A stretch of 64,000 nt of DNA from Caldithrix abyssi DSM 13497 (GCF_001886815.1 NZ_CP018099.1:2912501-2976500), one strand, 5' to 3'; positions 1-64,000 are shown, counted from the stretch's first letter. Notes: a model not told the origin generated them from the letters alone. A program made the numbers and translations.

Positions 1-58
1 GTTACCCGTCACGCGTTACTTGTTACGCTGTCAAGTGCCTGGCGTACTTTGCGGATTT

Positions 59-150
59 TTTGCGCTCTTAGTGGTTCGTTTTTGGTTGCGGCTTGGCTGC
101 CCTGAAATGCTTTCTTTAAAAAACGTAAAGTCTTAGCGTGCGAAAATTTT
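59..150 (+). repeat. Imperfect direct repeat, copy A
   Basis: This segment shares a near-identical core of about 50 bases (TGGTTCGTTTTTGGTTGCGG followed by CTTGGCTGCCCTG) with copy B at about 290-385. The similarity continues more weakly through CTTT-rich sequence to a shared GAAAATTTTTG end. Function is unknown; it may be a dispersed intergenic repeat. Confidence 0.75.
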
Positions 151-289
151 TGCTCTGTTTTAAAAAGTAAATTGTGCCGATTTGCTTGGTTTTCGTCTTA
201 CATGTTGAGATATAGTTCTATTTTTTCTTTTCGATCTTGGCTTTCCCTTTTCAGCTGACGCTGAACAGAAGGGTTTGCGTGAAAAAATC

Positions 290-385
290 TTTGCGCTCTT
301 TGTGGTTCGTTTTTGGTTGCGGCTTGGCTGCCCTGGAATACTTTTTTTAAAGATGCCGCTGTTTAGCCTGTGAAAATTTTTGTGA
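290..385 (+). repeat. Imperfect direct repeat, copy B
   Basis: Second copy of the repeat at 59-150, in the same orientation about 230 bases downstream. The best-conserved part begins TTTGCGCTCTT and runs through GGCTTGGCTGCCCTGG. Both copies lie outside any gene. Confidence 0.75.
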
Positions 386-525
386 TCGTGGCTTCGATAC
401 GCCTCGTCCTTCAATAGCACAATCAGGATAATAAACCGCCGGCGCTCATTGAGGCAATTAATTTTTGAAATTGCATCGAAAAAACTGTAATATTATGTAG
501 TTTAATAAATCTAATTCAGGGGGCC

Positions 526-1755
526 ATGATGAGGAGTCTTCGCGTTTCCGTTTCCATGTTTTCTCTTTTAATCTTTATTTTACTCTCCTGTTCTAAAGAA
601 TTGCCTTTTGAGTCCCATAACGATCTATCCACGCCGCAGGTTACTCTGCAAACGATTGAGGGCAGCACCGTTTACGAAGGAGTTTTGCCGGGCGGCGCTC
701 TTTTTAAGATCTGGATGCCCGACAACTGGAACAACAAGCTGGTTATTTTTGCGCACGGTTATGTGGATCCCACCCAGCCGGTGGCCATTCCCGAATCGCA
801 GCTAACTTTAGAAGATGGCACGTATGTTCCCGATCTGGTTACCGAAATGGGCTACGCCTTTGCCACCACCAGCTATCGAGAAAACGGTTTTGTCGTTCAG
901 GAAGCGATTATCGATCTGGTTGAACTGGAATTTAAGTTCGAAGAACTTTTACCAGAGCCGGAATTTGTTTACCTGATTGGCGGTTCGGAAGGCGGATTAA
1001 TAACGATTAAATCGTTGGAAATGAAAGAATTGTACGATGGCGGTCTGGCCCTGTGCGGCCCGATTGGCGATTTTCAGAGGCAGGTCAATTACGTTGGCGA
1101 TTTTCGCGTATTGTACGATTACTTTTTCCCTGGCGTTTTACCCGGCAGCCCGATGGAAATTCCGGATGAATTGATCGCCAACTGGGAAAGCAAATATGTG
1201 CCCAGAATCCTGAGCCTGATGCAAACCTATCCCGACCGTGTTCAGCAGCTCATCCGCTGCGCCAGAGCGCCGGTTGATCCAAACGATCCTGCGACCTTGG
1301 CCCAAACGGTGTTGGGTGTTTTGTGGTACAATGTGTTTGCCACCAACGATCTGGTGGCCCGCGTGGGCGGCAACCCATACGACAACATGGATCGTCAGTA
1401 CCACGGCTCCGGCGACGACCAGTACCTGAACAAAAATGTGCAGCGCTTTAAGGCCGATCCCGAAGCGCTGGCCAATTTAAAACGCATGTACGACACCACC
1501 GGTGACCTCAACAGGCCGGTTGTGACCATGCACACGGTGGGCGACCCGATTGTTCCGGCCTGGCACGAACGCCTTTACCGGGAAAAGGTTTTCCCTGAAA
1601 ACGGACGCATCATGTACACCAACGAGTTCATCTGGCGCTATGGCCATTGTAATTTTACCAAAGAGGAAGTGCTAAAAGGTTTTACCTTAATGATCCAAAA
1701 GGCCAAGCTTTTCAAGGAACTGCAATTGCCGATGCCAAGCATGGTCGTCCGTTAA
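526..1755 (+). CDS. Lipoprotein alpha/beta-hydrolase-like protein
   Basis: Probable cell-envelope hydrolase. The N-terminus is a lipoprotein signal with an LLSC lipobox (Cys22), so the mature protein should be membrane-anchored. An AHG strand-turn near residue 76-78 (oxyanion-hole-like) and a GGSEGG nucleophile elbow with Ser154 fit an alpha/beta-hydrolase fold. A late His in the GHC region could complete a triad. The substrate is not evident. The start could be the ATG at 526 or the second ATG at 529; a GGGGG Shine-Dalgarno just upstream suits 529 slightly better. The gene stands alone on the plus strand, with repeats upstream and a non-coding stretch downstream, so it is probably monocistronic. 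Family placement rests on motifs only. Confidence 0.7.
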   Translation: MMRSLRVSVSMFSLLIFILLSCSKELPFESHNDLSTPQVTLQTIEGSTVYEGVLPGGALFKIWMPDNWNNKLVIFAHGYVDPTQPVAIPESQLTLEDGTYVPDLVTEMGYAFATTSYRENGFVVQEAIIDLVELEFKFEELLPEPEFVYLIGGSEGGLITIKSLEMKELYDGGLALCGPIGDFQRQVNYVGDFRVLYDYFFPGVLPGSPMEIPDELIANWESKYVPRILSLMQTYPDRVQQLIRCARAPVDPNDPATLAQTVLGVLWYNVFATNDLVARVGGNPYDNMDRQYHGSGDDQYLNKNVQRFKADPEALANLKRMYDTTGDLNRPVVTMHTVGDPIVPAWHERLYREKVFPENGRIMYTNEFIWRYGHCNFTKEEVLKGFTLMIQKAKLFKELQLPMPSMVVR

Positions 1756-2096
1756 AATCGGTGGTAATATCATTCTAAAATCGCCATTGGGGCTGTCCCA
1801 GAAGTTGGAGTAGTTGAACACTGGCCTTTCATTCTATTTAAATTACAAGGATAAGAGACCGTCCAGTAGCCTCCTTAAAACAACAAGAGGATTTCCTGGG
1901 CTGGTCTTCACTCCTTTCAAATTTTCCGGACGCAAACTGGCGCTTCATTTAAAATGACAGGACGAGACAGATAGGAATTAAAATAAAAAAATGCGCCATA
2001 TTAAACAATACTGTAAATTTCAATTTTTGAGACAGCATCTTAAAGATTCCACTAAGGGCGTGGGCTTAAAAAAAGAGCGGCGAAATATTCAGAGAT
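1756..2096. other. Non-coding region, possible decayed MITE-like ends
   Basis: No gene is visible between the convergent lipoprotein gene and the minus-strand gene at 2097-3020. GGCTGTCCCA occurs at 1791-1800, and near the other end TGAGACAGC at 2028-2036 reads GCTGTCTCA on the opposite strand. These match the ends of the palindromic element at about 7186-7360, so this may be a diverged or composite relative about 245 bases long. The interior shows no reading frame worth naming. Confidence 0.4.
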
Positions 2097-3020
2097 TTAA
2101 ATGGGATAAAATTTCTTGAGCGCGTTTTCATAGCGTAAAAACCAATCAAAATGCACGTTTTGCATTTCTTCCTGTAGCTCCAATAAATACGCCGATGGAT
2201 TACGGCTGGAAATTCGCAATCGCTCCGTCTCCGCCAGATACAATAGGTGCAAAAACTGCAAAAACGCTTCCTGCACGTCCAGTATCATCCCTGCTTTTTC
2301 TTCCACCTTCTTTTTAATAAACGATTCAAATTCCTCGTTCTTTTCATCAATATGTAATTGGCCGTCTTCCCACAAGGCAAAGGTTAATTGAAAAGCAAGG
2401 AGATTCCATTCATCAAACTTATTTTGCAAAAAATGCAGTTTATTTTTAATTAATCGATTGACGAAATATGGAATGCGGCACAATCGCGGATCATTAAATA
2501 AAGCCAGGGTGTAAAACATCCGGCCTTTGGTATTTTCTCCGAGCTTAAAATAGGCGGCTCCTTCAATCTGGCGCAAAAAAACATGTTCGCCGAAATGCAA
2601 AACATAATTTTCAACCGCTTCAATGGTTCTCTTGTACTCTTCTTCCTGAAAAAAGACCTCCGCCGGGTGCAAATTATCCAGAATAAAATCATAATGCTGT
2701 TCGTTCAGCCTCTCGGCCAGCGCCTTATTCAGGCCTTTTTGCAAAAAGCGAAAGTCTTCCTTTAACGCCTGCAGTTCTTTGATATTTTTATAATTCTGGC
2801 GCAAATGCGCTAAAAAAAGCAGTTCGTTATTTTTCTGCTTATTTAACTCTTCTGCCAGAAATTGAACGGCCTCCATTTTTTGAGGGATATCCTGCGGAGC
2901 GTCCACGGTACGATGCCACAACTCCAGTTCGCGTAAGGCCTGTTTTAAATTAAACGAAGAAAGATTACGGCGGTACAGCTCTTTGGACTGATTTTCCACG
3001 CTAAACAGACTTAACTGCAT
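2097..3020 (-). CDS. Hypothetical helical protein
   Basis: I do not recognise this protein. It is about 307 residues, without signal peptide or membrane segment, rich in Leu, Glu, Lys and Phe, and apparently almost all alpha-helical. Spacing of aromatic and Ala/Leu positions is weakly reminiscent of TPR-like helical repeats, most clearly around the middle (GAAYFKLGENTKGR). The start is placed at the ATG at 3020 (MQLSLF) because GGGAG precedes it at a good distance; a longer GTG-initiated frame to 3050 would place that Shine-Dalgarno inside the gene. It is separated from the permease gene upstream by about 210 bases, so it probably has its own promoter. It is likely cytoplasmic. Confidence 0.6.
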   Translation of the reverse strand: MQLSLFSVENQSKELYRRNLSSFNLKQALRELELWHRTVDAPQDIPQKMEAVQFLAEELNKQKNNELLFLAHLRQNYKNIKELQALKEDFRFLQKGLNKALAERLNEQHYDFILDNLHPAEVFFQEEEYKRTIEAVENYVLHFGEHVFLRQIEGAAYFKLGENTKGRMFYTLALFNDPRLCRIPYFVNRLIKNKLHFLQNKFDEWNLLAFQLTFALWEDGQLHIDEKNEEFESFIKKKVEEKAGMILDVQEAFLQFLHLLYLAETERLRISSRNPSAYLLELQEEMQNVHFDWFLRYENALKKFYPI

Positions 3021-3231
3021 CTTCACAAACTCCCTATTCAATACGCTCACTTTTTAATGGGTGAGCCGTCATTAATACCGCCGGCTGTTTTCTATCAAAC
3101 TTTTCCACGCTCCATTAACAACAATGCCCCTACCAAATTCAGACAATGTCCGGCAAGGAGATACCGCCTGCGGCATTTTTAAGCTTTGATAAATGTAAAT
3201 AGAAACTGGTATTAATTTCAACCGCATCCAT

Positions 3232-5010
3232 TTAAAAATAGTAAAAATAAATTAAAGCAACGGAGATGGTCATAATAAACAACTGCATGGGCAGCCCCAC
3301 GCGTAAAAAGTCCTTAAAGCGATAGCCGCCCGGCCCATACACCATAATATTCGTCTGGTAACTAATGGGCGTGGCAAAGCTGGAAGAAACGGCGATGGCC
3401 AGGGTCAGAATAAAAGGCCTTGGATCGACCTGCATTTCAGTGGTAACGGCCAGCACAATCGGGAAAACAAGGGCTGCTGCGGCGTTATTGGTGATAATAT
3501 TGGTGTAGCTGCTGGCAACCAGAAAGACTCCGGCCAGAACGCCGATTATTCCAAAGGCGCTGCCCCCCAGGATAATAAAATGGGCAAAAAACTGCGCCAC
3601 GCCCGAATTTTTAATTCCAGCGGCAATGCCAAAGGCTGTTGCAATAATGACCAGCACGCGAAAATCAACCGCCTCTCTGGCCTCTTCGAGCGAAATGGTG
3701 CGCGTTAACAAAAGAATCATTACGGAGAGCCCGGCCGCCACAACAATGGGCATCAAATGTAAAACAAACATGGTCACCATCAGAGCAATCGTTCCAACGG
3801 CAATAATCTGGTTTTTAAGCGGTTTGGAAGGCACCTTTACGCTTTCCGAAACCAGTAAAAAATCACGCGAATGATAATACTTTTTCAAAAAACTTTTATG
3901 GGCCAACAACAGCAAGGTATCGCCCGATTTCAAAACAATATCGCCGATTTTCTTTTTTATGCGTTCGCCGTTACGATGAATGGCAATAATCACCGCATCA
4001 TATTTTTGACGGAAGTTACTTTCGCGCACGTTTTGTCCGATAAGAGGCGAACTGTTGGAAATCACCACTTCAAATGGGCGGATCTGCGAAGAGTCGTACT
4101 GTTTTAAATCTAATGCGGCGTCCTCGATCAATTTTAAGCCGGGCGTTTTTTGCAGTTCAAGAATGGTTTTGGGCAGGCCGGTAAAAAACAGCCGATCCCC
4201 GACTCTTATGACCTCATCTGGCCTGGCGGGAGCAATGATTTCGCCATTACGTTCGATCTGAAACAGAAATAAGCCGGCCAGATGTCGCAGCCCGGCTTCT
4301 TCAATGGTTTTGCCAATGCCTTTATACTCCGGCGTAACTTTTAAAGCGACCACAAACTCACGCGTATTTTCTTCCAGTTTAATCAAAGCTTCTTTACGAT
4401 CCGGCAAAAATCTGCTCACCACAAAAACAATGAACAATAAACCGCTTATGGCCACCGGCACACCGATTTTGGAAATTTCAAACATTTCCATGCCTTTAAT
4501 GCCGCTCTCTTCCATTAAACCGTAAATAATTAAGTTGGTGCTCGTACCGATCAACGTACACATCCCACCGAGGATGGCGGCATAAGACAGGGGAATAAAA
4601 AATTTGGAAGGCGATAAATTAGAGCGCTCTGTCCAGCTTTTTAAGGTAGGGATTAACAGCGCAACCACAGGCGTATTATTGATAAAAGCCGAGACCGTTG
4701 TAACAGGAAACAAAATGCGCATCAACTTTTTACGATAGCCCGAATGATTACTTTTGCCAAACAAAAAATTCTGCAGCCGGCCCATTAAGCCAGAATTACT
4801 CAACCCAGCCGCTACAATGAACAAAAATCCAATGGTCAGCATACCTTCATTGGAAAAACCGACAAAGGCTTCTTTTACATTTATTACCTTGCCAAGGATT
4901 AAGAGAAAGAGAAAAGAAAGAAGCGTCAATTCTGTTTCAAAAATTTCTTTGACTAAAAAATAGGTCGTCAAAATAAGTAGAATTAAGGTGTACCAGAATT
5001 GAAAATCCAT
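3232..5010 (-). CDS. SLC13-family permease with two RCK_C domains
   Basis: Inner-membrane transporter of the divalent anion/sodium symporter (SLC13/CitT-like) group. The N-terminal half has hydrophobic segments from residue 8 onward, including an NNTPVVALL stretch near 111-119 and a GTSTNLI signature near 155-161. A cytoplasmic insert at about 218-385 holds two TrkA-C (RCK_C) domains, each ending in a GD-type strand (RVGDRLFF, KSGDTLLLL). A second membrane half follows, with an inverted-repeat counterpart (ATPISYQTN) near residue 550. Family members with this layout carry sulfate, dicarboxylates or other anions; the substrate cannot be read from sequence. GGAGT precedes the ATG. It is transcribed in the same direction as the NusG-like gene, 143 bases away. 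Confidence 0.88.
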   Translation of the reverse strand: MDFQFWYTLILLILTTYFLVKEIFETELTLLSFLFLLILGKVINVKEAFVGFSNEGMLTIGFLFIVAAGLSNSGLMGRLQNFLFGKSNHSGYRKKLMRILFPVTTVSAFINNTPVVALLIPTLKSWTERSNLSPSKFFIPLSYAAILGGMCTLIGTSTNLIIYGLMEESGIKGMEMFEISKIGVPVAISGLLFIVFVVSRFLPDRKEALIKLEENTREFVVALKVTPEYKGIGKTIEEAGLRHLAGLFLFQIERNGEIIAPARPDEVIRVGDRLFFTGLPKTILELQKTPGLKLIEDAALDLKQYDSSQIRPFEVVISNSSPLIGQNVRESNFRQKYDAVIIAIHRNGERIKKKIGDIVLKSGDTLLLLAHKSFLKKYYHSRDFLLVSESVKVPSKPLKNQIIAVGTIALMVTMFVLHLMPIVVAAGLSVMILLLTRTISLEEAREAVDFRVLVIIATAFGIAAGIKNSGVAQFFAHFIILGGSAFGIIGVLAGVFLVASSYTNIITNNAAAALVFPIVLAVTTEMQVDPRPFILTLAIAVSSSFATPISYQTNIMVYGPGGYRFKDFLRVGLPMQLFIMTISVALIYFYYF

Positions 5011-5153
5011 TTTTTACTCCAACGCCGCTCAGCGTTTTTATTCGTTGTTACAACTCTGTTCTGGTGCAAAATTTATTGAATAAATTAAATACTTAAAAAT
5101 TTATTATCAGTTGTTGATTTTTATCAAAAAAAAACTGGGAAATTAAATAGCGG

Positions 5154-5675
5154 CTAATAAACATCCCGGACGGGCTCTTGAGGATCTCGCACTTTTTTCA
5201 CATAATCGCTATCGATTTCAACCGATACCGTTTGCATAATGCCTTCAATGCTCACAACCAGACGTGTTTTACCTCGTAAACTCTTTACCATACCCTTCAG
5301 GCCGCGGAAAGGTCCCTCTTCAATGACCACAAGTTCGCCCGGCTTTATGTAATTTTCGAGCTGGATTTTTTCTGGATGTTCAAGCATTTGTTTTAAAGAT
5401 TCTATCTGCCAGTCAGGAATCACGGCCGGCACACCGTTAAAATTTACTATTTTGACCACGCCTTTGGTTTGCAGCACATCAAAACGATTTTTATAGTCAA
5501 TTCTGACAAACAGGTAGCTGCTGAAAAGAGGCATGTCCACTTTTTTCTTGCGATCCTTCCACTGCCGAACGCGTTTGATCAGGGGCAAATACGCCGTAAT
5601 TTCCTTCTCGATAAGCCCTTCATAGACTTTTTTCTCGTGCCGTGGTCGTGTGTAAATGGCGTACCAGTGTTCCAT
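5154..5675 (-). CDS. NusG-like specialised antiterminator (UpxY/RfaH type)
   Basis: Paralogue of the elongation factor NusG. The N-terminal NGN domain begins with the typical WYAIYTRPRHEKKV and continues to about residue 110 (YLFVRI, VVKIVNF). A C-terminal KOW domain at about 117-165 contains the GELVVIEEGPFRGLKG signature. The 173-residue length and sequence style match the UpxY/LoaP/RfaH class, which load onto RNA polymerase at particular operons and suppress termination, often for surface polysaccharide genes. Here it is a stand-alone gene between a phosphodiesterase-like enzyme and a permease, about 20 kb from the capsule genes. Its target operon is not obvious. Core NusG should be encoded elsewhere. 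Confidence 0.88.
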   Translation of the reverse strand: MEHWYAIYTRPRHEKKVYEGLIEKEITAYLPLIKRVRQWKDRKKKVDMPLFSSYLFVRIDYKNRFDVLQTKGVVKIVNFNGVPAVIPDWQIESLKQMLEHPEKIQLENYIKPGELVVIEEGPFRGLKGMVKSLRGKTRLVVSIEGIMQTVSVEIDSDYVKKVRDPQEPVRDVY

Positions 5676-5783
5676 CTATGCGATTCCCTCATTCTTAATT
5701 TAAAGGTTGTAGAATTTACAACAATTTCCAAACAAATCAATTTTTTCTAAATTAGATGAGGAGAAATTTTAAAGGTAACTGCC

Positions 5784-7106
5784 TCAAATCTCGAAAAAAT
5801 TTTTTATCAGCCCAAATACATCGGTTATGTCTTTCACACCGTTTTTCGGGGTTATTTTGCGCGTCAACAAAAAGGCGTTGTTATAGGTATGCGTGCCATT
5901 AAACATCGTTTGCTCAAATGTCTTTTTTGCCCACAAAACGCCTTTAAAATCGTATCCTTCTTCAGGCAGTATTAGCAAATCCGGAATATTTTTAAATTGA
6001 AGCGGATCAACAAAAATTTGATGGTCCAAAGTTTTGGGCAGCCCGTATCCTTCGTATCCGCGAACAACCTTTTGCACAACCGGTTTTCCATTGGGATCTT
6101 TTAACTGCATCAATTTTGCGCTGAGTTCATTACAAATGGTTTCATATTCAATTCCCGCTTGAACTTTGCCTGTTTTTTCCCGGCCTTTTAAATTGAGATA
6201 GATTCTTCCGGGATACAGACTGTAGGCGGTGGTAAATTCGTGCAAATCTTTCAGGTTTTGAGGGGGAGCCTGTTTAAAATAAAGATAGCCGTTTTCCATT
6301 AGCCAGCGATTCAGGTTTACTTCGTATTTAAGCCTGGTAAATCCGTGATCCGAAAGCAATAGTAAAGGGGCGTCGTCCGGCAACTGTTTAAAAAATTGAC
6401 CAAGAAGGCTATCCAACTTTTGATAAAAATTAAAAAAATAAGCGGAATAAGGCTCCACCCTTTCTTCGTAATACCTCCAGAAAAAATGATGCAGACGGTC
6501 GGTCTCCATTATGTGTCCCATAAAAAAATCCCATGGCCCGTTTTCGTAAAAATAGCGTAGCATCTCGAAACGCTTTTCCATAATCTCGATTAGTTGATGA
6601 TAAAATTTATCCGGATCTTTCTTTCCCGCTTCCACATCCGCATCAATCCGATAGCCCTTAGCTTTTAGAAAGGAGCCGATGGCCGGTGGATAAGTCCCCT
6701 TTGCCAGATCAGATCCTAAAAAGCCACTCACTACGATTCCATTTACTTTTGTCGGGGGATAGGTAACGGGCACATTTAAACTAAAAACGCGTTTTCCCAC
6801 CTCCGAAAGTAACTGCAGCAGCGTTTTCTTTTTTAAATGTTTTGCATTGGGCACAAACCACTCCAACGTACCGGGATCTCGCTCAATAAAGCCGGTGATT
6901 CCGTGTTCTGCCGGTTTTGCTCCGGTCCAGAACGAGGCCCAGGCCACCGAAGAAATGGGGGGATGGACGGAGTCTATTTTAAAAAGAGCAGATTCCTTTA
7001 GCAATTTTCCCACATGAGGCATATTGCCCTCTGCGACCATCTTTTTCAATAAACTAAAAGGCACGCCATCCAGGGCTATGACTACTAATTGCTTGCGTTC
7101 GTTCAT
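5784..7106 (-). CDS. Alkaline-phosphatase-superfamily phosphodiesterase
   Basis: Predicted metal-dependent phosphatase/phosphodiesterase related to type I nucleotide pyrophosphatases. Metal ligands are in the expected order: Asp13 (ALDG), TDRxxHH around 202-207, SDHG around 252-255 and a late GTH near residue 412. The nucleophile position falls in PPISSVAW around residues 49-56 (Ser52 or Ser53 instead of the common Thr). The AEHGITGF segment is typical of the bacterial AP-superfamily group often annotated as type I phosphodiesterase. There is no signal peptide, so it is probably cytoplasmic. The substrate is unknown; phospho- or sulfo-esters are possible. It lies about 110 bases upstream of the NusG-like gene in the same direction. 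Confidence 0.82.
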   Translation of the reverse strand: MNERKQLVVIALDGVPFSLLKKMVAEGNMPHVGKLLKESALFKIDSVHPPISSVAWASFWTGAKPAEHGITGFIERDPGTLEWFVPNAKHLKKKTLLQLLSEVGKRVFSLNVPVTYPPTKVNGIVVSGFLGSDLAKGTYPPAIGSFLKAKGYRIDADVEAGKKDPDKFYHQLIEIMEKRFEMLRYFYENGPWDFFMGHIMETDRLHHFFWRYYEERVEPYSAYFFNFYQKLDSLLGQFFKQLPDDAPLLLLSDHGFTRLKYEVNLNRWLMENGYLYFKQAPPQNLKDLHEFTTAYSLYPGRIYLNLKGREKTGKVQAGIEYETICNELSAKLMQLKDPNGKPVVQKVVRGYEGYGLPKTLDHQIFVDPLQFKNIPDLLILPEEGYDFKGVLWAKKTFEQTMFNGTHTYNNAFLLTRKITPKNGVKDITDVFGLIKNFFEI

Positions 7107-7185
7107 GGTTTCAAATCTCGCTGCGATTTATTTTTCCTGCGTAACAAAGAGAATAATATACGACATAAAAGGAATTAAAAAAACA

Positions 7186-7360
7186 GAGGCTGTCCCAAAA
7201 GCGATATCAAATGTATATTTTTAAAATAATATGAAAAAGTTTACAATAGCCCTCACCCCCTTTCCCCGTCTCCCGATTTCGGGAGAGGGGGAATTAAAGG
7301 GGGTGAGGGGAAGAAAAACTTTATAAAAATACATTTTCTTTGACTTTTGGGACAGCCCCT
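7186..7360. mobile_element. MITE-like palindromic element
   Basis: A non-coding element of about 175 bases bounded by a perfect 14-base inverted repeat, GGCTGTCCCAAAAG at 7188-7201 and its complement at 7344-7357. Similarity continues inward (AATGTATATTTTT versus AATGTATTTTTAT, and AAAGTTT on both sides). GGCTGTCCCAAAAG resembles terminal repeats of several DDE-transposase insertion sequences, so this could be a non-autonomous derivative. No target-site duplication is obvious. It sits just downstream of the polyferredoxin operon and may also act in its 3' end. Confidence 0.65.
7250..7309. repeat. Large nested hairpin inside the MITE-like element
   Basis: A 14-base perfect stem (CCCTCACCCCCTTT at 7250-7263 with its complement at 7296-7309) encloses a second stem-loop made from CTCCCGA and TCGGGAG at 7270-7285. 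RNA from either strand would fold strongly. No U-tract follows on the minus strand, so it is not a standard intrinsic terminator, but it could block 3' exonucleases at the end of the 12.2-7.4 kb transcript. Confidence 0.8.
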
Positions 7361-7377
7361 GACCTGAGGAAGGAAAA

Positions 7378-9342
7378 CTACTGTTTTTGGACAAGTTTTC
7401 GTTCGATCGTTTCCGGCTGAATAACTTCGCCTTTTAGAGGAAAGCGGAAGGGATTGTTGACCAGGCCCGTTTTCCCATTGCGGTAGTGGACGGTTAATTG
7501 CGGCTTATTTAAGGCGCTAAAAATACTATCTGCCGGGACTTTATTTTTTACAAAGTAAACAAAAGCATAGGGTTTTTGATCCACAATATCCGTTTTAAAG
7601 CGTACGATGTAATCATTGGTTGAAAGGTGACTTACTAACATCATCAGGCTACGACGGATACCGGCATTCAGCGCCTGCGGCATGTAAATTTTGTAAACGG
7701 CCAGGTCTTGCGGTTTATATTTTTTATATTCGTTAAAAACCATGTTAAAGGGGGTAAACAGCTCTTTTATAAACGCGCTTCTGGTAATATGCTCTATTGT
7801 TTGAGATGTTTTCGCAACTTTAAACTTTAACTTTACCGTGTAAGATTTCCCTCTGCTCACATAGGTGACTTCCGGTTGTTCGATAATATTCTTAATTTCA
7901 TCTATGGTTAAAAGAGAGTCATTAAAGTAGATCGTAGCCTCTACCGGTTCGCCGAAATGGGTGCTGAACCCATAAATCCCTTTATTCTGTTTAAGCAGTT
8001 GCGTAAAGTAGAAAGAATCGTATGTATCGAACAACTTATCCACCCAAAAGACCGCCGCGGCCACGCTGTCGGTTGGCGAGGCAGGCATTCTAAACAGTGT
8101 TTTAGCCGGCGTAAAAATTGCGGCTTTAATCTTTTCGGGATCGATGACCTGCGGATCATAGTAAATTTCTGCCGTATGAGAGCGCACATAGGCTTTTACG
8201 CCCAAAACGCCCTTTACGCGTTGCATTCTCGAAGCAAAGGACATGGCGCTGCCATAACACTTAATATTTTTAAGACCGGATTGCGAAAAGATGGCAGCCG
8301 TTTCCAGTTTTTGTTCCGGCCCCCATTTCATGTTAATGGTGGGCAATTCTATCGTTCTGGCCAAAAATAACCCTAAAACAATTAGCACTACCGTGGCGGT
8401 AGCCGGTAGCCAGGTCATTTTCTTTTTGTTAATGGTTAAGGTGTCGGAAACCGGGCAGGCCTTAATGCAATCGACACATAAATGGCAATCGATATGCTCC
8501 ACTGTTTCAACGCCCATAACATCCAAGCCCATGGGGCAGGCCTTGTTGCACAGGTTGCAGTCCACGCAGGCATCCCCTTTGCGTTTGATTTTAAAAACCG
8601 GAAAAAGCCAGCCTTCTAGCCTGGTAACCTCCAGCAACATGGCAATTAAAATGATGATCCCCGCAGGCCACAACCAGCTAATTTGCAGGCCCAATTTGAG
8701 TAATATCAGATAAATCACCATAACGGCAAAAAAGACCACCGCGTTGGAAAAAATATTGGAGATGGCGCTTAACGGGCACAGATACTTACACCAGAACTGT
8801 CGAATAAAAACAGCGCCTAAAATGGTGATAATTAATGCGGGCAGGGCAAAGTACAACACCACATCACTCCCGAAGCCGGTAAAGACGGCAAAAAAGGGAT
8901 CGTATTCTTTACAGAACAGTTCGCTGGAACCAACGGTAAAATAAAAGGTCAAAAATAACAAGATATATTTAAGGCTACGTAAGGCTTTATCTGCAACCCC
9001 GCTGATCGTGTAGCGTACTTTAAATTTTTCACCGATTTTGCCCAGCCATTCGGTAAAGGTGCCGATGGGACAAATATAACTGCAAAACAGCTTGCTGAAA
9101 ATCAAAACGCCGATCAGCAGCAAAACGCCCATAAAAATCTGGTGTTCTGTCATTGAACAGGCCAGAGAATTATTGACTAAATAGCTGCTCAGGGCTTGCA
9201 TACCGCCAAACGGACAATACGCCTCAAAATCCGGGACATAGTTTGGATCGATCCACCACCGTAGCACCATATAGAACAGCAGGGCCATTATTCCCCACTG
9301 AAAAGTCAATCGCAAATAATTTGTTCTGTTTTTTTGTGCCAT
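7378..9342 (-). CDS. Membrane polyferredoxin (NapH/NosR/CcoG type) with HMA-like domain
   Basis: Integral-membrane iron-sulfur protein. Residues 15-255 contain about six membrane segments and CP motifs typical of NapH/NosR/CcoG proteins: YCPFGG at 42-47, CSYICP at 87-92 and CKYLCP at 185-190. Two [4Fe-4S] ferredoxin clusters follow: Cys259/262/265/269 and Cys286/289/292/296. After another membrane segment (about 311-328), residues 355-412 look like an HMA-type ferredoxin fold with one Cys (Cys362) in place of CxxC. The final 240 residues may hold further divergent copies of that fold. It probably passes electrons across or along the inner membrane to a redox step in the periplasm. It is the last gene of the ABC operon, 23 bases after the DUF4857-like gene; AAGGAG precedes the ATG. 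Confidence 0.82.
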   Translation of the reverse strand: MAQKNRTNYLRLTFQWGIMALLFYMVLRWWIDPNYVPDFEAYCPFGGMQALSSYLVNNSLACSMTEHQIFMGVLLLIGVLIFSKLFCSYICPIGTFTEWLGKIGEKFKVRYTISGVADKALRSLKYILLFLTFYFTVGSSELFCKEYDPFFAVFTGFGSDVVLYFALPALIITILGAVFIRQFWCKYLCPLSAISNIFSNAVVFFAVMVIYLILLKLGLQISWLWPAGIIILIAMLLEVTRLEGWLFPVFKIKRKGDACVDCNLCNKACPMGLDVMGVETVEHIDCHLCVDCIKACPVSDTLTINKKKMTWLPATATVVLIVLGLFLARTIELPTINMKWGPEQKLETAAIFSQSGLKNIKCYGSAMSFASRMQRVKGVLGVKAYVRSHTAEIYYDPQVIDPEKIKAAIFTPAKTLFRMPASPTDSVAAAVFWVDKLFDTYDSFYFTQLLKQNKGIYGFSTHFGEPVEATIYFNDSLLTIDEIKNIIEQPEVTYVSRGKSYTVKLKFKVAKTSQTIEHITRSAFIKELFTPFNMVFNEYKKYKPQDLAVYKIYMPQALNAGIRRSLMMLVSHLSTNDYIVRFKTDIVDQKPYAFVYFVKNKVPADSIFSALNKPQLTVHYRNGKTGLVNNPFRFPLKGEVIQPETIERKLVQKQ

Positions 9343-9365
9343 TTTTACTCCTTAAACATTTTCCG

Positions 9366-10601
9366 TTAATCGACCGGCGGTTCAAAAAGTGAAACGCCAA
9401 TAAAACCATAAATTCCTGTCACTAAAATAATGACCAGATCAAACCAGCTATTTTTAATCTTCTGCCTCCGTTTTTTGAAAATATACATAGCCAAAAACAA
9501 TAACAAGACATTAAAAATAATGGCTTTGGGCGAAAAATCATCGAAATAAAAGCTGGCAAACTCCGTAGTACTTTTCCGAATTTGCAGCGTAAAAGGAAAA
9601 AAATATTTCGTGATGATTCCCGCTGTTGACTGGTAAAAGCCAGGCCAGCTTTCCTGGTATGTAGCGATTAGCTGGTACTGACGATTGGTTGTGAACGACA
9701 ATAATTGCGTGTCTTTTTTAATGTTAAAAATGCGGTACATAAGATTGCCCAGAATGTACAAATTATCTTCATCCGGATTATAATTTGAGATTGGAATTTT
9801 CTGAAAACGATATTGGTCATACATTAAAAAGTAAACTTGATTTTTCGTATCAATCACAACACCATAAAATTCTCTTAAATCTCGTTCGTTAATAAAAATA
9901 ACGCGCACATCGATACTATCAGGCTTATGGGTATTGCGGCAAAACGGTTCGCCGTCAATCATTTTTAGATGAAAAAGCTGGCCGTTTTTATCCACAATAA
10001 AATAGCCTTCATCAAACGGTTTACGTGTGGTAATATTACCGAACACTTTCTGGGCCGGAAAAACAAATCCCTCATCTTTTAAAGCTCTGGTAAATTTTTC
10101 TGATTTTTTTGTGTTAAGTTCATTGGTAGCGGCGTTAATAAATTCGATCCCCTGTGGCGTAATTCTAAAAAAATCATCCGGTATGCTAAGAGACAAACGG
10201 GGCGGATTGGCTTCCATAAGGGGATATAAAGGGATAACGGGCACATTGATATGCTTGGGACGGATGCGAATAAACAGATTATTCAATCGAATTTCTTTTA
10301 GATCAACTTTGTGTCCTTTAATCGAGTCCGGCATCTGCCCTTTGGCGGCCAGAATTCGATAATTAAAAAAAGGTAATAAAGGATCTGCCTCATCGCGGGT
10401 AAACCTTTTTCCGTCTTTCGTTTTATAGTAGAAACCATCGTCATAATATGCAATTAAATAATTCTCAAGAATTGGGCTGTAATAAGCCATGGGCGATGGC
10501 GTCTTTTTTTCAAAGCTTAACCAGTAATACTCTGGAATATAAACGGCCGAAACCAGAATAACAATCAAAATGATAAATAATCTGCTAATTTTTATAATCA
10601 T
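9366..10601 (-). CDS. DUF4857-like membrane protein
   Basis: Protein of unknown function with an N-terminal membrane anchor (about residues 5-24), a long beta-rich domain of about 320 residues that should lie outside the cytoplasm, and two C-terminal membrane segments (about 355-375 and 385-403). Size, layout and context (ABC ATPase, permease, polyferredoxin) match what I recall of Bacteroidetes DUF4857 proteins; this assignment is from memory. The soluble part contains repeated strand-turn units (GYFIVDKNGQLFHLKM, YFLMYDQYRF) suggestive of a beta-propeller or beta-sheet sensor. Its start codon overlaps the end of the permease gene by four bases, implying translational coupling. Confidence 0.62.
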   Translation of the reverse strand: MIIKISRLFIILIVILVSAVYIPEYYWLSFEKKTPSPMAYYSPILENYLIAYYDDGFYYKTKDGKRFTRDEADPLLPFFNYRILAAKGQMPDSIKGHKVDLKEIRLNNLFIRIRPKHINVPVIPLYPLMEANPPRLSLSIPDDFFRITPQGIEFINAATNELNTKKSEKFTRALKDEGFVFPAQKVFGNITTRKPFDEGYFIVDKNGQLFHLKMIDGEPFCRNTHKPDSIDVRVIFINERDLREFYGVVIDTKNQVYFLMYDQYRFQKIPISNYNPDEDNLYILGNLMYRIFNIKKDTQLLSFTTNRQYQLIATYQESWPGFYQSTAGIITKYFFPFTLQIRKSTTEFASFYFDDFSPKAIIFNVLLLFLAMYIFKKRRQKIKNSWFDLVIILVTGIYGFIGVSLFEPPVD

Positions 10602-11269
10602 TTTTCCACTCCTCTGCGAAAACGCTGACCGGTATATAAAATGATAACACTAAAAAACAGTGAAGTAATGATAAACCAGGGTAACGAATACTTATACATA
10701 CTGTATGCCGAAGTATAGAATAAGAAAAACAAATAGCCAAAGGAAAATATAATCAAAACGATTCGCTTTAGCCAGATCGGTTCCACAAATATGGCCGCAG
10801 CCGCCCAATAGATTGTGAAGCCGGCTAATACCCATGGGGCGATCGTTATCCAGACATTGAATAAGAACTCCCAGGGAAAAATTCTGGCGGTGACAATGGA
10901 GAACAACCCCATTCCCAATAAATTTACAGCAAAAAATGCCAGCGTCCCAAAACCAACCATAAATAATAAGATGGAATTTTCTTTTAACGGCAGGTGTAAT
11001 GTTAATTTTAAGCGATTGGCGTTTATTTCTGGCATATATTGCGCAAAGGCGATGACCAGTCCAATCAATAATGGGAAAAATTTTAAATCGTCAAAATAAA
11101 AATCTCCCAGAATGATGACCTGATACCAGAATTTATTGGCGTCAAGAAATCGAATATTATAAGAAATTTCAAGAGCTATTTTTATTACCAAAACGATAAA
11201 AAGTCCGGCTAAAATAAACACGGCTGAGCGAACTTTTAGCCATTCCTTATAGAATAGTGCTTTTACCAT
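10598..11269 (-). CDS. ABC-2 type transporter permease
   Basis: Small integral-membrane subunit, 223 residues, with about six hydrophobic segments (starting near residues 17, 60, 100, 137, 167 and 191) and no soluble domain. This is the usual form of an ABC-2 permease pairing with a separate ATPase to make a homodimeric or heteromeric exporter. The ATPase gene lies eight bases upstream and the DUF4857-like gene overlaps its end, so the three products are likely one complex in the inner membrane. TAGGAGAAGAG gives a good ribosome site. The substrate is unknown; the neighbouring redox protein suggests a cofactor, metal or maturation role rather than drug export. Confidence 0.85.
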   Translation of the reverse strand: MVKALFYKEWLKVRSAVFILAGLFIVLVIKIALEISYNIRFLDANKFWYQVIILGDFYFDDLKFFPLLIGLVIAFAQYMPEINANRLKLTLHLPLKENSILLFMVGFGTLAFFAVNLLGMGLFSIVTARIFPWEFLFNVWITIAPWVLAGFTIYWAAAAIFVEPIWLKRIVLIIFSFGYLFFLFYTSAYSMYKYSLPWFIITSLFFSVIILYTGQRFRRGVEK

Positions 11270-11277
11270 CTCTTCTC

Positions 11278-12168
11278 CTAATATTTTCCAGTTAAACCAA
11301 TAAAGGCATCTTCCAGAGTCATGGGCACCTGTTTAATGTTTTTAAATGGCACGTTTAATTTTTTCAGATGCTCCTCTACTTTGTCCTGTGTTTTAAAGGA
11401 ATAAACTATGCCTCTGGTTTTAAAAATCTCAAAATTCGCAATCACATCATCTTTATGAAGGCTAACATGGTGACCTTCTGGAAGGTCGAAGGTAAATTGT
11501 TTAAAATTTGCTTTAAACTCCTTAACCGTGCTGGTAAGCAATACGCCTTTGTAATCCAGAACAACGATATCTTCCACCAGCCCTTCCAGATCCTGAATAA
11601 TATGCGATGTAATGAAAATTGTTTTCCCTCGCCCGATGGCATATTCTTTTAAATAGTCCAGGAACAACCGGCGGTAACCGGCATCCAATCCCATGGAATA
11701 GTCATCTAATATCATTAAATCCGGATCCTGTGCCAGGATCAATCCTAAAGCGACCTGAGAACGCTGTCCACAAGACATGGTAGAAAGCTTTTGTTGCGGT
11801 TCAACCTCTAACTTCTCCATTAAATCGTAATAAGCCTCTTTTTTCCACTTAGGATAAAAGGCGGAGTAAAATTTTTCAATTTGGGTGATGGTCATAAAAT
11901 TATATTGAATATGACCTTCCATTAAAAAGCCCATTCTGGCTTTTGTTTGCGGACTTAAATGCTGCGAATCTTCACCAAAAATGTAGCAATGTCCGGAATG
12001 GGGGCGCAAATAGCCGTGTAAGATATTAATCGTTGTAGTCTTGCCCGTTCCGTTTTTCCCTAACAGACCAAAAATACTCCCTTTCTTGATGACAAAATTC
12101 AGATTTTCATAAATCAACCGCTTTCCATAATAATGCGTTAGGTTAACGCATTCTACAACATTTTCCAT
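11278..12168 (-). CDS. ABC transporter ATP-binding protein
   Basis: Cytoplasmic ATPase of an ABC-2 transporter, about 296 residues. Walker A is GKNGTGKT at about 37-44, the signature is SCGQRSQ at about 132, and Walker B with D-loop reads LMILDDYSMGLD at about 151-162. The usual catalytic Glu after Walker B is Asp, and the common PTSG is YSMG, so turnover may be slow or altered. A C-terminal extension of about 90 residues resembles that of BcrA/NatA-like ATPases. The start is set at the ATG at 12168 with AGAGG seven bases upstream; a longer TTG frame to 12183 would contain that site. It is the first gene of a four-gene operon with permease, DUF4857-like protein and polyferredoxin. Confidence 0.88.
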   Translation of the reverse strand: MENVVECVNLTHYYGKRLIYENLNFVIKKGSIFGLLGKNGTGKTTTINILHGYLRPHSGHCYIFGEDSQHLSPQTKARMGFLMEGHIQYNFMTITQIEKFYSAFYPKWKKEAYYDLMEKLEVEPQQKLSTMSCGQRSQVALGLILAQDPDLMILDDYSMGLDAGYRRLFLDYLKEYAIGRGKTIFITSHIIQDLEGLVEDIVVLDYKGVLLTSTVKEFKANFKQFTFDLPEGHHVSLHKDDVIANFEIFKTRGIVYSFKTQDKVEEHLKKLNVPFKNIKQVPMTLEDAFIGLTGKY

Positions 12169-12307
12169 TGGTTTCCTCTTCAAGTTAAATGATATAAACC
12201 TTTTTTACTTTATGTTCAAGGAAATAATCACACTATTCATTTTTACTATTATGCTGAAGAACACTCCGACCTGAACTTTGATATTCAGGTTTAAAGAAAT
12301 TAAGGAA

Positions 12308-12335
12308 AAGCGCCGTTATTGAAATAACGGCGCTT
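12308..12335 (-). terminator. Intrinsic terminator after the BNR/LTD protein gene
   Basis: A perfect 12-base stem, AAGCGCCGTTAT with ATAACGGCGCTT, and a four-base loop. On the minus strand it is followed by TTCCTTAATTTCTTT. It lies 13 bases after the stop of the gene at 12349-14970 and separates it from the ABC operon. Confidence 0.88.
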
Positions 12336-12348
12336 AAGGGGCGATCGT

Positions 12349-14970
12349 CTATTTAACAAGCAACATTTTGCGAATCGCTTTAAAATTACCGCTTTTCAGT
12401 TCATAAAAATAAACGCCGCTGGCAAACTTGCCTGCATTAATTTTAACCTTGTATGCGCCCGGATTCAGCTTTTTATTGATAACGGTTGCAACTTTCTGTC
12501 CCGCAACATTGTAAATGGTCAGGGTCGTCTGATCGGCTTTTTTCAAGGAAAATTCGATTGTCGTCAGCGGGTTAAATGGATTGGGATAATTTTGTTTTAA
12601 TTCGTAATCGGTGATGGTTGCCGTTGGCGAATGGTCAATGCTGACAATAACGCCATTAGCATTGGTTTCGCCAGGTGTGGCCGTGCTAAAGAAAACCCAT
12701 TCCGAGCCGCCATCGTCTCTGCGTCCGTAAGAAATATCCGTTGTTTGTTCGCCAAAGGTCAACGAATCGATGAAGCGATAGCTGCCTTCAAAGTATTCAC
12801 TAAGCCCGATTTGTTCTCCGGAAGCGCTCAATTTAATGTTCACATGCAAAACGCCTTGTTCGGGCTGTTTATCGGCCCATAAAATCAGAAATCCGTTGGC
12901 CGGAATAGTTGTAGCAGCAGGCAGGGTGTCTGGTATCTGATAGGCTGTCGGCTCGCCAAGATCATCTGTAATGTACATGCCGCCGATGTCCACTGGAAAA
13001 TCATTGGCATTGTAAATTTCGATCCAGTCATCGTATTCACCGTATTCATCGGCAAAAGCGGAATCATTAGAAGCCATAAATTCATTGATAAACAAGTTTT
13101 GCGTGGCCACTTGCGGTTCAAAATCTTTTTTCAAAATTACGCCATTTGCGCCTACTACCCACAATTTTCCCTGAGCATATTCCACGCGTTCCAGATTCTG
13201 GGTGGTCACGCTATCGTCTTTTTGCCAGGTAAGACCGGCATCGTTGGAATAATAAATTTTGCCCTTTTCGCCAACCGCGTAAACCAGGGTATCGTTTACA
13301 AAGGCCACGCCAAAGAAATCATCGCCATCCGGTTCTACAAATACTTCCTGCAAGGTATCCCAATTTGCAACCGTTGTGTGAAAAATATAGCCTTTGGTGC
13401 CAACAACCACGCCGTGGTCGCCTCTGAACTCAATTTCTCTTAAGTTCATTGAACCGTAATCATATTTCAGGTAAAAAGAATCCAGCGTTGCGGTTGAGAC
13501 CAGCAACTTTCCGCTGTAACAGCCAGCCAGTATTTGCTTGCTGGCAACCGGCCAGATGTCATAGATGGTACTTGTTTCGGAATTACCGACCAGCGTCCAG
13601 GTTTGCCCGCCATCTTCCGATTTCATGATGTAACCTTTACTGCCCGCTGCAAAAGCCAGATTTTCATCCACAAAACGAACAACGTAAATACTTTTGCCTT
13701 CATCATACATTGGATTAGGAACTTCCTGCCAGGTCAACCCGCCGTCCGTGCTGCGGTAGAGAATTCCTTTATAGCCGCCGGCAAGTGCAAGGTTTTCATT
13801 GGCAAAATCGGCAGTGTACAGCGTACTTCTTGCGCCAACCAGCAGGTTATCCGGATAGGTCCAGTTATATCCTCCGTCTGTGCTGATGGTGGCATCGCCT
13901 TTAAAACAAACGCCGAGAATAGTATTAGCAGGCGAAATGGCCAGTCCTTTAAAATCTACATTGGGCCATCCCAACAATGGCGTGTAAGTGACTCCGCCAT
14001 CCGTTGTTTTGAACCACTGTCCGTCTCTGGCAAAAACATAGCCTGTGTTTGCATCCAGGAAATAGACAAATATAACTGAATGAGCTGCCGGGATATCGAT
14101 GTCGTTCCAGGAATTCCCCCCATCCGTCGTCATTGTCACATGCCCATCCGATCCGCCGGCAACAACCGTATTTTCATTTAAAAGTTGAACTGAATAAAAC
14201 TGGACATAATTGGTAGACCAGTTGGCGATTTGTTGATAGGTTTTTCCACCATCCTGAGAAAGGAAAACTGTAAAATGGTAGCCGACAATGGCAATGGTCG
14301 AATCGCCATAAGCGTCTACATCGTACAGGCGTTTACTAATGCCTCCCGGAAAAATAAGCTGCACAAAATTCCAGGTTTGCCCGCCGTCATGGGTGTACCA
14401 GGTAGCGCCTTTATTTGCGCCGGTCGCCACCACGCCAACGTTCTCGTTACAAAACGCAATGCCGCCATCCAATTTTTGAACGGTTCCGCTTACCTCAAAC
14501 GTATAATTACTTTTCGTCCATGTTACGCCGCCATCGGTCGTTTTTAATACGCCGTCATCACCGGCCACATAAACCGTATTTTCATTCACCACGGCAATAT
14601 TGTTTAAATCGAATGTGAACTGGGCGGTATCGCCAACCTGCGTCCAGGTGTAGCCGCCATCTTCCGTTTTGTAAATACAACCGCCGCTCGATGCGCAGGC
14701 ATATCCTACCAGATTGTTGGCAAAACCGACGTCTGACCAGCTGGGAGCTCCATCATATTCCGGATAGCGTACAATATCTCCGCTTACTCCGCCATCCGTG
14801 GTCATCATTACCGCCCCATCATCCCCGACGAACAGGCCGGTATCGGCATTAAAAAACACGCCGCTGTTGGGATAATATTCCATCTCCCCTTCTTTAACCA
14901 CCTCCCAGGATTGACCGAACAAAAAACTTGCCATCCCAAGAATTAAAATAACTTGTAAATAATACCGCAT
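12349..14970 (-). CDS. Secreted BNR/YCF48-like propeller protein with lamin-tail and sorting domains
   Basis: Exported surface or extracellular protein. It has an N-terminal signal peptide (about 1-20, ending LFGQ). Residues 21-620 hold about eleven BNR/HCF136-like repeats, each with a variant of TxDGGxTW, which should form one or two beta-propellers. Residues 622-770 form a lamin-tail domain (LFINEFMASND, DDWIEIYN). The C-terminal 80 residues are a FlgD/Ig-like sorting domain beginning YPNPFNP at 795 and ending GVYFYELKSG...MLLVK, of the kind recognised by type IX secretion in the FCB group. AGGAGGT lies eight bases before the ATG. It follows the barrel gene by 47 bases and may be read from the TonB operon. 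The ligand or substrate is unknown. Confidence 0.88.
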   Translation of the reverse strand: MRYYLQVILILGMASFLFGQSWEVVKEGEMEYYPNSGVFFNADTGLFVGDDGAVMMTTDGGVSGDIVRYPEYDGAPSWSDVGFANNLVGYACASSGGCIYKTEDGGYTWTQVGDTAQFTFDLNNIAVVNENTVYVAGDDGVLKTTDGGVTWTKSNYTFEVSGTVQKLDGGIAFCNENVGVVATGANKGATWYTHDGGQTWNFVQLIFPGGISKRLYDVDAYGDSTIAIVGYHFTVFLSQDGGKTYQQIANWSTNYVQFYSVQLLNENTVVAGGSDGHVTMTTDGGNSWNDIDIPAAHSVIFVYFLDANTGYVFARDGQWFKTTDGGVTYTPLLGWPNVDFKGLAISPANTILGVCFKGDATISTDGGYNWTYPDNLLVGARSTLYTADFANENLALAGGYKGILYRSTDGGLTWQEVPNPMYDEGKSIYVVRFVDENLAFAAGSKGYIMKSEDGGQTWTLVGNSETSTIYDIWPVASKQILAGCYSGKLLVSTATLDSFYLKYDYGSMNLREIEFRGDHGVVVGTKGYIFHTTVANWDTLQEVFVEPDGDDFFGVAFVNDTLVYAVGEKGKIYYSNDAGLTWQKDDSVTTQNLERVEYAQGKLWVVGANGVILKKDFEPQVATQNLFINEFMASNDSAFADEYGEYDDWIEIYNANDFPVDIGGMYITDDLGEPTAYQIPDTLPAATTIPANGFLILWADKQPEQGVLHVNIKLSASGEQIGLSEYFEGSYRFIDSLTFGEQTTDISYGRRDDGGSEWVFFSTATPGETNANGVIVSIDHSPTATITDYELKQNYPNPFNPLTTIEFSLKKADQTTLTIYNVAGQKVATVINKKLNPGAYKVKINAGKFASGVYFYELKSGNFKAIRKMLLVK

Positions 14971-15017
14971 CCCTAAGACCTCCTTTTTTATGAAACAAAT
15001 ACGTCTAACTTAAAATT

Positions 15018-16478
15018 TTATAAAAATTTTCTGAGTTGTATTTGTACATTAATCTGGTTTTGTGAACGATGATTGGACACGCCCTGCTTTTGACCAAAAT
15101 CCGCATTTAACAGCCAGATTGTTTTCCCCTGATAAAAGGCAACTCCCAGAGCGCCGCCTTTTGCCCGGTAATCGCCATAATAATGCCATATTTCAGGTTC
15201 GTTATAAACACGGTACCACATTCCTGTTTGAATATACCATCTTGGATATGGAGAATAGATGCCCCCTATTTTCAAATCAAAAGCGGAAATGGGCTCATTG
15301 CGATAGATTCGGGCCAGATAATCACGCTTATCGGGCAAAATACGTTGATAATCACTTTCAATCGCAACGGTTAAAGGATGCAGAGAACCCATTTTTCTGG
15401 AGAATCCTATCGTAAGATGATGAAAGCGCTGGTACGAACGATAAATAGCCATCCTTTTGACCGGCTCTTCTGCCCAATCTTCCAGATAGCGAAAGCGATA
15501 CCGTAATGATAAACTATTTTTCATAGAAGCAGACAAAAAATAACGCCATAAGGTAGAAAAATAATAATCTTGCCCCTGGTAATATCCATCGTAACGGCGC
15601 ACAAGGGGGCTATCGTACACCTCGTGCCAGACATACTTATAGCCGACGTTCATTACGCCTTTTAAGCGTGTAAAATCAAACATTATTTGTGGTTGAACGT
15701 CCAGGCCTTTCGTTCGGGCATTCCGATCATCGGTGCTGGTGATAGAAGTAAAAAGGAATTCTCCGCGATAACGAAAAATAATGGGGCTGGTACCGTCTGG
15801 CTGCCTCGCGATCTTAATAATATCCAGTACATCAAAGGGTTTTAAAGAAAGGCCAATAACGATAGAGCCTGAAAGGCGATAGGCCAGGCTTAAGTCGGTA
15901 GTGATTTTGCGCCGAATGATTTCCGGCATGGAATAGACTTTTTTTAAACCTCTGTAAATTTTGTAATTCAGTCCAACGCCCCACCATAAGTTTTTTAACA
16001 GCCGGTGGCTAAAAGTGGCCTCAACCTGCGGCCCGATATAGGAAAAATCTCCTTGCATCGAATCACAGGGCACAAAAGGATCGGGCGCATAAGGTTCAAT
16101 TTCAATGGCGCGGTTTACGTCGCTTAAATAGTCCATATTATATTGCACGGAACCATAAAACGCCTGAGTTGGCGATACATGTTTTTGTCCCGTGAACCGG
16201 ACATCGTTCTGATGAACGCCATACGCATCCCACCAGCGACGTAGTTCGCCCCATGAATTCTGACTATTAAAACTTATGGTCATCCAGTTCAAAGAATCGC
16301 TGGCCTCTAACCAGGCGGAATTCTGGCTAAAATGATAGAGATTGATCTCATTAATATTAGCCGGAATGGCAATTTCGATGGCGCCCACTCGCCACTGGTG
16401 GATATTCCCGGCAAAGCTTTGCCCCGCCATGATTAAAAAGCAGATTAAAACAAAAAAGCAACATACTCTTTTCATCAT
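15018..16478 (-). CDS. Outer-membrane beta-barrel protein (DUF6850-like)
   Basis: Predicted outer-membrane barrel. A signal peptide (about 1-23, ending SFAG) is followed by alternating amphipathic strands rich in Tyr, Trp and Arg up to the C-terminal LRKFL, typical of barrels of 14 or more strands. Its position directly behind a DUF4876-like lipoprotein and a TonB receptor matches a gene order I recall from Bacteroidetes, where the third member is the DUF6850 barrel family; that name is from memory and context. It starts one base after the stop of the upstream gene, so translation is coupled. Either ATG (16478 or 16475) could be used, behind GGGATATT. It probably works with the receptor as an accessory pore or assembly partner. 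Confidence 0.68.
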   Translation of the reverse strand: MMKRVCCFFVLICFLIMAGQSFAGNIHQWRVGAIEIAIPANINEINLYHFSQNSAWLEASDSLNWMTISFNSQNSWGELRRWWDAYGVHQNDVRFTGQKHVSPTQAFYGSVQYNMDYLSDVNRAIEIEPYAPDPFVPCDSMQGDFSYIGPQVEATFSHRLLKNLWWGVGLNYKIYRGLKKVYSMPEIIRRKITTDLSLAYRLSGSIVIGLSLKPFDVLDIIKIARQPDGTSPIIFRYRGEFLFTSITSTDDRNARTKGLDVQPQIMFDFTRLKGVMNVGYKYVWHEVYDSPLVRRYDGYYQGQDYYFSTLWRYFLSASMKNSLSLRYRFRYLEDWAEEPVKRMAIYRSYQRFHHLTIGFSRKMGSLHPLTVAIESDYQRILPDKRDYLARIYRNEPISAFDLKIGGIYSPYPRWYIQTGMWYRVYNEPEIWHYYGDYRAKGGALGVAFYQGKTIWLLNADFGQKQGVSNHRSQNQINVQIQLRKFL

Positions 16479-16479
16479 A

Positions 16480-17619
16480 TTAATATCCCGGTGTAGGATG
16501 ATCTAAGATAATAAAATCCAGACTACTGTTATTGGTATCGAAACCTGGTTGACGCCTCTGGACGGATTTACCGCTGTATTTACTCATTCCCACTCCGGCA
16601 AATCCGGCGTCAATGCGAACGGTTAATTGCTTCAGCGAATTCGGATTGGAACTATATTCCACTCCGTCTAAGATGGTATGAATCGGAACGTGGTAGTATT
16701 GGTACCCTCTATCCGAAACCTCTCCGGCATAAAAATCAGTACCGTCGGCCAACAGCACAAAATTATGCACAAGATTGATCATAAAATCCAGCGATCTTTC
16801 GGGGAGAACATTCACCACATTCGGCGCAGGATTATCGATCTCGGCGCCATAAGGATTATAAAATTCCCAGTCGGCGTCAGATAAATCCAGCGCGGTGTCA
16901 ATATATTGCGAATGGTCTATAGCGTCCTGAGCTACAACCACATATTGATGGGGCGCCACCGGATACTCCCGGCCCACCTTGGGTTCCCCCGGAAATTGAA
17001 AGATGTATGTAACCTGCACATAGTCAACGGAATCCATATTGGGCTTGTGTCTTTGCAATCCGCGGCATAATATTAAACCATCCAGATACACGGTGGTATC
17101 ACTGTTATTGTAAAGCTCGATAAACTGGTCATAAAAGTAAAAGGCCTTGTTCTTTGGACCGCAGTAGTAGATTTCATTGATCACCAGACTGGATTCCAGA
17201 GCCAGATTGGCTTTCAGCGTATCTTCAAACGTTAAATCCATCATTTCAATTAACTTACTACCGCGTAGGGTTAAGGTATCAACCTGGTCGCTATTTTCAA
17301 TCGATACCTCTACCTCTTTCTCAACGGTTAGTGTGTAGCGCCCCAATAATAAATCTTTGAACTCCACCACGCCCTGACTATCGGAATACGCTACGTATTT
17401 TTTGCGAACGCCGGGGCTTTCATAATAGGTATTTGATTCCAGAACCGCCCTGGCATTGCTTAGCGGGGCGTACCCCAATTCAGGGTCTGTCTCGATTAAG
17501 CCGCTTTGATCAACCAGAATTGTGCGCAAAACAAGACTGCCGTCTTGCTGGGTGGGTGGACTTTTTTCACAGGCAACAATCAAAAGGCCTAACGCCAGCA
17601 GAAAAATCTTTTTTGTCAT
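16480..17619 (-). CDS. DUF4876-like lipoprotein with lamin-tail-like fold
   Basis: Probable outer-membrane lipoprotein; the signal ends LLIVAC with Cys17 as the lipid site. Residues 25-130 look like a carboxypeptidase-regulatory/Ig-like sandwich (SNARAVLES, GVVEFKDLLLGRYTLTVE). Residues 145-379 begin LVINEIYYCGP and continue DQFIELYNNSD and VYLDGLIL, the hallmark of DUF4876, which resembles a lamin-tail domain. Family members sit beside TonB receptors and are thought to be surface-exposed partners; no activity is established. The gene is 23 bases after the receptor and one base before the barrel gene. The lamin-tail-like signature also appears in the secreted protein at 12349-14970. Confidence 0.82.
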   Translation of the reverse strand: MTKKIFLLALGLLIVACEKSPPTQQDGSLVLRTILVDQSGLIETDPELGYAPLSNARAVLESNTYYESPGVRKKYVAYSDSQGVVEFKDLLLGRYTLTVEKEVEVSIENSDQVDTLTLRGSKLIEMMDLTFEDTLKANLALESSLVINEIYYCGPKNKAFYFYDQFIELYNNSDTTVYLDGLILCRGLQRHKPNMDSVDYVQVTYIFQFPGEPKVGREYPVAPHQYVVVAQDAIDHSQYIDTALDLSDADWEFYNPYGAEIDNPAPNVVNVLPERSLDFMINLVHNFVLLADGTDFYAGEVSDRGYQYYHVPIHTILDGVEYSSNPNSLKQLTVRIDAGFAGVGMSKYSGKSVQRRQPGFDTNNSSLDFIILDHPTPGY

Positions 17620-17642
17620 GATGTTTTACCTTATTTTAAAAT

Positions 17643-20429
17643 TTATTGACCTGTCTTAAACAAATCATCCAGCTTTGCGCTAAAAGCTACACCCCAGAAC
17701 ATCTCAGGATTTCGGGCCGAGTAGCTACCATAGCGCGTTTTATAGTAAGCCATGTCATTAAAAATATTTTCCACAAAAAGAGAAATTTCTGCGCCTTTAA
17801 AGAGCGATTTACTCACAATCACACTAAACAACCATTTGTCGTTAGGCTTGCTGTCGTCAACGCTAGTACTAAGCTCGTCATAAGAACGATCCAGCCCCAT
17901 CAAGGTGGATGTTTGCGGGTCGATCGGGATCAGCTGTCCGTCTTTGTAATAACCGATGGCATGCGTGGTAACATTACCAAGCAGTAAATAGCGATCCCAC
18001 AATACTTGTTGAGCCCTGAACGTTAACCAGATGCCGAGACTTCTTGCAATGTAGTCGATTTTATAATTGATGATGGTTTTTTGCCTCCAACTTGTGGTCG
18101 GCTTATAATAGGGAACGATTTGCATATCTTCTGGCGCCACCCAGCCGGATGAAAGCGTATCGCCGGCTGAATAATATCTGGAGGCAGATGAAAAATAAGC
18201 TACGCCGTCTCTTTTGCCTGATCGGCTAAACACATAGGAAGCGCTAATAAAAAAGCGCATATTAAGCTTTGGCAAGCGATGCGTTCTTAATAAAAATTCA
18301 AATCCGCTATTGTTTACCCAACCTACATTGCGTGCAATTTTATAACCAGAAGAGGCGATCAATACTTTTTCCATTACGGTCTTCTGGCTCTCATCAGGCC
18401 ACTGTGGCCATTCATATCGATAATAAGTCAAAGGTATGCCCAGATACTGGGGAATATTATTGGTTTTTTGCAAAAAACCATTAAAACTTAAGGCAAAATC
18501 ACCGAATCGCTGGTCGAGACCAACTTCATATTTGGTGCTTTGATAGCCTTTTAAATGAGAGTTCGTCCGATCGTAAACATAGGTGCTAATCAAAGGGACG
18601 GTAATCGTCGTATCTCTGCCATCGGCCAGCGTTTGATGTATGATTCCAATATCGTTCACATCTAAATAAAACTTTTCTGGATACAGCATAGAAAGCGCAG
18701 GAGTTTTGGACGCTTTGCTAAAGGTTAAACGAAATTGCGTATCTTTAAAAAGTTTTAGCTTTAGACCTAATCGGGGATTTAGGAAAGTTCCTTGCCGCGC
18801 TTTAAAGATATCCTCATTTTTTAAAGGATTAATTGGAAAAAAACCGTCCGGATTGTAGCTATCGATTCTGAGTCCTATGTTAAACGTTGTGGGGACAATT
18901 AAGCGGGCTGTTATTCGATCTTCGAGAAACAGAGATAACTGTGAGATTCCCGGAATATCGCTAAAAGAACGCGGACGAATATTCCCGCCGCCATTTGGAG
19001 GGCGCAACAAATCAAACTGCTTACCCGGTCCGTTATTCCACTCCTTCTGGTATTCGCCGCCGGCTAAAATGCGGTGTAAAAATTTTCCCGTAAAAAATCG
19101 GTGCGTGATTTTGACTTTAAATCCTAAAGACCATTCATCGCCTATGGTACGCACATCCGAAAAATAAACAGGATCGGCAAAAATACCTTCAATGGTGCCG
19201 GGTTCCATTAAGGTGGTTGCATATCCTAAATCACGCGTTTCTAATTTGTGTCGCCAGCTGTTTCGACGTTTGTAGTCTAAAAAGTTGCGCATGTAAAAGG
19301 TGGTATTTTTACTATGCTTAAAATTTATCCGTTGAGAATACGTAATATGAAAGTCGCGATTGTAGGCTCTTGTTTTTTCGGGGTCCGATTCGTCATTGTC
19401 TTCCTCGATTTTGCGGGAAAAACGCAGCCCCTGCGTCATTTTGAGCTTTTTTTGCAAAAAACAATTGCTGGCCTTTAGCGAGGCGCCTATCCGATGGAAT
19501 TCGTCGCCTTTAATACGAATATCGCGCTCGCTGTAACCATAATTTAAATTGTAAACAAAATTGGTGTTCCAGCGCTTAAAGCTGCCCATTAAATTGGCTT
19601 CTTTGGTGTCCGGATTATTTTTTACCTTGATGCGCGTGGGCACGTTTTCCGTGCGCGTTGTAGCGATAATTACGCCGGAAGTATTGTCTCCGTACTCAAC
19701 CGATGTGGCGCCGGATTGTACTTCTACGCGTTGTAAATTATCGGCCACAATTTCACGCAGATCATACTGACTTTCCGCCGATGCCTGTACCTTTGTTCCA
19801 TAATTAACGCCCACTCCTGTCTGTAAATCCACATTGTTCGAAAGCGGCACGTCGTCTAAAATAATTTTCGTTCCAAAAGCAGAACCGGCATCCCCAAAAT
19901 TACGTAAATTAATTTTTTGTTTGCTTTGCAACCCAAGGTTGGTCGCCTTTTCATTGCCCGGTATCATTTCTAACACATCGGCCAGGCTGGTGGCCTGCAT
20001 GTGTTCAATTTCTCCGCTGCTGATACGATGAATGGTTTCCGGTTCCTGCGGCAATAAATCTCTTTGCGCCGTTACCTGAATGCCGCCTATCTCCAGGAAC
20101 AAAAACTCATTCGCATTCCCGGGATACATGGTTACATTTAAAGTGGTGACCTTACCGGCTTTTACTTTTACTTCTGGAATGACCAACGAGTAAAAACCTT
20201 TTTTGATAAAAATTAAATAATAATTACCAGGCGGCACATCATCTAAAATAAATTCGCCGTTTTCATCCGATTTAGTGGACCTGTTCTTACTTTCAATGCG
20301 AACGATAACGTTGGATAATCTTTCATCGCTATCGGTTTTGACAATGACGCCTGTAATTTGACCGCTTTGGTTTTGAGCAAAAAGAGAAAGGGCAAATACA
20401 AAAACGAAAAATAGCAGTAATGTGCGCAT
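17643..20429 (-). CDS. TonB-dependent outer-membrane receptor
   Basis: Large outer-membrane receptor of about 928 residues with a signal peptide (ending LFAQ). A carboxypeptidase-regulatory-like domain (GQITGVIV, NVIVRIES, GEFILDDVPPGNYYL) covers about 22-105. The plug follows (LADVLEMIPG, INLRNFG, IILDDVPL, LQRVEVQSGATSVEYG). A barrel of many strands runs to the end. This is the SusC-like/CirA-like type used for TonB-powered uptake. The ligand is not evident. The start is put at the ATG at 20429; an in-frame GTG lies four codons upstream. It is the first gene of an operon with the DUF4876-like lipoprotein and the barrel protein; the 254 AT-rich bases upstream should hold the promoter. Confidence 0.93.
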   Translation of the reverse strand: MRTLLLFFVFVFALSLFAQNQSGQITGVIVKTDSDERLSNVIVRIESKNRSTKSDENGEFILDDVPPGNYYLIFIKKGFYSLVIPEVKVKAGKVTTLNVTMYPGNANEFLFLEIGGIQVTAQRDLLPQEPETIHRISSGEIEHMQATSLADVLEMIPGNEKATNLGLQSKQKINLRNFGDAGSAFGTKIILDDVPLSNNVDLQTGVGVNYGTKVQASAESQYDLREIVADNLQRVEVQSGATSVEYGDNTSGVIIATTRTENVPTRIKVKNNPDTKEANLMGSFKRWNTNFVYNLNYGYSERDIRIKGDEFHRIGASLKASNCFLQKKLKMTQGLRFSRKIEEDNDESDPEKTRAYNRDFHITYSQRINFKHSKNTTFYMRNFLDYKRRNSWRHKLETRDLGYATTLMEPGTIEGIFADPVYFSDVRTIGDEWSLGFKVKITHRFFTGKFLHRILAGGEYQKEWNNGPGKQFDLLRPPNGGGNIRPRSFSDIPGISQLSLFLEDRITARLIVPTTFNIGLRIDSYNPDGFFPINPLKNEDIFKARQGTFLNPRLGLKLKLFKDTQFRLTFSKASKTPALSMLYPEKFYLDVNDIGIIHQTLADGRDTTITVPLISTYVYDRTNSHLKGYQSTKYEVGLDQRFGDFALSFNGFLQKTNNIPQYLGIPLTYYRYEWPQWPDESQKTVMEKVLIASSGYKIARNVGWVNNSGFEFLLRTHRLPKLNMRFFISASYVFSRSGKRDGVAYFSSASRYYSAGDTLSSGWVAPEDMQIVPYYKPTTSWRQKTIINYKIDYIARSLGIWLTFRAQQVLWDRYLLLGNVTTHAIGYYKDGQLIPIDPQTSTLMGLDRSYDELSTSVDDSKPNDKWLFSVIVSKSLFKGAEISLFVENIFNDMAYYKTRYGSYSARNPEMFWGVAFSAKLDDLFKTGQ

Positions 20430-20695
20430 TATTATTCTCACAACATTATGAATTTTTTTTCATTTTTAACTTAATAATAATTTTTTCACTTTTCAAGTAG
20501 TAAGTTAAGGTTTATTACTAACTCTTTTATTTTTTTTACTCTCACCGCCCAAAAAATCATCTTTCATAAAAGCGCATTTTCCATCTTTTTAGAACCATTG
20601 AGTTCTTGTATTTATTTGTTTTTATAAGTGTTAAGCCACTCAATCACTGTCAAAATTAAAGCAAAATTCGCGGCCAAATTGCGTGAACGGAACTC

Positions 20696-23600
20696 CTATT
20701 TTAGCACAACCATTTTGCGCACATCCACAAATTTTCCGCTAATAATTTTGCAAAAATAAATACCAGAACCAACCGGCCGTCCCAGGTCATTTAATCCATT
20801 CCACCTCACCTGGTGCGTCGCTCCCGGGGGCAACACCTTTCGATTCAAAATGGTTCGCACCTTTTGGCCCAGCGCATTGTAGATTACTAAGGTTACCGCT
20901 TCTTGCTTAGCCAGCGAAAACTTAATCAAGGTGCTGGCATTAAAAGGATTTGGATAATTGCCAATTAATTGGAATTGGTACGCAGGTCTTTCAGCGGCTG
21001 CCAGGCCGGTGGCGTAATTTTTTCCGACCCACAGTTCGTCGATGGCCCACCCCCAGCCATTGGCGGCCGCATCGGCGTGCAAACGGAAACGAAGATAAAT
21101 TCTCGTGCCGGCATCATACATATCGCTCAATAACGTATCGTGCTTCATAAAGGCATCAGGAGCAGGCGCGCGTTTTTCTCTAAAAGCGTTCAACCATTCT
21201 TCATTCCATCGGGCATCGTACGGTTCAATCAAGTTTTTCCAATTAAGGCCATCGTCGCTGCCTTCAACCGTCACGTAATCCCACATTTGCGGATAGGGGT
21301 AATAGTAACCTTCGTCGCCAGGTTCCACAACGGCAATATCGGAATAACTCAATCGCATACTATCCGAAACAACAATGGGATTGGGCAAAAGGGCAATGTG
21401 TTCCTGACTATTGGCGTAAGGATGCTCTGTGTGCAGAGTAGCCGAAGAAAACCCCTCATCCACGGAAACCACAAAATGCCCTTCAAAGGGATTGTTCCCA
21501 TCTTCAAATTCGAGATAAAGGCTATCGAGCGTTTCAAATGTTTCTATCGACTTTGTTTGCGAAACATAAATCGCGCCGTCTTTGTATCCTTTGAGATGGA
21601 TTTGTACAACAGCCGGACGCTGAACCGCGCAGTAGGCAAAGGTATCGGAGTAGGCTTTTAAATTGAACAGCGTTGCCCCGGGAACATCGTTCACCAGCAC
21701 CTTTAACGAATCGTAGGCGCCTTGCGTAAAAAAGCTAATTTTAAGGGAATCGGTATTGGGATTGGGCAAAGGTAATTCCGCCAGCAACGGCTCTTTGACG
21801 GGCAAGTTGTATGTGCGCAAGGTGTCGTTATCCAGCGTCCACACGCCTCGGCCATGAGTGGCGGCTACAATCTGCGAACCAATGATTTTCATACTACGCA
21901 CGGCCACGGCCGGCAGACCGCGATCAAAATAAGACCAGCTCTGCCCGCCATTGTACGAAACGAAAACGCCGATATCTGTTCCGATCCAGATTTGACTGGA
22001 ATCATACGGCATAAACAGCGCGCAATGTACCGGCACCTCCGGTAGATTACTGGTAATATCTTCCCAGCTTTGCCCTAAATTTCGCGTTCGAAAGATCTTT
22101 CCATAGCCATACACGCCAAACATAACCAGAGCCGTTGCGCTATCAAAAGGCGAGGTGGCAATGCCGGTCAGATAGGCGTTCAGGTTTTGATCCGGGTTAG
22201 AGACAACGCGAAAGCTTTTACCGCCGTCGATAGAAACATTGATGTAAAAGGAAGAACTGGCCGCCCAAACAATATTAGAATCTTTTTTAGAAATGGCCAA
22301 CCTGATCCATTTGTAACCGCCTAAATTAACATCCACCGGATGCCAGCTTTCTGCGCCGTTATAACTAATATAAATTCTGTTTGTATCCGAAGCCGTGATC
22401 AGTTTGTTCGTATTGTGCGGATCCATCACCAGCGGAGTGTGAAAAATGCGGCTCTCGGGCAGACCATTGTTTTTTTCTTTAAAATACTCTCCTTGCGTAA
22501 TCGATTTGTAGATGATCGAATTGTAAAGCGTACCGTAAACAATATCGGCATTTTGATCGTCCCAGGCGCAGTCGAACCCGTCGCCGTCGATCTTTTTTAT
22601 CCATTCGCTGGTACGCGATGGATTTTTAGGCGAAACCAGCGTGCCATTGTCCTGCGTGCCGCCGATGTACTGATTCGCATTCGGATTTCTGTCGGCATCG
22701 TAAAATTGGGTGATATTTAAGCCCGTGTTTTTGCTTTGCCAGCTTATGCCGCCATCGTTCGAATAAAACACACCGCCGTCATTGGTCACCACCAGTTCTA
22801 AAGTAGAATCCGCATGCGTAATGGCCGCAATACAGTGCTGATCGGCATGAACATAAGGATAAACGTTGGAAATGTACCAGCTGGAAAGCCGTTCGGAATT
22901 AAAGCCATTATTTTGCGTTTCAACTTTGTACAGATCAATCCCACCGACAAAAACAATTTGCGGATTAAAAGGATGTACCAGAAGCGTATTATTGTACCAT
23001 CCCTGGTGATACAGCCAGTTTACCGCATTTCCCAGGTTGTTCCAGGTTCTTCCACCGTCGTTTGATTTAAACAAGCCCAGCAAGGCATAACTTGTATCGG
23101 CTGCCGCGGCGTAAACGTAATTTGTATCTATTGCTGAGATGGCCAGCTCGATACGCGTTGCGTTTTTAATGGAATCGCTTACAAAATGCCAGTTATCTCC
23201 CATATCCACGGATTTGTAAATACCCGCCTTCCAGACCGTAATGAACAATGAATTAAAATTCAACGGATTGCAGACGATCTGCTGCACGCTGCTGCCAATA
23301 TCGAACACCTTTTGCCAGGTTTGCCCGCCGTCCATAGAACGCAGCACGCCTGTCTTTGTCGCCGCCAGCAGGGTATCGGGATGGCGGGGATGCACCACAA
23401 TGCGATTGACAAATCTAAAGTCGTAGTCGCTAATGGTCTCCGGTAGTTGCGTCCAGCTCACGCCGCCATTGGTTGTTTTAAAAATGCCGTCTCCAACAAT
23501 GGCATCATAATTAAAGAATCCTTCTCCGGTGCCGGCGTACAAAACATCCGGTTGCGAGTCACAAATGGCAATGGTGGAAACGGACAATACAGGCATATCA

Positions 23601-24046
23601 TCCGTCTGACAGGTCCAGGTTTGGCCGCCGTCATCGGTGCGCCAAATTCCACCGCCAACTGCGCCAACCCACCACCTTTGGGATTGCCGGGGATGAATTA
23701 CAACCGCGCGCGCTCGACCGGCCACGCCCGAAGGGCCGCGCTCCACCCATTTTAAATCGTCATTGACCTTTAATAAGTGATATTGCTGTTTTACCTGACG
23801 AAAGGCTTTAAAGCGCCAGTTGGAAGGATAGGAAAATTTTTGACCAATCTGCGAGCGTAACAAAATTTCTTCCAGGGCGGCCTGATCCGGTTTATCCGGG
23901 CGACGGGCAATTTCTTGCTCTTCCTCTTTGTCGGCAGCCCGCCAATCCATCGATGTGTTTTGCATTATTAAGGCGTCTGAAAAAGGTAAAATCAGGATTA
24001 ATCCCAAAAACGCCATAGCAATAGTAGCCAATATCCGACGATTCAT
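20696..24046 (-). CDS. Secreted BNR/sortilin-like propeller protein with sorting domain
   Basis: Very long exported protein of 1116 residues. After a signal peptide (about 1-26) come about ten BNR/VPS10-like repeats with Asp-box motifs (TDDGGQTW, TTNGGVSW, SMDGGQTW, SNDGGRTW, SNDGGISW, SIDGGKSF, SYNGGQSW) between about residues 95 and 745. A beta-sandwich region follows, ending in a segment (WGWAIDELWVG) seen in immune-inhibitor-A-like and MAM-type domains. The protein ends with a FlgD/Ig-like type IX sorting domain (YPNPFN, IYNALGQKV, GSGIYFCKI, MVVLK). The Trp/Asp-box propeller resembles that of xyloglucanases and sortilins, but no catalytic acid can be assigned. GGAAAGGG precedes the ATG. 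It is probably surface-attached or released. Confidence 0.87.
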   Translation of the reverse strand: MNRRILATIAMAFLGLILILPFSDALIMQNTSMDWRAADKEEEQEIARRPDKPDQAALEEILLRSQIGQKFSYPSNWRFKAFRQVKQQYHLLKVNDDLKWVERGPSGVAGRARAVVIHPRQSQRWWVGAVGGGIWRTDDGGQTWTCQTDDMPVLSVSTIAICDSQPDVLYAGTGEGFFNYDAIVGDGIFKTTNGGVSWTQLPETISDYDFRFVNRIVVHPRHPDTLLAATKTGVLRSMDGGQTWQKVFDIGSSVQQIVCNPLNFNSLFITVWKAGIYKSVDMGDNWHFVSDSIKNATRIELAISAIDTNYVYAAAADTSYALLGLFKSNDGGRTWNNLGNAVNWLYHQGWYNNTLLVHPFNPQIVFVGGIDLYKVETQNNGFNSERLSSWYISNVYPYVHADQHCIAAITHADSTLELVVTNDGGVFYSNDGGISWQSKNTGLNITQFYDADRNPNANQYIGGTQDNGTLVSPKNPSRTSEWIKKIDGDGFDCAWDDQNADIVYGTLYNSIIYKSITQGEYFKEKNNGLPESRIFHTPLVMDPHNTNKLITASDTNRIYISYNGAESWHPVDVNLGGYKWIRLAISKKDSNIVWAASSSFYINVSIDGGKSFRVVSNPDQNLNAYLTGIATSPFDSATALVMFGVYGYGKIFRTRNLGQSWEDITSNLPEVPVHCALFMPYDSSQIWIGTDIGVFVSYNGGQSWSYFDRGLPAVAVRSMKIIGSQIVAATHGRGVWTLDNDTLRTYNLPVKEPLLAELPLPNPNTDSLKISFFTQGAYDSLKVLVNDVPGATLFNLKAYSDTFAYCAVQRPAVVQIHLKGYKDGAIYVSQTKSIETFETLDSLYLEFEDGNNPFEGHFVVSVDEGFSSATLHTEHPYANSQEHIALLPNPIVVSDSMRLSYSDIAVVEPGDEGYYYPYPQMWDYVTVEGSDDGLNWKNLIEPYDARWNEEWLNAFREKRAPAPDAFMKHDTLLSDMYDAGTRIYLRFRLHADAAANGWGWAIDELWVGKNYATGLAAAERPAYQFQLIGNYPNPFNASTLIKFSLAKQEAVTLVIYNALGQKVRTILNRKVLPPGATHQVRWNGLNDLGRPVGSGIYFCKIISGKFVDVRKMVVLK

Positions 24047-24327
24047 CTCATCCCTTTCCTGAGCTTATGTGAGCAGAACGGATTTCAACTTTTGCCCACT
24101 GCCAAAAACGCATGCAGGCGGTTTTTCAGACAGGTCCAAATACTACGTCAAAAGCAAACCTGAGTTTTATCTGGTTTAACTTTATATTTAAAATTGCCTG
24201 AATATTGACTATTTACGAGTGAGTTCAACAACCGCACCTGAGATTTTCCATTAAACTAATATGTTCTGGATTGAGAAGAAGTTAACAAAATATTTTGTGA
24301 ATTGTCAAAAAAATATCAGCCCTTTGT

Positions 24328-25191
24328 TTAACCGTACTTTTCGCGGTAAAAAGCATCTAACTGCGTAACAATTTCATCCGGCACATTCAGGCGCCCATCG
24401 CCAATCACCGGTTGAATTTCCTTTTTGGCTTCGCCATGAAAATCGGAACCGCCGGAAACAGCCAGGCGTTTTTCTTCGGCATAGTTCAATAAATAGCGCG
24501 TTAGCGGCGGATCATGCAGCGGATAATACGCTTCCAGGCCGTCAATCCCGCAGGAGACCAGAGCATCTAAGTGGTCACGCAACTCCGCATCTGTTTTAGC
24601 TCCCAGGCTTACAGGATGCGCCACGATGGCCAGCCCCCCGGCCCTGTGGACTAAATCAATCGCTTCTTTTAATTGAAACTTTTTTTTGGGAACATAGGCC
24701 GGCGCGTTTCGGCCAATGTATTTTTGAAAGGCCTCTTCCATGGATTTTACCAGGCCTTCTTGCAAAAGGATCTGCGCAATATGCGGACGCGCCACGCTAT
24801 TGTTCAAAACCAATTTCTCTTTTTGGGAAGAAGGGAGCTCAATGCCCATTTGCTCCAATTTGCGAATAATTAAATGCGCCCTGTTTTTGCGTTCTTCCCT
24901 TAATTTTTTCAGTGCAAAATTTAATTCCTCATTTTGTACGTCAATAAACAAGCCCAGCAGATGTAAATGGGCTGATCCCGGCAAAGGGTATTCAATGCTT
25001 AACTCAACCCCGGTGATTAAACGCATGCCGTTTTTATGGGCTGCCCTGTCGGCTTGTTTAATGGCGCTAATCGTATCGTGATCAGTAATGGCAAATGTTT
25101 TAACGCCTAATTTTTTTAGAAGCTGAACGAGCTGCGATGGGGTTAATGATCCGTCGGAATGGGTGGTGTGTAGATGCAGATCAACGGCCAT
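24328..25191 (-). CDS. PHP-domain phosphoesterase (YciV/RNase AM-like)
   Basis: Cytoplasmic metal-dependent phosphoesterase of the PHP superfamily, 287 residues. All four metal motifs are present: HLHTTHSDG at 5-13, ITDHD near 35-39, a central Glu and His region (VELSIEYP, HLHLLG), AHPVSLG near 191-197 and SDFHGE near 247-252. The C-terminal half and overall length match the YciV/Rnm group, which in proteobacteria removes nucleotides from RNA 5' ends and hydrolyses 3',5'-nucleotide bisphosphates; that role is inferred here. Its ATG overlaps the stop codon of the small ribbon-helix-helix gene by one base (TAATG), so the two are translationally coupled. Confidence 0.87.
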   Translation of the reverse strand: MAVDLHLHTTHSDGSLTPSQLVQLLKKLGVKTFAITDHDTISAIKQADRAAHKNGMRLITGVELSIEYPLPGSAHLHLLGLFIDVQNEELNFALKKLREERKNRAHLIIRKLEQMGIELPSSQKEKLVLNNSVARPHIAQILLQEGLVKSMEEAFQKYIGRNAPAYVPKKKFQLKEAIDLVHRAGGLAIVAHPVSLGAKTDAELRDHLDALVSCGIDGLEAYYPLHDPPLTRYLLNYAEEKRLAVSGGSDFHGEAKKEIQPVIGDGRLNVPDEIVTQLDAFYREKYG

Positions 25192-25388
25192 TACATATAC
25201 CCCAGGTCTTTTAACCGTTTTTCGATGTCTTGTTCATCCTTTTCTTTTTGGGAAGGATTTTGTTGATCCAGATAGTTTTGCAAAATGGCGATTAAAAAAT
25301 CGTTAAAGTTCAACAAGCCGCTTTCTTTGCGCAGCTTTTCCAGTTCCAGAAATAAAGAGTCTGGCAAATCGATCTCTATTTTTTTCAT
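25191..25388 (-). CDS. Small ribbon-helix-helix (CopG-like) protein
   Basis: Protein of about 65 residues. An N-terminal beta strand (KKIEIDLPDSLF), helix, NFNDFLIAIL turn-helix and a charged tail match the ribbon-helix-helix fold of CopG/Arc-type DNA-binding dimers. The start is put at the ATG at 25388, with GGAGG seven bases upstream; the longer frame would run back through the terminator of the gene before. It overlaps the PHP phosphoesterase gene by one base. No toxin-like partner is adjacent, so it is more likely a regulator of its own small operon than an antitoxin. Confidence 0.72.
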   Translation of the reverse strand: MKKIEIDLPDSLFLELEKLRKESGLLNFNDFLIAILQNYLDQQNPSQKEKDEQDIEKRLKDLGYM

Positions 25389-25410
25389 GAAAGCAACCTC
25401 CGTTAAGCAT

Positions 25411-25435
25411 AAAAAAAGGCGGAACAAGTCCGCCT
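25411..25435 (-). terminator. Intrinsic terminator of the UDP-sugar dehydrogenase gene
   Basis: Stem GGCGGA/TCCGCC with a five-base loop. On the minus strand it is followed directly by a run of seven or more T. It begins a few bases after the stop of the gene at 25442-26755 and lies just upstream of the small RHH gene, so the capsule transcript should end here. Confidence 0.92.
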
Positions 25436-25441
25436 GTCATT

Positions 25442-26755
25442 TTAAGCTTTTACAATTTTATCCCGATGTTCGAGAACATTTTTCGTGGCATTGCGCGTAT
25501 CTACCACCAACTGAGCATTTTCAACGATAAAATCCCAGTCGTAAATGGAATGATCGGTAGAAATCAACACCAGATCGTATTTTTTCAGATTTTCCGGCGT
25601 CAAATCAACACTCTCTTTATGATCGACATGGTACATGCGCATTTTGGGTAAAACAGGGATCAAAGGATCATTGTAATCTACAATGGCGCCTTTTGCTTCC
25701 AGAATTTCAATCAGCTTAAAGGTAGGAGATTCCCGCGGATCGTCCACGTCTTTTTTGTAGGCCGCGCCTAAGATAAGAATTTTAGAGCCTTTTACGCTCT
25801 TTGCCCTGTCATTCAAAGCTTCGGTCACTCTGTTCACCACATAGTAAGGCATAAAGGTGTTAACCTCGCCGGCCAGCTCAATAAAGCGCGTGTTCATTTC
25901 ATATTCACGGGCTTTCCATGTCAAATAAAAAGGATCGATGGGAATGCAATGGCCGCCCAGGCCCGGCCCCGGATAAAAAGGCATAAAGCCGAAGGGTTTG
26001 GTCGAAGCCGCTTCGATGACTTCCCACACATCGATGCCCATTCGATCAAGAATCATTTTCATTTCATTAACCAGGGCAATATTCACGCTGCGAAAAATAT
26101 TCTCCAACAATTTGGTCGCTTCCGCGGCCTGAGTCGATGAAACCGGCACCGTTTTTACGATGACCTGATCGTACAACGTAGAAACCAGTTTGCGCGCGTA
26201 TTCGTTGTTAGCCCCGACCACCTTTGGGATGGTGCGCGTATTAAATTTGGGATTGGCCGGATCTTCCCGCTCTGGCGAGAACGCTACCCAAAAATCGCGA
26301 TCGCCTTTTAACCCCGATTTTTCCAGCAACGGTTTAAGTACCTCTTCTGTGGTTCCCGGAAAAGTTGAGCTTTCCAGTACGATTAACTGACCGGCTCGAA
26401 TGTGCTGGGCCAGCGTTTCGCCCGTGCCGGTAATGTAAGACAGGTCGGGTTCGCGATGTTTGGTTAAGGGAGTGGGTACGCAAATCAAAATGGCGTCCAC
26501 CTCTTTAATGCGGCTAAAATCGGTTGTCGCCTCGAACAGATTGCTGTCCCGCACCTTTTTGACTCGCGCCTCGTCAATGTGCTTAATGTAAGACTTACCG
26601 GCGTTCAATTTTTCGACCTTTTGCGGATCGATATCAAAGCCAATGGTCTTAAAGCCCTGATCTACAAATTCCATGAGCAATGGCAATCCCACATATCCCA
26701 GGCCGACAACGCCAATAACGGCTTCTTTATTTTCAATTTTTTGTAATAGATCCAT
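25442..26755 (-). CDS. UDP-N-acetylhexosamine 6-dehydrogenase family (WbpA/WecC-like)
   Basis: NAD-dependent nucleotide sugar dehydrogenase that oxidises C6 of a UDP-sugar to a uronic acid, probably UDP-GlcNAc or UDP-ManNAc by family likeness. The N-terminal Rossmann motif is GVVGLGYVGLPL at 15-26 and the catalytic Cys270 lies in GGHCIPIDP. Other family motifs include VLESSTFPGTT and FSPERED. The C-terminal domain has the usual KDVDDPRESP stretch. It follows a UDP-glucose dehydrogenase gene by about 64 bases in the same direction and is followed by a strong terminator. It supplies precursors for the surface polysaccharide controlled by the BY-kinase and CpsB-type phosphatase nearby. Confidence 0.92.
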   Translation of the reverse strand: MDLLQKIENKEAVIGVVGLGYVGLPLLMEFVDQGFKTIGFDIDPQKVEKLNAGKSYIKHIDEARVKKVRDSNLFEATTDFSRIKEVDAILICVPTPLTKHREPDLSYITGTGETLAQHIRAGQLIVLESSTFPGTTEEVLKPLLEKSGLKGDRDFWVAFSPEREDPANPKFNTRTIPKVVGANNEYARKLVSTLYDQVIVKTVPVSSTQAAEATKLLENIFRSVNIALVNEMKMILDRMGIDVWEVIEAASTKPFGFMPFYPGPGLGGHCIPIDPFYLTWKAREYEMNTRFIELAGEVNTFMPYYVVNRVTEALNDRAKSVKGSKILILGAAYKKDVDDPRESPTFKLIEILEAKGAIVDYNDPLIPVLPKMRMYHVDHKESVDLTPENLKKYDLVLISTDHSIYDWDFIVENAQLVVDTRNATKNVLEHRDKIVKA

Positions 26756-26819
26756 AGCGCTACTCCATTTTTTTATGCTAATTTATCGTGTTAATTTCCA
26801 TTTTATTAATTCATTCAAC

Positions 26820-28157
26820 TTACTTCTTGTATTCGAGAGAAGAAGGACGACCAATTGGGAAGTAATCAATACTGATTTTGGCCATCCGTTTAGGATCATA
26901 CAGATTTCTACCGTCAAAGATCACCGATCTTTTCAACATCTCTTTAATTAAGTAGAAATCCGGTTCACGGAACTCATTCCACTCCGTCATAATGATCAGG
27001 CCGTCGGCGCCTTCCAGCGCTTCGTAGCGCTTTTTAATCAAGAACACGTCTTTTGTCTTCACTAAATCTTCAAAACGCCATTCGGCTTCTTTTAAGGCTT
27101 CCGGATCGTGCGCTCTGATTTTGGCGCCTTCTTTTACCAGCGCCCTAATTAAGGATATGGCCGGCGCCTCGCGCATATCATCGGTATTCGGCTTAAAAGA
27201 GAGACCCCAAACAGCAAGGACTTTCCCTTTTAAATCGTTATTGAAATAATTTTTAATCTTATCCAGCAAAATGGTTTTCTGCCGGTTGTTTACGCTTTCG
27301 ACGGCTTCCAGAATTTTCAACTCCATACCATATTCTCTGGCCGTTCGGATAATGGCTTTTACGTCTTTGGGAAAGCAGGAGCCGCCGTAGCCTGTACCGG
27401 GAAAGATGAAGTACGGGCCAATACGTCGATCGGTACCGATGCCCTTGCGCACCATTTCCACATCGGCGCCTACTTTTTCACACAAATTGGCTATTTCGTT
27501 AATAAATGAAATTTTGGTGGCCAACATGGCGTTGGCGGCGTACTTGGTCAGCTCGGCGCTGCGAACATCCATGATCAAAATCGGCTTGCCGGTGCGCACA
27601 AAGGGAGCGTAAAGATTGCGCATGGTTTCGGCGGTTTCTTCGTTGTCGGTGCCCACTACCACGCGATCGGGCTTCAAAAAGTCGTCGATTGCGGCGCCTT
27701 CTTTTAGGAATTCAGGATTGGAAACCACGGAAAAATCGTAATGGGTGTGTTTTTTTACTTCATCCCGTACTTTGTCTGCCGTTCCGACCGGAACCGTGCT
27801 TTTATTAACGATAATCTTCGGGCCGTTCATGTGTTTTCCGATTTCACGGGCAACCGCCAGAACATGTTGCAAATCGGCTGAGCCGTCTTCTTTGGGCGGG
27901 GTGCCGACGGCAATAAAAATGATTTGCGATTTTTCCACGGCGCTTTTAATGTCGGTCGTAAAAACAAGCCGCTCTTGCGTTACATTACGCTTTACCATCT
28001 CTTCCAGGCCCGGCTCATAAATGGGAATTTTACCATTATTTAACATTTCGATTTTATTCACATCGTTGTCCACACAAATAACGTCGTTACCTACATCTGC
28101 AAAACAGGTTCCGGCGACCAGGCCAACATAGCCCGTGCCTACCACTGCAATCCTCAT
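26820..28157 (-). CDS. ugd: UDP-glucose 6-dehydrogenase
   Basis: Converts UDP-glucose to UDP-glucuronate with two NAD+. The Rossmann motif is [12 protein letters not shown] at 5-16, the catalytic Cys261 is in [10 protein letters not shown], and [17 protein letters not shown] and the C-terminal [15 protein letters not shown] are characteristic of the Ugd/TuaD family. Length (445) is normal. AAGGAG stands six bases before the ATG. UDP-glucuronate is a precursor of acidic capsules and a known target pathway of bacterial tyrosine kinases, and such a kinase is encoded just upstream (28547-30817). It is not a duplicate of the neighbouring dehydrogenase: the two belong to different subfamilies. Confidence 0.95.
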
Positions 28158-28546
28158 TGTAATCTCCTTTCTATTCTTTTCTCTTTTTTGATCATCATAA
28201 TTTTGACATATCGGAATATCTTACGAATTTATTAAGCCTATCTTTATTAACAGCGATTTTAAGAATTACCGTTTCTTTATTTTCTTTTAATTTTTTCAAA
28301 ATTTAACTGGCCAAATGTAATAAGTTTCTTTTCGATCTTTTTACGCTATATTACAATTTTGCTGAAAAAAAATTTTTTAACTGCATTTTACACGCGTTCC
28401 ACAACAACGGACTTGTAAAGGATTCTCCTGTATTGGCAAACTGCCTGGGGCCGCTTTTATACGGACATCATACTGGTTATTCTACAACAATGCGTTTGCT
28501 CATACTTTTTATTGTGAAGACAACAAAGCGCCTTGAACGGCATTGT
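28158..28546. other. Non-coding region upstream of ugd
   Basis: This AT-rich stretch of about 390 bases lies between the BY-kinase gene and ugd, both on the minus strand. It should contain the 3' end of the kinase transcript and a promoter for ugd, but I see neither a clear terminator hairpin nor a convincing -35/-10 pair. A self-complementary AAAAATTTTTT run sits near 28370. The plus-strand open frame beginning at 28433 runs into the kinase gene as an antisense shadow. Confidence 0.55.
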
Positions 28547-30817
28547 TTAAATGAACTTCCTCTTTGGTTTGGATTTTCCTTCTCCACCGTAATAATGGTG
28601 GTAATAATAATAGTAGTAAGAGCCGTATATTCCCTGTACATCGAAGCCATTTAAAACAATACCTAAAAGTCGCGCCGAAACCGAGTTCAGCATATTGGCC
28701 GCGCGCTTAATCGCATCGCGTTCGGTTTGTCCGGCATAAACCACCAGCAAGGTACCGTCCACCTTAGTGCTGAGAATGGAAGCATCGGTAACGGCAATGA
28801 CCGGCGGACTATCCAGCACCACTATGTCAAAGTCTTCGCACAATTTATTTAAAAAATCTTCCATTTTTTTGGAAGCCAGCAGTTCGGACGGATTGGGCGG
28901 TAAAACGCCGCTTGTGACCAGCGACAAATTTTCCACGACGGTCTCTTTAAACACCTGTTCGTAAGAAATACTACCCGCCAGATGATTGGTTAACCCTTCT
29001 TCCTTTGTGGTGCCGAAAACGGAGTGCAGAATGGGCCGACGCAAATCCGCATCGACAATAACCACGCGATTTCCGGCCTGGGCCAGAGCAATGGAAAGAT
29101 TGGCCGCTGTGGTCGATTTGCCCTCTTTGGGACCGGCGCTGGTTACCAGAATGGTTTTCAAATCTTTTTCGATTTTACTGAATTGTAGATTGGTCCTTAA
29201 CGTACGATACGCTTCGGAAACGGGCGATTTGGGATCGATGTGCGTGATCAAACGCGCTTCAATTTTGGCGCTTTCGTTTTGTTTTATTTTGCTTTTTTCC
29301 ACCTTGTCGAGCTCGATTTTAGGAATGGTGGCCAGAACATTGTACCCCATTCGCTCCATGTCTTCCGGCTTGCGAACGGATCGATCCAGGTATTCAATCA
29401 TAAACGTAATGCCCACGCCCAAACCGAGCCCCAGCATGGCGCCCAGCATCAGATTCATGCGTTTATTGGGCTTAACCGGTCGGTTGGGCTTAATCGCCCG
29501 ATCGATGATCTTCACGTTTCTGGCCTGGGCCGATTCCTGAATTTTGGCTTCTTCCAATTTTTGAGTGAGCATCATATAGGTCTGTTCGTCCACCTGTTTT
29601 CGACGCTCCAGCCGAACCAGCTGCAGCACCTTGTCCGGCAGATTTTCCAGCCGTTGGTTGTAAACTTTTAACACATCTTCCAGCGCCGCTATTTTGGCCT
29701 CTGTGGCGGTGATTTCTCCGGAAAGGTTGATGAGCTGATTTACCAGGTCCTGCGAAATGCGCAGCGGATCCGAAATCATCTCGGAGTTGGCGATTTTAGC
29801 CGCTTCTTCTCTTATTTTCTTTTTTAATGCCTTAATGCGCTCGTCGTATCTTACCAGCTCCGGCGTAAAAAATTCTCTTTTGGACTGCACCTGAGTTTCA
29901 AGCGCCGTAACGTAGCTGGTTCGTTCGGCCACCACTCTGGCCAGTTCTTGTTGCAAGGTTTGAATGTAAGGCGTGGAAATTTCGCTTAAATTTGCGGGCA
30001 GGGTTTCTTTGCGTTCGTTTAATTTTTCCTCAAGATTTTTCTTGAGTTGCAATTTGGAATTTAATTCGATGCGCGCCTGCTCCAGGAAAGATTCCGTCTC
30101 TGAAAGGCGCGTCACCAATTCCTGGGTTTCCGCATCCAGGCTGGCGATCTTTTCCCTTTCCTGAAACTCTTTCAACGCTTCCTCTGACTCCTTAAGCTCT
30201 TTTGCCTTAATCGCCAATCGATCTTCGATAAACTTTCGCATCTCAGATACTTCCATGCGATTAGTTTCCGCATTCAGTTTGGCAAATTCTTCGGAGATAA
30301 CATTGGCTAAAAAGGCCGCTTCAAAAGGAGAGCCAGCCCGGTAGGTCAGGGTTATGATATCCGTATCGCGCCGCGGTTCTACTTCCAGACTACTCATCAC
30401 AATGGCCACGCGTTGGTTAAAGGTTAAATCGCTTCCGTCTTCCAGTTTTTTAAAAAAACTGATGGAATCGCGATAGGCGGATTTTTCCAGCCTTTTTACT
30501 ACGCGTTCCGCAATGTTCCTGCTCTTTAATATTTCTATTTGATTGTTTAATAGATTGGTTTGCGTGCCAAAGGTTGTCAAATTAAACAGCGCGCGATCCA
30601 TCGAATCATTACTCTCGACCAACAAAACGGCCGAAGCCTCGTAAGTCGGATCGGTGGTAAATGTGTAAAGCACCGTGGCCGAAAATACGGCGATGAACGA
30701 AAGAATAATCAACCATCGCCCGCGATACAAAATTCGAATGTAGTCGGTTAAATGAAGCGGCTGTTCGTCGCCTTCCCACGTGTCCGTCTCAAAGTTCCCG
30801 GGAACTCTTGTCTCCAA
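28547..30817 (-). CDS. Wzc-type polysaccharide co-polymerase / tyrosine autokinase
   Basis: Inner-membrane protein that controls length and export of surface polysaccharide. A Wzz domain with TM1 (about 34-53) is followed by a long periplasmic coiled coil (about 190-440), a GNVR-like segment (LVRLERRKQVDEQTY) and TM2 (about 454-474). The cytoplasmic BY-kinase has Walker A GPKEGKST at 562-569, Walker A' VIVDADLRRP at 586-595 and Walker B IVVLDSPP at 665-672. The tail carries a dense Tyr cluster between residues 731 and 743, the autophosphorylation sites. The start appears to be TTG at 30817, with AGGAG nine bases upstream. The CpsB-type phosphatase upstream and the dehydrogenases downstream complete a capsule control set. 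Confidence 0.94.
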   Translation of the reverse strand: METRVPGNFETDTWEGDEQPLHLTDYIRILYRGRWLIILSFIAVFSATVLYTFTTDPTYEASAVLLVESNDSMDRALFNLTTFGTQTNLLNNQIEILKSRNIAERVVKRLEKSAYRDSISFFKKLEDGSDLTFNQRVAIVMSSLEVEPRRDTDIITLTYRAGSPFEAAFLANVISEEFAKLNAETNRMEVSEMRKFIEDRLAIKAKELKESEEALKEFQEREKIASLDAETQELVTRLSETESFLEQARIELNSKLQLKKNLEEKLNERKETLPANLSEISTPYIQTLQQELARVVAERTSYVTALETQVQSKREFFTPELVRYDERIKALKKKIREEAAKIANSEMISDPLRISQDLVNQLINLSGEITATEAKIAALEDVLKVYNQRLENLPDKVLQLVRLERRKQVDEQTYMMLTQKLEEAKIQESAQARNVKIIDRAIKPNRPVKPNKRMNLMLGAMLGLGLGVGITFMIEYLDRSVRKPEDMERMGYNVLATIPKIELDKVEKSKIKQNESAKIEARLITHIDPKSPVSEAYRTLRTNLQFSKIEKDLKTILVTSAGPKEGKSTTAANLSIALAQAGNRVVIVDADLRRPILHSVFGTTKEEGLTNHLAGSISYEQVFKETVVENLSLVTSGVLPPNPSELLASKKMEDFLNKLCEDFDIVVLDSPPVIAVTDASILSTKVDGTLLVVYAGQTERDAIKRAANMLNSVSARLLGIVLNGFDVQGIYGSYYYYYYHHYYGGEGKSKPKRKFI

Positions 30818-31033
30818 ATCAACAATCTCCTGATTTTAACTCAATTGCCATTAAAATTTGCGATGCCAATTATTATTTAAAACCTTTTTTGCAAATAAGC
30901 GCGTTTCATAAATCTTCTTCAAATAATCGCCAGAGCAGCGTTGTCCTGCGTGATTTCTCTCTCTTCCTTTTTCTAAACCCCTTCTGGCTCATTTTTTCAG
31001 AATGCTCTATTTTCGTAGTTCTTGCCAAATTCT

Positions 31034-31858
31034 TTAAGAGAACAATCGATTCTTCAGACTAATCAATATCTTTTTCCATTTTTCCTGAGAGGGCAATAAA
31101 GATTCTTCGTCCAGGTCTAACATGCTAACCTGGCTTGCCCGGATGGCGTTTAATGGATTATGAAAGAACAGGTTGTCTAACACGTCGTCGTTATAAAATT
31201 TAGCCAGCTCCTGACGGGCATGCACCAGAGTTAAATAACTTCTGTTTTTTATTTCGTGCGCATCGGAAGCGATGAACTGTACGACGCCGCTTTTAATCAA
31301 CTTTAAAGAAAACTTTTGCACCGAGCTTCCAAACTGCCCTACAATACTGCCGGCGTTGACCTGAATTAAACAGCCCTGTCGCACAAAGGTTAATAGTTTT
31401 TCCAGCTGATCGTGCAGATAACGATAGCGCTCCGGATGGGCCATAATGGGGATAAGCCCCTTTAAACGGGCTTCAAAGATAAACTGCCCTACGCCTTCCG
31501 GAAAATCAAACAATGGCAGTTCAAACAAAAGATACTTTTTGTTCTGGTTAAAAGTGGACCACGGATACTTCAACCACTCGAATAGGCGCGGCGAATAAAA
31601 CATTTCCGCCGACAAAAAGAGCTCCAGAGGCATCTTTTCTTTTTGGGCGGTTTGTCGAACGACATTAAAATTTTCCACAAGCTGCCGGCTAAATTCATCA
31701 TCTGTAAGCTCGGTGGCGTGCGGCGTGCCTAACAGCGTCGTAAAGTTGAGCGAGGCGGCCTGTTCCAGCATGGCCATGCTGGCCTCCAGATCGGGAGCGC
31801 CGTCGTCAACGCCAAAAACAAAATGAGAATGGATATCTACGAAACGGGCTTCAGCCAT
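31034..31858 (-). CDS. CpsB/YwqE-type PHP tyrosine phosphatase
   Basis: Manganese-dependent protein-tyrosine phosphatase of the PHP class that removes phosphate from BY-kinases. The signature DIHSHFVFGVDDGA at 8-21, TPHAT near 45-49, an LSAEMFY segment near 82-88, MAHPERYR near 139-146 and ASDAHE near 198-203 supply the metal ligands. Length (274) is typical. It lies 13 bases after the lolA-like gene and about 215 bases before the tyrosine kinase gene, in the same orientation, as in Gram-positive cps clusters and many FCB genomes. It is probably cytoplasmic and acts on the Tyr-rich tail of the neighbouring kinase. Confidence 0.93.
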   Translation of the reverse strand: MAEARFVDIHSHFVFGVDDGAPDLEASMAMLEQAASLNFTTLLGTPHATELTDDEFSRQLVENFNVVRQTAQKEKMPLELFLSAEMFYSPRLFEWLKYPWSTFNQNKKYLLFELPLFDFPEGVGQFIFEARLKGLIPIMAHPERYRYLHDQLEKLLTFVRQGCLIQVNAGSIVGQFGSSVQKFSLKLIKSGVVQFIASDAHEIKNRSYLTLVHARQELAKFYNDDVLDNLFFHNPLNAIRASQVSMLDLDEESLLPSQEKWKKILISLKNRLFS

Positions 31859-31870
31859 CTACAATCATCC

Positions 31871-32524
31871 TTATCGCATATCCACTACATCCATATCGGG
31901 AGTTGCCGTAAACTTAAACAGATCGTCCGACAGGGTAGCCCTTGTATTGATTTGCGAGAGTAAAAAAATAGATTTATTGCCATTCAGATCGGTAATCTCA
32001 ATTTTAACAATTTGCCAGGCATCGTCCTGCACCCAGATTTTTATGGAGCTGAAATAGCCCTGCGCATCTTCTTTTGAGTCCAGCTTAACGATGTAAACTT
32101 TTTTCCCGTCCATTTCATCTTCGCCGAGAAGTGTGGCGTAATGGGTTTTGGGAAATTTAAACAGAATATCACGCGGCAACAAAGCGCCGGAATTTTTTCT
32201 CACTCTGTCGATCAACAATTGATTGCTCAAACGATTGTACGTCCAAACCGTTTCACCGTCGCTGATCACTAACTGGTCTTCCGTTTCGAAACGATATTTT
32301 TTGCCGTCTTTAATGAACAACTTACCGCTGGTCACAATTTGCGAACCGGTTAACTGGAAGGTTTCAATTTTCTCAAAACTGGCTTTAAAGTTTTTAATAT
32401 CATCATATTTTTTTTGCACTTTTTTAATAATGTCTTTCACATTACGCGCCTGTGCCCGGGGCGCTTCTACAAAATAGAAGAGCGCCATAACCATCAAAAC
32501 AGCTAAAAAGGTTTTTCGCATCAT
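31871..32524 (-). CDS. lolA: LolA-like outer-membrane lipoprotein carrier
   Basis: Periplasmic chaperone that ferries lipoproteins from the LolCDE complex to the outer membrane. It has a signal peptide (about 1-26, ending AQA). The LolA fold is seen in repeated strands: FKASFEKIET, SGKLFIKDGKKYRFE, LVISDGETVWTYN, VYIVKLDS and IKIWVQDDAWQIVKIEI. The ATG follows the ftsK stop codon directly (GGAGAATAAATG), so its ribosome site lies in the last ftsK codons and expression is coupled. The ftsK-lolA order is common in proteobacteria. No LolB is visible here, as is usual outside gamma- and betaproteobacteria. Confidence 0.88.
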   Translation of the reverse strand: MMRKTFLAVLMVMALFYFVEAPRAQARNVKDIIKKVQKKYDDIKNFKASFEKIETFQLTGSQIVTSGKLFIKDGKKYRFETEDQLVISDGETVWTYNRLSNQLLIDRVRKNSGALLPRDILFKFPKTHYATLLGEDEMDGKKVYIVKLDSKEDAQGYFSSIKIWVQDDAWQIVKIEITDLNGNKSIFLLSQINTRATLSDDLFKFTATPDMDVVDMR

Positions 32525-35053
32525 TTATTCTCCACGCATTTTTTTAAGTTCATCAATTGAGACCAGAACTTCTCTGGGTTTGCTTCCTTTTTGCGGCCCC
32601 ACAATGCCGTCTTTTTCCAGCTCATCCATAATTCTCGCAGCCCGGGAAAAACCGATTTGTAATCTACGCTGCAAAAAAGAAATAGATCCCTGGCGATGCT
32701 TTATCACCAGCTCTCTGGCCTCGTCGTAAAAGGGGTCTCTATCGTCGCCCAGAGAGCCGACACCGGCGCCCGAACTGCTTCCGGGCTGCGGCAAACTGTA
32801 GTAGGGCATTTTAGGTTGTTTGCGAATATGCTCGATGACGCGTTCAATTTCCTCGGTTGAAATAAACGGATTTTGCAAGCGGATGGGTTTGGAGCTGCCC
32901 GGCGCCTGGTACAACATGTCGCCGCGCCCCAACAACTGTTCGGCGCCGTTCATATCAAGGATGGTGCGCGAATCGACTTTACTGGAAACCATGTAAGCAA
33001 TGCGCGCCGGAATATTGGCTTTAATCACACCTGTAATAACATCAACGCTGGGACGTTGCGTGGCAACCACCAGATGGATGCCCACCGCACGGGCCATCTG
33101 CGCCAACCGGGCAATGGGCGCTTCCACTTCTTTTTGCGCCACCACCATTAAGTCGGCCAGCTCATCGATCACCACCACAATGTAGGGCAACTCTCTAAAA
33201 TGCCCCTCTTTTTGGCCGGGCATTTTGCGTACTTTTTCATTAAACTCGGCGATATTTCGCGCTTTAAGGGTAGAAAGCCAATCCAGCCGGCGGTCCATCT
33301 CCAGCACCAGTGTATTTAAAATACTCACCGCATTTTTAGGCTTGGTTATTACCACCTCGTCCAGGTCCGGGCGGTACAACAGATAATGATCTTTTAAATC
33401 TTCGTAAATAGACAATTCCAATCGTTTGGGATCGATTAAGACGAACTTCACTTTGGCCGGATTTACGGCATAAATTAAGGACATGAGCATGGTGTTAATA
33501 CCCACGCTTTTGCCCGCTCCGGTTGCGCCGGCAACCAGCAAATGCGGCATCTTGCTTAAATCGTCCACGTAAGATTCACCGGAAATGGTTTTACCCAGGG
33601 CAATGGGCAGTTCGAGACGGCTGGCGGCAAATTTTTCGGAGCGAATGAGCGGCTTTAAATACACGGTTTGCGGATTGCGATTGGGAATTTCGATGCCCAC
33701 GGCGGCCCGGCCGGGAATGGGCGCAATAATTCGGATGCCGCGCGCTTCCATGGCCAGCGCCAGATCGTTAGCCAGCGAAACAATGGAACTCACTTTAACG
33801 CCGGGCGCCGGCTGAACCTCGTACAGGGTAATAACCGGCCCGGCCGTAACGCGAATCACCTTGGCTTTAACGCCAAACTCTTCCAGCCGGGATTCCAGCA
33901 AATCGGCGTTGGCTTTTAACTCTTCGCGCGTTACGCTGCTTTCGATCTCGGGCGGATCGCTCAGCAATTCTGTTGACGGAAATTCAAAACGGGAGATGCT
34001 CTCCTTTAACATCCGGTCGTAATCCAGCTCTTTGTCTTTTACCTCTTCCTGCACCTCAAAGTCAAACGCCTCGTTTCCATTCAAATCGGCTTGCGCCGAT
34101 TCCCGTGGTCTTTGCTCAGCTTCCTTCTCTTCCTTTTCTTCTAATTGCGCAAGCAGTGAATCCAGATCAGTTTGAATGCCAGGCCCGGCCGTTTTTTCCT
34201 CTTCCAGACGGTCGAGCAGGTCTTCCGTCGTATCTTCCGTGAGTTGATCGAGCAGATCATCCGTTTCGGATTCCGGTTCCGGCGTTTCCTCAGTCAGGTC
34301 TTCTTTAATACGGGCCAGCGGCAGATTGATCTCCGGAATTTCTTCGTCCGATGCTTTTTGTTCTTCGCCGTTGGCCTGATCGGGCAATGTGCCGGGGCTT
34401 GCCGCTTCCGGTTTTAGCCGCAGCTGTTTTAAACGACGCAAAAGACCGGCCAGTCCGTTTTTCAGCCCATGAAACATTTTATCAAAAAGAAAGGCAAAGC
34501 CTACCAGTATTGGCGCCACTTCCAGACGAATGCTTAAAATAAGCAGGGTCAGCGTAATGATAACCAGCAATGCAATACTTCCAAAACCACCAAAAAAGAT
34601 GACCAGTTTGGAGGCCAGCCAGCCGCCGATTAATCCACTGGGAAAATACTCGGTGATGGCTCCGTCTGTTCTTAAAGCGGCGGGCATGGCTAAAAAAACG
34701 GAAAAGAGCGTTCCCCAGGCAAGCAGGGCAAAAGTAGTTTTCCAGAACCAGTCGAAAGTTCGATCAAGCAATATCTGGATGGCGTAGATGGCCAGAATCA
34801 GAGGTAAAATCAGGATGGGGTAACCCAGCGTCCATTGCATCAAATAATAACTGAGCACGGCGCCCAGACGTCCAAACCAGTTGTGAATGACCACGCCCTG
34901 GCCAATACTTTGCAGAGAAACGGGATCCCGCAAATCATGCGTAATAACGGCAAGCGCAATGATGAGCGAAACGCCCATTAACAGAACGCCCAGAGCCTGC
35001 CGTTTATGCCGCCGGGAAGATTGCTTCGATTTGTTTTTCTTTTTTCTGGCCAT
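32525..35053 (-). CDS. ftsK: DNA translocase FtsK/SpoIIIE
   Basis: Septum-located DNA pump that clears the chromosome terminus at division. The N-terminus has a basic stretch and four membrane segments (about residues 20-190), followed by a low-complexity acidic linker rich in Glu, Asp and Thr (about 215-340). The alpha domain and the RecA-like motor follow: Walker A is GATGAGKS and Walker B is VVVIDELADLM, with VATQRPSVDVITG after it. A winged-helix gamma domain (SISFLQRRLQIGFSRAARI) at the end reads KOPS-like sequences. The start is set at the ATG at 35053 behind a GGAG; a frame open nine codons further up lacks support. The lolA gene follows without a gap. Confidence 0.97.
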   Translation of the reverse strand: MARKKKNKSKQSSRRHKRQALGVLLMGVSLIIALAVITHDLRDPVSLQSIGQGVVIHNWFGRLGAVLSYYLMQWTLGYPILILPLILAIYAIQILLDRTFDWFWKTTFALLAWGTLFSVFLAMPAALRTDGAITEYFPSGLIGGWLASKLVIFFGGFGSIALLVIITLTLLILSIRLEVAPILVGFAFLFDKMFHGLKNGLAGLLRRLKQLRLKPEAASPGTLPDQANGEEQKASDEEIPEINLPLARIKEDLTEETPEPESETDDLLDQLTEDTTEDLLDRLEEEKTAGPGIQTDLDSLLAQLEEKEEKEAEQRPRESAQADLNGNEAFDFEVQEEVKDKELDYDRMLKESISRFEFPSTELLSDPPEIESSVTREELKANADLLESRLEEFGVKAKVIRVTAGPVITLYEVQPAPGVKVSSIVSLANDLALAMEARGIRIIAPIPGRAAVGIEIPNRNPQTVYLKPLIRSEKFAASRLELPIALGKTISGESYVDDLSKMPHLLVAGATGAGKSVGINTMLMSLIYAVNPAKVKFVLIDPKRLELSIYEDLKDHYLLYRPDLDEVVITKPKNAVSILNTLVLEMDRRLDWLSTLKARNIAEFNEKVRKMPGQKEGHFRELPYIVVVIDELADLMVVAQKEVEAPIARLAQMARAVGIHLVVATQRPSVDVITGVIKANIPARIAYMVSSKVDSRTILDMNGAEQLLGRGDMLYQAPGSSKPIRLQNPFISTEEIERVIEHIRKQPKMPYYSLPQPGSSSGAGVGSLGDDRDPFYDEARELVIKHRQGSISFLQRRLQIGFSRAARIMDELEKDGIVGPQKGSKPREVLVSIDELKKMRGE

Positions 35054-35217
35054 TTTAAAACAACTCCGGCCAATCGTCATCGATTAGCCTGGCAAATTTT
35101 GATTTGCATTTTTGACTGTGCAATGATTCATTCAGCACGCCGAATTTTATTTAATCCATTAGAATTAATTTACCAATTTAGCTGCAAGAAAACAAGTTAC
35201 TTGTATTGTAAGTTATT

Positions 35218-35943
35218 TTATTTTATTAATTTGCCATCTTTTAATAAAGGCACGATATCCATCTGGTTTAATCGGGCGCAGTAGGCCACGTCCTCTTCAA
35301 AGCCCAGATTTATTAAGCGAAGGGCATGCCGGCTGCGGGAGACAGCTTTAAATATCTGAAACTCTTTATCAGGCGCGCTGAAATCCAGGTAACTTTTTGC
35401 CCCCTGCAAAGTCCACCGGGCGCCGTCAGCCAGAGAAAATGGTTTTAATTGCCTTAAAATTTCCGCGGCGCACAGGGTGTCTTCCAGGGCAAATCTTCCA
35501 TCGCTTCCCGCACAGTACAACAAGACGTCGCGCTCTTCCCTTTCCAGAAAGCGGGCCACGGCTCTGGCGTTTAAAAAGGAACCAATAATCACCGTGCAGG
35601 CGTTTTCCACGCTTTTAAGAGCCCGTGTGCCGTTGGTGGTGGTCAACACCACCTTCTTCCCCTGCACCGCTTCAGGCGTGAATTCCAGCGGCGAATTTCC
35701 CAGATGGAAATGCTCCGGTTTTATGGCGTTACGCTCTCCGGCCAGCAAAACGTTTTCACGCCGGGCGGCTTCTTTTTGCGCTTCGCTGATCGAGCCCACC
35801 GGAATGACCGCCTGGCAGCCATTTTGCAAGGCGGTCACAATCGTGGAGCTCGCTCTGAGCACATCAATGATCACCACTACGGCTCCATTGGCCTGCACCA
35901 GATCCGTGGCGGTAAACAGAACATCAACTACAGGCATGGGCAT
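35218..35943 (-). CDS. comB: 2-phosphosulfolactate phosphatase family (ComB-like)
   Basis: Magnesium-dependent phosphatase family first known from coenzyme M biosynthesis in archaea. The family marks are IIDVLRASSTIVTAL near 25-39, LLAGERNA near 66-73, LGNSPLEF near 81-88 and LTTTNGTRAL near 99-108. Many bacteria outside methanogenesis carry it, where it may serve sulfolactate metabolism or another phosphoester; the role here is unknown. It starts 12 bases after gcvT in the same direction and is the last gene of a uvrA-plsY-like-gcvT-comB string. Two in-frame ATGs occur at the start (35943 and 35937). Length (241) is normal. Confidence 0.88.
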   Translation of the reverse strand: MPMPVVDVLFTATDLVQANGAVVVIIDVLRASSTIVTALQNGCQAVIPVGSISEAQKEAARRENVLLAGERNAIKPEHFHLGNSPLEFTPEAVQGKKVVLTTTNGTRALKSVENACTVIIGSFLNARAVARFLEREERDVLLYCAGSDGRFALEDTLCAAEILRQLKPFSLADGARWTLQGAKSYLDFSAPDKEFQIFKAVSRSRHALRLINLGFEEDVAYCARLNQMDIVPLLKDGKLIK

Positions 35944-35955
35944 CTTCTATAAAAA

Positions 35956-37032
35956 TCAAACAAACGGCGGTTTAATGATAATCGCCGGTACTTTTTTGGC
36001 GCGAATCTCGATTTCCAGCTCGGTTCCTACTCTGGCAAATTCTTTTGCCACATAGCCCATGGCAATTCCTTTGTTCAAAATCGGCGAAACGGTGCCGCTG
36101 GTCACATGGCCGATTTCATTTCCGTCTTTAAAGATTTTGTAACCGTGCCGTGGAAAGCCCTGCCCTTCCAGCACAATAGCCACCAGTTTGCGTTTGGGGC
36201 CTTCTTCTTTAATCTTTAGCAGCGCCTCCCGACCGATAAAATCGCCCTTATCTAATTTGGTAATCCAGCCCAGACCGGCTTCAATGGGATTGGTGGTTTC
36301 ATCGATATCGTTGCCGTAAAGACACATCTTCTTTTCCAGCCGAAGAGAATCGCGGGCGCCAAGGCCGATCGGCTCGATATCAAACTCTTTGCCGGCTTCC
36401 ATCACCGCGTTCCACACTTTTTCCGCATATTCATTGGCAAAGTAGAGTTCAAAACCGGGTTCGCCGGTGTAGCCGGTTCGCGAAATAATCATCGGCACAT
36501 CGGCCAGCTTGCCCTCTACAAACCAGTAAAACTTAATCGCGGCCAGATTAACGTCGGTTAATTTTTGCAAAGTCTCTTCGGCCTTTTTGCCCTGCACGGC
36601 TAATTGCGTAAACGCATCGCTTTGATCGATCACCTGGCAGTCGTCGATCTTATTTTTTAAAATCCACTGATAATCCTTGTCTTTATTGCTGGCGTTCACC
36701 ACCAGCATATAATGATCGGCAAAGCGGTAAACCAGTAAATCATCGACGATACCGCCATCAGGATAACACATGGCCGAATATTGCACCTGTCCGATTTCCA
36801 GTTTAGCGGCGTCATTGATCGTAATTTTTTGCACCATTTCCAGCGCCTTTGGGCCGCTGATGATAATTTCGCCCATGTGCGATACATCGAACACTCCGAC
36901 CGTTTTGCGTACGCGGATATGTTCTTCTCTGATGCTGTGGTACTGGATGGGCATGTGAAAACCGGCAAATTCCACCATGCGGGCGCCCAGTTTAACATGA
37001 ATATCGTGCAAAGCTGTCTTTTTTAATTCCAT
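35956..37032 (-). CDS. gcvT: Glycine cleavage system T protein (aminomethyltransferase)
   Basis: Transfers the methylene group from aminomethylated H protein to tetrahydrofolate, releasing ammonia. The N-terminal half has HMPIQY, GVFDVSHMGEI and the folate-binding YCPDGGIVDDLLVYR; the second half has ISRTGYTGEPGFELY and EAGLGWI with RKLVAIVLEG and GHVTSGTVSP, all typical of GcvT. Length (358) is standard. The other glycine cleavage genes are not in this window, so gcvT is split from its usual partners. It sits two bases after the PlsY-like gene and 12 bases before comB, so the string is one transcript. No glycine riboswitch is visible. Confidence 0.96.
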   Translation of the reverse strand: MELKKTALHDIHVKLGARMVEFAGFHMPIQYHSIREEHIRVRKTVGVFDVSHMGEIIISGPKALEMVQKITINDAAKLEIGQVQYSAMCYPDGGIVDDLLVYRFADHYMLVVNASNKDKDYQWILKNKIDDCQVIDQSDAFTQLAVQGKKAEETLQKLTDVNLAAIKFYWFVEGKLADVPMIISRTGYTGEPGFELYFANEYAEKVWNAVMEAGKEFDIEPIGLGARDSLRLEKKMCLYGNDIDETTNPIEAGLGWITKLDKGDFIGREALLKIKEEGPKRKLVAIVLEGQGFPRHGYKIFKDGNEIGHVTSGTVSPILNKGIAMGYVAKEFARVGTELEIEIRAKKVPAIIIKPPFV

Positions 37033-37034
37033 CT

Positions 37035-37646
37035 TTACCCTTCTCCATTTTGAATTTTAACGCTCTTTTCTCTGACCAAATCCGGAACACGTTCCAGAAT
37101 ACGTTGAAAAATTAACATTGAAACGGGTAATATAAGTAAAAGCGTATTATCAGTAAAATAAATATGGCGAGTCAAAAAAATGATCAGCGGCAGGACAAAA
37201 ATGGCGATTAAAGCTGCAATGACACGCTGGCGCAGAAACAAATAAAAAGCAAGAAACAACGCCGCCCATATCAGGATTAAGAAAGGATTGACCAAAAACA
37301 GAGCGCCCGCTGCGGCGTCAAGCCCGCTGCCGCCATTAAAACCAGACCAAATCGGGAAAACCTCGCCCAATAAAAGGCCCATCATTGCGCTTAAAAGCAG
37401 ATAAAAATCTCCCGGGAAAAATTTTAGCGTTAAATAGGCGGTCAACAGCCCTTTGCCAAAATTAAAACCGCTGATCAGCGTCCACGTCCATCGCTTTTTG
37501 TTGATCCGGTAAATATGATGTCTGCCGGCCTCTCCGCTTTTTGTTTTGCGCGCCTCTTTCTTAAAAGCAGGCAGGAACAATGCCGCCGGAATGGAGCCAA
37601 TCAAATAAGCTCCGCCAAAAACGATTAAACTCAAAAACCATTCCAT
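37035..37646 (-). CDS. PlsY-like membrane protein with degenerate active site
   Basis: Integral-membrane protein of 203 residues with the topology of glycerol-3-phosphate acyltransferase PlsY (about six segments). It keeps GSIPAALF at 17-24 and a GKG at about 64-66. However, the family's GSGNPGATN is replaced by KSGEAGRHH, the aspartate before KG is missing, and the third motif reads GEVFPIWSGFNGGSG at 94-108, where PlsY has GHxFPxFxxFKGGKG. The His and both Lys that bind acyl-phosphate and glycerol phosphate are thus absent, so normal PlsY chemistry is doubtful. It lies three bases after uvrA and two before gcvT. A true plsY may be elsewhere. Confidence 0.72.
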   Translation of the reverse strand: MEWFLSLIVFGGAYLIGSIPAALFLPAFKKEARKTKSGEAGRHHIYRINKKRWTWTLISGFNFGKGLLTAYLTLKFFPGDFYLLLSAMMGLLLGEVFPIWSGFNGGSGLDAAAGALFLVNPFLILIWAALFLAFYLFLRQRVIAALIAIFVLPLIIFLTRHIYFTDNTLLLILPVSMLIFQRILERVPDLVREKSVKIQNGEG

Positions 37647-37649
37647 TTT

Positions 37650-40481
37650 TTAAAGTCTTCCGTTCAGCTCTTTCTTTAAAAATTGCCCGGTGTACGATTT
37701 TTTTATTTTAACAATTTCTTCGGGCGTTCCTTCTGCGATAATGTACCCGCCTTTTTCGCCGCCTTCCGGGCCCAGGTCGATTATCCAGTCCGCGGTTTTG
37801 ATCACATCCATATTATGTTCAATCACCACCACCGTATTGCCTTTATCCACCAGCTTATTCAACACATTCAACAACATCCGAATATCTTCAAAATGCAAGC
37901 CGGTTGTGGGTTCGTCTAAAATGTAAAAGGTATTGCCCGTGCCAATTTTGCTCAACTCGGTGGCCAGTTTTACGCGCTGCGCCTCGCCGCCGGAAAGCGT
38001 GGTGGCGGCCTGCCCCAATTTAATGTAGCCCAGCCCAACGTCGTACAGTGTTTGCAAACGCCGTTTCACCGCCGGAATATTAGCCAGAAATTCCAGCGCT
38101 TCTTCCACCGTCATGTCCAACACATCGGCAATGGTTTTCCCTTTGTACTTAATTTGCAGGGTTTCCCGATTGTAGCGTTTTCCTTTACACACCTCGCACT
38201 GCACGTAAACATCCGGCAAAAAGTGCATCTCTATTTTCCGGATTCCATCGCCCTCGCAATGTTCGCAACGTCCGCCCTTTACGTTAAAGCTAAAGCGTCC
38301 CGGTTTGTAGCCGCGAATTTTGGATTCCGGCAGTTGACTGAAGAGATCGCGAATGGGCGTAAACAAACCGGTGTAGGTGGCAGGGTTGGAACGCGGCGTC
38401 CGCCCGATGGGCGACTGATCCAGATCGATGACCTTATCGATGTATTCCATTCCCTCGATAGCTGCATGGGGCAGCGGCGTTTTTTTTGCACGGTAAAAGT
38501 GCCGCGCCAGGGCGGCATACAGGGTTTCATTCACCAGGCTGCTTTTACCCGATCCGGAAACGCCCGTCACACAAATAAACTTGCCAAGCGGAAAACGGAC
38601 GTCGATTTTTTTAAGGTTATTGCCCTCAGCGCCCTTCACTATCAAAAACCTGCCATTGCCCGTACGCCGTTTACCGGGAACATCAATGGTTTTTTTATGG
38701 GCAAGATACATGCCGGTTAAGCTTTTTCTGCTGCGGGCAATGGTTTGCGGTGTGCCGCTTACCACGACCTCGCCGCCGTGGATGCCCGCTCTGGGGCCAA
38801 GATCAATGACATAGTCTGCCTCTTCGATGGTCTCGCGGTCGTGTTCCACCACCAATACCGTATTGCCCAGATTGCGCAATTCTTTGAGCGTATGAATCAA
38901 TTTGCGATTGTCGCGCTGGTGCAAGCCAATACTTGGCTCATCTAAAATGTACAGCACGCCGACCAATTGCGAGCCAATTTGCGTTGCCAGACGAATGCGC
39001 TGCGCTTCGCCGCCGGAAAGCGTTCCTGCCGTGCGACTCAACGTTAAATAATCCAGGCCCACATTAATTAAAAACTGCAGACGCTGGTCAATCTCTTTTA
39101 AAATTTGATGGGCAATTTGCTTTTCCTGATTGGTTAACCTTAAGCGCGTAAAAAACTTTTTGGCTTCATTAATAGAAAGTTCGGTAACCTGGTGGATGTT
39201 TTTGCCATTAATGGTAACGGCAAGGGCTTCCTTACGCAACCGTGTGCCGCCGCATTCATCGCAAACCAGACTGTTCATAAACCCTTCTATCCAGCGCCGC
39301 ACATGAGACGACGATGTTTGCTTATACCGCCGCAAGAGATTGTTGACTACGCCTTCATAGCTGGAGTGCCATTCCACATAGGCTTTTTGTCGTTTGTAAA
39401 CAAATTTAACCTGTTCATCGCCCGTACCGTAAAGGATTACATGGCGTATTTCTTCCGGCAGGTCTTTCCATGGCGTATCCAGACTAAATCCCAGTTTGCG
39501 CGCCAGACTGGCAATCATCTCATACAACCACCCCTCATGCCGGCCGCTTAAAACGGCGATGGCGCCCTGGTTTATGGAAAGCGTTTCGTCCGGCACGACC
39601 AGCGTGGGGTCAATTTGCGTCAAAACGCCCAGCCCGTCGCATTTAGGACAGGCGCCATAAGGGCTGTTAAAAGAGAATGTTCTCGGAGCCGGCTCTTCGA
39701 ACGATAGATTACAATGAGCGCAGGCAAACTGTTCGCTAAACATGACATCTTCGTTGACATCCGGTTTATTGATGTAAACCAGCCCTCCGCTTTGTTTTAA
39801 GGCCAGCTCCACCGATTCCGTCAGTCGTTTCTGGATGTCGCCGTTGATTACCAGCCGATCGACCACCAGTTCAATATTGTGCTTTTTATTTTTTTCAAGA
39901 TGAATCTCTTCGTCCAGCGAATGAATCTGGCCGTCAACACGTACACGCACAAAGCCCTCTTTGCGGAATTGATTGAAAACCTCTTTGTATTCTCCTTTTC
40001 TTCCGCGAACCACCGGCGAGAGCACCTGAAAACGCGTGCCTTTTTCCCACGAAAGGATGGTATCCACAATTTGCTGAACCGTCTGGCGTTCCACCGGTCG
40101 CCCGCACTGATAGCAATGCGGTTTGCCGATACGGGCAAACAGCAATCTTAAATAATCGTAAATTTCCGTGACGGTGCCCACCGTGGAACGCGGATTTCGG
40201 CTGGTTGACTTTTGCTCGATGGAAATAGCCGGCGATAGGCCTTCGATGTAATCCACATCCGGCTTTTCCATTAAACCTAAAAACTGTCGGGCATAAGCGC
40301 TTAAAGATTCCACATAGCGCCTTTGCCCTTCGGCATAAATGGTGTCAAACGCCAGGCTGGATTTTCCAGAGCCCGAAAGACCCGTTATGACCACAAATTT
40401 ATCGCGGGGAATTTTAACATCTATGTTTTTCAGGTTGTGCTCGCGCGCGCCTTTAACCAATAAATAATTCTTCTTACTCAT
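37650..40481 (-). CDS. uvrA: Excinuclease ABC subunit A
   Basis: Damage-sensing ATPase of nucleotide excision repair. Two ABC modules are present: Walker A GLSGSGKS near residue 33 with signature [11 protein letters not shown], and Walker A GVSGSGKS in the second half with [11 protein letters not shown]. Zinc-binding pairs are seen as CAHC...CPKC in the insertion region and CEHC...CEVC in the second module. The start is set at the ATG at 40481 ([16 protein letters not shown]), which matches the normal N-terminus of UvrA; the frame remains open 20 codons upstream. The product is about 943 residues, a normal length. It leads a string with the PlsY-like gene, gcvT and comB at gaps of three bases or so. 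Confidence 0.98.
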
Positions 40482-40563
40482 AATCCACTTATTACTATTT
40501 ACAATACCGTTCCAGTCGAAAATAAACAACCATAACGACAATACGTTCCGCTTAAATTCCCTC

Positions 40564-41466
40564 TTAAATCACATTCTTATTTTTTACGGTGAGAACCGGA
40601 ATTTTAACTGCGCGAATTACACGCTCGGTGGTGCTGCCCAGTAAAAAGCGATCCAAACCAACCATTCCATGCGTGCCGATCACGATGAGATGCGGTTTCT
40701 CCTCTTCTACATATTTCGCGATCACCTTATGCGGCTTCCCTTCGCGAATAACCTTTTTAACCGCTACCTTTTTTAATTTGGGAATTTGGGCAATCGCTTC
40801 TTCCATCCGTTTTTCTACCTTTTCTTTAATATCCGGAATCATATCAAAAACGGACTTCATTCCCCAGGCATAAAGGGCCGGATGCACTTCCTGCTCGACC
40901 GCATAAAGTAAATGCAACTCGCCGCCTTCTTCTTCAACCCAATTAGCGGCTGTTTTTAAGGCATGCATGGCCGGTTCGCTAAAATCCAGCGGCACCAGAA
41001 TCTTTTCAAACTTTTCTTTAATGTATTCAGCCGATCGTACCGTCAAAACAGGACAGCGGGCGTAGCGTACCACTTTTTCGGCAACGCTGCCAATTAAAAA
41101 ATGCTCCAACCCCGAACGTCCATGTGTCCCGATAACCACCAGATCAAATTCTTTATTGTTGATGTAGCCCAGGATGGCCGAAGGAGCCGAATATCCGCGG
41201 ATGATCTCATGCTTAATATTCAGATGGGAATGATCTGCGGTTTTCTTGCGCAGTTTATCCAGCAAAGCATGCTCCACTTCTTTTTCCTCGGCTTTCAGGT
41301 CTTTTAATTTGTGTTCCAGTTCTGCCGGATCATCTTCGAACAATAAACGGGCATGCAAAACCGTTAATTCTGCATCATACCTGGCAGCAAGGAACAAAGC
41401 CTGATCTAAGGCTGCTCTGGCAGTTTCGGAAAAATCCGTCGGAACCAGAATTCTTTTTATATCCAT
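40564..41466 (-). CDS. Tandem universal stress protein
   Basis: Cytoplasmic protein with two USP domains (about 1-147 and 150-300). Each ends in the ATP-binding pattern: [20 protein letters not shown] and [20 protein letters not shown], followed by CPVLTV or IPVLTV. Both domains also have the N-terminal ILVPTDFSE or ILVPLDFSE strand with the Asp that contacts adenine. Tandem forms are often dimer-like ATP-binding stress proteins; the specific role is unknown. It diverges from the response regulator gene at 41801 across an AT-rich region and lies about 80 bases before uvrA. Confidence 0.93.
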
Positions 41467-41800
41467 ACCATTCTCCTTTCATTTTATGAACGAAGTAAAT
41501 TTAAGCATTACACCATCATTACACAAAAGATAAGCGATATTTTACTTTTCCTGATGAATTACCAGCTATATTTAACATTTTTTTAACCACCGGTAAAATG
41601 CTTTTTTTTTCAAACTATTTTTTAACTTACGCATAAAGCTAACGCCATATTTCGTTAATTAAAAATAATTTTCCAGGCACAAGGCTGAAAATGATAAAAA
41701 GTTTTTATTTTTTATTTACATTTTTTTAAAAGTATTCGAATATTATAATTGAAAGATATTAAAGATTTTTTTAAAATTACATGAGTGTTAAGAGAAGAAG
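41467..41800. promoter_or_regulatory. AT-rich divergent promoter region
   Basis: A non-coding stretch of 334 bases between the minus-strand stress protein and the plus-strand response regulator. It contains long A/T runs and a TATAAT at 41744-41749 that could be the -10 of the response regulator gene. The best -35-like sequences (TTTACA at 41715, TTTTTT at 41721) are weak or badly spaced, so the promoter call is tentative. No hairpin or gene is seen. Confidence 0.4.
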
Positions 41801-42181
41801 ATGGAAGAGGCCATGAAAAAGATATTAGTTGTAGACGACGACGATCTGATCCGGGATCTGTTGTTTGAAATTTTAGAAGACAAGGGATATAAAGTGTTCG
41901 AGGCCGAAAATGGCAATCGAGCCATTCAATTATTAAAAACAGAGCGTTTTGACCTGATTATTACCGATATCATTATGCCGGACAAAGAAGGGATCGAAAC
42001 CATAATCGATATAAAGAAAAGACTGCCCCACGCCAAAATAATCGCCATGTCTGGCGGCGGACAATTAGACGCTACCAGCTATCTTTCCGTGGCCAAAAAA
42101 CTTGGCGTTCAGCATACCATCAGCAAGCCTTTTGACCCCGGGAAATTAATCGCATTAATCGAAGATTTACTGGGCGAGTAA
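41801..42181 (+). CDS. Single-domain response regulator (CheY-like)
   Basis: Receiver domain only, 126 residues, with no output domain. The acidic pocket is DDDD at 12-15, the phosphoacceptor is Asp56 in IITDIIMPD, and the conserved Ser84 (AMSGG) and Lys109 (SKPF) are present. Translation may start at 41801 or at the internal ATG at 41813, which is preceded by GGAAGAGG. It lies about 330 bases before dnaA in the same direction and may share its control region. No kinase is adjacent; the hybrid kinase at 45457-47895 is a possible partner but that is inference. It would act by phosphotransfer or protein contact. Confidence 0.92.
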   Translation: MEEAMKKILVVDDDDLIRDLLFEILEDKGYKVFEAENGNRAIQLLKTERFDLIITDIIMPDKEGIETIIDIKKRLPHAKIIAMSGGGQLDATSYLSVAKKLGVQHTISKPFDPGKLIALIEDLLGE

Positions 42182-42298
42182 ATTTCTCAATGGTTTTCCG
42201 TGAAACATAAAAACTCTGCATTTTTTTTTATTGCACACTTGATTTTTGTTAGTAAAATATTAAAATGTAAGAGGACGTGTGAGTGGTTGTGAATAGAT

Positions 42299-42307
42299 TG
42301 TGGATAA
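42299..42307 (-). promoter_or_regulatory. DnaA box
   Basis: TGTGGATAA on the plus strand, an exact match to the consensus TTATCCACA on the minus strand. It lies about 200 bases before the dnaA start, downstream of the likely promoter, and could serve autoregulation or initiation. Confidence 0.85.
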
Positions 42308-42481
42308 CTGCTACTTTTCAACAACCCGAAGCAATCTGACAAAATTCAAAATTTCCAGAAATGACGAAACGTCGTTTCAAGTTTTTATTTTTAAACAACT
42401 TACAACAAAACAACCAAGAAAAATACTGGCGCCATTTTTTTAGTCAGTATTAAAAATTGTTTTTTAAAATCTAACTTAAAT

Positions 42482-42490
42482 TGTGGATAA
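42482..42490 (-). promoter_or_regulatory. DnaA box
   Basis: A second exact TGTGGATAA, 19 bases before the dnaA ATG and just ahead of its AAGGAAAG ribosome site. It is in the same orientation as the box at 42299; both are followed by CT. Confidence 0.85.
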
Positions 42491-42509
42491 CTAAAGATTA
42501 AGGAAAGAA

Positions 42510-43910
42510 ATGAAAGCCGGAATAGCGCAAAAATCGAATCCTGCAGAAAGTGTATGGAAGCACATTCAACAAATCCTTCGCGAGTACATCAATATCCGCA
42601 GTTACAACACCTGGTTTGCTCCCATTGAAGCCATCGATATGGACGACCAGCATCTTGTGCTTGGCGTGCCCAATCGCTTTTTTTGCGAGTGGATTGACAA
42701 TCATTACGCTAAAGTTTTGAACAATGCCATTGTTCAGGTTTTGGGGGAACATCGCAAAATAAAATATCAGATTAAAAACGATTCTTTGCCGGAATCGCCC
42801 TATCATCCTACGGATTTACAGCCGGCCGCCCCACAGTTGAACAAAATTTCATTTTCTAACACGGTAAACAATTCGCCTTTTTATACGCGCATCAATGAGC
42901 GTTACACCTTTGATAATTTTGTTGTGGGAGACGGCAATAACTTTGCTTACGCTGCAGCCCGGGCGGTTGCCGATTCTCCCGGAAGAACCAACTACAATCC
43001 TTTGATTGTTTACGGAGGAACCGGACTGGGAAAAACGCACCTGATTCAGGCCATCGGTAATTATGCCCTGTCCAAATATCCCATGACCAAAGTGTATTAC
43101 ACCTCCAGCGAAACGTTTACCTCCCATTTTATCAACGCCATTCAGCAAAATAAGATATCCGAATTTTCTGCCTATTATCGATCGTGTGATATTTTACTGT
43201 TAGATGACATCCATTTTTTCAGAAATAAGGGAAAGACCCAGGAAGAGTTTTTTCACACCTTTAACGATTTGCATCAAAACGGCAAGCAGATCGTTTTGAC
43301 CTCAGACAGGCCCATCAATGAATTGATGGACCTGGAAGAACGGCTAATTTCACGCTTTAAATGGGGGTTAATCGTTGACGTGCAGCCGCCTGATTTTGAA
43401 ACACGGTTGGCCATTTTACGCAAAAAATGCGACGAAAGCGATCTGGACATCCCGGGCGATGTGCTGGAATACCTGGCGGCCAATCTGGTGGAAAACGTGC
43501 GCGAACTGGAAGGGGCGCTCACTAAAATTATGGCCCAGGTTACCTTTACCGCCGCCGAACCGACCCTGGAGCTGGCCCGACAGATCGTCAATGAAATTGC
43601 CCCTCCCGATAAAAAAATGCTGACCATTGAAACCATTGTGGAATACACGGCAAAGGTCTTTAATTTATCTTCCGACCATCTGCGGGCCAAAACGCGTAAA
43701 AAAGACGTGGTCCGGGCGCGACAGGTAGCCATGTATCTGGCCAAGCAAATGACCAACCATTCGTTGATTACCATCGGGCTGCATTTTGGCGGACGCGACC
43801 ACTCCACGGTGATCCATGGCATTAACACCATTGAAGAGCTGCTGCGTCGCGACGCCAATCTCAGAAATCAAATTGAGTCCATGAAAAAACACCTGACCTA
43901 TCAAAAATAA
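42510..43910 (+). CDS. dnaA: Chromosomal replication initiator DnaA
   Basis: AAA+ initiator that binds DnaA boxes and opens the origin. Domain I occupies about residues 10-90, with a short linker to about 125. The AAA+ domain follows (YTFDNFVVGDGN, Walker A GGTGLGKTHL, Walker B LLLDDIHFF, sensor RLISRFKWG). Domain IV ends with GGRDHSTVIHGINTIEE, the DnaA-box-binding signature. Length (466) is standard and AAGGAAAG lies before the ATG. The usual neighbours dnaN, recF and gyrB are absent; instead a receiver-domain gene precedes and endonuclease IV follows convergently. It is one of only four plus-strand genes here. Confidence 0.99.
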   Translation: MKAGIAQKSNPAESVWKHIQQILREYINIRSYNTWFAPIEAIDMDDQHLVLGVPNRFFCEWIDNHYAKVLNNAIVQVLGEHRKIKYQIKNDSLPESPYHPTDLQPAAPQLNKISFSNTVNNSPFYTRINERYTFDNFVVGDGNNFAYAAARAVADSPGRTNYNPLIVYGGTGLGKTHLIQAIGNYALSKYPMTKVYYTSSETFTSHFINAIQQNKISEFSAYYRSCDILLLDDIHFFRNKGKTQEEFFHTFNDLHQNGKQIVLTSDRPINELMDLEERLISRFKWGLIVDVQPPDFETRLAILRKKCDESDLDIPGDVLEYLAANLVENVRELEGALTKIMAQVTFTAAEPTLELARQIVNEIAPPDKKMLTIETIVEYTAKVFNLSSDHLRAKTRKKDVVRARQVAMYLAKQMTNHSLITIGLHFGGRDHSTVIHGINTIEELLRRDANLRNQIESMKKHLTYQK

Positions 43911-44149
43911 TCCCGCTTTTAAATGACCAGCTCCTTTTGTTTAGCAAGGCGCACAGGGTCAGTGTTAATAACGGTAAATAACAAGGGGATGCTTCGCTCC
44001 GCTTAGAATGACAGGCCACTTTTAAACTCTTCCCCTCCAACGGTGGTCGGCTTTTCCCGGAGTTGCCCTCACCCCCTCAGGGGGCGCTGAGCGTGGACAG
44101 TTATTCCTGCGTTGGCCATTTTCGCGCCAGGTATGCAAAAAACTCACCT

Positions 44150-45001
44150 TCATCCCCCGCCTTTTCTCAGTTTTTTAAGCAGCTGAATATTTTCCGCAAA
44201 CTTTTCCATGCCTCCGGGAATTTCAAGGATAGCCGGCGTATCTTTAAAGACTGGATCGTTCACCAGAATTTCAAAAGGCGTCAGGCCAATTTTACCTTCT
44301 CCAATGGGCGCGTGACGATCGCGACGGCTTCCCCGCTCGTGCATGGAGTCGTTAAAATGCCATACTTTAACGCGCTCCATGCCCAGCCATTTATCTACCT
44401 CTTTGAGAGTATTTTCCAGCCCATTGACGGTTTCAAGTTCGTAGCCGGCGGCAAAAATGTGGCAAGTGTCCAGACAATAGGCCAGATGTTCTTTTTGGAG
44501 CGCCTTTTCTCGGATGGCCTGCAACTGTTCGAAGCGAAATCCCAGGTTGCTTCCCTGGCCGGCGGTGCTTTCCAGAAGTATCTGAACCCGGGGCTTGTAT
44601 TGCTCGCACGCCAGGTTAATGGTCTCTGCTACTCTGTCGATGCCCCACTCCAGCGTTTTGGAACCATAGCTTCCCGGATGGATGACCAGAAAATCGATCC
44701 CCAGCGCATCGCAACGTTTTAGTTCGTCCAAAAAGGCCTGCCGTGATCGAGCTAATTTTTCTTCATCTTCGGCACACAAATTAATCAAATAGGAGGCATG
44801 GGCCACCAACGGCACATCCCTGTAAGGTCCTTCGCTTCTTAAATCATGAAATTTTTGAATATCTTCCGCGCTGTATTGCACCGACCTCCACTGCCGTTGA
44901 TTTTGAGTAAAGATCTGAAAGACCTCGCTCTCTACCGAAGCGGCCCGTTCAAAGCAGGCCCAGATGTTTTGCGCTATAGATACATGACAGCCGATTTTCA
45001 T
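44150..45001 (-). CDS. nfo: Endonuclease IV (AP endonuclease)
   Basis: Zinc-dependent apurinic/apyrimidinic endonuclease of base excision repair, folded as a TIM barrel. Metal-ligand motifs are GCHVSI at 4-9, HPGSYG, a Glu in LLESTAG, LDTCHIFAAGYE, WHFNDS and DRHAPIGEGKIG. Length (283) matches the family. It is convergent with dnaA and diverges from the hybrid kinase gene, with an array of hairpin repeats in its upstream region. It complements uvrA nearby in DNA repair but is not in the same operon. Confidence 0.96.
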   Translation of the reverse strand: MKIGCHVSIAQNIWACFERAASVESEVFQIFTQNQRQWRSVQYSAEDIQKFHDLRSEGPYRDVPLVAHASYLINLCAEDEEKLARSRQAFLDELKRCDALGIDFLVIHPGSYGSKTLEWGIDRVAETINLACEQYKPRVQILLESTAGQGSNLGFRFEQLQAIREKALQKEHLAYCLDTCHIFAAGYELETVNGLENTLKEVDKWLGMERVKVWHFNDSMHERGSRRDRHAPIGEGKIGLTPFEILVNDPVFKDTPAILEIPGGMEKFAENIQLLKKLRKGGG

Positions 45002-45456
45002 AGTGATTTACCTCTTTTTTTGAATTTTTTGCTTCTCCGGCCCTGTCATTCCAGCGGGTGCTGGAATACGTCGCGTTTGCATGAAAGGGATTCCTGCTTA
45101 CGCAGGAATGACCTGTTGGTGCATGTGCAGGGATGAAATGATGAAAGGGATTCCTGCTTGCGCAGGAATGACTGCTGACACTTGCGCAGCGATGACATGC
45201 AGGAAGGGATTCCTGCTTGCGCAGGAATGACTGCTGACACTTGCGCAGCGATGACATGCAGGAAGGGATTCCTGCTTTCGCAGGAATGACATGATGACGC
45301 TTGCGCAGGAATGACCTGTTGGTGCGTGCGCTGGAATGACAGCGAAGCCGATTTTTTTCAATCGCATCATTTTAAGATTTAAGTACACTCCGTTTATTAC
45401 GATAATTAGTTTAATTATAAAAATAAAATCGTATTTAATCAAAAAACAGTTAACGC
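45002..45456. repeat. Intergenic array of palindromic repeats (period 59-60)
   Basis: Between the divergent nfo and kinase genes lie five hairpins with eight-base arms and four-base loops. One is ATTCCAGC/GCTGGAAT at 45048-45067. Four are ATTCCTGC/GCAGGAAT at 45090-45109, 45150-45169, 45209-45228 and 45268-45287. Two half-sites follow up to about 45340. Starts are 59-60 bases apart, and the sequence between copies three and four repeats that between two and three almost exactly. The type resembles REP or dRS-like dispersed repeats (GGATTCCTGC...GCAGGAATGAC). The last 100 bases before the kinase gene are AT-rich and should hold its promoter. Confidence 0.9.
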
Positions 45457-47895
<2,439 letters not shown>

Positions 47896-47963
47896 CGTGT
47901 CTTCGCTGATTTAGTGGTACGGAAAGAGGGCTGAATGTTCTACAAAAGTCCGCAAAGCGAGGT

Positions 47964-48308
47964 TTATTCTAAAAAGCGCTTTTCAAGTAAAAAATCGATT
48001 AGCTTTTGCAAGGTATCGCCTTTCAAGTTTTGAAAGGCCGGCATAAATAAAGCGCCTTCGCGAATAACTTTTTCAACTTCCGCGCGCTTCAGTGTTACAT
48101 CGGCCAGATCGGGATACAGCAGGTTGGGCGATTGACCGCTTTTTCCATGACAATGAGAACAGGCCTCATAGTAAATCACCGCCGGATCATCGGTCTGGGG
48201 ACGATAATTACTACTCTGCACATTGGTCAAAAAATAGATGCTGAAAACAATGGTTAGCAAAACAAAACCAATAAAGGGATACCAGCGTCTCATTTGAGAA
48301 AATGTCAT
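47964..48308 (-). CDS. Membrane-anchored monohaem cytochrome c
   Basis: Small c-type cytochrome, 114 residues. A signal anchor (about 10-28) is followed by one haem motif CSHCH at 50-54 and a likely distal ligand Met89 in LFMPAF, the layout of class I cytochromes. It would carry electrons on the periplasmic face of the inner membrane. It is the last gene of the minus-strand string and starts two bases after the deacetylase gene, so it is co-transcribed with genes of unrelated function. Its redox partner is not in the window; the polyferredoxin at 7378-9342 is too far away to link by position. Confidence 0.9.
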   Translation of the reverse strand: MTFSQMRRWYPFIGFVLLTIVFSIYFLTNVQSSNYRPQTDDPAVIYYEACSHCHGKSGQSPNLLYPDLADVTLKRAEVEKVIREGALFMPAFQNLKGDTLQKLIDFLLEKRFLE

Positions 48309-48310
48309 AG

Positions 48311-49108
48311 CTAAACATCTTTCGTTTTAAAGACCTTTTGCCATAATACCGTGGCCATGCTTCCCTGCTGAATGAGCCAATCGCGATAGGCGTAAATCGA
48401 GTTAAAATCGGCCGTCAGTTTTTTGCGCACCGTGCGCATGGAATCGGAACGATAAATATTGAAACGGCGCAGGGCCATGACAGAAAGTCCGTCCAGGCTG
48501 GCAAGGCTTCGGTAAAAAATGGAGCCTACGCCAAACCGATAGCCGGCATTGCGGCTTAATGCCAGAATTTGGCGATTAAACTGACCAAAGGGATAACTGA
48601 TAGACACCACGGGCTTTTGCGCAATCTGCTCCAGTATTATTTTACTACGTTTTAATTCGTCTTCGCACTGGCGGAGCGGCATGGCTTTGAAAGACCTGTG
48701 CGAGGCGCCATGGGAGCCAATCTCAAAACCGCTATCCGCTAAAAACTTCAGCTCTTGCGCGTTAAGGTGAACGTATTTTTTGCCGCCGAACTGAACGTCC
48801 CAGTCGTTACTCTTACCGATATAATCTGTTGGAATGTACACCACGCCTTTAAAACCGCATTGCTCCATCAAGGGATAGGCTTGTTCAATAACCGAGCGGT
48901 ATCCATCGTCAAAGGTAATAATTAAGGCGCGGGGCGGAAGTTTCTCCGGCGCTTTGATCAGGTCTAAAAAGGTAACGCTTTTAAAGCCCTGTTCATGAAA
49001 GATACGCAAATCGCGTTCAAAATCATCCGGATGGCGGGCCGTAAGACCGATATCCATTCGTTTGCTGATTTTGTGATAATTTAAAATGACGATATTTTTA
49101 GTTTGCAT
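48311..49108 (-). CDS. Polysaccharide deacetylase (NodB-type)
   Basis: Metal-dependent carbohydrate esterase of family CE4. The catalytic/metal motif ITFDDGY with Asp67 and Asp68 and the zinc-binding GSHGASH with His133 and His137 are intact; SYPFGQF is the expected third motif. There is no signal peptide, and the N-terminus begins directly with a strand (IVILNYHKIS), so export is uncertain. Family members remove acetyl groups from peptidoglycan, chitin or exopolysaccharide GlcNAc, which fits the envelope genes elsewhere in the window. It lies seven bases after the Ald/PNT-like gene and two before the cytochrome gene. Confidence 0.9.
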   Translation of the reverse strand: MQTKNIVILNYHKISKRMDIGLTARHPDDFERDLRIFHEQGFKSVTFLDLIKAPEKLPPRALIITFDDGYRSVIEQAYPLMEQCGFKGVVYIPTDYIGKSNDWDVQFGGKKYVHLNAQELKFLADSGFEIGSHGASHRSFKAMPLRQCEDELKRSKIILEQIAQKPVVSISYPFGQFNRQILALSRNAGYRFGVGSIFYRSLASLDGLSVMALRRFNIYRSDSMRTVRKKLTADFNSIYAYRDWLIQQGSMATVLWQKVFKTKDV

Positions 49109-49115
49109 CTTTTAA

Positions 49116-50240
49116 TCAGATGTTAAGTTCCAAGAGTTCAAAAATGTTGTAAAAATCCTGATTGTAGTAATCGGCCACCATGCGATTGGTTATTTTGCCT
49201 TTGTAAATACCGATGGCCGGCACCAGGCCGGGTTCTTCCAGGAGGGCGTCTTTAAGCTCTTTTAAAGCCAGAACTTTAATGTAAGGGAGTAATTTTTTGG
49301 TCAGCACACGGCTGGCAGTCTGCGGCACCAGCGCGCCAATATTGGGCACACAATAGTGCACCACGCCTTCCACGATAAATGTAGGCTGATCGTGGTTGGT
49401 CAGATGCGAGGTTTCCACCACATGGGCTTCGGCCACGGAAATATCGATCAACACACTGCCTTTTTCCATCAGCCGGATCATATCGCGCGTAATCTTTATG
49501 TCGAATTCGCGTTTTAAGGAATGAATGGCCACCACCAATACGTCGGTTTGAGGCAACAACTCCCTCAGTAAGTCATCATTATATGCCTGAATGTGAATCT
49601 GGGGCACCTCTTTATGCGCCTCTTCTATTTTTTCCGGTTTTAAGGTCAGTAAATTGACTTTTACGCCCAGATCGTGGGCTATGGCGGCAACGGTTCGTCC
49701 AACGGTTCCGGCGCCCACAATGGTCATAGTGGAGGGGCGCGAGAACTCGGTGCCGGTTAGCAGTTTTCCCTTGCCGCCTTCGGGCGTGGTTAACAACATG
49801 GCCGAAAGAAACACCGCCATTTTCCCGGCGATCTCACTCATCCCAACCAGCAGCGGGTATTTTCCATCTGCATCCTGCAAAAGCTCGGCGCTGATAAAGG
49901 TGCTTTTGGTGTTAACCAGGGCCGTCAGACGATCGGCCTGATGTATTAAATTCATGAACGAAAGTAAAATATGATCGGCGGTTAACAGTTCAAATTGAAC
50001 CGGATGCGGCGGCTGCACCTGAATAATCAATTGAGCCTTACTAAACACTTTTTCCATGGTGGGCAAAATAATGGCGCCGGCTCTTTCGTACTGCAAGTCA
50101 TCAAATCCACAGCTTTCGCCTGCTCCGTTTTCTACGTAAACCGTTAAACCGTTTCGCGTTAATACGCCCACGCCTTCGGGGGTGATCATCACCCGACTTT
50201 CGTAAGGCTTGAGTTCTTTGACAATACCAATATTAAGCAT
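49116..50240 (-). CDS. Alanine dehydrogenase/PNT-family protein with altered catalytic residues
   Basis: NAD(H)-binding protein of the Ald/transhydrogenase-alpha family, 374 residues. The C-terminal half is Ald-like: GAGTVGRTVA Rossmann motif near 177, LTNHDQPTF and EGVVHYCVPNIGALVPQTA. In the N-terminal half the Ald active-site Lys motif (VKEP) is VQPP at 75-78 and the His of YLHL is Asn97 (FMNLI). The VQPP form is closer to transhydrogenase alpha subunits, yet there is no membrane part. It may be a dehydrogenase of another amino or oxo acid, or not an enzyme. Its start overlaps the M16 gene by eight bases, so translation is coupled. Confidence 0.75.
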   Translation of the reverse strand: MLNIGIVKELKPYESRVMITPEGVGVLTRNGLTVYVENGAGESCGFDDLQYERAGAIILPTMEKVFSKAQLIIQVQPPHPVQFELLTADHILLSFMNLIHQADRLTALVNTKSTFISAELLQDADGKYPLLVGMSEIAGKMAVFLSAMLLTTPEGGKGKLLTGTEFSRPSTMTIVGAGTVGRTVAAIAHDLGVKVNLLTLKPEKIEEAHKEVPQIHIQAYNDDLLRELLPQTDVLVVAIHSLKREFDIKITRDMIRLMEKGSVLIDISVAEAHVVETSHLTNHDQPTFIVEGVVHYCVPNIGALVPQTASRVLTKKLLPYIKVLALKELKDALLEEPGLVPAIGIYKGKITNRMVADYYNQDFYNIFELLELNI

Positions 50241-51465
50241 GACCGACCATTTGTATTACATTTAACTTATCAACATTAATTATTTTTTGCGCCACTTCAA
50301 AAATTTTTTTCTCATCCAGCGCGTAAATCATCTCGATTGATTCTTCCAGCGGCACCTGTTTTCCGAAATAGATTTCATTTTTAGCCAGACGACTCATGCG
50401 GTGCGCTGTGTTTTCCAGCCCCAGAAGCAATTGTCCCTTCAATTGTTCTTGCAGCCTTTTTACCATTGTACGGCTGATTTCTTTTTCGGTTACTTTTGCG
50501 ATTTCCTTAAATAACAATTTTAAGGCCTTGCCTCGCTTTGCCGGATCGGTTCCCAGATAAAAACTGAATATACCGGTATCCATAAAAAAGTCAAGCGCAG
50601 AGTAGACCATATAAGCCAGCCCGTGTTTTTCGCGAATGGTCTGAAAAACTCTGGAACTCATTCCCCCGCCCAGATAGGCGTTTAAAGCATGCAGGGCAAA
50701 TCGATCTTCCGAAGCGTAAGGAAGCGCTTCCAGACCGACGACAATATGCGCCTGGTTAAATGGTTCGTTTATTTCCAGATTAACTTTTTCTGCCGCTCTG
50801 GGCCTGACCGGCGCGGGGCGCTGGCCGTGCCGCTCAAAATGGAAGTGCTTTTCAACCAGCTTTAAGAGGCGATCGTGTTTTAAATTGCCGGCGGCGCTGA
50901 TGATGATATTTTCGGGCAGGTAAAATTGTTCCATAAATTCACGCACCGTTCGAAGATCGAACCGCCGCACCGTTTCCGGTTTCCCCAATATGGGAAAGCC
51001 CAGCGGATGGTTCGGAAAAAGCTTTTCCTGAAAGACGTCGTACAGATATTCTTCGGGCGTGTCTTTAACGGCATGGATCTCTTCGATGACCACCTGTTTC
51101 TCTTTTTCGATATCCGCTTCTTTCAAAAGTGGATTACAAACCAGATCGCCCAGAACATCCACGCACACCGGCAAATGTTCATCCAGCGCAAGCGTGTAAA
51201 AGTGGGTTACTTCTTTACTGGTGTAAGCGTTTAAACTGCCGCCCAGTTCTTCGAGCGCACGGGCAATTTGCAGGCCTCTGCGTTTTTTAGTGCCTTTAAA
51301 AACAAGATGCTCAATGAAATGGGCAATACCGTTGTTTTGCTCGTTTTCGTAACGCGACCCGGCCCGGATCCAGACGCCTAAAGAAATGGACCGCACCGTT
51401 GGCAAGCGTTCGCTTATCACGGTCAGTCCATTATTTAAGATGGTCTTTTCAATGTATTGATCCAT
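50233..51465 (-). CDS. M16-family zinc metalloprotease
   Basis: Peptidase of the insulinase/processing-peptidase family, 410 residues. The inverted zinc motif HFIEH lies at 49-53 with the third ligand Glu in the EEIHAVKDTPEE region (about 125-135). The C-terminal half has the substrate-binding GGGMSSRVFQTIREKHGLAYMV. Single-chain bacterial homologues of this size (PqqL/YmxG type) often follow pnp, as here, eight bases away. There is no signal peptide, so it is probably cytoplasmic. It may clear short peptides or presequence-like fragments. It overlaps the Ald-like gene by eight bases. Confidence 0.93.
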   Translation of the reverse strand: MDQYIEKTILNNGLTVISERLPTVRSISLGVWIRAGSRYENEQNNGIAHFIEHLVFKGTKKRRGLQIARALEELGGSLNAYTSKEVTHFYTLALDEHLPVCVDVLGDLVCNPLLKEADIEKEKQVVIEEIHAVKDTPEEYLYDVFQEKLFPNHPLGFPILGKPETVRRFDLRTVREFMEQFYLPENIIISAAGNLKHDRLLKLVEKHFHFERHGQRPAPVRPRAAEKVNLEINEPFNQAHIVVGLEALPYASEDRFALHALNAYLGGGMSSRVFQTIREKHGLAYMVYSALDFFMDTGIFSFYLGTDPAKRGKALKLLFKEIAKVTEKEISRTMVKRLQEQLKGQLLLGLENTAHRMSRLAKNEIYFGKQVPLEESIEMIYALDEKKIFEVAQKIINVDKLNVIQMVGHA

Positions 51466-51473
51466 AGGCAGGA

Positions 51474-53597
51474 TCAGATACCCTTTTTGTAAGTTGGGCG
51501 ACCTGTTTTTAATTTACGGCGCAAAAAGGCTTTGCGGCTGAGGGCGATTTTTCCGTTGGGCTCGATGCGCGTTATCACCACATCGATCTCGTCGCCTTCT
51601 TTAACCACATCGGTCACCTTGTTGGTGCGCTGCACATCCAGCTCAGAAATATGCACCATTCCTTCGCGGCCGGGCAAAAATTCCACAAAGCAGCCAAAAT
51701 CTTTCACGCGCTTAACAATGCCCCGGTAAGCCTTGCCCAAAACCGGCTCTTCGGTCATGGATTCGATGATGCGTTGCGCCTTGTAGGCGGCTTCCATATC
51801 GGGCGAAGCGACGGTTACCTTTCCGTCTTCGTCGATATTGATGTCGATTTCACTGCCGGCATCTTCAATAATACCGCGAATCGTTTTACCGCCCGGGCCA
51901 ATGATCAATCCGATTTTATCCACCGGCACATGAAATTCGATGATCTTTGGCGCCCAGGGGCTGATCTCGTCGCGCGGTTTGTCGATGGCTTCGTTCATCT
52001 TTTCCATGATGTGCATGCGCCCTTCGCGCGCCTGCTGCAATGCGCGAGCCATAATTTCCTGAGAAATACCGCCAATTTTGATATCCATCTGAACGGCGGT
52101 TACGCCTTTGCTCGTTCCGGCTACTTTAAAATCCATGTCGCCCAGATGGTCTTCATCGCCCAGAATATCGGACAGAATGGCGATTTTGTCATCTTCTTTG
52201 ATTAAGCCCATGGCAATACCGGCAACCGCGCTTTTAATAGGAACGCCCGCTGCCATCAGAGCCATGGACCCCGCGCAAACCGTAGCCATGGATGAAGAGC
52301 CGTTCGATTCGAGGACCTCGGACACCACGCGAATGGTGTACGGAAACTCTTCGGCTTCCGGAATCACCGGTTTTAACGCCCGCTCAGCCAGATTGCCATG
52401 CCCTACTTCGCGACGGCTAACGCCGCGGATTGGTTTGGCCTCGCCCGTGCTAAAAGGCGGAAAGTTATAGTGCAACAAATAGCGTTTACTCGATTCGCCT
52501 TCCAGCGCTTCCACAATTTGTTCGTCCGACTTCGTACCCAGGGTAACCACGCCCAGAGCCTGAGTTTGCCCGCGCGTAAACAGGGCCGAACCGTGCGTGC
52601 GCGGCAGCAGGTCAACCTCGCATGAAATAGGACGAATATCCACATAACCGCGACCGTCCAATCGGCGTTGTTCGTTGAGCACCATTTCACGCATCAACTG
52701 TTTTTCAAGGTCATGCAGCACCGTGGCGATCAGACGCTCGCTTTCCGGATATTCTTCCTGCAGTTGTTCGATGATCTCTTCTTTAATCGCCTTCAGCGCT
52801 TTTTGCCGTTCGATTTTTTCTCCAATGCGAATGGCCTCTTTAACGCGTTCTACCGCCAGCTCCGTTACCTTTTCTTCCAGGCCTTCCGGAAACTCCAGCT
52901 CAGGAACTTCGCGTTTGACAACGTTCAGTTCTGCGGCGATCTCTTTTTGCAGTGCAATAATTTTCTTGATGGCTTCATGGGCGTGCGTAATCGCCTCCAG
53001 GATAAAGTCTTCCGGGACTTCTTTGCCTTCGCCTTCCACCATCATAATGGACTCTTCCGAGCCGGCCACCACCAGTTCCAATTGTGAATTTTCGATTTGA
53101 TCAATGGTTGGATTGATCACGTACGAATCGTCCAGTTTGCAAACGCGCACCGTGGCAATGGGGCCTTCAAACGGGATATCCGAAAAGACCAGCGCGGCCG
53201 AGGCTCCAATGCCAGCCAGCACATCCGGCTCGTTTTCGCGATCCATGGAAAGCACCGAAGCGATGATCTGTGTTTCGTAGAAGAAATTGTCCGGGAATAG
53301 CGGACGGATGGGACGATCGATCAGGCGGGCCGAAAGAATCTCTTTTTCGCTGGGCCGGCCTTCACGTTTAATGAAACCGCCGGGAATTTTTCCGGCGGCA
53401 AACATCTTTTCCCGATATTCCACCGTTAAAGGCATAAAATCGCGCTGTTCAGTCATTTCGTCATTGGCGACCACTGTGACTAAAACCATGGTGTCGCCAT
53501 AGCGCACCAGCGCCGATCCATGGGCCTGTTTGGCAAGCTTCCCTGTTTCAATGGTCAGGTCTTGCCCATTCAATTCGATTGATTTCTTGATGTACAT
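51474..53597 (-). CDS. pnp: Polynucleotide phosphorylase
   Basis: Phosphorolytic 3'-5' exoribonuclease of RNA turnover. Two RNase PH-like domains (about 10-215 and 315-545) are separated by a helical domain. The second holds FPPFSTGE, GRREVGHGNLAERAL and SDILGDEDHLGDMDFKVAG with catalytic Asp residues. A KH domain (VDKIGLIIGPGGKTIRGI) and an S1 domain (GIVKRVKDFGCFVEFLPG) end the protein. Length (707) is normal. GGAGG precedes the ATG. It follows rpsO by 24 bases, the common rpsO-pnp order, and is read with the nusA-infB string upstream. Confidence 0.98.
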   Translation of the reverse strand: MYIKKSIELNGQDLTIETGKLAKQAHGSALVRYGDTMVLVTVVANDEMTEQRDFMPLTVEYREKMFAAGKIPGGFIKREGRPSEKEILSARLIDRPIRPLFPDNFFYETQIIASVLSMDRENEPDVLAGIGASAALVFSDIPFEGPIATVRVCKLDDSYVINPTIDQIENSQLELVVAGSEESIMMVEGEGKEVPEDFILEAITHAHEAIKKIIALQKEIAAELNVVKREVPELEFPEGLEEKVTELAVERVKEAIRIGEKIERQKALKAIKEEIIEQLQEEYPESERLIATVLHDLEKQLMREMVLNEQRRLDGRGYVDIRPISCEVDLLPRTHGSALFTRGQTQALGVVTLGTKSDEQIVEALEGESSKRYLLHYNFPPFSTGEAKPIRGVSRREVGHGNLAERALKPVIPEAEEFPYTIRVVSEVLESNGSSSMATVCAGSMALMAAGVPIKSAVAGIAMGLIKEDDKIAILSDILGDEDHLGDMDFKVAGTSKGVTAVQMDIKIGGISQEIMARALQQAREGRMHIMEKMNEAIDKPRDEISPWAPKIIEFHVPVDKIGLIIGPGGKTIRGIIEDAGSEIDINIDEDGKVTVASPDMEAAYKAQRIIESMTEEPVLGKAYRGIVKRVKDFGCFVEFLPGREGMVHISELDVQRTNKVTDVVKEGDEIDVVITRIEPNGKIALSRKAFLRRKLKTGRPTYKKGI

Positions 53598-53621
53598 TCA
53601 TTCCTCCGGGAAACAGCGATG

Positions 53622-53891
53622 TTAACGTCTGATTCCTAATTCTTTGATTACCTTACGATAACGGTTAATGTCTTTTTTGATCAGGTAGTTTAACAAGCGA
53701 CGCCGTTGACCAACCAGTTTCAACAATCCCCGGCGCGAATGATGGTCTTTTTTGTGAGTGCGCAGGTGGTCTGTCAGGTAGTTGATCCTGGCGGTTAATA
53801 AAGCGATCTGAACTTCGGTTTTACCTGTATCCTGTGCAGATTCGCCAAACTTGGTGATGATGTTGCTTTTGTCATCTTTGGTTAAAGCCAT
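53622..53891 (-). CDS. rpsO: 30S ribosomal protein S15
   Basis: Primary 16S rRNA-binding protein of the small-subunit platform, 89 residues, full length. The signatures [33 protein letters not shown] and [12 protein letters not shown] are those of S15. It is twelve bases after ribF and 24 before pnp, the conserved truB-ribF-rpsO-pnp order. S15 commonly represses its own message through a 5' structure; the short spacing leaves no large leader here, so such control would have to lie in the ribF end. Confidence 0.98.
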
Positions 53892-53903
53892 TGAAAACCT
53901 CCA

Positions 53904-54824
53904 TTATATTTTCAGACTTTGTTCTCGGTCTATTAATAGTTGCTTTTTTAATTCTTCCAAATTCTCAAATTTTCTTTCGTCTCTCAGGCGTTTTTTGAAA
54001 AACACCGTAATCTCTTTTCCGTAAATGTCCTGCGAAAAATCATGAATATGAACTTCAACCGTTCTTTGCGTGGAATGGTTTACGGTCGGCCGAAAGCCAA
54101 TATTCAACATTCCGCGATACATCCGATCGATAACTTTTACGTCAACAGCATACACGCCGTCTTTCGGTAAAAGCTTTGCAGAATCATTAATATAAAGATT
54201 TGCAGTGGGAAATTCTAATTTTTTACCAACCAGCCTTCCTTTTACCACCTTTCCCTTCAATTCGTAAAGATGCCCTAACAGCTCCGCAGCCTTTTTCACA
54301 TCGCCTTCCAGTAACAAGCGGCGAATGGTAGAGCTTTTAACGATATGTTCTCCCGTGACCAGCGGTTCCACCTTAAGCACATCAAAATGGAGCTGACGGC
54401 CAAGACGTTTTAAGTTTTCAAACGTTCCCTCACGCCCTTTGCCGAATCCATGATCATACCCCACCACCAGTAAGCGCATGCGCAGTTTGTTTAACAGAAT
54501 TTCATCCACAAAGGCCTGATAGCTCATTGCGGCCAGCGCCTGATTAAACTCCAGCACGCCTACACAATCCAGATCAAACATTTTGAGCAAGTCCAGTTTT
54601 TCATCGAGCGTGGTAAGCAGTTTCACTTTTTCCGCTCCGCCGAAAAAGAGCCGCGGATGAGGATCAAACGTCAGCAAAATCGATTTTAAACCGCGTTTAC
54701 GGGCTTCTTCAATCAAGCGTTCGATCAACATGTGGTGTCCCCTGTGCACGCCGTCAAAGGTGCCCATGGTCACGGCGCAATCACCAATGCTATGTATTTG
54801 TTCAAGCCCTTTTATGATCTTCAT
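53904..54824 (-). CDS. ribF: Bifunctional riboflavin kinase/FAD synthetase
   Basis: Makes FMN and then FAD from riboflavin. The N-terminal adenylyltransferase domain has TMGTFDGVHRGHH near 20-32 and a later SSTIRRLLLEGDV; the C-terminal flavokinase domain has VVKGRLVGKKLEFPTANLY and the VEVHIHDFSQDIYG strand. The start is set at the ATG at 54824 (MKIIKGLEQI), giving about 306 residues, the family norm; a longer frame to 54866 reads back into truB. The gene overlaps the end of truB by 23 bases and lies twelve before rpsO, so it is co-expressed with the translation genes. Confidence 0.96.
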   Translation of the reverse strand: MKIIKGLEQIHSIGDCAVTMGTFDGVHRGHHMLIERLIEEARKRGLKSILLTFDPHPRLFFGGAEKVKLLTTLDEKLDLLKMFDLDCVGVLEFNQALAAMSYQAFVDEILLNKLRMRLLVVGYDHGFGKGREGTFENLKRLGRQLHFDVLKVEPLVTGEHIVKSSTIRRLLLEGDVKKAAELLGHLYELKGKVVKGRLVGKKLEFPTANLYINDSAKLLPKDGVYAVDVKVIDRMYRGMLNIGFRPTVNHSTQRTVEVHIHDFSQDIYGKEITVFFKKRLRDERKFENLEELKKQLLIDREQSLKI

Positions 54825-55539
54825 CGCCCTGCCCGACGGTTTGCTTCCAATTTTCAATGAACGCATTCAATTCAAAACTCTCTTCAAGGCAAAACGCGCC
54901 GATTTTGGTGCGCGCCAGTTCGGCCAGCATGGCGCCCACGCCTAACTTCTGCCCCAGGTCGTGCGCATAGGTGCGAATGTAAGTTCCTTTGGAAACCGTT
55001 AATTCCACTTCAACCAGCGGCGGCTGCCAGCTCAGCATTTTTGCCTGATGAATCACCACCTTTTGCGGCTCACGCTCTACTTCTTTGCCTTTGCGGGCCA
55101 GTTTGTACAGGGGCTGTCCCTTTATCTTTTTGGCCGAGTACATGGGCGGCACCTGTAACATTTCTCCCTGCATTTCGTTGATTACCGCCTCCACGTCCTG
55201 CCTTGTTATCATCTGCGTATCTTGTTCTTTTACGACCTTCCCCGTCACGTCATAGGTATCCGTTTCAACGCCCAGGCGAATCACAGCCCGATAGGTTTTA
55301 TCCAGATTCATGAATTGGCTCAGGGCTCTGGTGCCCCTGCCCGCGCCCACAATTAGCAGACCGGTGGCAAAGGGATCCAGGGTTCCGGCATGGCCTACTT
55401 TTTTGATTTTAAGCGCATGTCTGATCTTATTCACCACATCAAAGGATGTCCAGTCTTGCGGTTTATTGATCAGCGCGATAAAGCCCTGCCGGGCAAGACT
55501 GGCATCAATCGGATCATTCTTCTTCAGAATCTGCATCAT
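54802..55539 (-). CDS. truB: tRNA pseudouridine-55 synthase TruB
   Basis: Isomerises U55 of the tRNA T-loop to pseudouridine. GHAGTLDPFATGLL holds the catalytic Asp55; INKPQDWTSFD, YRAVIRLGVETDTYDVTG and KGTYIRTYAHDLG are further TruB motifs. Length is about 245; the C-terminal PUA-like extension seen in some family members is short or lacking. The start overlaps the end of rbfA by 26 bases and the end overlaps ribF, so the three genes are tightly coupled. Confidence 0.97.
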   Translation of the reverse strand: MMQILKKNDPIDASLARQGFIALINKPQDWTSFDVVNKIRHALKIKKVGHAGTLDPFATGLLIVGAGRGTRALSQFMNLDKTYRAVIRLGVETDTYDVTGKVVKEQDTQMITRQDVEAVINEMQGEMLQVPPMYSAKKIKGQPLYKLARKGKEVEREPQKVVIHQAKMLSWQPPLVEVELTVSKGTYIRTYAHDLGQKLGVGAMLAELARTKIGAFCLEESFELNAFIENWKQTVGQGDEDHKRA

Positions 55540-55879
55540 TCTTAATCGACTTCAATAACGAATCAATGCGCTCGGCATAATCCATGGTTTCATCGTAAAA
55601 AAAGCGCAATTCCGGTAACCAGCGGCTGGTAATAAAGGGCTTTATTTCGCTGCGAATAAACGATCGGGAGCGATTGAGCACTTCCTTTGTTTTGGCTCGC
55701 TGTTTTTCGTCGCCCAACACGGTGTAGTAAATGGTCGCTATGCGCAAATCGGGCGAAACCTTGACGCGTGTCAGGGTAACCATTCCCTTATTGGGATCAT
55801 TCAATTTAAATTCGATAACTTCGCTGACCACTCTTTTAATTAAGTCGGCGTAGCGTTTTACTCTTCTGCCTTCTGCCAT
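55514..55879 (-). CDS. rbfA: Ribosome-binding factor A
   Basis: Small KH-type factor of about 121 residues that assists late 30S maturation and 16S rRNA 5' processing. MAEGRRVKRYADLIKRVVSE, NDPNKGMVTLTRVKVSPDLR and ATIYYTVLGDE are family marks, and the C-terminal half has LPELRFFYDETMDYAERID. The start at 55879 leaves one base after the ylxP stop; a frame open further upstream overlaps ylxP and lacks RbfA likeness. It overlaps truB by 26 bases. The order infB-ylxP-rbfA-truB is widely conserved. Confidence 0.97.
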   Translation of the reverse strand: MAEGRRVKRYADLIKRVVSEVIEFKLNDPNKGMVTLTRVKVSPDLRIATIYYTVLGDEKQRAKTKEVLNRSRSFIRSEIKPFITSRWLPELRFFYDETMDYAERIDSLLKSIKNDADSEEE

Positions 55880-55880
55880 T

Positions 55881-56162
55881 TTACAAAAACTCAAAGTTAA
55901 AATTGACGATTTCGAATCCGTAGTCCGAATCCAACATTTGAAATAACTTTTGCATGGTCGTCTCCGCATTTTTATGATCGGAGCCGACCAGGGCAAAGGC
56001 CAGTTTAGCCCGCTGCCACTTGTCCTGAAAATCCACTTCGGCCACCGAAATATTGAATTTGTTGCGCGAGCGATCTTTAATGCGCTTAACGACCCCTCGC
56101 TTTTCTTTTAAAGAGGCGCTGCCGGGCACCAGAATTTCTACGGTTAACAGAGCAACGACCAT
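55881..56162 (-). CDS. ylxP: YlxP-like DUF503 protein
   Basis: Small cytoplasmic protein, 93 residues, of the DUF503 family. The N-terminal VVALLTVEILVPGSASLKEK and the central RNKFNISVAEVDFQDKWQ are characteristic. It has a ferredoxin-like alpha-beta build. Its role is not settled; its constant place between infB and rbfA in many bacteria suggests a function in ribosome maturation. It starts one base after infB and ends one base before rbfA. Confidence 0.93.
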   Translation of the reverse strand: MVVALLTVEILVPGSASLKEKRGVVKRIKDRSRNKFNISVAEVDFQDKWQRAKLAFALVGSDHKNAETTMQKLFQMLDSDYGFEIVNFNFEFL

Positions 56163-56163
56163 C

Positions 56164-58950
56164 TTACGCTAATTTTCGTTTAACCTCAATGGTTTCGTAG
56201 GCCTCAATAATATCGCCTACTTTTAAATCATTAAAGTTTTCGATCTGAATACCGCATTCAAAGCCGCTGTTCACCTCGCGCACGTCTTCTTTAAAGCGTT
56301 TTAACGAGGCGATTTTGCCGTCGTAAATCTCCACATCGTCGCGCACCACTCTGATATTAGCATTGCGCGGTATTTTTCCATTGATCACATAGCATCCGGC
56401 AACGGTTCCCACGCGCGAGATTTTAAAGGTTTCGCGAACTTCGGCCTGGCCCAGCACGTTCTCTTCCAGACTCGGTTTAAGCATGCCTTCCATGGCCGAT
56501 TTGAGATCGTCGATGGCGTCGTAAATCACGCGATAGGTGCGGATGTCAACGTTTTCTTTTTCGGCCAGCTCTTTGGCCTTTAGATTGGCGCGCACGTTAA
56601 AGCCGATAATCACCGCGCCGGAAGCGCTGGCCAGCAACACGTCCGATTCGGTAATGGGGCCTACGGCCTTGCGCACCACATTTATTTTCACCTCATCCGT
56701 ATTAAGATTAATCAGGGCGTCGGCAAGGGCCTCGGCCGAGCCGTCCACATCGGCTTTAATAACGATGGGTAGGTCGTGCACTTCGCCCTGGGCAATCCGT
56801 TCGGAAATTTGCTGTAGGGTAAGCATTTTAACCTGTTTGGCTTCCTGCTCGCGTTTCAGCTGCTGGCGTTTGGAAGCCAGTTCACGGGCTGCTTTTTCGT
56901 CTTTCATCACCACAAAGCGGTCGCCCGCCTGTGGAATGCCTTCAAAGCCCAGCACAACCGCCGGCTGCGAAGGTCCGGCCGTTTTCATCCGTTCATTCTT
57001 TTCGTTAAGCAACGCGCGAACTCGACCGTAATGGTGCCCGGCCACAAAATGGTCGCCAACCTTCAGGGTTCCGTCCTGCACTAAAACCGTGGCAATGGGG
57101 CCTTTTCCTTTGTCCAGCCTGGATTCAATCACCACGCCCACCGCACGTTTGTGCGGGTTGGCTTTAAGATCGAGCATTTCCGCTTCTAACAGCAGTTTTT
57201 CCAACAAATCAGAAACGCCCTGACCGGTTTTGGCCGAAATTTCAGCGCACTGATAGGTTCCGCCCCAGTCTTCTACCAGAATGTCGCGCTCCGCCAGTTG
57301 CTGTTTGATGCGCTCCGGATCTGCGCCGGGCTTATCGATCTTATTGATAGCAATCACCATGTGAACGCCGGCCGCCTTAACGTGGTCGATGGCTTCGATG
57401 GTCTGCGGCATTACCGCGTCATCGGCGGCCACCACCAGAATTACAATGTCCGTAACCTGGGCGCCGCGGGCGCGCATGGCTGTAAAAGCCTCATGACCGG
57501 GCGTGTCTAAAAAGGTGATCTTTTTGCCTTCGTACTCCACCTCATAAGCGCCGATGTGCTGCGTAATTCCGCCTGCTTCGCCGGCCGTAATATTACTCTT
57601 GCGCAAATAATCCAGCAACGATGTTTTACCGTGATCCACATGGCCCATGATGGTTACAATCGGCGCTCGCGGCTCCAGCATTGACTCATCGACCTCTTCT
57701 TCTTCCTCTTCTTCCTCGCTAATAAACTCGGTGGCGAACTGCTGTTCTACTTTATAGCCATATTCTTCGGCGATCAATGTAATGGTATCGATATCCAGAC
57801 GCTGGTTAATCGTCACCACAAGTCCCAGTTCAAGGCATTTCATAATCACCTCCGAGGCCGGCACATCCAGCAAGTTGGCTAATTCATTCACAGAGATGAA
57901 CTCGGCCACCCGGATGATATTTTCTTCTTCGCCGTCGGTTTCATCAACTCTGGCTTTTTTCTGCTTTTTAGGCTTACGGCCTTTGGAGTCTAACGAGGCC
58001 AGGGTCTTCTTTAGCGTCTCCTGCACCTCTTTCATATCTACCTGAGATCTTTTTTTCTTCTTTTTACGGCCGGGTCTGCGAACGCCCTCTTCGCCTTCTG
58101 CTCCGGCATGTTTCAAAAATTCCTTGGGCGGCTTGCGGCGCGCGTTCTTATCTTTGCGAATCATCTCCAGAGCTTTGCGGCGCTTGCGCTCTTTCTCCGA
58201 AAGGCCGGCTTCTTCAACGACCTCCTTGGCTTCTGTTTCTTTACCTTTTTTCTTTTTCTTCTTCCCTCTCTTTTTCTCTCCTGCGGCTTCTTTGGTTTCT
58301 TCCGCCTTTTCCGTTGCGGTTTCTTCTTTCGCTTCGGGTTTCGGAGCCTTTTCCGGCTCCCGTGCCTTTTCTTCTTTTACAATTTCTTTCGCCGACGCTT
58401 CTTTTGGCTCAGGCTGCTCAGAAACTTCCGGTTCGACTGTTTCAGGCGTTTTTTCTTCCTGAGGCGCTTTAACCTGCTCTTCTTTTACTTCCGTTGCAGG
58501 GGCAACGCTTTCTTCGGCCAGCGGTTCTTTTTCGACCGCCTGTTCCTTTACTTCTTTAGTTACTTTCTTTTTCTGAGGTTTCGTTTCTTTTCTGACCGAT
58601 TTAATTTTGCTTGTCCGCTTGCCCTGCGAAAGCGCTTCGGCGTCTTCTTCAATCACCTTTTTAATTTCATCGACGATGCTTGCGGTGTGTTCTTTCGTTT
58701 CATCAACGGTGGCAACTTCCACTTCCTCAGTTTCGCCGCTCTTTTTAGCCCTGCGGGCCCGAATCTCTTCCGCCTTCTTTTTATCCTGCGCAAACTTATC
58801 AAGAATTTCCAGATACACCTCTTCGGAGATGGAATCGTTAGGACCGGACACCTTAATGTCCTTTTTATCCAGAAAAGACTTAATGGTGTCAAACCCTACG
58901 TTCAATTCCTTCGAAACCTTAAATACCTTATACTTTTTTCTTCCAGCCAT
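56164..58950 (-). CDS. infB: Translation initiation factor IF-2
   Basis: GTPase that brings initiator tRNA to the 30S subunit. An N-terminal IF2_N helix domain (1-60) leads into a long charged linker (about 60-340) of Glu, Lys, Ala and Pro with Lys runs and a Glu run at 412-419. A second IF2_N-like segment lies at 345-410. The G domain begins [18 protein letters not shown], with P-loop GHVDHGKT at 436-443, DTPGHEAF (G3) and [10 protein letters not shown] (G4). Domains II to IV complete the 928 residues. The linker is longer than that of many bacteria. It is 48 bases after nusA. Confidence 0.98.
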
Positions 58951-58998
58951 TTATACTCCATTTAGTATTGAACCAAAGCCAATACTCGCTAAAACTCC

Positions 58999-60288
58999 TC
59001 AAGACTCCTCTTCTTCATTTTCAACGTCTGAAGATTCGTCGGTAGTCTCAACATATTGCTTTGCAATTTGAATAATCTTTTCTGCTGATTTTTCACCGAT
59101 GCCCGATATTTTAACCAGATTTTCCTTACCTTGTTCTAAAATTTCATGGGCATATAAAATATCAGCGTCGATTAGCTTGCGCTTAATTCCTTCAGGAATG
59201 CCGTGCAGGTCTTCAACCGAAACATTTTCATCGACGGTTGTCTCTTTTTCGTATTCTGATTCACGCAAGGGCTCAATCTGGTAACCGGTCAGTTCGGAGG
59301 CCAGTTTCAAATTTTGTCCGCCCTTACCAATGGCTAATGAAATTTCGTCATCGCGAATAACGGCCACGGCCATTTTTTCATCTTCATTCACCACCACTTT
59401 TATGGGTTTGGCAGGCGTCAGAGCGCGTGAAATAAAAATTTCCGGCTCGCTGGAATAGTTGATGATATCGATTTTTTCACCGTTCAATTCGCGCACCACC
59501 GCCTGAATCCGCACGCCTTTCATACCCACACAGGCGCCCACGGCGTCAATTCTGCGATCGATCGACTCCACGGCGATCTTGGCCCGTTCGCCCGGATCGC
59601 GCGCCACGGCTTTAATTTCCACAATGCCATCGTAAATCTCGGGTACTTCCAGCTCAAAGAGACGAATCAAAAAACGCTTATCAGCCCGGCTGACAATAAT
59701 TTCCGGCCCGCGTCCTTTTTTCTGATCTTCAATCACCTCTTTGATTAAACAGCGCACGGTCTGTCCGCGGCGCAGAATTTCGCTGGGGATTTTTTCGCTG
59801 CGCGGCAGGAACACTTCTGTTTTGTCCTGATTGATGTAAATGCCGCGGCTATTAATCTGATGAATATCGCCGATTATGATTTCGCCAATGCGATTTTTAT
59901 ACTCTTCGATCACGTGTTCGCGCTCAAAATCGCGAATCTTCTGGGCCAGATTCTGCTTGGCCGAAGCGATCAGGCGCCGTCCAAACAACTGCGGATCAAT
60001 TACCTCCACAATTTCTTCGCCGATTTCAACATCCGGGTCGATCTTACGCGCCGACTCCAGATCGATCTCGCTTACCGGATCGGTAACTTCTTCGACAACG
60101 GTTTTTTCCTGATAAATCTCAATATCCCCTTTGTCGATATTTACAATAACGTCAAAATTTTCTGTGGTGCCAAACCGCTTCTCTATCATTCCCAGAAAAA
60201 TGGATTCCAGAATGTCTCGCAAATGATCCTTGTCAATTCGCTTATCTTTGGCGATTTGTGTGATGGCTTCCATTATTTCAACATTCAT
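58999..60288 (-). CDS. nusA: Transcription factor NusA
   Basis: RNA polymerase-binding factor for pausing, termination and antitermination. The N-terminal domain covers about 1-125, followed by S1 (about 130-200), KH1 (DPGERAKIAVES...ACVGMKG) and KH2 (AIGKGGQNLKLA). An acidic C-terminal part holds one helix-hairpin-helix segment (LVKISGIGEKSAEKIIQI). The start is placed at the ATG at 60288, with GGGAG about ten bases upstream; a GTG three codons earlier is the alternative. Length (about 430) is that of NusA without the full pair of acidic repeats. It is 18 bases after rimP. Confidence 0.97.
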   Translation of the reverse strand: MNVEIMEAITQIAKDKRIDKDHLRDILESIFLGMIEKRFGTTENFDVIVNIDKGDIEIYQEKTVVEEVTDPVSEIDLESARKIDPDVEIGEEIVEVIDPQLFGRRLIASAKQNLAQKIRDFEREHVIEEYKNRIGEIIIGDIHQINSRGIYINQDKTEVFLPRSEKIPSEILRRGQTVRCLIKEVIEDQKKGRGPEIIVSRADKRFLIRLFELEVPEIYDGIVEIKAVARDPGERAKIAVESIDRRIDAVGACVGMKGVRIQAVVRELNGEKIDIINYSSEPEIFISRALTPAKPIKVVVNEDEKMAVAVIRDDEISLAIGKGGQNLKLASELTGYQIEPLRESEYEKETTVDENVSVEDLHGIPEGIKRKLIDADILYAHEILEQGKENLVKISGIGEKSAEKIIQIAKQYVETTDESSDVENEEEES

Positions 60289-60306
60289 GTGCCTCACTCC
60301 CGAATT

Positions 60307-60756
60307 TTACCATTGTAATTTAACTTTTGCCTGTTCAATATTTTCTCTCTTTATCTCTTTAATTCCATGTTTGGTTTCCAGCACAATTTGCCCGGCGGAA
60401 AAATCGATCAACTTCCCCACCTCCCGCCACAGCCTATCTTCAAGCCGATGTTTCACAACCAGCGTTCGCCCGAGATTTTTCTTAAACTCCCAGTCAAACT
60501 TCAACGGATGATCCACACCGGGCGAAGAAACATCCAGGCGGTAGGTGGCAGGCAAATCATCTCTGAAATCCAGCTCATCCTGAATTTTGCGCGAAAGCAG
60601 AACGCAATCGTTCAGCGTAATGCCCTGCTCGTTGTCGGCGAAAATCTGTACCACCGGATTGCGCACCGACCCGCTGATTTTTAACTCGAGCAGATAAAAG
60701 CCTTCGCCCTCACAAATGGGCTGGATTATTTCTATTAATTTTTCTTTCAATTCCAT
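60307..60756 (-). CDS. rimP: Ribosome maturation factor RimP
   Basis: Assembly factor for the 30S subunit, about 149 residues. LVVKH, DVSSPGVDHPLK and the N-terminal ICEGEGFYLLELKISG are family marks, with the second domain ending in the YLXS-like RENIEQAKVKL. The start at the ATG at 60756 is preceded by GGAGTGTGGGA; an upstream extension would read through the hairpin at 60776-60803 and is rejected. It is the first gene of the long translation string, and that hairpin ends only about 20 bases before the start codon. Confidence 0.96.
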   Translation of the reverse strand: MELKEKLIEIIQPICEGEGFYLLELKISGSVRNPVVQIFADNEQGITLNDCVLLSRKIQDELDFRDDLPATYRLDVSSPGVDHPLKFDWEFKKNLGRTLVVKHRLEDRLWREVGKLIDFSAGQIVLETKHGIKEIKRENIEQAKVKLQW

Positions 60757-60775
60757 TCCCACACTCCACATAACA

Positions 60776-60803
60776 AAAAAGTGGGCTCCAGGACCCACTT
60801 TTT
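60776..60803 (-). terminator. Hairpin with U-tract just before rimP (attenuator candidate)
   Basis: Stem AAAAAGTGGG / CCCACTTTTT with an eight-base loop. On the minus strand it is followed by a run of T, so it has the form of an intrinsic terminator in the leader of the rimP-nusA-infB operon, about 20 bases before the rimP ATG. It is too far from the glycosyltransferase gene (ending at 61049) to be a simple end for that gene only. Confidence 0.8.
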
Positions 60804-61048
60804 ACCGTCAAGCAAATTGCTAATTTAAATATAATTATTCGCTTTTGCAAATATTAAACACTAAAAAGACAGAATTTGCGGTAATAGATTTCCGTATCTT
60901 CAATTATCAGTATTACTAAGGATAAATCGTTTTTGTTCCGCCCAACGCGCCTTTGCAAGTTTGATGGATTACGAGTAGAATTAAACGCTGCCGGCCATGA
61001 CCATATCCCTTTTTACAGGGTGACCATCATCCCCTTCGATCTATGGCT

Positions 61049-61993
61049 TCAAACGTCTTTTAGCAGCACATAATTCCGGAATCCGCCAATCGGCCTTTTA
61101 AAAATCTTGCGTTCTAAAAACGTGATGATGCGGTATTTCAAACTTTCGTGTTTGTGGGGCGCCCGGTGCTTATTCGGTTTGCCGCTGTATTGGAGTTTAT
61201 GCTTCCAGTCCATCTGTGCAATGCGTTCTTTCATAACCGCCGGATGCGATTCTTTAAACACGCCCAGCAATTTTAAAGGGCCGTAATCAAATTCTCGCGG
61301 GGCGCTGGCGTAATAGGCTTCTGCACGCTTTTTACCCCAGTGTACGCTGTTTAAGGCCCGCGATTTGTTCTGCATCAGATGCGGAGGCCTTACCCAGCCA
61401 TAGTGGTAAATTTCGGCATCTACTTTCGCCACGCGCAATTTGCGATGTCCTTTTTCCTGCCGTGGGTTATCGTAGTATTCAAAATAGCGGAAAGATTGAG
61501 CGCTTTGCCAGGAATGGATGTGCGGATCGTTGCGAATGATGCGAATTTCGTAGGGATACCAGCCATGACTGATGTGATAATGATCGTAATCGCCCCAGAA
61601 ATGCTTATAACGAAAAAGCAGACCTTCCACGCGCAGATCGTCCAGCAATTGTTCGCAGCGTTTTTGAATGACCGGCAGGTACTTTTCGTGCACCACTTCA
61701 TCGGCCTGCAGATAAAACAGCCAGTCTCCGCTGCACGCATTTTTAGCAATATCAGTTTGAATGGCGTTGATAACGCCCCTGTTAAAGTATTTTTCTTCCC
61801 AGACCGTATCAATAATTTTAATTTTCGGATCGCCAATCGCTTCAATGGCCTCACGCGTGTGATCGTCGGGATCGCCCTGCCCAACCGCCACCACAAACTC
61901 ATCGACAATGGGTAAGATGGATTTAATGGATTCGACCACAGGATAGTACAATTTTTGTCCATTGCGGACAAAACTAAAACCGCTTATTTTCAC
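61049..61993 (-). CDS. Family 2-like glycosyltransferase
   Basis: Cytoplasmic transferase of 314 residues with a GT-A type N-terminal half: ISGFSFVRNG strand, DEFVVAVGQGDPDDHT (where the nucleotide binds) and YLQADEVVH, in which the ADE occupies the DxD place. The second half, with HWGDYDHYHISHGWYPYEIR, is rich in His, Tyr and Trp and matches a bacterial group I know only as uncharacterised GT2-like proteins. The acceptor and product are unknown; a surface glycan is plausible given the capsule and lipid A genes near. It is 14 bases after the Sua5-phosphatase fusion gene. Confidence 0.85.
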   Translation of the reverse strand: MKISGFSFVRNGQKLYYPVVESIKSILPIVDEFVVAVGQGDPDDHTREAIEAIGDPKIKIIDTVWEEKYFNRGVINAIQTDIAKNACSGDWLFYLQADEVVHEKYLPVIQKRCEQLLDDLRVEGLLFRYKHFWGDYDHYHISHGWYPYEIRIIRNDPHIHSWQSAQSFRYFEYYDNPRQEKGHRKLRVAKVDAEIYHYGWVRPPHLMQNKSRALNSVHWGKKRAEAYYASAPREFDYGPLKLLGVFKESHPAVMKERIAQMDWKHKLQYSGKPNKHRAPHKHESLKYRIITFLERKIFKRPIGGFRNYVLLKDV

Positions 61994-62007
61994 TCACAAC
62001 TCCCGTA

Positions 62008-63183
62008 TTAATTATCATTGATCCGCAGATCATTGTACTCAATAAAGTTTTTAATTTCCTTAAAAATAAAAGGGCTGATTCTTTTAATCTCGCTTTTTAT
62101 TTCATTGAACACCTGATCAAAAAATTCCTGCTCATGGCCGATGGGGTCGGGAACAGAAGGATTGACGATGGGCGACGGCCTGCGCCAGCTCTTCAACAGA
62201 ATGATCTTTTCGCTGTGTTCCGGGAAATGCGTTCTCAAAAATTCGTAATGATTCATGGCCAGGGCAATCACCAGATCGCTTTCTTTCATAATCCGGGCGC
62301 TAATCGCTTGCGCTTTATGCCCTGAGATATTTATACCATGTTTTTTGGCGGTCAAAACGGCGGAGGGATGGGCAGGACCGACGGTCAGACTTAAAGTTCC
62401 GGCCGATTGAATTTTGACCACGTTTTTGAATTTGGTTTTAGTAATAAATTCTTTCAAAATACCGGCAGCCATGGGCGATCGGCAGATATTCCCGGTACAA
62501 ACAAAGGTAATGACAAACTTCGTTTTACGTTTTAGTACCTTTTCGGGAGCAAAAATCTTTTCCACTTTACTTTTTTTAACGCTGCCCTCCCGTAAAATCA
62601 AATACGGCCTTTTGGTCATATCGATAATGGTAGAGCCTTTTAAATCCGGCGCCGGTCCGGCGTCTAAAATCAGATCCAATCGATCGCCAAATTGAGCGAT
62701 GATCTCCTGCACGGTTGCCGCATTGGGTTTGCCAGAAATATTGGCGCTGGTAGAAGTGATCGGATTACCGAATTTTAACAACAATTTTTGATTAAAAGGA
62801 AGCTCCGCAACGCGAAACCCCACCTTGTCGGCCTGCGGCCCCGAGGCAAAATGCGCGAGGTTCTTTTTAAACTTACTCCTCAAAATCACCGTAAATTTGC
62901 CCGGTAAAATTTTCTGCAATATCTGCTTTTCGCGCGGCTCCATCACGGCGAACAACTGCTCCAGTTGATCGAGCGAGGCCACCATTAGCGAAATCGGTTG
63001 ATTGGGCGAGCGGTGCTTTACGACAAACAGGCGTTCCAGAGCCTTAAAATTAAAAGCGTCCACGCCCAGCCCGTATAAGGTGTTTGTAGGATAAACAATA
63101 ACGCCGCCGTTTTTCAGCACCTCAATCGTTCGCTTAATAATCTTTAAATCGGGTTTTTGTGGATTGATTTTATAATATTCCAT
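62008..63183 (-). CDS. Fusion of threonylcarbamoyl-AMP synthase (Sua5/YrdC) and LMW protein-tyrosine phosphatase
   Basis: Two enzymes in one chain of about 391 residues. The first (about 5-205) is a YrdC/Sua5 domain that makes threonylcarbamoyl-AMP for tRNA t6A: GGVIVYPTNTLYGLG, KHRSPNQPIS and TSTSANISG are its marks. The Sua5 C-terminal domain is absent. After a short linker, a low-molecular-weight phosphatase (about 223-378) has the P-loop VCTGNICRSPMA with Cys229 and Arg235 and the general acid Asp in VPDPIG near 346. The two families are neighbours in Bacillus (ywlC-ywlE), here fused. The start is the ATG at 63183; a TTG precedes it by one codon. The phosphatase could act on the tyrosine kinase at 28547-30817, which is inference. 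Confidence 0.9.
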   Translation of the reverse strand: MEYYKINPQKPDLKIIKRTIEVLKNGGVIVYPTNTLYGLGVDAFNFKALERLFVVKHRSPNQPISLMVASLDQLEQLFAVMEPREKQILQKILPGKFTVILRSKFKKNLAHFASGPQADKVGFRVAELPFNQKLLLKFGNPITSTSANISGKPNAATVQEIIAQFGDRLDLILDAGPAPDLKGSTIIDMTKRPYLILREGSVKKSKVEKIFAPEKVLKRKTKFVITFVCTGNICRSPMAAGILKEFITKTKFKNVVKIQSAGTLSLTVGPAHPSAVLTAKKHGINISGHKAQAISARIMKESDLVIALAMNHYEFLRTHFPEHSEKIILLKSWRRPSPIVNPSVPDPIGHEQEFFDQVFNEIKSEIKRISPFIFKEIKNFIEYNDLRINDN

Positions 63184-63215
63184 CAATATTCAATCTTTTT
63201 ATAAATTAAACAACA

Positions 63216-64000
63216 TTAATTAACGCCCTGCGAAGATGAAGAAACGGACGCCGGCCGGGTTTTCCAGCGGCGATGCATCCAGAACCACTGCTCCGGATAT
63301 TCTCGCACCCATTTTTCAAACTCGGAGCTAACTTTTTGCGTAATGGCCGTCACATCATCCTGTAAATTGCCGGTTTTTACCGGCAGTTCGATCTTTTTTG
63401 CGTACACATCAAATTTAGCATAATCTTTGCGCAATGCAATTAATAAAACAATATCGGCGCCGGTTCTAAGGTGCAATACCGCCGTGCCCACGGCCGTTGA
63501 AGAGGGCTGACCTAAAAAATTGACAAAAACGCCGCGTTTACGGGCATCTTGATCAAATGCGATGGCCACGGCCTCTTTTTGCTTTAAGGCCCTTTCGCAA
63601 ACCTGCATGGCTTTTTTTGTGTACACGATTTTCATACCGAACCTGCTGCGAATCTGCGTTATGAATTGATCAACTTTTTGATTGCTTTGTTTTTTGGCAA
63701 TGGCCCAGATCGGCCAGCCCTGAATGACCATGGCCTGCCCCAGCCACTCAAAATTTCCGAAATGTCCCGATACGAACAAAACGCCTTTGTTTTCCCTTTT
63801 AAGCTGCGCCAATACTTCGGGATTTTTAAAGCGCATTAATTCATCCAGCGTTCGGGGCGTAAAATGATTGATCTGCAAAAACTCCATCCATAAGTAAATA
63901 AAATTTTTGTAGATGTCGTGCAGAAATTGCTTTTCTGGCCTGGGTAATTGTTCGCCATAAACCAGATGCAGGTTCGATAAAATAACGTCCCGCCGGTAGC
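63216..64000 (-). CDS. LpxL/HtrB-like lipid A acyltransferase, N-terminus beyond window
   Basis: Partial gene. The frame stays open to base 64000 without a stop, so the true start lies outside the window and the Met at 63887 is internal. The visible 261 residues begin with family-like RRDVILSNLHLVY. The catalytic motif is GHFGNFEWLG (H followed by E after four residues). Also present are FDQDARKRGVFVNFLG and a C-terminal PEQWFWMHRRWKTRP, both characteristic of the lysophospholipid/lipid A acyltransferase family. It would add a secondary acyl chain to lipid A at the inner membrane and supports a diderm cell with lipid A. It is 32 bases before the Sua5 fusion gene in the same direction. Confidence 0.92.
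   Translation of the reverse strand, partial: YRRDVILSNLHLVYGEQLPRPEKQFLHDIYKNFIYLWMEFLQINHFTPRTLDELMRFKNPEVLAQLKRENKGVLFVSGHFGNFEWLGQAMVIQGWPIWAIAKKQSNQKVDQFITQIRSRFGMKIVYTKKAMQVCERALKQKEAVAIAFDQDARKRGVFVNFLGQPSSTAVGTAVLHLRTGADIVLLIALRKDYAKFDVYAKKIELPVKTGNLQDDVTAITQKVSSEFEKWVREYPEQWFWMHRRWKTRPASVSSSSQGVN

Follow-up and report, generated by a model that had tools for sequence, protein, structure and literature searches.

What is the function of an ABC transporter whose genes are packed together with that of a membrane electron carrier bearing domains of a metal-binding type? The question is raised by a locus of Caldithrix abyssi DSM 13497 within the 64,000-nucleotide stretch of DNA analysed here (the window; GCF_001886815.1 NZ_CP018099.1:2912501-2976500), which belongs to a genome (G000) consisting of a single 4.98-Mb contig. 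Four genes, on the minus strand like all features given below, encode in their 5' to 3' order an ABC ATPase of 296 aa (11278..12168; ABC_tran, E 4e-21, 76.5 bits in Pfam), an ABC-2 type permease of 223 aa (10598..11269; six hydrophobic segments and an N-terminal KEWLK, assigned from hydropathy and family matches), a DUF4857 protein of 411 aa (9366..10601) and a 654-aa polyferredoxin fused to HMA-like domains (7378..9342; Fer4_5, E 1.4e-10, with Fer4 matches in Pfam). The ATPase and permease genes are separated by 8 bases and the DUF4857 and polyferredoxin genes by 23, while permease and DUF4857 overlap by 4; on re-reading of the sequence, the ORFs, order and spacing given in a first-pass annotation proved exact.

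The extent assigned to the locus in that annotation, 7378-12168, covers the four genes but does not delimit a self-contained set, as further genes (12349-20441) adjoin it upstream on the same strand. These encode a TonB-dependent receptor with a CarboxypepD_reg domain (17643..20441; TonB_dep_Rec, E 1e-19; Plug, E 5e-13), a DUF4876 protein with a lamin-tail domain (16480..17619; PF16215, E 1.8e-20), a DUF6850 protein (15018..16478; PF21012, E 7.8e-12) and a BNR/YCF48-like repeat protein with a T9SS sorting tail (12349..14970; PSII_BNR, E 7e-31; Por_Secre_tail, E 7e-12). A strong terminator-like hairpin (12308..12335; 12-bp stem, −18 kcal/mol, z −6.0, U-rich tail) falls between the BNR and ATPase genes, and thus between the TonB-to-BNR and ABC-to-polyferredoxin units, suggesting that the two are likely carried on separate transcripts. 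No Fur-box-like site was found in the window.

The ATPase-permease-DUF4857 core recurs in 80 loci, mostly with neighbors of the TonB/DUF4876/DUF6850 type, from Calditrichota (the closest relatives of the window's genome), Ignavibacteriota, Neomarinimicrobiota (Fidelibacterota) and Bacteroidota, with single members from Desulfobacterota and Verrucomicrobiota; further Bacteroidia genomes also carry it. Since the same gene order is kept in relatives of several phyla, it is not due to chance. In 38 of the 45 loci whose flanks extend for 6.5 kb or more to both sides, the core is accompanied by a same-family TonB receptor; DUF4876 is present in 37 of them, DUF6850 in 36 and a BNR/YCF48-like protein in 20. 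Sigma factors also recur in the surroundings, paired with either FecR or a heavy-metal-resistance-like periplasmic protein, as do M16 and M28 peptidases and a C25-like protein. Sigma/FecR pairs accompany many TonB systems and were dropped as a clue to the cargo. The locus is therefore conserved and occurs in a large part of the FCB group. Its union of a membrane electron carrier and a domain of metal-binding type with an ABC-2 machine is conserved too; as first supposed, no characterised system with such a gene set was found, and the locus is so far uncharacterised.

An ABC ATPase domain and a cognate ABC-2 membrane subunit, the latter recognised through family members, identify the first two proteins as an ABC-2 transporter. 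ABC2_membrane_4 (Pfam) matches 4 of 18 permease family members with a best E of 8e-8, and residues K8, E9, W10 and K12 are invariant; Pfam gave no match for the permease of the window itself, and the family profile matched no PDB sequence. The ATPase contains the signature MSCGQ, kept with its C133 in 77 of 80 sequences, and its Walker B region ends in LDDYSMGLD, placing Asp where the catalytic Glu is expected. This residue had been singled out from the C. abyssi sequence, and it is family-wide: all 80 sequences have Asp at position 156 and lack the catalytic Glu typical of ABC ATPases. The Asp is a subfamily trait and not a sign of decay. A Glu after Walker B is typical of ABC-2 ATPases, not strictly defining. 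A defence-system reading was discarded, PADLOC giving ATPase-domain matches for the ABC ATPase alone and nothing for the other three proteins.

The third protein, initially termed DUF4857-like, is a true member of that family (PF16149, E 5.5e-105, 350.9 bits, >25 bits). Its AlphaFold2 model (pLDDT 94) comprises an N-terminal helix or anchor, a large beta-rich domain that is predicted to be periplasmic, and a C-terminal helix hairpin. Comparison with the PDB gave partial propeller-like matches with TM scores (by query) of at most 0.28 among the matches listed; none of these was global. Residues conserved throughout or almost throughout the family include K194, D197, Y200, D204, H211, K213 and Y264. 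Bacteroidaceae members are shorter, at about 342-362 aa, and the literature on DUF4857 yielded expression data only.

In the AlphaFold2 model of the polyferredoxin (27 sequences, pLDDT 82), the membrane helices are accompanied by a two-cluster ferredoxin region and by three beta-alpha-beta-beta-alpha-beta units. The two-[4Fe-4S] ferredoxin region (residues 252-300, 8443..8589) has Fer4 matches and eight Cys invariant in the 27 sequences (C259, C262, C265, C269, C286, C289, C292 and C296). HMA-like domain 1 (residues 350-416, 8095..8295) matches the HMA profile below the cut-off (E 0.035) but has the HMA fold, superposing on an ATP7B HMA domain at 1.6 Å over 60 columns (TM 0.71 by target) and also fitting MerP structures. 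What it lacks is the CxxC metal site: in the motif GLKNIKC the first Cys is replaced by N or S, and the second is C362. Domains 2 (residues 426-496, 7855..8067) and 3 (residues 547-619, 7486..7704), both defined from the model, contain no Cys, and domain 3 contributes His572, which like C362 is invariant in the 27-sequence alignment. Profile-profile matches by hhalign (domain 1 to 2, E 6.5e-8; 2 to 3, E 2.5e-11; single pairwise comparisons) support a relationship among the three units. The single Cys reported for one HMA-like domain therefore stands, but the domain is one of three in tandem.

Loop charges predict a cytoplasmic ferredoxin region and a periplasmic HMA-like region, a topology that we infer because a hydropathy scan recovered only some of the helices present in the model. 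Membrane-bound Fe-S proteins such as CcoG/RdxA and NapH share the FCxxxCP and ferredoxin motifs with the polyferredoxin, which differs from them in adding the tandem HMA-like domains, predicted to be periplasmic. The possibility, raised in the first-pass annotation, of a known NosR or CcoG orthologue does not hold: scores lie far under the NCBIfam cut-offs for NosR (36.9 bits against 1000) and CcoG/RdxA (27.4 against 316.7), and NapH orthology was rejected likewise (38.4 against 213). A literature search for a polyferredoxin joined to a heavy-metal-associated domain found none. Archaeal CopZ of Archaeoglobus also combines an Fe-S redox center with an HMA domain and reduces and holds Cu; unlike the polyferredoxin, it is soluble and cytoplasmic, with a [2Fe-2S] cluster and an intact CxxC.

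The electron carrier is nearly obligate, but its kind varies. In Calditrichota, the polyferredoxin is present in 12 of 14 genomes with DUF4857 and in 1 of 26 without it (Fisher p = 2e-7, kinship ignored); the single exception is a fragment, and 25 genomes have neither gene. A second class, comprising 197 genomes around an Ignavibacteriaceae member of which 184 have neither gene, gives 9 of 10 against 3 of 187 (p = 2e-12, kinship ignored), and where both genes occur they share a contig, with about 2-11 kb between them. Polyferredoxin without DUF4857 was found in genomes G446, G449 and G529. Where the polyferredoxin is absent, its place is usually taken by an HxCxH lipoprotein and a tri-His PepSY-TM protein. 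This pair directly follows DUF4857 in G476 (locus L134), the one DUF4857-only genome of the second class, and in Bacteroidaceae and Marinilabiliaceae it adjoins the core. Polyferredoxin and PepSY occur together in none of 45 long loci, and only L048, which has a short flank, contains both. Furthermore, the polyferredoxin is encoded elsewhere in 11 of 13 genomes whose locus has no adjacent partner, as opposed to 0 of 5 with PepSY and/or lipoprotein (p = 0.0025). Neither partner was found in the Calditrichota DUF4857 genomes G003 and G035 or at loci L105, L107 and L096.

The DUF4857 tree requires at least two partner switches; replacement is therefore not one frozen event, nor is it common. Across bacteria, two membrane electron carriers of unrelated kinds thus substitute for one another in this locus. 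The PepSY-TM members have H12, H35 and H126 invariant in 18 of 18, and the lipoproteins have H78-x-C80-x-H82 in 17-18 of 18, together with His-rich stretches or tails. The two partner types are parallel, each consisting of an electron conduit and a metal-binding periplasmic part that are fused in the polyferredoxin and encoded by two genes in the PepSY type. The tri-His PepSY-TM protein belongs to the ferrisiderophore-reductase superfamily.

Published data provide a physiological context. The BT3625-BT3633 genes of B. thetaiotaomicron, whose locus tags were matched by published order and annotation, have the same order of DUF4857, permease, ABC ATPase, DUF4876 and TonB receptor; this locus differs from that of the window in being the PepSY version, without polyferredoxin, and is known as iron- and colitis-induced, its transcripts rising 37-128-fold with dipyridyl and 14-19-fold in a colitis model (PMC10434189). 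The P. gingivalis genes PG1019-22 (DUF4876, TonB receptor) are induced 21-215-fold by iron chelation (published data), and a P. gingivalis DUF4876 gene ranks among those responding most to hemin availability (log2 change −5.4; PMC10470040). Several periplasmic ferrisiderophore reductases belong to the PepSY_TM proteins (PMC13038864; PMC8238504), and XusC of B. thetaiotaomicron is described as one, the later iron importer being not known there (PMC13142918). The iron-response data come from PepSY-type relatives and from treatment with dipyridyl. This chelator is not fully iron-specific and binds other metals too.

We propose that the four genes supply the inner-membrane part of a locus for TonB-linked reductive metal acquisition, with iron or an iron chelate as the likeliest cargo, a reading to which we assign a probability of about one half (0.52). 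In this model, a metal complex would enter by way of the TonB receptor in the outer membrane, with the help of DUF4876 and DUF6850, and the metal would be held at the tandem HMA-like domains, with Cys362 as a ligand and His572 as a candidate second ligand. The Fe-S clusters of the polyferredoxin would relay electrons from the cytoplasm or the quinone pool to this metal, whose reduction in the periplasm would set it free; in Bacteroidaceae, Marinilabiliaceae and one genome of the Ignavibacteria-centered class, the HxCxH lipoprotein and tri-His PepSY-TM protein would do the same job. The ABC-2 ATPase and permease, with membrane-anchored DUF4857, may then spend ATP on accepting the freed metal that the reductase hands over, or on stripping or recycling the used chelator. 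ABC-2 permeases are exporters as a rule. It is a possible but rather doubtful extension that the polyferredoxin with its tandem single-Cys HMA-like domains represents a new class of periplasm-facing reductase that passes reduced iron to an ATP-driven ABC-2/DUF4857 machine of a new kind, which would perform the inner-membrane import step missing from reductive iron uptake of the Bacteroidota type.

Iron is our best guess for the metal; the Cys-based domain and His-rich lipoprotein tails fit Cu, Zn or Ni equally well. Doubt over the metal arises from the limited specificity of dipyridyl and from metal-site residues that suit Cu or Zn. An alternative, which we consider unlikely, is uptake or delivery of copper (or Zn/Ni), in which the polyferredoxin would reduce Cu(II) to Cu(I) at the HMA-like domains, a chemistry like that of CcoG, and ABC-2/DUF4857 would act like NosFY/NosD. 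The HMA fold is classically one for Cu(I) and heavy metals, and domain 1 fits ATP7B and MerP; yet CxxC is reduced to one Cys there and absent from domains 2 and 3. The HxCxH and His-rich stretches of the lipoproteins would suit copper, as would the heavy-metal-resistance-like periplasmic protein that several Bacteroidales loci encode next to the sigma factor, whereas the conserved DUF4857 residues noted are Asp, Lys, Tyr and His and not Cys or Met. Either kind of carrier can serve copper, CcoG being a cupric reductase and CrpH a copper-linked PepSY protein (PMC13038864), but relatives of the locus are induced by iron chelation and there is no association with NosZ.

The first-pass annotation had instead suggested that the locus exports a metal or thiol and delivers it to one periplasmic redox enzyme during its maturation, powered by the polyferredoxin. 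This would agree with the mostly exporting nature of ABC-2 permeases and with the textbook composition of the Nos cluster, where NosR-NosDFY, serving electron supply and Cu-site assembly of N2O reductase, likewise comprises a polyferredoxin, an ABC-2 ATPase/permease and a beta-rich partner in the periplasm. The resemblance ends there: no FMN_bind match (Pfam) was obtained for the polyferredoxin, DUF4857 is membrane-anchored, with no solved NosD among the matches listed, and TonB genes are present. A search for co-occurring metalloenzymes showed no association for the two tested, NosZ (4 of 14 genomes with DUF4857 against 15 of 26 without) and NrfA (true NrfA in 0 of 14 against 6 of 26), both of which are absent from the C. 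abyssi genome (no nos_propeller match), and no periplasmic enzyme of metalloenzyme kind recurs beside the locus among the relatives. The partners are instead the TonB receptor, DUF4876 and DUF6850, sigma/FecR or sigma/metal-sensor-like regulators and peptidases, which indicate uptake, and we regard the maturation role as improbable. Equally hard to credit is a role in trafficking of surface proteins or peptides, with export or processing of a peptide by ABC-2/DUF4857 and further handling by the outer-membrane/T9SS genes and peptidases. Many loci do encode BNR proteins with T9SS tails and peptidases of the M16, M28 and C25-like kinds, and the ATPase resembles PmtA/GldA-type exporters (NCBIfam models), but this reading leaves unexplained a near-obligate, interchangeable electron carrier and iron-starvation control, and most loci have no peptidases.

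TonB-linked reductive metal acquisition has precedents in the xenosiderophore locus XusABC (B. thetaiotaomicron BT_2063-2065) and in further PepSY_TM loci for siderophore reduction (FoxB, FpvG and FsrB), which likewise combine a TonB receptor, an outer-membrane accessory and an inner-membrane electron-transfer protein; iron-starvation induction in the relatives of our locus, and PepSY-TM with invariant His in part of the family, add to the likeness. As in Xus- and Fpv-type loci, the TonB receptor is adjacent in the window, where the PepSY_TM reductase is replaced by the polyferredoxin; in addition, DUF4876/DUF6850 stand in for DUF4374, and an ABC-2 ATPase/permease and DUF4857 are added. If the proposal is true, a polyferredoxin would join the periplasmic metal reductases, a group made up until now of PepSY_TM and similar heme proteins, and ABC-2/DUF4857 would be a candidate for the missing inner-membrane step that follows siderophore reduction. 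The proposal gives a testable function to a locus of wide occurrence in the FCB group whose relative in a model gut commensal, strongly induced by iron starvation and colitis, has so far been read in B. thetaiotaomicron as a fimbrillin locus, and the natural swap of two unrelated electron carriers offers a clean experimental handle on it.

The polyferredoxin gene of the Caldithrix abyssi locus is followed immediately downstream by a MITE-like element of about 175 bases (7186-7359) with terminal repeats GGCTGTCCCAAAAG, copies of which occur at about 40 places in the genome with 83-99% identity; a near-copy of one of its ends lies at 1791-1804. Among the loci compared in other genomes, a polyferredoxin-HMA gene in L132 (9909-11846) stands with the other locus genes absent within approximately 8-10 kb on both sides. 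In Desulfoluna spongiiphila (L096, 7976-11200) the ATPase, permease and DUF4857 genes are present, with no recognisable TonB, polyferredoxin or PepSY partner nearby. L087 (4414-8505) carries a single ATPase-permease pair with a DUF4857 gene on each side, an unusual duplication.

Two Bacteroidales variants (L056, 4439-6462; L138, 7188-9290) contain a gene set immediately upstream of the polyferredoxin, encoding a small lipoprotein, an ECF-like sigma factor, a heavy-metal-resistance-like protein with conserved cysteines at C84, C133, C155xxC158 and C163, and a small protein. These genes resemble a metal-sensing sigma/anti-sigma set.

Five Ignavibacteria loci (L135, 9083-13700; L133, 2713-7300; L042; L051; L092) carry M28 aminopeptidase and M16 peptidase genes. 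These have the DUF6850/BNR genes on one side and the polyferredoxin on the other, an arrangement that might point to a metal cargo bound to protein or peptide.
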